IMG/VR virus record: IMGVR_UViG_3300028589_000026
Coordinates: 1-33,779 of that record
Length of the DNA stretch: 33,779 bases
Strand: one strand, 5' to 3'
Origin: a virus
Part shown: positions 1 to 33,779 of the stretch, piece after piece
Layout: every line of letters begins with the position of its first letter
Position numbering within the stretch: position 1 is the first letter of the stretch
The notes under the pieces: generated by a model
What the model saw: the letters and a program-made list of their open reading frames with translations, nothing else
Databases searched by the model: none
What the model was told of the DNA's origin: nothing
Program-made: the position numbers and the translations under genes

Positions 1-273
1 GGTTCGGGTGATAGCCGGCAGCGCCATTGGCTGTCTGACCGCGGCAGTTGCTTTCAGCGCTTGCAGGTACTTCGACATCAACGGGAACATCATCCCGCCG
101 TCATCATCGGTCAGTACCTGAGGCTTGATTTTCTCCTGGATACGTTCGATTTCCCGACGGGTCATTTCAGCGGCGATTTGTTCGTCACTGATTCGGTTGT
201 CTTTGTTTTCCGCATAACGACGGGTAGCCATCTCGCGGAAGTCAAAAACGTGTTTCTTGAATTCTTCACTCAC
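1..273 (-). CDS. Hypothetical protein, 3'-truncated by window edge
   Basis: The frame is open from a GTG at 273 to base 1 (91 codons), so the C-terminus lies outside the window. The start is inferred: this GTG overlaps the stop of the upstream 49-residue gene (GTGAGTGA arrangement), and AAGAAG/GAAG purine runs precede it. The visible part begins VSEEFKKHVFDF and is charged and probably helical, with many Arg, Glu and Lys residues in the first 50, then an acidic DDDGG turn near residue 60 followed by a hydrophobic patch. I do not recognise the family. Translational coupling to the small upstream gene suggests that the two are expressed together as the tail of the minus-strand virion operon. 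Confidence 0.7.
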   Translation of the reverse strand, partial: MSEEFKKHVFDFREMATRRYAENKDNRISDEQIAAEMTRREIERIQEKIKPQVLTDDDGGMMFPLMSKYLQALKATAAVRQPMALPAITRT

Positions 274-415
274 CGGCTTCTTCCTGTCTGATCCGTTCGA
301 GGTGTTCCGAACCTTGAATGCGTTCGAAGGTTCTTTGCATTTGCTCAACTACCTCACGCTCTTGCGTGGGAGGAGCAGTAGGAGGAGCAACAGGTTGCTC
401 GCTAGGGGAGTCCAT
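266..415 (-). CDS. Small Pro/Glu-rich hypothetical protein (49 aa)
   Basis: A 49-residue frame starting with ATG at 415, preceded by GGAGG six bases upstream, which is one of the best ribosome binding sites in the window. The N-terminal third is Pro-rich (APPTAPPTQ); the rest is Glu/Arg-rich and probably helical (VVEQMQRTFERI). It has no membrane segment or cysteine. Its stop overlaps the GTG start of the next gene. It sits downstream of a small hairpin at 443-461, so it may be transcribed separately from the virion genes. The function is unknown. The strong ribosome site and the coupled start are the main reasons to believe it is a gene. Confidence 0.7.
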   Translation of the reverse strand: MDSPSEQPVAPPTAPPTQEREVVEQMQRTFERIQGSEHLERIRQEEAGE

Positions 416-442
416 AACTAACCTCCGGTTAGGAATAAGGAA

Positions 443-461
443 GGGTAAGACAAGCTTACCC
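443..461 (-). terminator. Small hairpin in intergenic gap
   Basis: A perfect 7-bp stem (GGGTAAG / CTTACCC) with a 5-base loop lies in the 138-base gap between the 49-residue gene and the 448-residue gene. On the minus strand it is followed by a T-rich but interrupted stretch. It could be a weak terminator or attenuator for the upstream virion genes. The rest of the gap (462-553) is AT-rich with no further gene. Confidence 0.4.
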
Positions 462-553
462 GTTTATTACTGAAAATAACCACCCCTCTCCTACCCGCCT
501 TCGCAGATATCGATTAGTAGTGTATATCTATCCACTTCGCTCTGAAAGAAAAC

Positions 554-1900
554 TTATTCAGCATCCATCTCTTGGTTGTTCAGGAAGAGAGACAACGCAG
601 AGTGTTGACGGAATGCCAAGTTAGTTGTTTCAGAGTCCTTCTGGAACTCAGTACGTGCAGCCAGAAGAGTACCTTCTTTGTACTTCAGGGTGTTATCCCC
701 ACTCATGTAGTAGAACCGCACCGGCATAGCCGGTACCAACAGATCATGGTTGGAGTTGTTCCACTGGATGGTTTCCATGGTCCCTTCATTGAAAGCGTTC
801 TCAGACAGGTGCTTACACAGGTTGTTGGTAGGTTTATCGAGGAAGGGTGCTCGTTCCTCACCACTACCCCGCACAGACGTTTGGTACTCACTCAAGGAGT
901 CCTGGCGCGTGGCTACAGCTTGACCATTGCCGTAGTAAGCACCTACCTCACCCATCACCGTATCCGCACTGATAATGCGCTTACCAGAGCCCTGGTTCTG
1001 TTTCTTGATATCCGCCCCGTCAATGTGCTTCGCTTTACCTGTAGACAAGATCGTGGTGACCTTGCCTTGAGTAAAGTGCGTTGCCTCCAGCGTGGGGAAC
1101 ACGTCTTCAGGCAGACGGTAAATGTTGAGCACAGCTCGTGCCTTCTCGTACCGCCCCACCTTGAAGAGGGGGTAGATCATCCACATCCCTTTCCGGTAAT
1201 ACGCCCCCAGTCCTTTCGAGTAAATACCAAACTCTTCATGGTTCTGGAGGAACCGCGCCAACTGCGGGTAAGGTACAGCCGCTGGGTGGCCGCCGATGAT
1301 GATCTGCTTGAACTCACGGGGGTTATCGATTGGACGTTCAATGTCTACCCCACGCCACGCGTCTTCACCAATCAGCTGCAACTGTTTCCCGTACTTGGTC
1401 AACTGATAATGCAAGACGTTGTCCAATGAAGACATCAGGTGTCGGTCAGACACCATGACGTTCTTCAGGATTGCATAACCGGTCTCCATCAACTGGAAAC
1501 TGACAGTCACCATGTTGATGTTGTCTTTCGCACCCAGGTCCGCCAGTTGGGTACTGGTACCGATCATCTGCGGGTTACTGTCACCGAGGGGGACAGCACG
1601 GAAGCGTTTCATGGTCTGGGTAAGACCTTTCCGTTCAGTCACCTCGATGTACAGGTTATCCTTATTCGGCAGTACCTTGTTCTGGTAGACACCCGGTTGG
1701 ATACTGGCCTTGATGCGGAAGTCGTCTGCACAGTTAACAGCGTACAGACTGAACTTGGCGTAACCCTGGGGGAGGATCAACGGTAACTGCTCAGTGGGGG
1801 TCACCACCATAGCGCTTAACTGGGTGTGTTGGGAACCCCCCGACTTGTCGATTGTATTCGCATACGCGATCAAGTTGGATAACGAACGTGGCATTTCCAT
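554..1900 (-). CDS. Putative virion structural protein (448 aa)
   Basis: A 448-residue soluble protein starting MEMPRSLSNL. The first ATG is preferred because AGGA lies nine bases upstream, inside the end of the previous gene. There are no membrane segments, signal peptide or catalytic motif that I recognise. The composition is beta-rich, with many Tyr, Gly and Asn, as in tail or baseplate components. It is the last large gene of a run of four minus-strand genes (554-5428) separated by only 1-6 bases or overlapping, so these probably encode parts of one virion substructure. A structural role is inferred from this context and from the size and composition. It could equally be a tail-sheath-associated or neck protein. 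Confidence 0.75.
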   Translation of the reverse strand: MEMPRSLSNLIAYANTIDKSGGSQHTQLSAMVVTPTEQLPLILPQGYAKFSLYAVNCADDFRIKASIQPGVYQNKVLPNKDNLYIEVTERKGLTQTMKRFRAVPLGDSNPQMIGTSTQLADLGAKDNINMVTVSFQLMETGYAILKNVMVSDRHLMSSLDNVLHYQLTKYGKQLQLIGEDAWRGVDIERPIDNPREFKQIIIGGHPAAVPYPQLARFLQNHEEFGIYSKGLGAYYRKGMWMIYPLFKVGRYEKARAVLNIYRLPEDVFPTLEATHFTQGKVTTILSTGKAKHIDGADIKKQNQGSGKRIISADTVMGEVGAYYGNGQAVATRQDSLSEYQTSVRGSGEERAPFLDKPTNNLCKHLSENAFNEGTMETIQWNNSNHDLLVPAMPVRFYYMSGDNTLKYKEGTLLAARTEFQKDSETTNLAFRQHSALSLFLNNQEMDAE

Positions 1901-1906
1901 GGAGGG

Positions 1907-2638
1907 TTATCCTTTAAAGACCCAATCACCCAGATTGTTGATACTGCTCTCTGGTGTGTTCAGGCTGTCTACAACAGCCTTTTTAGCGATGATTGGGTGA
2001 TCGTTAAGGGTTGATGAGGCTTGATGGTACCCACCGCCCTGGAAGTCATCCAGGTGGCTTATGAAGACGATACCGTCATCAGGCTCTTGCCCGCTGTTCA
2101 TGGAGGTCAAGGACAACAGGAAGCGCAGACCAGCCAAGTTGCGTTTGTTCGCTTCTTCCTCGTCTTTAACCTTCGCGTACAGGTGTTTGGTGTTGATGTA
2201 ACCCTTGATGCTTTTGTAGTCATCAAAGATCGTGTACGCCAGCAGCTCCAGGTTACGCAGTTCATCCATAGGGGGCATGTTGAACTCAGGAGCCTTGTTA
2301 ACGAGCTCACACCAGAGCTGGATGTACTCTTGGATGGACTCGTAGATTTCAATGACCGCGGTGTTAGCGTCACGGAAACCGAGCTGGCGCTCCGATACCA
2401 TATTGGGCAGGATGTCGATGATCTTGGGGATCGTCAACTGCCGTTCTTGGTAATCTTCATAATAGGTGGTATCGTTTACGAAGTCTTCTTGGTAATACTG
2501 GGGACGGTCGCGCATCTCTTCGATGGACATCATCATGGTCGGGGTGACCATAACCCCATACAGGCGGTTATTGAGGATGTTGAACAAATACAAGATGCGC
2601 TCACGAATGACGTTATAACGGCTGAGTGCTAAGCTCAA
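1907..2638 (-). CDS. Hypothetical virion-associated protein, TTG start (243 aa)
   Basis: A 243-residue protein whose start is TTG at 2638. The TTG shares TTGA with the stop of the upstream gene and has GGGAGG six bases before it; no ATG lies nearby in frame. The N-terminus (SLALSRYNVIRERILYLF) is hydrophobic and basic, but too charged to be a clear membrane segment. The middle is acidic and Tyr-rich (DRPQYYQEDFVNDTTYYEDY). The product is predicted to be mixed alpha/beta and soluble. Coupling to the 427-residue gene implies stoichiometric production with it. I do not recognise the family; chaperone, neck or tail-completion roles are all possible. Confidence 0.75.
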   Translation of the reverse strand: MSLALSRYNVIRERILYLFNILNNRLYGVMVTPTMMMSIEEMRDRPQYYQEDFVNDTTYYEDYQERQLTIPKIIDILPNMVSERQLGFRDANTAVIEIYESIQEYIQLWCELVNKAPEFNMPPMDELRNLELLAYTIFDDYKSIKGYINTKHLYAKVKDEEEANKRNLAGLRFLLSLTSMNSGQEPDDGIVFISHLDDFQGGGYHQASSTLNDHPIIAKKAVVDSLNTPESSINNLGDWVFKG

Positions 2639-3918
2639 AGCGGTCCTCCCAGTTTGCGCGCGAATTGCAAGAGTCGCAGCAGAATGGCGCCGTGATACAG
2701 TTGATCACGTTTCGGCAGCGTGAAGTACGTCTTGCAATACGCCAACAAACGCACATGATCAATTTGTTGGTCCCGGTACGAACTGTACACGATGTTCTCG
2801 AATTCCCCTTGAGGGTTTCCTTGGTAGAATTCCGGCGAGAACAGGTAACTGATGTCTTCCTGTGGTCCCGGTTGAAGAATCGGGTACCCGTCCATATTGA
2901 AATAGACTTTGTAGGTTAGGAAGTCGTCGGGGTTGGTGGTGATGAAGTACTTGATCTTGCTGTTGCGCAAGTTACCGTACAGACGCGTGTTCATCAGGCG
3001 GTTGGTATCAACCATTGCCGCTTGATTGTCCAGTATCTGCATCAGGTTCCAGTCACAGCGCAGCAACACTTCCCAGATGTTGGTGGTTCCCCAACGACCG
3101 GTTTCCAACCCGCCGTACTGCACGGAGAACTGGTTAATAGTCGGGTACTTCCCACGGTAGTCACCAGGGATCACCGCCGCCAGGAACTCTACCAAATAGG
3201 GGTCGTACACTTTCTCGCCATTGTGGTCCCAAACGATCGTGCGTTCTGGGTTCCAATAGAAGGTCTTCATGATGTGACCGCCAATCGTCACACCCCACTG
3301 GAAGAGTTGCATGGCAACTTCTTCTTCACCCTTGGTGATAACCGAGTGACCGCCGTTGAGTACCGAGTCCTTGGAATAGACAAGGGATTCAACTACACGG
3401 CTTTCCAGCTCTTCGAAGGTATCTTTGGTGATGATACCGAGTTGCTTGAACTGGATCTGGTAAACCTTGTTCGCCGTAACGTTACGGATCTCGGGTTGTT
3501 CCGTGATGGCAAACAGGCCAGCGTGACCATCGCCAATATCCATGATGAACACATCATGACGGATAGGTGGACGGCCGAAACCAACCCAGCCGGAGTAGGT
3601 CTTATCACCCTCACCGGTTTCAGCGTTGAAGTTGAACGATGCATCCCCTTCGATCTTCAAAGGAACGCGGTCGATCTTGGTATAGCTCTGGTACGTACCG
3701 ACCGAACCGGGAGAGTATTCTTTCGGTTCTTCGTTCTCCGCCAAGAAGCAGCGGAAGTATTGCGCGATCCGAGGCGCGCCTTGGACCATCGACAGCAGGC
3801 TTTGTTCCGGCTGGTAGGTCGAGTCCACAATGGAGTGGCGGTACGTCTCACTGTAGATCTTGGGGGCTTCTGGTTCTTTGGGTGTTTCTTGCCCCAACGG
3901 GGTAGTAGCGAGTGGCAT
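2635..3918 (-). CDS. Putative virion structural protein (427 aa)
   Basis: A 427-residue protein starting MPLATTPLGQE. GGAGA lies seven bases before the ATG, inside the last codons of the preceding gene, and only one base separates the two genes. The first 20 residues are Pro/Glu-rich and probably disordered, and the remainder is mixed with many aromatic residues. No signal peptide, membrane helix or enzyme motif is seen. Its operon partners are three other proteins of similar character. Structural function is an inference from gene order and size; tail, neck or baseplate identity cannot be settled from the sequence alone. Confidence 0.75.
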   Translation of the reverse strand: MPLATTPLGQETPKEPEAPKIYSETYRHSIVDSTYQPEQSLLSMVQGAPRIAQYFRCFLAENEEPKEYSPGSVGTYQSYTKIDRVPLKIEGDASFNFNAETGEGDKTYSGWVGFGRPPIRHDVFIMDIGDGHAGLFAITEQPEIRNVTANKVYQIQFKQLGIITKDTFEELESRVVESLVYSKDSVLNGGHSVITKGEEEVAMQLFQWGVTIGGHIMKTFYWNPERTIVWDHNGEKVYDPYLVEFLAAVIPGDYRGKYPTINQFSVQYGGLETGRWGTTNIWEVLLRCDWNLMQILDNQAAMVDTNRLMNTRLYGNLRNSKIKYFITTNPDDFLTYKVYFNMDGYPILQPGPQEDISYLFSPEFYQGNPQGEFENIVYSSYRDQQIDHVRLLAYCKTYFTLPKRDQLYHGAILLRLLQFARKLGGPL

Positions 3919-3919
3919 G

Positions 3920-5428
3920 TCACAGTCTCCGATTTTGGTCGTTGTAGACGATCAGTCCCAACCCCATCTCGTAAATATTGAATGGTTTCTTCCAACCACC
4001 GAAACCTTTGTCGATCCCTTGCTTGATCAGGTGGATGTACTGGATCTTCGGTTCTGGGATCGTGCCGAAGTCGAACCACTCGAAGATCTTGACCAAGTGC
4101 TGCCAGCCTTCTGGGTTCTTGGCGAGGTCATTCCAGAAACCTTCCGAGTAGTCACGGATCGCCCAATCCAAGTTGATGATAATCCGGTAGGTCCACTTCA
4201 TGTTGACCACGCGTTTCAAGGTGACGTTACCCAGCTCATCCATGCTGAGGAACTCTTCGTCTACCTTCTGGTCGTTTTCATAGACCTGGATAAAGAACGG
4301 GGTTTCGTGGTGTTTGCACGCCACTTCATGACGACGCAGGAAATATGCTTTAACGCTGTCTTCCCACTGGAACCCAGGAATGTCGAATACGTTGCACAGC
4401 ACCTGCTCTGGTACATCGTCAACCACCAAGCGAGCTTGGATGATAGGTTGCACCCACCACGTCTTCGGACACGCCCACGGGTCGTGACGCGGCGCTTTGA
4501 GATAGAACGGCGTCTGGTGCGCGGTACCCGCAGTATCCAGCGCGCGCCCGTTAAGGATTTCCGGTGCAGAACGGTACAGAGTTTCACTCACGTGTTCCGA
4601 CTGCGGCGCAGGAATGAACTGAGGAGGAATCTCTTCCTGGTAGACGTTCAGCGGATACTCCAGCTCCCACCCAATGAAATCATTCAGGTAGAAGGTGTAG
4701 CTGAACTGCACTTCAAAGCGACCGTAGGTTTGACCTTTAGCCACCTTGGCGATGAACGGGTCGGTGAACTGAATCCCGATGTTCGGAGACTTCAGCGGAA
4801 CCACCATGATCTTGTGGTTACCTGCCACGTTCGAGACGATGTGGAATGGTGCCAGTGCGCAACTGTAGAACCACTCGGAGAACTCCGGAGTAGTCGGTTC
4901 ATTACGCTGAAGCATCCCGTGAATAGTCTCGATGAACTCCATGATGGAGTTATTCACTGGCATGTGAGTAATCGGACTGAAGTTGAAGTCGACCACCTGG
5001 TTCTCACGCAACCGGTTGATCTTCTTCTGCATGTTGTCTGCGTCGGCATACGTGTTATGCGCACAGACCACTTGCACTTGGATCTTCTTGCTTTCAAACG
5101 CCGGGGTGAGCATCAGCGGGAGTTTGTTCTGGTCCCGCCACACTGGCGCTTCAACTGATTCCCGGCGGTTGTTCCAGAACTCACTCCGGTCAACTTCAGG
5201 AACGATGAAAATCTTGTTGCGGAAAATACCGTCAGTGTAATGGTCGGCAGTAGGACTGTCGGTTCGATTGGAACCTACCAGCTTGGCGATTTCATTACGG
5301 CCGTTGTAGTAGATGTTAGCCGCGCTATCCAGCTTGTAATAAGCAAGCACAGCTTTCAGGGAATCGTAGATTGCTGGACGCAAGTAGGCGTCGTAGTTCT
5401 CTTCGGTAGCGATAAAAGTTTCAAGCAT
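3920..5428 (-). CDS. Putative virion structural protein (502 aa)
   Basis: A 502-residue protein starting MLETFIATEENYDAY, with AGGA eight bases upstream of the ATG. It is soluble, with many Asn, Phe, Tyr and Trp residues, typical of beta-rich phage tail or neck proteins. No catalytic signature is visible. It is the first gene after the hairpin at 5452-5477, so it may have its own promoter and lead the 5428-554 unit. Its stop is one base from the next start. I cannot assign it to a named virion part. Confidence 0.75.
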   Translation of the reverse strand: MLETFIATEENYDAYLRPAIYDSLKAVLAYYKLDSAANIYYNGRNEIAKLVGSNRTDSPTADHYTDGIFRNKIFIVPEVDRSEFWNNRRESVEAPVWRDQNKLPLMLTPAFESKKIQVQVVCAHNTYADADNMQKKINRLRENQVVDFNFSPITHMPVNNSIMEFIETIHGMLQRNEPTTPEFSEWFYSCALAPFHIVSNVAGNHKIMVVPLKSPNIGIQFTDPFIAKVAKGQTYGRFEVQFSYTFYLNDFIGWELEYPLNVYQEEIPPQFIPAPQSEHVSETLYRSAPEILNGRALDTAGTAHQTPFYLKAPRHDPWACPKTWWVQPIIQARLVVDDVPEQVLCNVFDIPGFQWEDSVKAYFLRRHEVACKHHETPFFIQVYENDQKVDEEFLSMDELGNVTLKRVVNMKWTYRIIINLDWAIRDYSEGFWNDLAKNPEGWQHLVKIFEWFDFGTIPEPKIQYIHLIKQGIDKGFGGWKKPFNIYEMGLGLIVYNDQNRRL

Positions 5429-5451
5429 CTAAAGCGTCCTCGCAATAAACC

Positions 5452-5477
5452 AGAGTGGAGGTGTTACCCTCCACTCT
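5452..5477 (-). terminator. Hairpin between minus-strand genes
   Basis: A perfect 10-bp stem (AGAGTGGAGG / CCTCCACTCT) with a 6-base loop, 11 bases past the stop of the 249-residue gene and just before the ribosome binding site of the 502-residue gene. On the minus strand it is followed by GGTTTATTG, a poor U-tract. It may be a partial terminator or an RNA-processing/stability hairpin that separates two units. Confidence 0.55.
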
Positions 5478-5487
5478 AGGTACAGGG

Positions 5488-6237
5488 TTAAACGGGATCC
5501 TCATCACCCGGAGAGGAGGGAACCAGGTCTTCCCCCTTCGAACGGAAACGAATAAAGAGGTGAGGACCCTTAACCGGCTTAAGTACAATCATGCCGGAGA
5601 AGCCATCAGCGACGTTATCGATCAACTCACCGTTGCCGAGATCGTCAGGACCAATGCCGGTAAACCCTCTGTCTTTCAGGTGGGTGTAAACCTTCTTGCA
5701 GAACCCCGCAGTGAGTTTGGTTCTGGTCTTGTTGAAGACCTTGCCATCACCTTGGAAAATGACCGAGGTCAGCGCCATCTGGATGCGTACCGTGTCCAGC
5801 GGAACAACTACGGCTTCAGCAGGACGATCGTAAGCCGCTTTATCCAGCAGGATTACGTTCACCTCACCGTACCACAGCGGACTGGTGTCAGCAGCCTTTA
5901 CCAGCAACGGCACTTCGCCCGTTTCATCGAATACCACCAGGTCATCAGAAGCATGGTAATCCACGTTCTGTACCCAGAAGAGATCGTATTTCTGCGACAG
6001 CAGATCCACCACCTCGTTCACGGTTTGACCTTCTTCCACGATCAGGTGAACTTCACCCGAGGGGAAACGCTCGGACAGCGCCAGTTTCGGCACAACCATC
6101 TGCGACTTAGCGCCGTCGGTATACAGGTTGAGGGTGGTCGAGGTGGGATTGGACAACGCATCCACCCGAGTGATAGCAGTACCCATTGGCAACTGCTGGA
6201 GAAGCTGATTGATTACCCGTGGGTGGAATTCATTCAT
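5488..6237 (-). CDS. Hypothetical virion protein (249 aa)
   Basis: A 249-residue protein starting MNEFHPRVINQLL. Its ATG overlaps the upstream stop as ATGA and follows a purine run (AAGGGAAGAAG) that can serve as the ribosome site. The N-terminal 130 residues look like mixed alpha/beta with a TxxLNLY strand; the C-terminus is acidic and ends GDEDPV. It has no cysteines in a metal-binding pattern and no membrane helix. It closes the block headed by the inner-head-like genes and is followed by a hairpin. The function is unknown; a virion role is inferred only from its neighbours. Confidence 0.7.
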   Translation of the reverse strand: MNEFHPRVINQLLQQLPMGTAITRVDALSNPTSTTLNLYTDGAKSQMVVPKLALSERFPSGEVHLIVEEGQTVNEVVDLLSQKYDLFWVQNVDYHASDDLVVFDETGEVPLLVKAADTSPLWYGEVNVILLDKAAYDRPAEAVVVPLDTVRIQMALTSVIFQGDGKVFNKTRTKLTAGFCKKVYTHLKDRGFTGIGPDDLGNGELIDNVADGFSGMIVLKPVKGPHLFIRFRSKGEDLVPSSPGDEDPV

Positions 6238-7694
6238 TTCTTCTTCTTCCCTTTTCCTTTCTTACCTTCGTTCTTGTTCTCCTCTTGACCGGCAGCAGTC
6301 TTGTCAGGAGTCACGAAGATGTGCGGGGTAATACCCTCGATCGCCTTGCGGATCCCCTTGGTGATTTTGTTGTGCTCGGAGATCGTCTGCTTAACCTTCT
6401 TAACAGACTCTCGGGCGTCCTTGATCTTTTCCTTGACCCCGGCTTTGGCGGTAGCCGCAGCTTCCTTGTTCTCTTCGTCGCCGGAGATGTTGGTTGCTTT
6501 CTTCAGTTCGGCCAGGGCAGTTTCAGCTGCTTTCTTTTCGTCCTGAAGCGCGCTACCACCAGAGCTGTGTTTCTCGAGGTGGCCCAAGAGACCATCGATC
6601 ACACCGGACGCCGAAGCAGGACCCGTCAAGCGCAGAACGATCTTGGTCATCTCGCCGGTAGGGTCGGTCTTTTCAGCCAACGCCTTGATACCCGCTGCGG
6701 CCGCATCGTTGACGGTAGCGCTCTTGTCTTCCATCGATTGAATGGCTTTCTTGTTATCGTCAGCCTTCTCGACGGTCGCCTCGTTCTTCTTCTTCTCTTC
6801 CTCAGGGTCGCTGAACCATTCCTTTACAGCTTCCCACGCGGACGTGATGGCTTTCCAGGCTTCGTTAGCCAGGTTCTTCACCGCGTCCCAGACAGGACCC
6901 TCGTTACCCTCCAGCAGATCCAGACGGATACCGTTGGCGCGGGCAACACCTTCGAAGTAAATCGCAGATTCAGTCTCGAGATTGCCTTCGAGGTAGTCTT
7001 CCATACCTTCCAGCAGTTTCAGCGAGTGATCAACCACGCAACCACACTGGCAGTCTTCCTGCTGGTTGCATTCGAGACCACCAACCCAATCCGTCATTTC
7101 CAGATTGATCGGGTGCAGGTAGTTGTAGTCAACCGGGGCGTATTCTTCCACGCCGGCCACAGCGCCGATACGGGCGGTAACGAACACGTCGACCAGACCC
7201 AATACCCGTTCCAGGTAACCCAGCTTACGAGCGTGTGCCAGGTAGACCTCGTTGCTCTGATCCGGAAGTTCTTTGAACTCTTCATCCAGATCAATGTAAG
7301 ACTGGAGGATACCTTGACCGATTTCGATCAGTGCTTCCACACCGTCGCTTTCAGACTGGTCACCGCCTTTGTTACCCAAGGCACAGATCGCCATGGCAAC
7401 GTCGCGGGTCTTCGGGTAGTCGCCGTTATTCACCGCGTTACCGATATCGATCAGGTACTGGTTTAGTACCTCGTTGACTTTAAGCTCGGAACTGTCGTAA
7501 TAATCGAACTCACGCTCGATTACCGCAACAGTACCGTACAGCTGCCGCTGGAGGTTTTCCTTGGTGACTTCACCGATCCCTACGTTGCTCAGGTAATTGA
7601 GCAGCTCAGGAGTTTCTTCGGTGGTCAAGGTGGTCTTGTCGAGCGTGTTGATCAACATCCCGATCAGACCCAAACGATACGTGGGGCTACTCAT
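6234..7694 (-). CDS. Putative inner-head (ejection) protein with cleavage motif, Cys cluster and Lys tail (486 aa)
   Basis: A 486-residue, mainly helical protein starting MSSPTYRLGLIG, with AAGGA seven bases before the ATG. Near residue 265 it carries L-E-G-N-E/G-P, followed by an amphipathic Trp-rich helix (AVKNLANEAWKAITSAW). This matches the G-x-E/G plus aromatic helix pattern of the other paralogs here and the (S/A/G)-x-E cleavage preference known for the phiKZ prohead protease. Just before it, residues 209-219 hold four cysteines (C-x5-C-x-C-x-C), which could bind metal. The last 150 residues are Ala/Lys/Glu-rich coiled-coil-like, and the C-terminus is almost pure Lys/Gly. Cleavage would separate an N-terminal half from a basic helical half that could contact DNA. 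Identity as an inner-head protein is inferred. Confidence 0.75.
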   Translation of the reverse strand: MSSPTYRLGLIGMLINTLDKTTLTTEETPELLNYLSNVGIGEVTKENLQRQLYGTVAVIEREFDYYDSSELKVNEVLNQYLIDIGNAVNNGDYPKTRDVAMAICALGNKGGDQSESDGVEALIEIGQGILQSYIDLDEEFKELPDQSNEVYLAHARKLGYLERVLGLVDVFVTARIGAVAGVEEYAPVDYNYLHPINLEMTDWVGGLECNQQEDCQCGCVVDHSLKLLEGMEDYLEGNLETESAIYFEGVARANGIRLDLLEGNEGPVWDAVKNLANEAWKAITSAWEAVKEWFSDPEEEKKKNEATVEKADDNKKAIQSMEDKSATVNDAAAAGIKALAEKTDPTGEMTKIVLRLTGPASASGVIDGLLGHLEKHSSGGSALQDEKKAAETALAELKKATNISGDEENKEAAATAKAGVKEKIKDARESVKKVKQTISEHNKITKGIRKAIEGITPHIFVTPDKTAAGQEENKNEGKKGKGKKKK

Positions 7695-7697
7695 GCC

Positions 7698-8195
7698 TCA
7701 ATCCTTCTTGAACGTGACACCCACCACACCACGGTAAGCTACCGAGTGGATCGCATCGATGTAGAGAACATTGCCATCAACGTAAAGGTCTACTTCACGG
7801 CGTGGCAACCCATTGAGTCCAACGAACTGTTTCCAACGCTGGAAGAGTTTACCCAGCTCATCCTCTTCGGCGAGCAGTTCCTCTTCTTCGTTGGTCAGCG
7901 GGGATTCGGCCAGAGTCAGGTCAACCCCCAGCTTGTCACATAGTGCTTGTTCGTAGACTTCACCCGTCGGGAATACCTCCAGTTCGGAGATGTCCTGCGG
8001 GATACCGGCGAACAACTCACCCAAATCCACACGCTGGACCAGCAGAGCCTCTCTGAGGCTTCCTACGGGCGTGTATTTGAAGTTCTTGTCGTTAAGCCGG
8101 AGCACAGAGCCATAACGTGTGTTAATCGGCTTACAGCTCACGGTAGAGGCTGCCAGACCGACCAACACAGGAATGTTGATCAGATTCAGTTGCAT
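7698..8195 (-). CDS. Hypothetical protein (165 aa)
   Basis: A 165-residue protein starting MQLNLINIPVLVG. The ATG at 8195 overlaps the upstream TGA (TGATG) and has AAGG seven bases before it. A GTG one codon earlier is possible but less likely. The N-terminus is mildly hydrophobic but lacks positive charge before the hydrophobic stretch, so it is probably a buried strand, not a signal peptide. The centre is acidic (NEEEELLAEEDELG). No known motif is seen. It lies between two inner-head-like genes with 2-base and 1-base junctions, so co-expression and a virion or head-assembly role are likely but unproved. Confidence 0.7.
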   Translation of the reverse strand: MQLNLINIPVLVGLAASTVSCKPINTRYGSVLRLNDKNFKYTPVGSLREALLVQRVDLGELFAGIPQDISELEVFPTGEVYEQALCDKLGVDLTLAESPLTNEEEELLAEEDELGKLFQRWKQFVGLNGLPRREVDLYVDGNVLYIDAIHSVAYRGVVGVTFKKD

Positions 8196-9232
8196 CACTT
8201 CACCTTCTTCGTGCAGAGACCCAACAGGTCAACCGTGCGCTTGTTCAGTTTCATGAACTCGAGGTGCAGGGCTTTAACGTTCGTCATGCAACGACGGACT
8301 TCAGCCTTGATCGTTTCGAGTGGCGCTTTCAGCTGAGGGCTTTCTTGACCACTGACCTGAATGAACCGGTTCAGCACCACCAGCGTGCCCTTCTCCAGAT
8401 CGTAAGTCTTACCGCTGAACTCACGGATCTTCTTGTCCATCGAGTTGTACTCGTCGAACAGAGTCTTCAGCTGAGAAGTGGTAATGAAGAAGGTAGCGCC
8501 TTCTTGGAACTTGGGTTGATCGCTGCCAGTTACAAACGACAGAGTACCGCCCTTATTAAGGAGGGTAGCCGAACCGGAGAAATTGGTGGTCCCGGTACCG
8601 TCTTTGCTGAACAGGTCTTCGAACCCTTTCTTGAAGGAGTCAACCACACCCTTCAAGTCTTCAGCCTTGCCGTCCTTATTCGTGTGGGCGTAAATAGCCT
8701 TGAACAAGGTTTGCAGTTCGTCGATGTACTTATCGGCTTTAGCGATGTTCTTCTCGGCGGTCTGCATGACGGTCGTCAGCCACGACAGGTTGACATCCAA
8801 CTTGCCCTGTTTAGGGTAAAGGTAGAGGACATCCTTCGGGTACTTGATCGGACCATCGATAGCACCGTACCCGGCAATCTTTTCCTTTACTTGTTTCTTC
8901 GCGACATCCACTGCCGCTTCCTTACCACTGAAGAAACTCCACAACCACTTGAAGAACTTCTTCACGGTCTGGATGAAAGACTTCACCGAATCAGCAATCC
9001 AAGAAACCAGACCTTCGGTACCTGTCACCTCATAAGTCATCACGCGCGGGCGGTGGTTCAGGATGTGGCCGTAGATAGCCTCCAGACCATCCACGCGGTC
9101 GTTCTCGTTGGAGAGGGCATTCATGACAGGTTCATCCGCTACGGCGTCGTAACCTTCCTGATCCTCCTCATACAACTCCTTCACCGCCGGTGCCACAATG
9201 TGGCGCAGCGGGATCACATTTACACTGTTCAT
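8195..9232 (-). CDS. Putative inner-head protein paralog with G-T-E/G cleavage site (345 aa)
   Basis: Starts MNSVNVIPLRHI at 9232, with GAGAGG nine bases upstream. A longer reading from 9292 is rejected because it begins only five bases after a terminator hairpin and lacks a ribosome site. Residues 1-73 form an acidic propeptide-like segment ending in V-T-G-T-E, then G-L-V-S-W begins an amphipathic, Phe/Trp/Lys-rich helix (about 74-105). The rest is helical and ends in a Lys-rich tail. The same order, acidic leader then G-x-E/G then aromatic-basic helix, recurs at 9371, 20349 and 25681. In phiKZ relatives such proteins are cleaved during head maturation and fill the inner body. It is the first gene after a terminator and so probably starts an operon. 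Confidence 0.8.
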   Translation of the reverse strand: MNSVNVIPLRHIVAPAVKELYEEDQEGYDAVADEPVMNALSNENDRVDGLEAIYGHILNHRPRVMTYEVTGTEGLVSWIADSVKSFIQTVKKFFKWLWSFFSGKEAAVDVAKKQVKEKIAGYGAIDGPIKYPKDVLYLYPKQGKLDVNLSWLTTVMQTAEKNIAKADKYIDELQTLFKAIYAHTNKDGKAEDLKGVVDSFKKGFEDLFSKDGTGTTNFSGSATLLNKGGTLSFVTGSDQPKFQEGATFFITTSQLKTLFDEYNSMDKKIREFSGKTYDLEKGTLVVLNRFIQVSGQESPQLKAPLETIKAEVRRCMTNVKALHLEFMKLNKRTVDLLGLCTKKVK

Positions 9233-9263
9233 TGAAAGCAGCCTCTCGCCAATAGTCAGAGTA

Positions 9264-9293
9264 CATAGCATCGAACAATTAAAAGACGGCATA
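9264..9293 (-). promoter_or_regulatory. Candidate late promoter with two TATG elements
   Basis: On the minus strand TATG occurs at 9293-9290 and again at 9267-9264, between the terminator hairpin and the start at 9232. The phiKZ non-virion RNA polymerase is known to use a very short TATG-type late promoter. The first copy starts three bases after the hairpin. A 4-base match is weak evidence by itself; position is what supports it. Confidence 0.25.
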
Positions 9294-9296
9294 AAC

Positions 9297-9327
9297 CCTA
9301 TCCGCCGGGATGACCCCGGCGGATAGG
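9297..9327 (-). terminator. Strong GC-rich hairpin after the 428-aa gene
   Basis: A perfect 13-bp stem (CCTATCCGCCGGG and its complement) with a 5-base loop, 43 bases beyond the stop at 9371. On the minus strand it is followed by GTTTATG, so the U-tract is short. This is the strongest structure between the two minus-strand blocks and should end or greatly reduce transcription from the 15564-9371 unit. Confidence 0.8.
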
Positions 9328-9370
9328 ACTCGTTACGCAGTAAGCTTCAGCTCACCAATGCCGAACGAGA

Positions 9371-10657
9371 TCAGATGTGCGCCTGAACGGCGTCCATGAT
9401 CTGCTTGGCCAGGTAGACGTACAGCTTGGTCATGGTGGTGGTCAGCGCGGAGCTGGACACGAAGATGGCTTTGCACAGGGCGATAGCCTTGTCGTTGTCC
9501 GCCTTCTTGTCGCTGTTGGACTTCGAAGCGACGTTCAGGGTGCCGATCACGCGGTCACGCTCGGACTTCGAGAACTTCTGCTGGACCTTGCTCGAACGGA
9601 TCTCGGTCACGTAGTCGTCGACCGACTTCAGCAGGCCCTTCAGCTGGGTGCTGGTGGCCTTGACCTTGACCGACTTGCCGTCAGCGAACTTCTTGGCTTC
9701 TTCGGTCTTGCCGAAGGAGATCTTGATCGAACGAGCTGCTTTGATGCAGTCTTCGTCTTTCTCGATCTTCTCGTCGAAGACGGCGAAGATACGGAAGCCA
9801 GCGTGGGTGCCGAGAACGGTGTGCTTGTCACCGGTGGCTTTCTCGCTGGTTTTGCCCGCGTCTTTGGCCACGCCTTTGATGTCGCCGATCAGGGCGTTGT
9901 AGGCGGTCTTGAACGCCGAGACGTTGACACCGTCCAGGTTCTTGCCCAGGTCCATGAACTTCGGCAGGGAGTCGTGGGTGATGTCGAACGCGCTGGACAG
10001 CAGCAGCTTGCCGATACCATCGACGCCTTCGGCCTCGTAGTCGCAGCCGACGTTCCAGCCGCCCAGCTTGACTTCTTCCTTCACCTGCTTCTTGTCCAGG
10101 TAGCCGGACAGCATTTCCTTGCGGCGTGCGAGGCCGGAGGCAGCGCTGACCATGCCGACGAAGAAGTTGATCACGGTGTTGAAGATGTGCTTGATGTACT
10201 CGATGGCTTTCGAGGCACCAGCCTTCAGGGTGTCCATGAAACCTTCAACGCCGGTGACCGAGGCCAGGCGAGCGGTGGCGGCGTCGGAGATCGACTCGGC
10301 ACCCAGGGTGGAGAAGTTCTTACCACCCAGCTTGGCGTTCAGGCTCAGGGCACGGTTGTACTTCTGAGCGAAGGCAGTGGAGCTGAACTGGCCGGCGGAC
10401 AGCAGAGCTTCCAGACCGCCAACTTCTTCGGTCAGCTCTTCGACGGTTTCTTCGTGCTCTTTGAGCTCTTCCTGGACTTCGGCAACAGCCTCGGCCAGTT
10501 GCTCGACTTCGGCTACCGATTCGGCAACGTCAGCGCGCACTTCTTCCAGGGCGACTTCGGTGGCCTCGGTCACGGCGCCACCGGTGGAACCTGGTTCTTC
10601 AACAACGGTGCCGTTGATGTGGTCTTCGACACCTTGGAACATAGTCAGAATGCTCAT
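9371..10657 (-). CDS. Putative major inner-head protein paralog with G-V-E/G cleavage site (428 aa)
   Basis: Starts MSILTMFQGVEDH at 10657, with AGGA ten bases upstream; a GTG two codons earlier is less likely. Residues about 28-85 are a Glu/Ala/Val coiled coil of strikingly low complexity (EVEQLAEAVAEVQEELKEHE). This is followed by L-G-A-E/S near residue 121 and V-T-G-V-E/G-F near 138, then an amphipathic helix (MDTLKAGASKAIEYIKH). The mature part is helical and Lys-rich. The acidic leader would be removed by the head protease. Codon choice is unusually uniform (AAG, GAC, AAC, CTG, GTC preferred), as in highly expressed genes. It stands between a pair of perfect palindromes upstream and a strong terminator downstream, which suggests independent, abundant expression. 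Confidence 0.8.
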   Translation of the reverse strand: MSILTMFQGVEDHINGTVVEEPGSTGGAVTEATEVALEEVRADVAESVAEVEQLAEAVAEVQEELKEHEETVEELTEEVGGLEALLSAGQFSSTAFAQKYNRALSLNAKLGGKNFSTLGAESISDAATARLASVTGVEGFMDTLKAGASKAIEYIKHIFNTVINFFVGMVSAASGLARRKEMLSGYLDKKQVKEEVKLGGWNVGCDYEAEGVDGIGKLLLSSAFDITHDSLPKFMDLGKNLDGVNVSAFKTAYNALIGDIKGVAKDAGKTSEKATGDKHTVLGTHAGFRIFAVFDEKIEKDEDCIKAARSIKISFGKTEEAKKFADGKSVKVKATSTQLKGLLKSVDDYVTEIRSSKVQQKFSKSERDRVIGTLNVASKSNSDKKADNDKAIALCKAIFVSSSALTTTMTKLYVYLAKQIMDAVQAHI

Positions 10658-10673
10658 GAGCACTTTTTCCTTT

Positions 10674-10687
10674 TTTCGTTAACGAAA
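10674..10687. promoter_or_regulatory. 14-bp perfect palindrome upstream of 428-aa gene
   Basis: TTTCGTTAACGAAA lies 17 bases before the ATG at 10657 and runs directly into the purine-rich ribosome binding region. It could be a protein-binding operator or a small RNA hairpin at the 5' end of the message. The next palindrome lies nine bases upstream. Confidence 0.4.
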
Positions 10688-10696
10688 GAATTGGGC

Positions 10697-10710
10697 TTGT
10701 TTATAAACAA
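10697..10710. promoter_or_regulatory. 14-bp perfect AT-rich palindrome after the 338-aa gene
   Basis: TTGTTTATAAACAA sits immediately after the stop at 10712 and before the start at 10657. It is too AT-rich for a good terminator. With the neighbouring palindrome at 10674-10687 it forms a paired arrangement that could be an operator or promoter region for the abundant downstream gene. Confidence 0.35.
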
Positions 10711-10711
10711 A

Positions 10712-11728
10712 TCAAGCGAAAACCCCAAGCACACCATGAATGTACTTGTCGGTATAACCGACGACACGTGGGACGAATCCGCTATAAAATGCGAGAGCCC
10801 CCGTATTGCCAGCCATGAGTTTCTCAGCTTCGCCGATGACGGTTTTGCTAACCTGACCCAACTTGCTCAGGTTTGCATCAACCCCCTTGACCATCTCAGC
10901 CCAAGACCGGATGAAACCCAGGTAGTTGTCATAGGATTCCTTTACGCGCTCATGGAGGGCATTGACCTTCTCCAGCTTGTTCAGGATATCCGAGATTTCC
11001 GACTTCGACAGCGTCAGCGTTGCAGCTTGTCCTTCAGGGGAATCCCCCGAGATGGAGTACGTCGGGACGTTGCCTTTCTCAGTGAAGACGAAGACACGTC
11101 CCCCCGGTAAGATGTCAGACTTGTAACTATCGCCTGACTTTTCACCCGGATTGAACACGGGATACCGCAGTTCAGTGAACTCGTCAATGACTGTGTGTAT
11201 CTGTTCGGACTTGCTGACACTCTTCAACTTCTTGAGCGTCACCAGTTCCTTGTCCAAGTGGGCCATCAGTTCCTTCGAGTGTTTGTCGAAAGCTTCCAGC
11301 ACCTTGATCAAGGTGTCCATGTCGTGTTGGATTTCGTGGGGGTTACCCCCCGAGGTGATGAGACCCACCTTGTTGGCCGCAATCTTGATCTCTTGGTCAG
11401 CCACCTTATTCACATCCTTGAGGATGTTCTTGATAAGGGACTGGTTGTCGTTGAACGACTTGGAAACCTGATTGCTCGCCATGGTAATCCCTTTCAGGAA
11501 ACCATCGATCGCTTTGCCGCCGACCCACTTGGTCACGCTGAACAAACCACGCCCCACACTGGTGAGGGTGTCGAGGGCCTGTTCTTTCAGGTCCTCGTTC
11601 CCCGCCACCATGGGAGCTTTGGTCGACCGCATGATCACACCCAGTTCAATCAGCTCTCGCTGATACTGGACGAGCGTGTGGTGTTGATCCAAGCACGCTA
11701 CGTAACTGCCTTTATGACCAGCGCCCAT
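10712..11728 (-). CDS. Putative inner-head protein paralog with G-N-E/D site (338 aa)
   Basis: Starts MGAGHKGSYVACLD, with a GGGGG run four bases before the ATG. Residues 41-46 read V-A-G-N-E/D, in the same N-terminal place where sister proteins carry G-x-E/G. They are followed by a helix with Lys, Trp and Gly (LFSVTKWVGGKAIDGFLKG). The remainder is helical with long Lys/Glu/Leu segments. The last residues (YTDKYIHGVLGVFA) form a hydrophobic helix like the ends of the sister proteins. The Asp after the cleavage position departs from the usual Gly or Ser, so processing here is less certain. It is flanked by other head-type genes with gaps of about 10 and 55 bases. Confidence 0.7.
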   Translation of the reverse strand: MGAGHKGSYVACLDQHHTLVQYQRELIELGVIMRSTKAPMVAGNEDLKEQALDTLTSVGRGLFSVTKWVGGKAIDGFLKGITMASNQVSKSFNDNQSLIKNILKDVNKVADQEIKIAANKVGLITSGGNPHEIQHDMDTLIKVLEAFDKHSKELMAHLDKELVTLKKLKSVSKSEQIHTVIDEFTELRYPVFNPGEKSGDSYKSDILPGGRVFVFTEKGNVPTYSISGDSPEGQAATLTLSKSEISDILNKLEKVNALHERVKESYDNYLGFIRSWAEMVKGVDANLSKLGQVSKTVIGEAEKLMAGNTGALAFYSGFVPRVVGYTDKYIHGVLGVFA

Positions 11729-11737
11729 GATTCCCCC

Positions 11738-13042
11738 TTAAGGTGCAGAGACCTTGATGGAATCTTTGCAGATGTCGATCAGGCCGTTGATGATGAAGGT
11801 CAGGTAGGTCGATACCTGGGCGCGCATGGTCAGCAGCTCCATCTGGTTCTTGCGCACGATCGAGCCGAACCATTTGGACAGTTGCACCTTCATCTCATCG
11901 CTGAGTTCGGATTCCAGCAGACCTTTCACGACGTCGTTGTAGTCGTTGTCGTTCATGCGGAACTTTTCACCGGCTTCGAAGATCTTCTGCCAGGTACCCA
12001 TGATGTCGCGCAGCTGGCGGATCATTGCCTTGATCTCTTTGCTCGACAGCGCCTTGATCTCGAAGCCAACGTCCTTGAGTGTGTACTCGGAGTAGGTTTC
12101 GAAACTGGTGTGGTCGTGCTCGAGGAAGCGGATCATGAAATCCTTCACTTCATCGATCGAGGAGGCTGTCACTGGACGAGCCTTCTGCCGCACGTCAACG
12201 AAGTACGCACCACCCATCAGCTCCACCGACTGCTTCGCAATGAGGTTAGGACCACCGTGCGAGTTGTTCGGGTAGGTGCACTCCTTGAACGGAGTGGACG
12301 GGATGCTCACCGGCAGCATCATGAGGCGTTCTTGCGACTGGTCCAGGGTAGCACCCGAGAAACCACCGAAGTAGCTGTAGACCGTTTGCAGGTCTTTCTT
12401 GCTGCTCAGGTAGTAGTTGCCGGTCAGCCCTTGCAGGGTGGTGGCCAGCTTGCTCAGGTTGCCAGCCCAGTTCTGGTCAACCTTACCGTTTACTTTCAGC
12501 AGGTTGTACAGACGGTGACCGAGGATGAAGGTCTCCGAGCTGTTGAACTCAGGCGTGGTGAGGATCTGGTTCTCGAGGAGATCGAGTTGCTTGGACAGGG
12601 ACTCCTGCGATTCGGTGAAACCGATGTAGATGTCCTTGACCGCCGAGCCAATCCGTTGAACCACTTCCTTGGAATCACGGAAGAAGTCGTTCAGGAAGCT
12701 CTCACAGCCGAGCAGGCGGGTGAACAGGTAGTCCTTCGGCATCAGGGTGATACCCAGTGCTTCAGCCCCTTCAACCGCATCCATTCCGTCAGCAGCTGGG
12801 ATAGTCACACCAGCCTTTACCAGGGTGCGGTCGATGTCAGCCACGATTTCCGGAGTCACTTCGAAGGCTTGCAGGGAACCCAGCACCTTCTTAGCTTCCA
12901 GCACGCGATCGGCGGCGTCGTCGAGCTTGTTCTGGAACGCGTTCAGCTCACCAGCCGTGCTAGCTGCTTCAACGATCTCTGTGGACTTTGCCGCGCTGAC
13001 AGCCGCCATCTCGGCTGCCAGCAACTTCTCTTCTTCAGACAT
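11738..13042 (-). CDS. Putative inner-head protein paralog with G-C-E/S site (434 aa)
   Basis: Starts MSEEEKLLAAEM at 13042, with GGAGA seven bases upstream and an 8-base overlap with the preceding gene. The longer reading from 13165 runs through the upstream gene and is rejected. Residues 1-114 are an acidic helical leader containing G-A-E/A near 94 and ending L-L-G-C-E/S-F. An amphipathic helix follows (FLNDFFRDSKEVVQRIG). The mature part is helical with mixed segments, and the C-terminus (YLTFIINGLIDICKDS) is hydrophobic. This is the architecture of the processed inner-head family; a role inside the capsid is inferred. Confidence 0.75.
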   Translation of the reverse strand: MSEEEKLLAAEMAAVSAAKSTEIVEAASTAGELNAFQNKLDDAADRVLEAKKVLGSLQAFEVTPEIVADIDRTLVKAGVTIPAADGMDAVEGAEALGITLMPKDYLFTRLLGCESFLNDFFRDSKEVVQRIGSAVKDIYIGFTESQESLSKQLDLLENQILTTPEFNSSETFILGHRLYNLLKVNGKVDQNWAGNLSKLATTLQGLTGNYYLSSKKDLQTVYSYFGGFSGATLDQSQERLMMLPVSIPSTPFKECTYPNNSHGGPNLIAKQSVELMGGAYFVDVRQKARPVTASSIDEVKDFMIRFLEHDHTSFETYSEYTLKDVGFEIKALSSKEIKAMIRQLRDIMGTWQKIFEAGEKFRMNDNDYNDVVKGLLESELSDEMKVQLSKWFGSIVRKNQMELLTMRAQVSTYLTFIINGLIDICKDSIKVSAP

Positions 13043-13547
13043 AGTAGGTCTCTCCGCCGAGCAACTGGAAGAAACGCCCCACGTTGGCAGGCGAGATTCC
13101 AGCCATAAGGCGATACAGGTCATAGTCGTGCACGATGTAACCATCCTCGAGGAGAGGCAGGGCATTCATCGGGCGGTTGGTTGGACGATACAGCGCGGAG
13201 GTCGACCGGTTCAGACTTTGGAGTTTCTTCTCCTCGTTCAGAATCGATGTGATGATGGCATGGTGACCAATACGACCGTTCAGGTAGTGAGCCAGGTCCT
13301 TGATCAAGTTGGTCAAGGGACCGTTGCCACTGTCGTAGTTCGCTTCCAGGAATGCACGGAAGCTACCACCTGTCAATCGATGGGCGATCCGCAGGGTCTC
13401 GAGGGTCACATGACCTTTGATCACCTGCTCGAAGTCACTGTACGCATCTTTACGCAGAAGGTTCAGGTTCCGAAAGATACCGTCTGCTTCCACATCGCCG
13501 ATGTCCTGGGCGATGAACCCATTCGGTGCAAGGCGGAAGTTAGGCAT
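13035..13547 (-). CDS. Hypothetical protein in head-gene operon (170 aa)
   Basis: Starts MPNFRLAPNGFIAQD at 13547, overlapping the end of the upstream gene by eight bases (ATGCCTAA). A reading extended to 13634 would lie inside that gene and is rejected. The protein is mixed alpha/beta and soluble. It contains a hydrophobic stretch in the middle (LTNLIKDLAHYLNGRIGHH) and ends PANVGRFFQLLGGETYYV. I see no motif. Tight packing between head-type genes suggests head morphogenesis or inner-head assembly, but no function can be named. Confidence 0.75.
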   Translation of the reverse strand: MPNFRLAPNGFIAQDIGDVEADGIFRNLNLLRKDAYSDFEQVIKGHVTLETLRIAHRLTGGSFRAFLEANYDSGNGPLTNLIKDLAHYLNGRIGHHAIITSILNEEKKLQSLNRSTSALYRPTNRPMNALPLLEDGYIVHDYDLYRLMAGISPANVGRFFQLLGGETYYV

Positions 13548-14424
13548 AGTTCTTCTCGATCTCTTCGATGATGTTGACGTTCTTGATGATCTCGTCTTGG
13601 TAGATGGCGATCTGCTCGTCGAGCTGAGCGTCATCGGTACCGTTCTTCAGGTTGGTCGCTTGACTGATCTTCATGGCGAAGAGTTCGTTGTCACGACGAG
13701 CCTTGTCGATACGGGCCAGGTTGTAGTTCATACGACCCAAGCTGATCCAGAACACCGGGTTCAACTGGTGGACACCGAAGCCCTGCTTCATCATGTCGAT
13801 CGGGGCGTCGGTTTCGGTTGCTTCCAGAACAGACAGCGAACCTTCAGTGACGTCGATCTCCGGAACGGCTTCCAGCGCCTGGATCAGAACACGCGAGCCT
13901 TTCAGCAGCTCGACGGTCGTGGTCTTGTAGAACTCCGCGGTGCCGTTCAGCCAGCGCGCGTCGCTCTTGGCCAGGTGGGATTCCGGTGCTGGGGTCTTCT
14001 TGTTGTGAAGGGTCAGCAGCACGTCGAACATCAGGCCGGTGAACTTCAGCCAGTGCTCGGTGTGTTCCACGATGTTCAGGAGGTTGGCCTGACGCAGGTT
14101 CAGGATCTTGCCGTCCCAGACTTCGTTACGGTCCGATTTAACCAGCTTGGTCAGCACTGGGACCATGGCTTGCACGGTCATCAGAGCGGTCTTGATCGCG
14201 TGGTTGAACGTCACACCGCGATAACCGGAGGATTCCAGGAAACGCAGAACGCTCTTCGAAATGATCCACTGGTTGATCTCGTGACCGAGATCAATTTTGT
14301 TGGCTTCGAGGCGTTCGATGTTGCCATGCAGGTCGCGTGCAATGACCATCACAGTGTCGAGCTTTTCAATCAGCTGCGACTTCTTGAAGGTCTTGACGCC
14401 CCGCACATAAGTCAAGAGATCCAT
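13540..14424 (-). CDS. Hypothetical helical virion protein (294 aa)
   Basis: Starts MDLLTYVRGVKTFKK, with GGGGG seven bases before the ATG and directly abutting the upstream stop. It is helical throughout, with a basic N-terminus and an acidic C-terminal helix (IIKNVNIIEEIEKNYA). It lacks an obvious G-x-E/G cleavage site in its first third, unlike its neighbours. Codon use is more GC-ending than in the right-hand genes. It could be an unprocessed inner-head protein or an assembly factor. Its position as second gene of the 15564-9371 unit supports a head role; the identity is unknown. Confidence 0.7.
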   Translation of the reverse strand: MDLLTYVRGVKTFKKSQLIEKLDTVMVIARDLHGNIERLEANKIDLGHEINQWIISKSVLRFLESSGYRGVTFNHAIKTALMTVQAMVPVLTKLVKSDRNEVWDGKILNLRQANLLNIVEHTEHWLKFTGLMFDVLLTLHNKKTPAPESHLAKSDARWLNGTAEFYKTTTVELLKGSRVLIQALEAVPEIDVTEGSLSVLEATETDAPIDMMKQGFGVHQLNPVFWISLGRMNYNLARIDKARRDNELFAMKISQATNLKNGTDDAQLDEQIAIYQDEIIKNVNIIEEIEKNYA

Positions 14425-15564
14425 TTACATACCCCCATTCAACAGTTTAACCAGGTCTTGGAGGGTGTTCGAAGTCCCCTCTTTCTTGGACTTCACAGCC
14501 AGGTCACGACGGCTGTAAACTTCCGGCAGCGACTGGCCATCGGTGTAGAAGGTGAAGATACCACGGTCATCGTTGCAGATGACGATGGTGTTCGCCGACA
14601 GCTTCTCGAAGATCGCTTGACGCGAGGTCGGGTCAGAGAACTTCTTACCGATGAGCAGTTCGACTTGCGTTTGTTCGTCAGAACTCATGATGATGGAGTT
14701 GGCCATCGAGTTCACGCTGAGGATACCAGTACGGATGGCTTCCATGGCGTTACCGGTGTCGCGTTTCTGCGATTCACGGTAGTAACCGGTCATGTCACCG
14801 TTCTTCGCTTTGAAGCGCTCTTTAACGATGTCGGTACCGTTCAGCCATTCCGGGTTGGTGATCTCGCCGGTCTTGCGCATCAGCCAGCGCATCTTCAGAC
14901 CGTCGTCACCTTTGACAACTGCGAAGATACGACGCATCTCCATGTCCGAAGCAGGGACAGGGATTTGACGGAAGGTCATCGGGAAATCGATCTTGGTGCC
15001 GTTCTCACCGAAGAGAGTAACGTTCACCACACGACCCACGGACAGAGGAGTGTACTCCATCAGATCCGGGTAGGTCTTACCGCCGACTTGAACGTAGTTC
15101 TTCTTGTCGTCGTCTTCCTTGCCACCTTTGTCGTCCTTATTATCGTTCGACTCGTTGCCAGCAACACGGATGTTGGTGTCCAGCGCTTCCAGACCGCTCA
15201 GCAGCGACATCATGCCTGCACGGTTAGGGTTAACGCTACCGATGATGTTTTCCACCTTGACACCGACACTCACCGAGTTCTGGAGAGCGAAGTGAGTCAG
15301 GGTAGCCACCATGTCACGCAGGTTGATGACTGCCATCAGATCCTGCATGTATTCTTGGTGCAGCAGAGCCTTGTCCACCATGACCAATGGAGCAACAACA
15401 CCCCGGCCCGCAGAGCGGTGAACCGAGCTGGTGTTTACCACATTGTATGCATGTTTAGCCCGGTCCGTCACCTTGGCGGCGGCGCCGATGTCCGAACTTT
15501 CGGGATACAGCTGCTTGGTGATGTCCAAAAAGAAGGACGCGAGATTAAGAACTTGTCCGATCAT
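14425..15564 (-). CDS. Putative virion protein with Asp/Lys-rich linker (379 aa)
   Basis: Starts MIGQVLNLASFFLDI at 15564, with AGAGG five bases upstream; the open frame to 15663 has no ribosome site and is rejected. The N-terminal 130 residues are helical. Residues about 134-155 contain V-A-G-N-E/S, then a low-complexity Asp/Lys/Asn linker, then a beta-richer C-terminal domain (YVQVGGKTYPDLMEYTPLSV). The G-N-E/S at the domain boundary could be a head-protease site that separates the two domains. It is the first gene of the minus-strand unit and starts only 30 bases from a divergent gene. The function is unknown, probably virion-associated. Confidence 0.7.
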   Translation of the reverse strand: MIGQVLNLASFFLDITKQLYPESSDIGAAAKVTDRAKHAYNVVNTSSVHRSAGRGVVAPLVMVDKALLHQEYMQDLMAVINLRDMVATLTHFALQNSVSVGVKVENIIGSVNPNRAGMMSLLSGLEALDTNIRVAGNESNDNKDDKGGKEDDDKKNYVQVGGKTYPDLMEYTPLSVGRVVNVTLFGENGTKIDFPMTFRQIPVPASDMEMRRIFAVVKGDDGLKMRWLMRKTGEITNPEWLNGTDIVKERFKAKNGDMTGYYRESQKRDTGNAMEAIRTGILSVNSMANSIIMSSDEQTQVELLIGKKFSDPTSRQAIFEKLSANTIVICNDDRGIFTFYTDGQSLPEVYSRRDLAVKSKKEGTSNTLQDLVKLLNGGM

Positions 15565-15594
15565 GAGAACCTCTGTTTCTAAGGTATTTTGAAA
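15565..15594. promoter_or_regulatory. Compact divergent start region
   Basis: Only 30 bases separate the divergent starts at 15564 and 15595. Both ribosome sites (AGAGG on minus, AAGG on plus) fall inside it, so promoters must be very short, must lie within the coding regions, or must overlap each other. I see no bacterial -35/-10 pair and no TATG. Confidence 0.3.
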
Positions 15595-16668
15595 ATGGCT
15601 GATGACCCGAAAAATTACGATGGGTGGCTGAGTCGTACTCCCGGGAATAACCAACCAGAGCAACCCATTTCGCAGGAGAACATAGGGGATTGGTTCAACT
15701 ATGTCTTCAAGGAAAACGGTGGACCAGGTTACGATTCAGCCTTGGTCAACATGCTCCGGGGGATTAGAATTCTGGGCCCGGGTAACTCGATGGCCCCCAT
15801 CCCAGACGACACCATAGGATTAGCGTTTGCCAGCCGTCCTATGCTGAATTTGTCGGACTATAACGTCCAGAAGCACCCCCAGTTGCAAGCGCTGGTAAAA
15901 CCTGCTCGCAATAGTTTCATGGCGTATATAAAAGGCTTGCTAGATCCTGTCTGGGGAGCAGCCAACAGTGGTGACAACACCGCTCTCGATCCACTGAACC
16001 CATGGATCCCCCCGATGACCAACTTCTTGAAGGTCAGTTCGGGGTTCCCTGACCTGAGTTTGGCGGTGGGGAAAAGTAGCCCAGGGTTCCGGGGTGAAAC
16101 CTATTCCTTCGTTGACGGTATCTTGAAAGTCAACTTCGACTTTGATATTCGTCAAAGCTACTACAACACCAAACCGAACTTCATGCCTTACTTGTTCGAG
16201 GTGTGGGTTCACTACATCGAAGCGGTAACGCTCGGTGACGAAGGTATGGAACCGAACTGGGAGGCGCTCGAGTGTAACTACTTGGACTACACCACCCGGA
16301 TCTACCACATCATCATGAACAAGAACATGCGCAACATTGAGTGGATCTTCTGTTGCGGTGGCTGTTTCCCAACGACGTTCCCATCGGGAGCGTTCAGCAC
16401 CATTGACCGCACACAGAACACGTTGCGCGGTCAGGGTCAAGATGAACTTGAAATCAACTTCGCTGCCCAGGGCTTCCGGTTCAGTAACTTGCAGATTGCT
16501 GACCAGTTCAACCGGACGACACTGCGTACTAATCCGAACATGCACCCAAGTGTACGTTCACGGTATTACAAGAAGATGCCGTTCCGGGATTACTACCTCA
16601 GTGGTTACGGATCCTATCCATGGATCAACCTGGACACAATGGAAATGGAATATTGGGGTATTAACTGA
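15595..16668 (+). CDS. Putative virion structural protein (357 aa)
   Basis: Starts MADDPKNYDGWLS at 15595, with AAGG ten bases upstream; a TTG two codons earlier is an alternative with shorter spacing. The protein is aromatic-rich and probably beta-rich, with many Asn, Tyr, Phe and Trp residues and a Cys pair (EWIFCCGGCF) near residue 250. It has no membrane helix or enzyme motif. Its stop overlaps the ATG of the 974-residue gene (TGATG), so the two are translated together and may form one complex. A tail or baseplate component is the likeliest reading, from size and pairing only. Confidence 0.75.
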   Translation: MADDPKNYDGWLSRTPGNNQPEQPISQENIGDWFNYVFKENGGPGYDSALVNMLRGIRILGPGNSMAPIPDDTIGLAFASRPMLNLSDYNVQKHPQLQALVKPARNSFMAYIKGLLDPVWGAANSGDNTALDPLNPWIPPMTNFLKVSSGFPDLSLAVGKSSPGFRGETYSFVDGILKVNFDFDIRQSYYNTKPNFMPYLFEVWVHYIEAVTLGDEGMEPNWEALECNYLDYTTRIYHIIMNKNMRNIEWIFCCGGCFPTTFPSGAFSTIDRTQNTLRGQGQDELEINFAAQGFRFSNLQIADQFNRTTLRTNPNMHPSVRSRYYKKMPFRDYYLSGYGSYPWINLDTMEMEYWGIN

Positions 16669-19592
16669 TGGCACTTTCTCAAAGCGATTTGGAACTGCTA
16701 GCGAATAACCCAGGTCGAGGTATTAACCTCGTCGTTAACGAAATCGAACAGAACTGGTTCAACGGGACCGTGCAGCTGAACAGCAAGTCACACCCGTTCG
16801 TCCTGTCGATGGACTTGATCCTGGGCACCGCACACGGTTTCACCAACCGTCTGTTGGATGCGGTCAGCAAGAACCACCTGCGTCATGCACGCAACGTGTC
16901 TGAGCTGAGCCGCAACATGGGTGATGAAGAGCGTTATGGCTTGTTCGGTTACCCATCGAACTCGTTGCTGCAACTGGCGATGGACGTCAGTACCTTCATG
17001 GAACTGGCCGTTGACCGTGTTGTTCAAGTCGGTACCAGTTCGGTGACGTATAAAGAGCTGTTGATTCCGAAGGACACCGTGTTGCCTGTGATGGGGTATG
17101 ACTTCTCCATCATGAACGGCATCCGTATCCAGTACAACGAGCGTAACGGCTGGGGTGTGATGTACGACGGTGAGACCAACAACCCGTTGGCGCCGATCTC
17201 CAGTAACCTGCTGGACCGTATGTTCAAGCAGGTTGACGACCGCAAGTACATCCTGGTCAACGTTCCTGTCTTGCAGCTCAGCTGCTTGGCGATCGAGAAC
17301 ATAACTTCCAACCAAGCATCGGGTTGTAAAGGTACGTACAGGTTCACTGACCATTTGTTTGGCGTGCGTGCGTTCCTTATCAACGACAGCGGGATGAACG
17401 AGATCCGGGTCAGCTTTGACCAAGACGTGTTCGATCCTCTGGCAGTGACGCTGGCGTTGGATATTGACACGGTCAACGGGAAGATCGCTTACGAGATCCC
17501 GGACGTGTACATCGCTAACGGCTTGGGTCGCGGGACAGTCCGCATCTACACGTACACCACCAAAGGTGAACTGGAGAAAGACCTGACCAATGTGTCCCCG
17601 AGCAAGATCACACCGAACTACCAAGACTACAGCTACGGTCAAGGTAACCTCGGTCCTTACTCCATTCCGCTGCGTAACGCCGGCGGCGTGGCTTGGCAAG
17701 TGATCGAGATGGTCCGGGGTGGTACTAACCCTGTACCGTTCAACGACATGAAGGCGCGTGTGATTGCCGGTCGTCAACAGCGCGGTATCCCAATCACCGA
17801 GACCGCCCTGAAGGGTACCGTTGAGAACAGCGGCTTCAGCCCGGTGAAGGTCATCGACTACATGACCCAGCGTACTTACTCGGTAACCAAAGAGTTGCCG
17901 ATTCAGGATAACAAAGGCTTCTTTGCCCCAATGTCCTGTTTCGTTGGCAGCTACATGGCGTCGGTTAACGATCTGGTTAGCACGGGTGTGGTGTTGGACA
18001 ATGGTACTCGTGTAACCGTTCCGCACAACGTGCTGTTCGACGTGAGTGTGCCTACGTCGCGTCTTGTCAACGCCATCACCATGGCCACGTACAAGAACAT
18101 GTCCAGTGAACAGATTGTAGACCTGCTGGCTAGCCGCACGCTCGTTTACACACCGTTCTACTACGTGATCGATACGTCGGACAAACAGGCGGTGATGCGC
18201 ACCTACCACCTGGATTCTCCAACCATCGACCGTCAAACCTTCATTGACCAAAACCCTGCATTGGGTCTGGCTGTGGGTGTGGGACAGATCGCAATCGAGC
18301 ACCGTGAAGGTGGTTACACCATCACCTTGGTGACGCAGTCGGATAGCGCGTACCGTAAGCTGACGAACGATCAAGTGGGTGTGCAGCTGTCGATCAGTCC
18401 GGTTGACTCTACCAGTACAGCTAGCATTGCCGGTCAGCTGGTTGCCGAGGTAGAAGGTGAACGTGTCTTCCAGTTCCAACTGGATTCCCGTTTCGACATT
18501 GACGTGAACGACGTCATGTATTTCAACAACTTCTTCCAGTTCGGTTCGGTTCAGCTGAAGACGGGTTCTACCCTCTCGACGGAAATGACGTTCATCTTCA
18601 CCACCAAAGGTGACAAGGATATCACCCGGTCGGACATCGACCAAAAGATCGAGCAAGGCATCTTCTCGGTACCGATGGTGGGTATCGTTGAAACCCGTTA
18701 CCAGACCACGTTTGGTAAACGCTTGGCTAACATCTACAGTCGGATTCGTCCGTTGGTGGGTGAAGCGCAGTACAAGCGGTATGACGCGGACGTTCCTGCG
18801 CGTTATTCGACCACGGTGTTTAAACGTGTCGACGGTGAACTGGTGTTCGACCAAGCCACGGGTGAACCTATTAAGGAACACTCGGCAGGTGACATCATCA
18901 TTGGTTCGGATGGTAAGCCTGTGCTGTTGTATCGTCGTGACGTGGACATCGTTTACGAGAACGGCCAACCGGTCATGTTGGAACCGCGTTTCTTGAAGTA
19001 CCATTGGGACTTCATTGCATTCGACGGCAACTACATGTTCAGTAAGGACGACTACGACCTCCAGTTCGCTCAGGACACGAAGAACTACTTCGTTAATGTC
19101 ATCACCCGTCAGCTGGAAGACTTCACGGCACAAGCGCTGGACAACACCGTGCTGTACTACCAGCCGCGCAGTAAGCTGGGCTACCAGCGGGTTGTGGTCA
19201 ACAGCAACTACGAGTCGGTTCTCCGCCAAGACCTGTCGTTCGCTGTAACGTACTACCTGACCGAAGACGGTTACCGTAACCCTGTTCTGCGAGAAGCCTT
19301 GGAGGCCAGTACTCCTCGACAGCTCAACGAAGGAGTCTACAACAAGAAGACCGTCAGTATGGACGCACTGGTGGCTCGCCTCATGGCGAACGCTGGTAGC
19401 CAAGTGGTCAGTGCGAAACTGAGCGCACTCTCGGGTGACAATACAGTGGACGTTATCAGTAACACCGACGACCTGTCTGGTTTCAGTATCCGTAAGCGTC
19501 TGGAACTGAGCAGTGACGGTCTGGTGTCTGTACAGGAGGATATCGACATCATCTTCCTGCCACACGATATCCGTATGACGACCACCATTTAA
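16668..19592 (+). CDS. Large virion structural protein, possibly baseplate (974 aa)
   Basis: A 974-residue protein beginning MALSQSDLELLANN, the largest in the window. It overlaps the upstream stop by one base, with GGGG nine bases before the ATG. It is beta-rich with repeated valine/threonine strands and few cysteines, and has no signal peptide or membrane segment. The N-terminal 120 residues are more helical; a region near residue 380 contains many Gly/Arg (VIAGRQQRGIPITETALKG). Large multi-domain beta proteins of this kind occur in tail baseplates and necks of giant phages. The protein ends at a strong bidirectional terminator. A long antisense frame overlaps it but is a codon-bias shadow. 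The specific identity is uncertain. Confidence 0.8.
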   Translation: MALSQSDLELLANNPGRGINLVVNEIEQNWFNGTVQLNSKSHPFVLSMDLILGTAHGFTNRLLDAVSKNHLRHARNVSELSRNMGDEERYGLFGYPSNSLLQLAMDVSTFMELAVDRVVQVGTSSVTYKELLIPKDTVLPVMGYDFSIMNGIRIQYNERNGWGVMYDGETNNPLAPISSNLLDRMFKQVDDRKYILVNVPVLQLSCLAIENITSNQASGCKGTYRFTDHLFGVRAFLINDSGMNEIRVSFDQDVFDPLAVTLALDIDTVNGKIAYEIPDVYIANGLGRGTVRIYTYTTKGELEKDLTNVSPSKITPNYQDYSYGQGNLGPYSIPLRNAGGVAWQVIEMVRGGTNPVPFNDMKARVIAGRQQRGIPITETALKGTVENSGFSPVKVIDYMTQRTYSVTKELPIQDNKGFFAPMSCFVGSYMASVNDLVSTGVVLDNGTRVTVPHNVLFDVSVPTSRLVNAITMATYKNMSSEQIVDLLASRTLVYTPFYYVIDTSDKQAVMRTYHLDSPTIDRQTFIDQNPALGLAVGVGQIAIEHREGGYTITLVTQSDSAYRKLTNDQVGVQLSISPVDSTSTASIAGQLVAEVEGERVFQFQLDSRFDIDVNDVMYFNNFFQFGSVQLKTGSTLSTEMTFIFTTKGDKDITRSDIDQKIEQGIFSVPMVGIVETRYQTTFGKRLANIYSRIRPLVGEAQYKRYDADVPARYSTTVFKRVDGELVFDQATGEPIKEHSAGDIIIGSDGKPVLLYRRDVDIVYENGQPVMLEPRFLKYHWDFIAFDGNYMFSKDDYDLQFAQDTKNYFVNVITRQLEDFTAQALDNTVLYYQPRSKLGYQRVVVNSNYESVLRQDLSFAVTYYLTEDGYRNPVLREALEASTPRQLNEGVYNKKTVSMDALVARLMANAGSQVVSAKLSALSGDNTVDVISNTDDLSGFSIRKRLELSSDGLVSVQEDIDIIFLPHDIRMTTTI

Positions 19593-19599
19593 AACCTTA

Positions 19600-19633
19600 C
19601 TACCCTACCCACCCTCACGGGTGGGTAGGGTAG
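19600..19633. terminator. Bidirectional terminator, convergent junction 1
   Basis: A perfect 15-bp stem (CTACCCTACCCACCC and complement) with loop TCAC. On the plus strand it is followed within four bases by CTTTTTGCTTTT, a convincing intrinsic terminator. On the minus strand it is followed by TAAGGTTTT, so it can also end the converging unit. It shares arm and loop sequence with the hairpins at 25617 and 32760. Confidence 0.9.
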
Positions 19634-19647
19634 GGGTCTTTTTGCTT

Positions 19648-20352
19648 TTACGCGATCTGGGACTTGAGGTAGTCCAAGAACATGCTAGTGAGTTTCACAC
19701 TGGCACGGATACGTTCCACCGAGTTGGTAACGTCGTACAGACGGTAGTCATTCGGATTCTCGTATTTGTAGAGGCGTTCGAACATGGCCTCTTCCGCCTT
19801 CTTGATCTCGACCTTGTAGTCGGTCATGAAGAGGTAATCACCGTTGTCGATTTCTTCGACCTGATGATCACGCAGGGTTTCCCAGGTGATGATCTCACCC
19901 TCGGCCACCTTCTGACGACCATCGAACCAACCATCACGGATACAGCTGGCGAACCGTGCGGGTTCCTTGCGGAACTCGTTCAGACGGAGGATCGCTTCCT
20001 GATCGTTCAGGTCGTGGGCGTTGATGTAGTCGTAGACCTCGTTCACCTTCTCAGCGATTGCCGGGAAGACTGCTTCGAAGTACGCCAAGGTGTTGGTCAG
20101 GTCTTCACCATCCGAAAGCTTCTTGTTGAAAGGAGCGTTCAGGATGATCTCACCGTTCTCTTTCGGGAACGGGCCCGACAGCCGGGTCTTCATGTTGGTG
20201 GCATCGGTACCCGACCAGTAACGGTCGATAACTGCGTACGCAGCAGTCAACTCGATCCCATTGCCCAGGTGCTCAACCAGCAACTTGGTTTCAGCTTCCA
20301 AGTTATCCAGTTCAGTCAGCGCTGCCTGGAAACGTGTTTCTACTTCGCTCAT
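19648..20352 (-). CDS. Hypothetical protein (234 aa)
   Basis: Starts MSEVETRFQAALTELD, overlapping the upstream stop as ATGA, with GGGGA seven bases before it. It is acidic and helical in the first 45 residues, then mixed, with many Asp, Asn and Tyr residues. It has no membrane helix, cysteine cluster or catalytic motif. It is the last gene of the 23665-19648 unit, directly after an inner-head paralog. The function is unknown; it could be a partner or chaperone of that protein. Confidence 0.7.
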   Translation of the reverse strand: MSEVETRFQAALTELDNLEAETKLLVEHLGNGIELTAAYAVIDRYWSGTDATNMKTRLSGPFPKENGEIILNAPFNKKLSDGEDLTNTLAYFEAVFPAIAEKVNEVYDYINAHDLNDQEAILRLNEFRKEPARFASCIRDGWFDGRQKVAEGEIITWETLRDHQVEEIDNGDYLFMTDYKVEIKKAEEAMFERLYKYENPNDYRLYDVTNSVERIRASVKLTSMFLDYLKSQIA

Positions 20353-21869
20353 AGCGTTTTCCCCACACCTAACTGTTTGACCAGGTTGTTGTAACGGGTC
20401 TTCATGTCGGCGATATTCTCTTCAAACATCTGGTGAGAAGTAGCACCAAAGTTCTCCATGAAGGTCTGTGCATCCGCATCGGGAATCATCTCGAGGTGGA
20501 AGGTCGGGTTACCGGCAACATCCGCCTGAGGGTTCTTACCTTCTCGGCGAGCTTCCAGCATCAACTCACGGAGCTTGTCCATGTCACCGATCAACCCGTG
20601 GAGGTACCACATGTGTGCACGGGCATACCAACGGGACAGTTCGTTGATCTGACGGTCCACCGCCAGCAGCTGACGACTAACGACTTGGCAGAAGTTAGCG
20701 TAGTTACGGATGGTGATGGCCAGTTCCTGGTACTCGACCACCGGCTCAGGAGCACCGTAGTACTCGGACAGAGCACGCGCGCGGTCAGCGTCGGTCTTGT
20801 CAACAGCCTGACCCAACGCCTTCATGTTGATCCCGCGCATGTCGATAGTGTTGTCAGCCAACTCGACGTAACGCAGGTTCAGCTCCTGGATCTTGCTCAT
20901 CATTTCGCCAGCGTTGAACTGGGTCAGCTTGATCGACTCGGCCCGGATAGCTGATTCGAGGTCCTTACGGACTTTGCTGAAACCGTTGGTCAGTTCTTCG
21001 TTGGAGAATTCTACCTTGTACAAGGTAGCCAGCAGCTCACCAACATCCTTCACCACGTTCATTGGGTCCATGGCAAGGATGGCTTCGCGGTTAGCGGCCG
21101 ACAGCTTTTGAACCTCCGGAGAGAATTCACCGGACACGTGCTGTTGCAGCGCCGAGCGCACGCGGGTACGGTCGTACTGGTCTTTCAACACCTTACGGTA
21201 GTTGTCGAGCAGACGGTTCGCTTTGGTCGATGCCTGAGTCAGTTTACCGACGACCTGCTGGAACATCGGGATCGACTTGGCCAGACCTTCGATCGCTTCC
21301 TTGTCGGTTTCGAACTTGGTCTTCATCAGAGTAAGTTGACCGAGGCGGTCTACTTTACCCGGCAGGTTGCCGATGAAGTTTTCCAGGTTGTACTGGCCGG
21401 CAGGGAACCCCAGACTGGTGAGGGTGTTCTTTACTTCACCCTTCAGGCTGTCCAACGAATCGTCGATCGCCTTTTCGATCCGCTCGCTCTTACGGAAGCC
21501 AAAGATACCTTTAACGGTATTGGCTACCCAGTCGAACGCCATGCGGATGTACTTGATGATGTTCTCGACGAAAGTCTTGAAACCTTCGTACATGGTGGAG
21601 AAGAAACCTTCAGCACCGATCACCGCGTTCCGTTTGGACGGGAAGGGATCAAACTCCCGCGCATTGGGGAGGTTGAACTTGGTGGCGATCTCACGCGACA
21701 GAACGCCGAGGCTCAGGGATTCAGTACCCTTTACCATCATGGTGATTTTGTCTTGGTCGGTGTCGTCGTAGACCTCGTCCAGATCCACGAGTTGACGGGG
21801 ATCGTCGTTGGGAACGTACGCGTCAGTCGGAGTCGCCAGTTGCAGGTAAGAGCTAACTGGGTTACTCAT
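20349..21869 (-). CDS. Putative inner-head protein paralog with two cleavage sites (506 aa)
   Basis: Starts MSNPVSSYLQLATPT, with GAGGAA five bases before the ATG and an 8-base overlap with the gene above. The leader is acidic (residues 20-40) and contains V-K-G-T-E/S at about residue 50 and V-I-G-A-E/G-F at 87. An amphipathic aromatic helix follows at once (FSTMYEGFKTFVENIIKYIR), then a Trp/Phe/Lys segment. The remainder is a long helical domain with a Gln/Arg-rich centre. It aligns by eye with the 25681 protein around G-x-E/G-F-F-S. Processing would release a roughly 420-residue mature protein to the capsid interior. Inner-head identity is inferred from this shared pattern. Confidence 0.8.
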   Translation of the reverse strand: MSNPVSSYLQLATPTDAYVPNDDPRQLVDLDEVYDDTDQDKITMMVKGTESLSLGVLSREIATKFNLPNAREFDPFPSKRNAVIGAEGFFSTMYEGFKTFVENIIKYIRMAFDWVANTVKGIFGFRKSERIEKAIDDSLDSLKGEVKNTLTSLGFPAGQYNLENFIGNLPGKVDRLGQLTLMKTKFETDKEAIEGLAKSIPMFQQVVGKLTQASTKANRLLDNYRKVLKDQYDRTRVRSALQQHVSGEFSPEVQKLSAANREAILAMDPMNVVKDVGELLATLYKVEFSNEELTNGFSKVRKDLESAIRAESIKLTQFNAGEMMSKIQELNLRYVELADNTIDMRGINMKALGQAVDKTDADRARALSEYYGAPEPVVEYQELAITIRNYANFCQVVSRQLLAVDRQINELSRWYARAHMWYLHGLIGDMDKLRELMLEARREGKNPQADVAGNPTFHLEMIPDADAQTFMENFGATSHQMFEENIADMKTRYNNLVKQLGVGKTL

Positions 21870-22302
21870 GACCGTTCCTCATTTCCAGGGCGAGGTAATC
21901 AACCAGGTTCTTGAAGGCGTCCAGTTCGGTTGGGTCGTACTTGGACTTGATGACTTCGGTTTCCACCGCACGCTGGATGTCCACCGAGACGGCAAACTCG
22001 TCGTTGGAAGGTACCACGCCACAGTTGGTCAGGTGCTGGCGGATACGACGCAGGCGCAGGCGGGCGGATTCCAGGATCAGTCGAGCCTTGATCGGAGAGA
22101 CCGAGTTCCACTTGTCCAGCATGGCGAAGATGGTACCTTCCTCTTCTTCACCGATCTCCAGACTGTCGTGGAAACGGGAGTGGTGGGATACCACGGCGCG
22201 AACGAACGCCTCTTGAACGACTTCGGTTTGAGCCAAGGCGCAACCAACGCCAAGACCGGTGAGGGATTCACGCAGGGTGATGATACGTGCCAGATGCGAC
22301 AT
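21862..22302 (-). CDS. Hypothetical protein (146 aa)
   Basis: Starts MSHLARIITLRESL, with AAAGGAG six bases before the ATG, a near-ideal ribosome site located in the last codons of the metallopeptidase-like gene, one base away. It is helical and carries an Arg-rich helix in the centre (SARLRLRRIRQHL) that could bind nucleic acid or a partner, plus an acidic stretch (LEIGEEEEGT) before it. No known domain is recognised. Being coupled on both sides, it probably works with the peptidase-like protein or the inner-head protein. Confidence 0.75.
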   Translation of the reverse strand: MSHLARIITLRESLTGLGVGCALAQTEVVQEAFVRAVVSHHSRFHDSLEIGEEEEGTIFAMLDKWNSVSPIKARLILESARLRLRRIRQHLTNCGVVPSNDEFAVSVDIQRAVETEVIKSKYDPTELDAFKNLVDYLALEMRNGHE

Positions 22303-22303
22303 G

Positions 22304-23665
22304 TCAGACTCCTTTGAGCTGTTCGGACAGAACGGTAAGTTCGTGGTTGTTGAGGGCTTGTGTATAATGCTCTACTTCGCGACGTTTAAAGTCACTACCG
22401 GAGAACACCCAACCCATGGTGCGGTACAGTGCGGTGCCTTCATACCACGGTTGAGCCTTCTTGTTGGCTTCCAACAACATGGTGATATCCTTGACCAGAT
22501 CGTTCCGGTCTTTGGTCGGCATTTTCTTGTCTTCTTTGATCCGAGCGATCAGCTGACGAATCGCGTCTTCCATCCGACGGTGGTCAGCGTTGTACACACC
22601 CGAGTAGGCGTTGTTGAAGAAGCCGATGACGAAGGTAAGACCAAAAGTAGCCAGCATGGTCATGAGGATCATGCCCGCACCAACACCGGTGACAGTAGCG
22701 ATCAGCATACCCATGTACATGCCGATCACCGCCATCGAGCAACTCATGATGAAGTTCTCGATAAGTGGCACGATAATCCCACGGTCAGTCAGGGTACCGA
22801 TAGCAGCAACGATACCTTTCGAGCAGCCCATACGGATCGCGTACATGTCGGCCAGTACTTCAGACGTCATGTTAGGTACACCCACACTGAGCGCACGCTG
22901 GCTGTTACGTTGCGAGGTCATCTTGGTGAAGTACAACATGAAGCTTTCGTCATTCTCGCCCTTGGCGAACTCGAGGAGGTCTTCCACGTTACCTGGTTTC
23001 AGACCGAGGATCGTGGCCGTGTCTTTTAGTACCACAACACGATCTTCTGTACGTTTCGAATTCCGGTAGGCGTTGAGTGCAGCCTGAGCGACGATGTTGT
23101 CTTCCATCAGGGTGAGTAACATCACACAACCCGAGAAGGCGTGACCCAATTCGTGACAGCTAGCGCCGGCCATCAAACCTTCCAGCGGTTCACCCCACTT
23201 CTCTACCTGTTTGACAGGGAAGTAGTTTTCCATGTAACGGCAGATACCGAGCTTAATCGGGATGGTCGAGAACGAACCACCGACACGACCAGTGGTGTAG
23301 TCGATACTACCCTTGAAGATCTTCACCTTGTTCTCTTGGTACCAGCGGTACAGTGTCGTCTGGCTGGTGCTGAACCAACGATCCACACCAGCGTTGTTCA
23401 ACACATGGCTCGGCGCAAAGTACCCGGTATCTACCCACAGGTTACCTTCGTCCAAGAACTCGATCGTGACGTTGGTGAAACCAGTGTATGTTGCAATCAG
23501 TTTCAGCAGTGGCTCTTCCACGCTGGGTTCCAGAACAGGACGCCCGTCAACCATACGGATGTGTTCTTTGAAACAAGCTTTCATCTGCTTGTAGAAGTTG
23601 TCGTTCTGGAAATCAATAAATTCGGTTCCTGCCACACTCTTTGACAGAAAATCCATAGAAATCAT
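22304..23665 (-). CDS. Predicted membrane zinc metallopeptidase, M48-like (453 aa)
   Basis: A 453-residue protein with H-E-L-G-H at residues 171-175 in a hydrophobic setting (GASCHELGHAFSGC). About 95 residues later comes S-E-V-L-A-D (Glu269, Asp273). HExxH with a downstream ExxAD is the zinc-ligand pair of M48 (HtpX/Ste24-type) gluzincins. Residues about 303-350 form two consecutive membrane helices (MAVIGMYMGMLIATVTG and MTMLATFGLTFVIGFF). The N-terminal 150 residues are mixed alpha/beta; the C-terminus is basic and helical. The zinc-peptidase reading is mine from motifs alone. It leads a minus-strand unit containing an inner-head paralog, which suggests a virion or membrane-associated role. 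It differs from the serine-type prohead protease of phiKZ. The ribosome site is weak (GGGGG 12 bases upstream). Confidence 0.7.
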   Translation of the reverse strand: MISMDFLSKSVAGTEFIDFQNDNFYKQMKACFKEHIRMVDGRPVLEPSVEEPLLKLIATYTGFTNVTIEFLDEGNLWVDTGYFAPSHVLNNAGVDRWFSTSQTTLYRWYQENKVKIFKGSIDYTTGRVGGSFSTIPIKLGICRYMENYFPVKQVEKWGEPLEGLMAGASCHELGHAFSGCVMLLTLMEDNIVAQAALNAYRNSKRTEDRVVVLKDTATILGLKPGNVEDLLEFAKGENDESFMLYFTKMTSQRNSQRALSVGVPNMTSEVLADMYAIRMGCSKGIVAAIGTLTDRGIIVPLIENFIMSCSMAVIGMYMGMLIATVTGVGAGMILMTMLATFGLTFVIGFFNNAYSGVYNADHRRMEDAIRQLIARIKEDKKMPTKDRNDLVKDITMLLEANKKAQPWYEGTALYRTMGWVFSGSDFKRREVEHYTQALNNHELTVLSEQLKGV

Positions 23666-23748
23666 GAGCAGGCGCCCCCACGGTAATTAGTGACTTGTAA
23701 CGCTATTATTATAGCGTCTAAAAGCAAGCATAAAATGCAGGATTAGGC
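23666..23748. promoter_or_regulatory. Divergent intergenic region with inverted repeat
   Basis: This 83-base gap separates the divergent peptidase-like and DNA polymerase genes. It contains a perfect inverted repeat, ACGCTAT-TATT-ATAGCGT (23700-23717), in an AT-rich setting. The polymerase ribosome site AGGA is six bases before its ATG. The repeat could be an operator acting on both genes or a promoter element; the sequence does not decide. Confidence 0.45.
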
Positions 23749-25608
23749 ATGACAACCAACACTTCACCTATTATTGCTAAAGTCTGCAAACACGCAAGTT
23801 ACTCGGTTAGTAAGACTCACAAAAGCGACCTGACTTGCGTAAAGATTACCAACATTCACGAAGACAACTCTCGCAGTAACTCGTTCATTGCGATTAAAGA
23901 TTACAAACAGCCTTACTGGGTTGTTAAAGATGGCAAGCGTAACTTCAAGCAACACAAGGATTACATTGAAGCGAGCATGTGCCGTGAGTACCGTGCTCCT
24001 CGTTGCCAGATTCCGTTTGCGGTTAAGAAGCAACTGTTCGGGGTAGCTGACCACAAGGCTACCATCACTGACGTTGCAGGTAACCAGTTCGTCTTTGGTC
24101 TGGACCAAACTCCTCCGGTTCACATCAAGCAACAGTTCTTCAAGAAGTACGGGGAGTGGCAAGATAAAGAACCGTACACCATGGCCGCCTATGACGTTGA
24201 AGGCGACATGTTCAAGCCGAGTATTGGCGACACTAAACCGGTTACCATGGCGTCGGTTACCTTTAAGGAGCGTGCGTACTTTGCCGGCTTACGTAGCTGG
24301 TACCAAGAGCGTGAGGACGTACTGGCTCAGGAGAACAAGGTCGAACCTCGCAAGATGACCGATGAGATCATCTTGGCTGAATTGAAGGCGGCTGAGAACC
24401 AATACCTCAAGGGTCACTTGGAACGTCGGAAGTGTACTGTTCAGTACGAACTGTTCGACACCCGTGGGGAAGTTGTGCAAGCGTGCATCAACAAGTGGCA
24501 CGAGTGGGAACCGGACTGGGTCACCAGTTGGAACGCGACCTATGACATGGAGTCGAATCACTACTCGTTGGAAGGTGACGGCTTCAATCTGGCAGATGTG
24601 TATTGTGACGAAAGCATTCCACCAGACTACCGTTATTACAAGCTGGATAAGGGTCGTACTCACAAGACCAAGGAGGATGGCTCTAGCAGTCCCCTGGAGC
24701 CGCAAGAGAAGTTCCCTAGCATTCGGACCATGGCCAAGTGGCAGTGGGTTGATGCAATGTCCTTCTTTGCGATTAAGCGAGCGCCTGTAACCGGTAAGCT
24801 GCAAGACTACTCGTTGGAAGGTATTGCCAAGTTCGTTGACGTGCCGGGCAAGCTGTACACCGAGGAAGGGAAGCATCTTCTCCCGGGCACTCCACAGTGG
24901 CATCGTCACATGCAGAAGTATCATCCTTACCTGTACTCCATGTACAACATCGCCGATAACTTCGTTATTGAAGAGATCAACGAGAAGGAGCACGACTTCA
25001 CACTCGGTCTTCCAATGTTGTTGAAATACTCCGAGTACTTCAACTACGTGTCTCAGCCGAAGACCATCAGTGACACTCTGTCGTTCATGGCGCGGGATCT
25101 GGGCTTTGTGTGGGGGAGCACGCCGCGTAACCGTGACAAGGCATTCACAGATAGATTACCGACACTCAGTAACTGGATTGCTCTCCTCGATACTGAGAAG
25201 AACGCCAGCGTTGGTAAAGCGTTGTTTGCGGGCTTGGCGGATGTAATCAGTTCAGGTCGTACGGACTCTTCGGACATTGACGTTGAGGGTGCTTACCCAC
25301 ACGCAACGTTGGCACTGAACGTGAGTAACCGAACGACTCAGATTGAGGTGTACCACATCCAAGGAGCTGACAGTGAGAAGTTCCGAGAGATTGGTGTGAA
25401 CTACGCAAGTAGCGCCGAAGCAAACGCCATGGGTCTGTGCCAAGCCCTGTTCCGCTTCCCAGAAGCAGACAAGCTGGTAGAAACCTTCGAGCGTGTAATG
25501 ATCGAGCAGGGTAAAGGTGAACTGCTTGAACAGATCAAGAAAGGCGCTAAACCGCGTAAACCTCGCATCAACGTTGAAGTAGAAGAAAATACCAAACAAG
25601 CCGCTTAG
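23749..25608 (+). CDS. Family-B DNA polymerase, N-terminal part with exonuclease and palm motif A
   Basis: A 619-residue protein. Exo I is seen as YDVEGD (Asp149, Glu151), Exo II as WNATYD (Asp266) and Exo III as YNIAD (Tyr399, Asp403), close to T4 gp43 YNIID. Polymerase motif A is DVEGAYP (Asp511, Tyr516, Pro517). Together these give a complete 3'-5' exonuclease followed by the beginning of the palm. The protein ends about 100 residues after motif A, with a basic PRKPR segment and an acidic tail. Motif B (K-x3-N-S-x-Y-G) and motif C (D-T-D-S) are absent from it and from every other gene here. So this is the N-terminal chain of a split polymerase whose catalytic remainder must lie elsewhere, or else an exonuclease-like relic. 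Conserved motifs favour the former. It stands alone on its strand, followed by a hairpin. Confidence 0.85.
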   Translation: MTTNTSPIIAKVCKHASYSVSKTHKSDLTCVKITNIHEDNSRSNSFIAIKDYKQPYWVVKDGKRNFKQHKDYIEASMCREYRAPRCQIPFAVKKQLFGVADHKATITDVAGNQFVFGLDQTPPVHIKQQFFKKYGEWQDKEPYTMAAYDVEGDMFKPSIGDTKPVTMASVTFKERAYFAGLRSWYQEREDVLAQENKVEPRKMTDEIILAELKAAENQYLKGHLERRKCTVQYELFDTRGEVVQACINKWHEWEPDWVTSWNATYDMESNHYSLEGDGFNLADVYCDESIPPDYRYYKLDKGRTHKTKEDGSSSPLEPQEKFPSIRTMAKWQWVDAMSFFAIKRAPVTGKLQDYSLEGIAKFVDVPGKLYTEEGKHLLPGTPQWHRHMQKYHPYLYSMYNIADNFVIEEINEKEHDFTLGLPMLLKYSEYFNYVSQPKTISDTLSFMARDLGFVWGSTPRNRDKAFTDRLPTLSNWIALLDTEKNASVGKALFAGLADVISSGRTDSSDIDVEGAYPHATLALNVSNRTTQIEVYHIQGADSEKFREIGVNYASSAEANAMGLCQALFRFPEADKLVETFERVMIEQGKGELLEQIKKGAKPRKPRINVEVEENTKQAA

Positions 25609-25616
25609 CAAGCATA

Positions 25617-25652
25617 CCCCTACCCTCTCCCTTCACGGGGAGAGGGTAGGGG
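25617..25652. terminator. Bidirectional hairpin, convergent junction 2
   Basis: A 15-bp stem (CCCCTACCCTCTCCC and complement) with loop TTCACG, extended by CATA/TATG after small bulges. It lies between the convergent polymerase and 345-residue genes. Neither side has a good U-tract, so it may act by its stability or as an RNA 3' end. Arm and loop resemble the hairpins at 19600 and 32760. Confidence 0.75.
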
Positions 25653-25680
25653 GTTATGCCACTTTACAGCGAACCGATGA

Positions 25681-26718
25681 TCAAACAGCCATCAGAGCCT
25701 TGCCAGGTGGGTTGATGCCGAACACCTTCAGCACCGCACGGCTCAGCTGCGGCATGTAGTCCAGCACGTGTTGCAGGAAGGTGGTGAACTTGGCAGCGTT
25801 GGCCATCAGGGTACGCAGCTCTTTCAGTTCGGCCTGAACGCCGGCTTTGGCGTTGGCGTCGCCTTCGGCCTTGCCCAGATCTTTCTCGACGTCGTCGATA
25901 GCCTTCTGAACCTGACTTTCCAGACCGGAGAACTTGCCGATGAGGGTTTCCACCGCGCCGGTGTAGGAGTGCATCTTCTCGATGGTGTCCTTGGCCTTGT
26001 TCAGGTCTTCAAGATCCTTGATGTTCTCGACAGCACGGATCAGAACAACGCCGTAACGAGCGCTTTCAGCCACACCGCCACCGAAGGCTTTGGTCCACGG
26101 GTGGTTGGCGGACTCGGTTTCCTTCTTGATGGATTCGGCCAGGGAAGCGCCGCCCTTCAGAACTTCCAGGAAGTTACCAACCTTGGTGGCCAGAACGTTG
26201 CGGTCCTTGCCTTTGACCTTGGCCAGCTTCATGGCCGCAGCGCGGTAGCCGGCGACGTCGTCAGCTTCTTCAGCAGCTTTCTTCGCCTCGGCATCGCCGG
26301 AAGCGTTGGCCGCAGCAACCAGTTGCTTCTTGACTTCAGGACCTTTCAGATCCAGAGCGTCTTTGGCAGCTTCCAGAGTATTCTTGGCGGCCTTGGCCTG
26401 CTCCGGCGCTTTCTTCTTGAAGAAGAAGCCCCAGATGTTCTTGAACATCTTCTTGATGTATTCCCAGGTCTTCTTCAGACCGTCACCGATCTTGGAGAAG
26501 AAACCTTCCGAACCGTTGACTTCGGCGCGGGTCAGGGCACCGCTGGCCGACAGAACGCCATGCATGTACTGCTGAGCTTGGGTCAGCGACTCGACGCCGG
26601 TGACTTCTTGCTCCATGGTGTCGTTCAGTGCTTCGAACGCGATTTCGATGTGCGGACCGTCGACCAGACCGTAGCCTTGTTCTTCTTCCAGGATGTCTAC
26701 TACAGGAGTATCGCTCAT
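25681..26718 (-). CDS. Putative major inner-head protein paralog with two cleavage sites (345 aa)
   Basis: Starts MSDTPVVDILEEEQG, with GAGG eight bases before the ATG. The acidic leader holds V-T-G-V-E/S near residue 43 and V-N-G-S-E/G-F-F-S near 71. An amphipathic Lys/Trp/Phe helix follows (KIGDGLKKTWEYIKKMF), ending in FFFKKKAP. The mature part is Ala/Lys/Glu-rich helix, with a hydrophobic C-terminal helix. The second site and helix closely resemble those of the proteins at 20349 and 8195. Codon use is strongly biased to GC-ending codons, as in the 9371 gene, so this is likely an abundant protein. It is the last gene of its unit, beside hairpin 2. Two in-series sites suggest stepwise leader removal. 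Confidence 0.8.
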   Translation of the reverse strand: MSDTPVVDILEEEQGYGLVDGPHIEIAFEALNDTMEQEVTGVESLTQAQQYMHGVLSASGALTRAEVNGSEGFFSKIGDGLKKTWEYIKKMFKNIWGFFFKKKAPEQAKAAKNTLEAAKDALDLKGPEVKKQLVAAANASGDAEAKKAAEEADDVAGYRAAAMKLAKVKGKDRNVLATKVGNFLEVLKGGASLAESIKKETESANHPWTKAFGGGVAESARYGVVLIRAVENIKDLEDLNKAKDTIEKMHSYTGAVETLIGKFSGLESQVQKAIDDVEKDLGKAEGDANAKAGVQAELKELRTLMANAAKFTTFLQHVLDYMPQLSRAVLKVFGINPPGKALMAV

Positions 26719-26744
26719 TTGTTTAGCCTCGAGGGTGGGGAACG

Positions 26745-27368
26745 TTAGACGTTCATCAGCGCGTTGAAATACTGGGTGACGTTTTCTTTGCCAACCCGTG
26801 GAAGATCCTTGGTCATGTACGTGATGTCGATCAAGGAGTTAAGACGGTGCCGGCGTTGCCAGTGACCGGTAATCATCGACCACATGGTCATGTAGTTCCG
26901 GTATTGCGACACCGAGTGGGCCGGGAAGTTCTTGCTCAGGTTACGGGTATAGCGGAACGCTGTACCGTCGGCGAAGATCGCGCGATTCTGGCGAACAACC
27001 GAGACCAGATGATCGGTAACAACCACGTACTCCTCATAAGAGAGTTTCAGTGTTTCACCGATGGTCACGATGAAGCTTTCCTGCTCACGGCGGCGTTCGT
27101 CGTCGTCACGGAAGCCCACCTTACCAGCGAGGTACTGGATGTGCTTCTCGATGCGCGCCACGATAACGTCAGTGGTGGCAGTCTTCTTGGCGTTGACCAT
27201 GCGAGCAGCAACGATCACGTCAGAGACCTCTTCCAGCGAGGGCTGGACAGGAGTAACCGTTTTGGCGGTCTCCTCTTTCTTCTTGCCGGTCTGGACCACA
27301 GGGGTCTTCTCGGCATCACCGCCGCCGAGCTCTTCGCTCTCGGGAGGTGTGTATTCTGGATCGCTCAT
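26745..27368 (-). CDS. Hypothetical protein with acidic/Lys-rich N-terminus (207 aa)
   Basis: Starts MSDPEYTPPESEELGGG at 27368, with AGGG eight bases upstream; an earlier in-frame start at 27440 would lie within the hairpin region and is rejected. Residues 1-45 are disordered, acidic then Lys/Thr-rich (TGKKKEETAKTV). The rest is helical with many Arg and ends LPRVGKENVTQYFNALMNV. No motif is seen. Its ATG and ribosome site are contained in an 18-bp palindrome, so its translation may be structurally controlled. It lies 26 bases upstream of an abundant inner-head paralog and could be its partner; the function is unknown. Confidence 0.75.
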   Translation of the reverse strand: MSDPEYTPPESEELGGGDAEKTPVVQTGKKKEETAKTVTPVQPSLEEVSDVIVAARMVNAKKTATTDVIVARIEKHIQYLAGKVGFRDDDERRREQESFIVTIGETLKLSYEEYVVVTDHLVSVVRQNRAIFADGTAFRYTRNLSKNFPAHSVSQYRNYMTMWSMITGHWQRRHRLNSLIDITYMTKDLPRVGKENVTQYFNALMNV

Positions 27369-27385
27369 TGAAAGGGCCCTTTCAA
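27368..27385. promoter_or_regulatory. 18-bp perfect palindrome over ribosome binding site
   Basis: TTGAAAGGGCCCTTTCAA begins at the A of the minus-strand ATG and covers the AGGG ribosome site. In RNA it would need a loop from its centre, so a DNA-binding or dimeric RNA interpretation is as good as a hairpin. It may limit translation initiation or bind a regulator. Confidence 0.4.
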
Positions 27386-27417
27386 AGAAATGAATGAATA
27401 GTGCTGTGGGTGTACAC

Positions 27418-27421
27418 CATA
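27418..27421 (-). promoter_or_regulatory. Candidate TATG late promoter element
   Basis: On the minus strand TATG starts five bases after the hairpin at 27427-27451 and about 50 bases before the start at 27368. The arrangement mirrors the one at 9290-9327. The motif is short, so only its position supports it. Confidence 0.25.
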
Positions 27422-27426
27422 AGATA

Positions 27427-27451
27427 CCTAGTCCCCACAAGGGGGACTAGG
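27427..27451 (-). terminator. Hairpin after the 141-aa gene
   Basis: A 10-bp stem (CCTAGTCCCC / GGGGACTAGG) with a 5-base loop, 17 bases past the stop at 27469. It is followed on the minus strand by GGTATCTTATGG, so no real U-tract. It probably separates the unit 30512-27469 from the two genes at 27368-25681. Confidence 0.6.
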
Positions 27452-27468
27452 GTCTCTAAAAGGGAGTA

Positions 27469-27894
27469 TTAAGATCTTTCACCCATAGCACGGATCATTT
27501 CCCTGGTGACAGGGTCAAGCTCCTCACTACCGGTATGAACGTTGGCGTTATTCTTCACGTTGTTGGTTTCTGCCAACAAGTCGCGACGTCTCTTCTCTTC
27601 TTCCTCCGCCTTACGTCGCTTGTCTTTACCTTCAATGACACCGGTAATTACGCGATCCACCATATGACTCGGTAGCTCAAGGTAATCCCGAAGAGGGATG
27701 TACTTCTCGAGTTGGTTCATCCCGTACACCTCACCCGTCGCCTCAAAAGACCATGGGTGAATGTAGTTAGCCTCTTTCGGGATAAACCTGATCGATTGCA
27801 TATGGTGGATATTTTTACGGGTTGCATAACCCATGTTGAGGTCATACAAGAGCTGGTCGTTCAGGAGAACCTCGTCAGTTGTTAAGGCGGACAT
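27469..27894 (-). CDS. Hypothetical protein (141 aa)
   Basis: Starts MSALTTDEVLLNDQ at 27894, with AGGG six bases upstream; a TTG five codons earlier is possible but has no spaced ribosome site. Residues about 20-90 are mixed alpha/beta with Tyr, His and Pro (YIHPWSFEATGEVYG). A Lys/Arg/Glu-rich helix follows (KDKRRKAEEEEKRRRD), probably a solvent-exposed charged helix or coiled coil. Codon use is less biased than in the inner-head genes. The gap of 65 bases to the next gene contains a short imperfect repeat but no clear promoter. The function is unknown. Confidence 0.7.
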   Translation of the reverse strand: MSALTTDEVLLNDQLLYDLNMGYATRKNIHHMQSIRFIPKEANYIHPWSFEATGEVYGMNQLEKYIPLRDYLELPSHMVDRVITGVIEGKDKRRKAEEEEKRRRDLLAETNNVKNNANVHTGSEELDPVTREMIRAMGERS

Positions 27895-27959
27895 GTCCTG
27901 CCCTAACAACCTCAGAAGTACTTCCCTGTACTCTGAGCTCTTGATGAACGATCCACCGA

Positions 27960-29669
27960 TCAGGAGAGGGCTTCTTTGATCTCTTCCTGGCGCGTCACGG
28001 CTTGATCCATCAGAATCAACTGGGTATGGGTAAAAAAAGCCATGAACGAATCGACAGGGGTGTAACCCAGTTTACGTTCAGGCTCCTGGTTCGCATCCGA
28101 AGGTGTGTCACATTTCGGACAAACCCGGTTGCGAATACCCGAGAAGGTCCGGGTCATGTACAGGACCTTGTTGTAGATGAAGTTGGTCACGGCACGGTTC
28201 AGCACCTTGTCCTTCTCCAACGCCGAGATCAGACCCTTGTTGAATTCATCGGAGTCACACTCAGCACGACGCAGCACCAGCGGCTCACCGTCTTCATCCT
28301 TGGGTGGCATGCGGGTGAACGCACTGATCCAGTGGATGAACTCGGCAGCACCCAGGCTGTTCAGGGCGATGGCGATCTGTTCTTCCAGAGTGCGCTCGTC
28401 AACTACCTTGGTGCGGATGTCTCGCAGCTGGCTGTCAACACGCGCCGAGAAGAAGTCGAAGGTCATGAAGGCATCAGCCATCGACGGCGGGGCGATCGAC
28501 AGTTTGATGTCCTGAGCTTCGTTCCAAACCGAAGTGGATTCCAGACCGTACGTCGATTGCTCGATCATGGCCAGGGTTTCCGCTACCGAGTAGGTACGAC
28601 GGCCGTTGGCAATGTTGCCGAGGATCGCAGCTTCTTCAGGGGTCTGGATACTGGTACGGATCTGGGTCAACTTGGTCGGATCGATCAAATCAAGCGTGTG
28701 CTCGTCACAACCGATGTTGATGCAGCCGATGTCCATGTTCACGCCTTCGTCCGCAATCGACGCCAGGATGGCGTTGCAGAGCGGTAGGAAGTCAGTGATA
28801 CGGATAACCTGCACCAGATCCTTGAAGTCCACGATCTTGTCGACCGAGCAGGAAATGATGCGTGGGTGGAACCAGTTCCAGACCGCCTTCATACCGGCAA
28901 TGGTCGCCAGCTGGAGACTGTTGTGCCCGACCTGACGAACATAACCGCGCACAGTCAGGTTGATGTCGTTGATCAAGCTACCCAGTTCCGACTTGGCCGG
29001 ACGAGTGAAGACGAGTTTGCAGAACGAGTTGCGCAACAGCACGTCGTACTGGTAAGCCGCCGAGGTAGAACGCAGGGTGGCGCGGGTCATTACTTCGGAG
29101 ACCGAGAAGCCTTGAACCGAGTTGCCCGGTACCTTACCGAGGATGTCTGCGACCACCAGCTTGTCACTACGACGGGAGACGTTGGTCACACCCGGTTCGT
29201 TCATCATGCGGGTGCGGAGCAGCAGTGAGTCTTGCAGACCTTCGAAGAAGCGGTACAGTTGCAGCGCTTGCATTTCTACCGCAACGCTGGTGCGACCGGG
29301 GTGGGTCTGTTCGACGTACTGGTTCCACTCGTTCTCGGCGGTGAGCTTGAAGCTCTCCGGCATCTGACCGTTCTTGAACATATCACGGGCAGTGGTCAGG
29401 GTGATCCAGCGAGCAACCAGATCCTGGGCAGCCAGGTTCTCTTCCTTACCGTTACCGAGGAAGAAGGTGGTGAAACCTTTCTCGCGAGCCTCTTCAGGCT
29501 GTTGACGAATGGCTTCCGGGACACCAGGAACGAATTCCTTCATCGGGGTGTTTTGTTCGGTGTGCTCGTCGGTGTAGGCAAAACCTTTCACCGGTTCAGG
29601 GATGGTGCTCGAAACGGCAGCGGCCAGTGGGGACTGTTCACCGCCTGGGTTGTTTTCCTGTTCGCTCAT
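27960..29669 (-). CDS. Putative virion structural protein with CPKC motif (569 aa)
   Basis: A 569-residue protein starting MSEQENNPGGEQS, with AAGGA nine bases before the ATG. The first 75 residues are acidic and probably disordered. The central 400 residues are mixed, largely helical, without membrane segments. Near residue 520 lies R-V-C-P-K-C-D, one half of a zinc-ribbon-like pair with no partner cysteines close by. The codon pattern is GC-biased, which suggests good expression. It lies 12 bases downstream of the basic/acidic 276-residue protein gene. A structural role is inferred from its size, expression pattern and neighbours; a nucleic-acid-binding role through the CPKC turn cannot be excluded. 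Confidence 0.75.
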   Translation of the reverse strand: MSEQENNPGGEQSPLAAAVSSTIPEPVKGFAYTDEHTEQNTPMKEFVPGVPEAIRQQPEEAREKGFTTFFLGNGKEENLAAQDLVARWITLTTARDMFKNGQMPESFKLTAENEWNQYVEQTHPGRTSVAVEMQALQLYRFFEGLQDSLLLRTRMMNEPGVTNVSRRSDKLVVADILGKVPGNSVQGFSVSEVMTRATLRSTSAAYQYDVLLRNSFCKLVFTRPAKSELGSLINDINLTVRGYVRQVGHNSLQLATIAGMKAVWNWFHPRIISCSVDKIVDFKDLVQVIRITDFLPLCNAILASIADEGVNMDIGCINIGCDEHTLDLIDPTKLTQIRTSIQTPEEAAILGNIANGRRTYSVAETLAMIEQSTYGLESTSVWNEAQDIKLSIAPPSMADAFMTFDFFSARVDSQLRDIRTKVVDERTLEEQIAIALNSLGAAEFIHWISAFTRMPPKDEDGEPLVLRRAECDSDEFNKGLISALEKDKVLNRAVTNFIYNKVLYMTRTFSGIRNRVCPKCDTPSDANQEPERKLGYTPVDSFMAFFTHTQLILMDQAVTRQEEIKEALS

Positions 29670-29681
29670 GTGCAGAGGTCC

Positions 29682-30512
29682 TTATTGAGCAGCTTGGGTT
29701 ACTGGATCGTTGGGAGCTTCGAGCAGCAGCGGACCATCCGCTTCACCGCCCATAGGGGCTTCCAGGTTTTCAGGATCGGCCAGAGCTTCGAGGTCGTCCA
29801 CGTCGGAAGCTTTCATCAGTTCCGCTTGGTCCTTGAAGTCTTGCAGCAGTTCTTTGCTGTGGCCGGTGGCGTACAGCGCACGGATCTCGTCCATACGACC
29901 TTCGTGCAGCGAGGTCATGTACGCATACATGTCGATCTCGGCTGGCTTGTGTTCGAGGACGTACGCTTCGATGATGTCGCGCTGGGAGACGGAGACAGCA
30001 ACGATGTTGTCGCCGTACTCGAGGACCAGGCTGTGCATCACGTCGGCGATATGCAGGGTGATCTCGATGTACTCTTCCGGGGTGTGACCGGCTTCGTGCA
30101 GGGTGATGACGACGTTCACGTCTTCGGCGAACTCGACCAGTTTCTTCTCGTAACCCTCGACCAGTTCTTTCTGTTCAGGGGTAGGGACGAAGCGCCCTTC
30201 GGCGGCCAGACGATTGAAGAGGACAATACCGGAGTGCATCTTAACCGATACAGTGATCATGTCGCTGATGGCTTGGATCAGCTGGGAACCGGAAGGGAGC
30301 TCGGTGGGTTCTTCGCCAGCGGCGCGCTTACCTTTGGCGCGGGCGGCAGCGTCGATGATGTCATAGACCGACTTGCTCTTCTTCTTACCGGGTTGGGGGG
30401 TAGGAGCAAACGCGAACGCCGAAGCACGACGAGCCTTCTTCAATTTCTCCTTGGAAGCCTTCTTGCGAGCGGCTTGTTTCTCGGCACGACGTTGCTGATG
30501 TTTAGTGCTCAT
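29682..30512 (-). CDS. Hypothetical protein with basic N-terminus and acidic C-terminus (276 aa)
   Basis: Starts MSTKHQQRRAEKQAAR at 30512, with AAGGGA eleven bases upstream; the open frame to 30980 crosses a divergent gene and is rejected. Residues 1-65 are extremely basic (Lys/Arg/Ala), followed by a helical core (75-215) and an acidic Pro/Leu/Glu tail. This bipolar charge suggests a scaffold-like or DNA-contacting protein. An HEAGH sequence occurs at 139-143 but is followed by T-P-E-E and lacks a recognisable third ligand, so I do not call it a peptidase. It is the first gene of the 30512-27469 unit. The function is unknown. Confidence 0.75.
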   Translation of the reverse strand: MSTKHQQRRAEKQAARKKASKEKLKKARRASAFAFAPTPQPGKKKSKSVYDIIDAAARAKGKRAAGEEPTELPSGSQLIQAISDMITVSVKMHSGIVLFNRLAAEGRFVPTPEQKELVEGYEKKLVEFAEDVNVVITLHEAGHTPEEYIEITLHIADVMHSLVLEYGDNIVAVSVSQRDIIEAYVLEHKPAEIDMYAYMTSLHEGRMDEIRALYATGHSKELLQDFKDQAELMKASDVDDLEALADPENLEAPMGGEADGPLLLEAPNDPVTQAAQ

Positions 30513-30552
30513 TATGCTATGATTCCCTTTAACTACTACGAGTATAAACCCG
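30513..30552 (+). promoter_or_regulatory. Divergent start region with two TATG elements
   Basis: This 40-base gap separates divergent genes. On the plus strand TATG occurs at 30513-30516 and 30518-30521, upstream of the start at 30553. These fit the short late promoter known for phiKZ non-virion polymerase. The plus-strand start has only a weak ribosome site (ACGAG). Confidence 0.3.
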
Positions 30553-31440
30553 ATGCTTATCGAGCGCGAAGATGCGGTTGTTCTGGAAGAAGGTGAATAC
30601 CTGGCCGACTCTGTAATCGGCGGGCTGTGGACCAGCTTCCGTAAAGCAATTCCGCCTATGCAGGCTACAGAATTAAACAAGGCGTTTAATTTAATCATGT
30701 TGGCAGACGGTGACAGTCTGATGCCTAGCCAGCTGGCAACCGTGTTGGTGGATGAATACACGGACACACCAAGTAAGAAGCAGAGCGCATACGTGGTTAT
30801 CGCAACCAATATAATCGAAGTGCTCAAAACGATGGGGGTTACCCTTAACGAAGACGTAGCCGGTGAAGACAAACTTTCCGAGATGGCTACTCTGCTCGAC
30901 TTCTTCTTCGAGCTGCGTGAATACCAAGACCTTATCGGTCTGAAGGGCTTGCTGGAGTCGTACGACATTCCCCCTGTCAACCGCTACCTGCAAGCGATGA
31001 AAGTGTTCTGGGGTGAAGAGTTCGACATCAGTGAGTTTGAATGCCTGATCGAAGATGTGTCTGAAGTGACCCTCAAGTCGATCAAGGACGCTCTCTTCAA
31101 CCCGGACGACGTAGAAAACCCACCAGAGCCTCTACAGCGCCGTATCGTTGCGAATAAGGCTTTCCTCGAAGGTAGCCTTGCGTTTGGTCACGTGACGCGT
31201 AACGGGCAGCTGGGCGGCTCTATGACGAGTTTCCTGAGCTTCTACAAAGCCGAGCTGGATGAGATCCTCGAGGAGGACATTATCAAGTACGGCAAAGAAA
31301 TCGTGTGTTTCTTCATCATTAGCGAGATCAACAATGAGTGGCTAAAGGATAAAGCGACTCAGTACTTGTATTCGATCATCTCCGACGTCATCGCTTTGGT
31401 GAAGATCGAAGCCCTCATTGAAGAGGTAGTGCTCCCGTGA
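30553..31440 (+). CDS. Hypothetical acidic protein coupled to RNA polymerase subunit (295 aa)
   Basis: A 295-residue acidic, largely helical protein starting MLIEREDAVVLEEG. No membrane segment or known motif. Leu/Ile/Glu helices predominate, and the C-terminus (IISDVIALVKIEALIEEVV) is a long hydrophobic-acidic helix. Its TGA overlaps the GTG start of the RNA polymerase beta'-like gene, so the two products are made together. It could be a subunit or assembly partner of that polymerase, since the phiKZ-type enzymes include subunits with no cellular homolog. That is inference from coupling only. Confidence 0.75.
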   Translation: MLIEREDAVVLEEGEYLADSVIGGLWTSFRKAIPPMQATELNKAFNLIMLADGDSLMPSQLATVLVDEYTDTPSKKQSAYVVIATNIIEVLKTMGVTLNEDVAGEDKLSEMATLLDFFFELREYQDLIGLKGLLESYDIPPVNRYLQAMKVFWGEEFDISEFECLIEDVSEVTLKSIKDALFNPDDVENPPEPLQRRIVANKAFLEGSLAFGHVTRNGQLGGSMTSFLSFYKAELDEILEEDIIKYGKEIVCFFIISEINNEWLKDKATQYLYSIISDVIALVKIEALIEEVVLP

Positions 31441-32738
31441 ACAAACTTGAATACCTGAAACTCTGTTTTAATAACGATGGCTATGACGACAAAGCTACTC
31501 TTCAGTCGATCATCACCATTCAGTTCGAAGACGAAGACTCCTCGGGGCAGTTTAAGAAGTACCCGTACGCGGCCTTCGTAGAAAAAGGTCAGTTCAACGT
31601 ACTGGTTGATGGGGTAGCCCAACCCATTGAAGGCGAAGTGGATGAACCTCTGTTCTACATGGACGAGATCATTGAACTACCGGGTGACTTCCACCCTGTG
31701 CTGAAAGGTAAGCCAGTCCGTACCACCTTTGGCTTGTTCATGTTCAACGTGATCCTGATCTGGGAACCTTTCAAGGGTGTGGTGGATTACGTTAACAAGG
31801 AATTCACCAAGCCGTTCTTTGAAGACCTGTTCCGCACAATCATGACCGATAACCCGAAGGATGGTGAACCCGTTCCTGAAGGTAAGGCTAGCGTTGACCA
31901 GTGCTTGGAGTTCTCCCACAACTGTAACTTCTTGGAAGGGCTTGGGAGCCACTTCATCAAACCGGGTGGTGTAGACGCTCTCACTGTCTCTCCAGAGGTT
32001 CTGAAGCTCAAAGCAGAGCTCATGGAGAAACACAAGCACGAGCTTAGTGACCCAGTAGTCTTTACTCGAATCGTTGACCAATGTGTTGACCTCGACTACA
32101 AGATCATGATGTCGGGTCCAAGCCGTAAGTTCTTCATCGCCAAGAAGTTCATCGACAACAGCCGGAAACGGATGTTCATTGCGTTTGGTATTGAACCGAA
32201 CGACGTTGGTGACGCGTGGGTGGCTCTGCCAAAGTCTCTGGATGAAGGTTGGGATCCTAACCACCTGGCGGACTACATTAACACCGCTGTAGCAGGCGCA
32301 TACAGTCGTTCCATGGCTACCGGTGAGGGTGGTGCTCAGGTTAAGGAAACACTGCGTCTGGTGGGGCGTGCGGTGGTCTCTTCGACGATCATCAACTGCG
32401 GTTCTCCCGTGGCTGAAGACATCGTCATCATGGACCACAACAAAGGCTACTGGGCTGGTTCTTGGATGGTCAACGGTACTAAGCTTGAACAGATCACCAG
32501 AGAGAACGTTGTTGGTCTGGTCGGTAAAATCACCAAGATCCGCGTTCCTCAGTTCTGTACGCTGACCGACGGCGAATACTGCAAGACTTGCTGCGGCGAA
32601 GGTCTGGGTGCTCTGGGTGAACGCCTCAGTGCAGAGATCGTCCTTATCCCTACCGGTATGATGCTGCAACGGATGAAGGCGGCTCACACCGCTGGTTCGA
32701 AGACCAGTTTGTTGGATCTGGAAGTTGCCCTGAAATAA
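31437..32738 (+). CDS. RNA polymerase beta'-like subunit, C-terminal catalytic fragment
   Basis: A 433-residue protein with a GTG start that overlaps the upstream TGA. Residues about 290-315 (MATGEGGAQVKETLRLVGRA) match the bridge helix of bacterial beta'. NKGYW (335-339) recalls NSGYL. Three cysteines follow in the spacing C-x7-C-x2-C (374, 382, 385), as in the second beta' zinc site (C-x6-C-x2-C). Residues 407-423 (GMMLQRMKAAHTAGSKTS) match the trigger-loop N-terminal helix, with His417 at the place of the functional E. coli His936. The protein then stops, so the rest of the trigger loop must be elsewhere. The NADFDGD metal motif is not in this window. In phiKZ relatives beta and beta' are split over several genes in both the virion and the non-virion enzyme; I cannot tell which this belongs to, though neighbouring inner-head genes favour the virion form. 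Confidence 0.8.
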   Translation: MNKLEYLKLCFNNDGYDDKATLQSIITIQFEDEDSSGQFKKYPYAAFVEKGQFNVLVDGVAQPIEGEVDEPLFYMDEIIELPGDFHPVLKGKPVRTTFGLFMFNVILIWEPFKGVVDYVNKEFTKPFFEDLFRTIMTDNPKDGEPVPEGKASVDQCLEFSHNCNFLEGLGSHFIKPGGVDALTVSPEVLKLKAELMEKHKHELSDPVVFTRIVDQCVDLDYKIMMSGPSRKFFIAKKFIDNSRKRMFIAFGIEPNDVGDAWVALPKSLDEGWDPNHLADYINTAVAGAYSRSMATGEGGAQVKETLRLVGRAVVSSTIINCGSPVAEDIVIMDHNKGYWAGSWMVNGTKLEQITRENVVGLVGKITKIRVPQFCTLTDGEYCKTCCGEGLGALGERLSAEIVLIPTGMMLQRMKAAHTAGSKTSLLDLEVALK

Positions 32739-32759
32739 GGCAAAAAAAAAACCATACCC

Positions 32760-32787
32760 CTACCCTGAGCCTCACGGCTCAGGGTAG
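32760..32787. terminator. Bidirectional terminator, convergent junction 3
   Basis: A perfect 12-bp stem (CTACCCTGAGCC and complement) with loop TCAC. On the minus strand the hairpin is followed, after a few bases, by ten T residues (the A-run at 32742-32751), making a strong terminator for the minus-strand pair. On the plus strand no U-run follows. Arm and loop match the hairpin at 19600. Confidence 0.88.
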
Positions 32788-32795
32788 GTAGGTAT

Positions 32796-33278
32796 TCAAA
32801 GGTAAACAGCCGCTGCACCAGACAACGACATGATCACGGTTTCGCCCAAGTGAGTGCCGATAGCGGTCAAGGAACGATTCAGCGCAGGGTCTTGTAGGAC
32901 GTCATAGATCATCATGAAATCCAGAGGTTTGTTGGCTACAGTAATTGAACTGATCGCCAAGCACAACTTGTCCTCGATAAACCCTTGATGCTCACGGACG
33001 TTGTACATCGGAGATTCCGTGTCAATGCCATCGGTCGCGTCAATTGCCTTGAGTGTATCGAGGAGTGTTTCTACCGAACTTGCAATCGCGATGTCCGGGT
33101 CATTCAAGTAGAACTCGGGATCTTCACTTGCTTCCAACAACATGCCTGGTCGCAAAGCAAAGTCATTACACACGCAGAAGATGGCCTCCATCAAAACGAA
33201 GTCCAACAGATTGTGGTGAATGTCCGCATACAACTCATCCCGAGTATCTTTGTCGAGACGGACGGTGATCGTCTTCAT
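32796..33278 (-). CDS. Hypothetical protein, possible ribbon-helix-helix-like N-terminus (160 aa)
   Basis: Starts MKTITVRLDKDTRDEL, with GAGG six bases before the ATG and one base from the upstream stop. The opening (strand ITVRLD, then helix KDTRDELYADI) resembles ribbon-helix-helix DNA-binding proteins. The remaining 140 residues are helical and acidic, ending with a small hydrophobic segment (MSLSGAAAVYL), and are not typical of a short regulator. I do not recognise a family. It terminates at the U-rich hairpin at 32760-32787. Regulator and virion-accessory readings are both open. Confidence 0.7.
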   Translation of the reverse strand: MKTITVRLDKDTRDELYADIHHNLLDFVLMEAIFCVCNDFALRPGMLLEASEDPEFYLNDPDIAIASSVETLLDTLKAIDATDGIDTESPMYNVREHQGFIEDKLCLAISSITVANKPLDFMMIYDVLQDPALNRSLTAIGTHLGETVIMSLSGAAAVYL

Positions 33279-33279
33279 G

Positions 33280-33663
33280 TTAAACCTCGATGGTAATCAG
33301 GACCCCCGCTCCCGAAGAGTGAGTCAGGTGCCATACGTGTCCTTTGTAAGGTAGTATGGTCCGAAGATCCTCTTGGTAGGCGGGGTTCTGCTCAAAGCGG
33401 CGGAACGCGTTCATAACCTCAATACTTTCAGACTGCACATAACGAGCTTTCTGCTCGTCGTCCTTATAGTGCGGAGGAATGGGTAAGTGTTTCTCGATCA
33501 ACGTGTGTGGATTGTCGTTGAACGTGACTTGGTCCAGTATACAACGGACCCGCTCAACAACGAGCAACCGCAAGATAAAGCTGCGGTGCATCCTGTCCAG
33601 TCCCGGCGTGCGGATGTTTTGAGTGATCACCTTACGGTTTGGGACGAAGCGCTGTGTGCTCAT
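33280..33663 (-). CDS. Hypothetical protein (127 aa)
   Basis: Starts MSTQRFVPNRKVITQN, with AGGGG nine bases before the ATG. It is basic in the first half (Arg, His, Lys) and mixed in the second, ending LTHSSGAGVLITIEV. It has no membrane segment or known motif. It is coupled by a one-base gap to the 160-residue gene, forming a two-gene unit that starts opposite a plus-strand gene at 33702. Codons are less GC-biased, with more A/T endings. The function is unknown. Confidence 0.7.
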   Translation of the reverse strand: MSTQRFVPNRKVITQNIRTPGLDRMHRSFILRLLVVERVRCILDQVTFNDNPHTLIEKHLPIPPHYKDDEQKARYVQSESIEVMNAFRRFEQNPAYQEDLRTILPYKGHVWHLTHSSGAGVLITIEV

Positions 33664-33701
33664 ACTCGTATACCCCTAAATTCAATTATCCAGAAGTCTT
33701 T

Positions 33702-33779
33702 ATGTCTTCTAACCAACCAACATTGCTCGACAGTGTACAACTCACGCACTTCTTGCAATGCCGACCAGTTCAAGTTAAC
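33702..33779 (+). CDS. Start of a plus-strand gene, 3'-truncated
   Basis: An ATG at 33702 opens a frame of 26 codons to the window edge, beginning MSSNQPTLLDSVQLTH. It is divergent from the gene ending its start at 33663. A weak ribosome site (AGAAG) lies five bases before it, and TATG at 33701-33704 overlaps the start codon. The reading is short, so its status as a gene is only probable. Confidence 0.45.
   Translation, partial: MSSNQPTLLDSVQLTHFLQCRPVQVN

Follow-up and report, generated by a model that had tools for sequence, protein, structure and literature searches.

A conserved, apparently active M48-like zinc peptidase encoded among the head genes of a giant phage related to phiKZ

Why should a giant phage encode a putative membrane metallopeptidase among the genes for its head, and where would such an enzyme act? 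The question is raised by a 453 aa product, read as an open reading frame from an ATG start, in a virus record of 33,779 bases (the whole of which was analysed, hereafter the window) whose proteins match phages of the phiKZ group. The initial annotation had described a membrane peptidase amid head genes and without an established role, and the gene context bears this out, as neighbouring genes in the window match virion and internal-head families (Table 1) and the phiKZ orthologue, gp084, is annotated as a structural head protein. The gene order beside the head proteins was fixed in every phage examined. In the inspected loci the divergent neighbour is variously annotated as DNA polymerase, ribonuclease, ribonuclease H-like or hypothetical, with phiKZ gp083 a virion structural protein, and the peptidase gene is followed by a protein of ~134-168 aa and then, in those loci whose fetched stretch extends that far, by larger proteins, many of them annotated as virion structural.

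Scans for sigma-70 promoters and terminators gave results at chance level. A 15-pair hairpin followed by a T-rich tract lies at 19600-19633, where the peptidase unit and a 974-aa gene converge, and could serve as a transcription end. That 974-aa structural gene (16668-19592) is overlapped in antisense by a 925-aa open frame without a Pfam match (16788-19565, minus), probably a by-product of codon bias. Elsewhere in the window, the listed start of the open reading frame at 29682-30980 (minus) overlaps a plus-strand gene at 30553, and the true start of this gene is probably an internal ATG (MSTKHQQRR).

Table 1. Features of the peptidase gene and its neighbours, in window coordinates; a slash within a motif marks the predicted prohead-protease-like site
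Feature	Position	Strand	Basis
M48-like zinc peptidase gene (orthologue EL gp52, phiKZ gp084; phrog_2767)	22304..23665	minus	ORF, family matches
Predicted N-terminal peptide, residues 1-15, ending VAGTE, prohead-protease-like site	23621..23665	minus	conservation, motif, disorder in model
HELGH, residues 171-175, two zinc-ligand His and catalytic Glu	23141..23155	minus	H, E, G, H 42/42
EVLAD, residues 269-273, third zinc ligand E269 and D273	22847..22861	minus	E, D 42/42
Hydrophobic (membrane) hairpin, residues ~305-354, between third ligand and plug	22604..22753	minus	AlphaFold2, hydropathy
YNADHRR, residues 358-364, Y-[D/N]-x4-R replacing M48 plug HPx4R	22574..22594	minus	Y 42/42, R 41/42
146-aa virion protein gene, adjoining the peptidase gene downstream, in the place of phiKZ gp085 (phrog_14520)	21862..22302	minus	
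506-aa virion structural protein gene (phrog_14541), site VIGAE/GFFS	20349..21869	minus	
234-aa gene, unknown, end of peptidase gene unit	19648..20352	minus	
DNA polymerase family gene (phrog_3011), divergent from peptidase gene, same place in relatives	23749..25608	plus	

The product matches the profile of phrog_2767, a family of unknown function, over nearly its whole length (residues 8-451, E=2.3e-89). Searches by tblastn with the peptidase returned matches in 170 phage records, and with a divergent family member as query 218 records, PHIKZ084 among them. The closest annotated relatives are phage EL and near-identical phages at ~50%, and one IMG/VR contig is closer still at 64%. That the family consists of peptidases is not a new proposal, since Iyer et al. 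2021 (PMC7824862) report that group 1 jumbo phages conserve an uncharacterised zincin-like metallopeptidase, AMR59696.1, which might act in maturation, and several genome annotations point the same way: the Moabite orthologue is annotated as M48, HtpX being its HHpred match, that of AerS_266 as a CAAX prenyl protease, and that of Proteus phage 10 as a beta-barrel assembly-enhancing protease. AMR59696.1 is SEGD1 gp047, an orthologue of the peptidase studied here, and the family described there (SEGD1 gp047, phiKZ gp084, phrog_2767) is the same one, being alike in profile, gene order and motifs. The novelty first accorded to the protein therefore holds for the lack of an established role, but not for its identity, already given by others as zincin, M48 or CAAX protease. 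For the plug change, the hairpin position and the N-terminal cleavage-like site, no earlier description was found for the family in these annotations and published passages.

Conservation was assessed across 42 sequences from the window and IMG/VR, with 14-64% identity to the peptidase. HELGH at 171-175 and E269-V-L-A-D273 are present with the residue numbers originally assigned to them, and HExGH is found in all 42, with no homologue lacking HExxH. Residues H171, E172, G174, H175, E269, D273 and Y358 are invariant across the set, while A272 and R364 are each kept in 41 sequences. Because the catalytic residues are invariant at this level of identity and the place of the gene is kept, the motifs are not ascribed to chance. 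The protein is best explained as a head enzyme of the phage, a divergent and probably active zinc peptidase of M48-like type.

With respect to M48 (PF01435), both HExxH and a third-ligand Glu within ExxAD are present, but the plug HPx4R is replaced by Y[D/N]x4R (YNx4R in the peptidase itself), for which reason the protein is here called M48-like and not filed as an M48 member. HPx4R is conserved throughout M48, and in BepA its His is a fourth zinc ligand (PMC7950410). The phiKZ-group family thus has Tyr-Asn or Tyr-Asp where M48 enzymes (HtpX, BepA, Ste24/ZMPSTE24) have His-Pro, whereas HExxH, ExxAD and an Arg at the sixth position past the plug residue are common to both, the spacing of six between Y358 and R364 holding in 42/42 and equalling the His-Arg distance of HtpX and BepA. 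In astacins zinc is bound by a tyrosine, and by analogy Y358 could also be a zinc binder.

Profile comparisons gave a graded picture. The peptidase has no M48 match in Pfam; 5 of 17 annotated family members match Pfam M48 at E<=1, and only that of Moabite is at the cut-off (score 20.4 against 20.3), the others falling below it. A weak Pfam match to DUF2232 and an NCBIfam match to GlpB were judged to be chance. ZMPSTE24 is recovered by the family profile, the two zinc motifs of each lining up, and in a PDB sequence search a larger profile ranks it at E=5e-4. A designed helical repeat did equally well there, and the aligned motifs were therefore used for this comparison and not the E-value alone. 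When HtpX and BepA were each aligned as a single sequence by hhalign, the HExxH region was covered and nothing else. Two further phage proteins are found by the family profile, AR9 gp51 (hhalign 97.1%), which is above the Pfam M48 cut-off, and phiR1-37 gp204 (hhalign 97.6%), which is annotated as structural. Both resemble the peptidase, with HEIGH, ExxxD and a profile match of ~97%, but they keep HPx4R at the position taken by Y[D/N]x4R in the phiKZ group and stand in a gene order unlike that of the phiKZ-group peptidase, and in AR9 gp51 the interval from third ligand to plug is shorter and without the long hairpin. AR9 has a second zincin, gp117 (L086:2155-3126), directly downstream of its major head protein; this is also above the Pfam M48 cut-off, and HPx4R was not found in it.

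The predicted fold was modelled with AlphaFold2, giving pLDDT 78.9 and pTM 0.78 with 42 sequences and pLDDT 83.9 and pTM 0.80 for a core fragment. The two membrane helices proposed from the initial reading are supported by modelled helices at residues 282-326 and 330-354, and by a 19-residue segment of mean hydropathy >=1.5 between E269 and Y358 in 42/42 homologues, such a segment occurring elsewhere in the protein in 4/42. An HtpX-like topology is not borne out, as in HtpX hydrophobic segments precede HExxH and also separate it from the third ligand, whereas that of the peptidase family comes after the third ligand and ahead of the plug, an interval of 71-110 residues in the family against 54 in HtpX and 45 in BepA. 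Foldseek matched phage homologues, with the zincin of Bacillus phage AR9 at 3.5e-4, but against the PDB neither the full model nor the core fragment (residues 55-303) retrieved an M48 structure, only chance helical matches, and the anticipated structural likeness to HtpX/Ste24 was not recovered. Assignment to the M48 type is supported by HExGH, ExxAD and the AR9 gp51 profile match, and weakened by the absent HPx4R and by this PDB search.

At the N terminus, E15 is the most conserved residue among positions 2-45 (38 of 39 aligned), and when upstream starts are read S/A/G-x-E occurs near the start in 40 of the 42 sequences, the exceptions being Goslar (orthologue gp67), with T-M-E, and one sequence without the site. 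For gp175, the serine prohead protease of phiKZ, the motif is likewise S/A/G-x-E. Across the proteins of the window V-x-G-x-E was observed 16 times against 3.7 expected, mostly in inner-head-type proteins, and the prohead protease of this phage probably cleaves at it. Sites of the inner-head type read VTGTE/GLVS, VIGAE/GFFS and VNGSE/GFFS, that of the peptidase VAGTE/FIDF, and residues 1-15 of the peptidase are disordered in the AlphaFold2 model. From these sequence patterns we infer that the peptidase may be cleaved after E15; in the orthologues the predicted cut would follow E15 in EL and E10 in phiKZ gp084. V-x-G-x-E also lies near the N termini of the inner-head-type proteins at 8195-9292, 9371-10663, 10712-11728, 20349-21869 and 25681-26718 (all minus).

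The reading tentatively favoured here, held at somewhat short of an even chance, is that of a virion-packaged, processed M48-like peptidase that would be delivered with the DNA and work either at the inner membrane of the host or at the early vesicle. Under this model the phage serine prohead protease would cut off the N-terminal peptide as the head matures, the peptidase would exit the head together with the DNA, its hairpin would enter the inner membrane of the host or the one bounding the early phage infection vesicle, and the plug centred on Y358 would there shift away from the active site, allowing cleavage of membrane or membrane-bound proteins, of the host or co-injected by the phage, in entry or vesicle formation. 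This reading is favoured because the catalytic residues are invariant, the hairpin is universal and S/A/G-x-E nearly so; because V-x-G-x-E is common to the peptidase and the inner-head proteins of the window; because the profile matches AR9 gp51 and phiR1-37 gp204; and because of the structural annotation in phiKZ and phiR1-37, together with reviews describing injected head proteins and inner-membrane-derived vesicles that contain virion proteins. Against it, the injected proteins that Fossati et al. 2023 tested do not include gp084 by name, the PDB fold search yielded no M48 match, AR9 gp51 indicates that M48-like phage proteins need no long hairpin, and Goslar, in which the vesicle is best described, lacks S/A/G-x-E. 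The host of AR9 is Bacillus, which makes an outer-membrane target unlikely to be ancestral. A more specific version, in which removal of the N-terminal peptide activates a delivered membrane peptidase with a tyrosine plug that remodels the host inner membrane, so as to form or open the vesicle seen early in infection by nucleus-forming phages, is considered unlikely.

Among the alternatives, a maturation peptidase, which within the prohead would cut proteins of the head or inner body in parallel with the serine prohead protease, is a serious possibility if a doubtful one: it would fit the fixed place of the gene among head genes, the published extensive proteolysis of the heads and the suggestion made for this family by Iyer et al. 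2021 (PMC7824862), and the hairpin may on this account hold the prohead to the host inner membrane as it assembles. However, these phages possess a serine prohead protease already, and its motif agrees with the mapped sites; the peptidase itself carries that motif and so looks like a substrate, and a hydrophobic hairpin in 42/42 would be superfluous inside a capsid. The combination of M48-like motifs and a membrane hairpin could instead indicate a late quality-control peptidase of the host inner membrane, present in particles incidentally and similar in role to HtpX, which works on inner-membrane proteins (PMC7950410), but the strict linkage to head genes, the cleavage-like site and the structural annotation of orthologues make this distinctly improbable. 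Least probable, and by our estimate very unlikely, is an inactive structural protein keeping its zinc site for folding only; loss of the plug histidine and a fold unmatched to M48 would be in keeping with it, but E172, the general base, is not expected to bind zinc and is nonetheless invariant in 42/42.

Taken on its sequence features, the peptidase is a conserved and apparently active enzyme of a giant phage related to phiKZ. Phages of the phiKZ type wrap their injected DNA in a vesicle derived from the host inner membrane, and a head-linked peptidase with a hairpin is a concrete candidate in this process, open to knockdown or to inactivation through a single residue. With tyrosine standing in for the plug histidine, the family would further provide a natural experiment on what keeps M48-type enzymes inactive.
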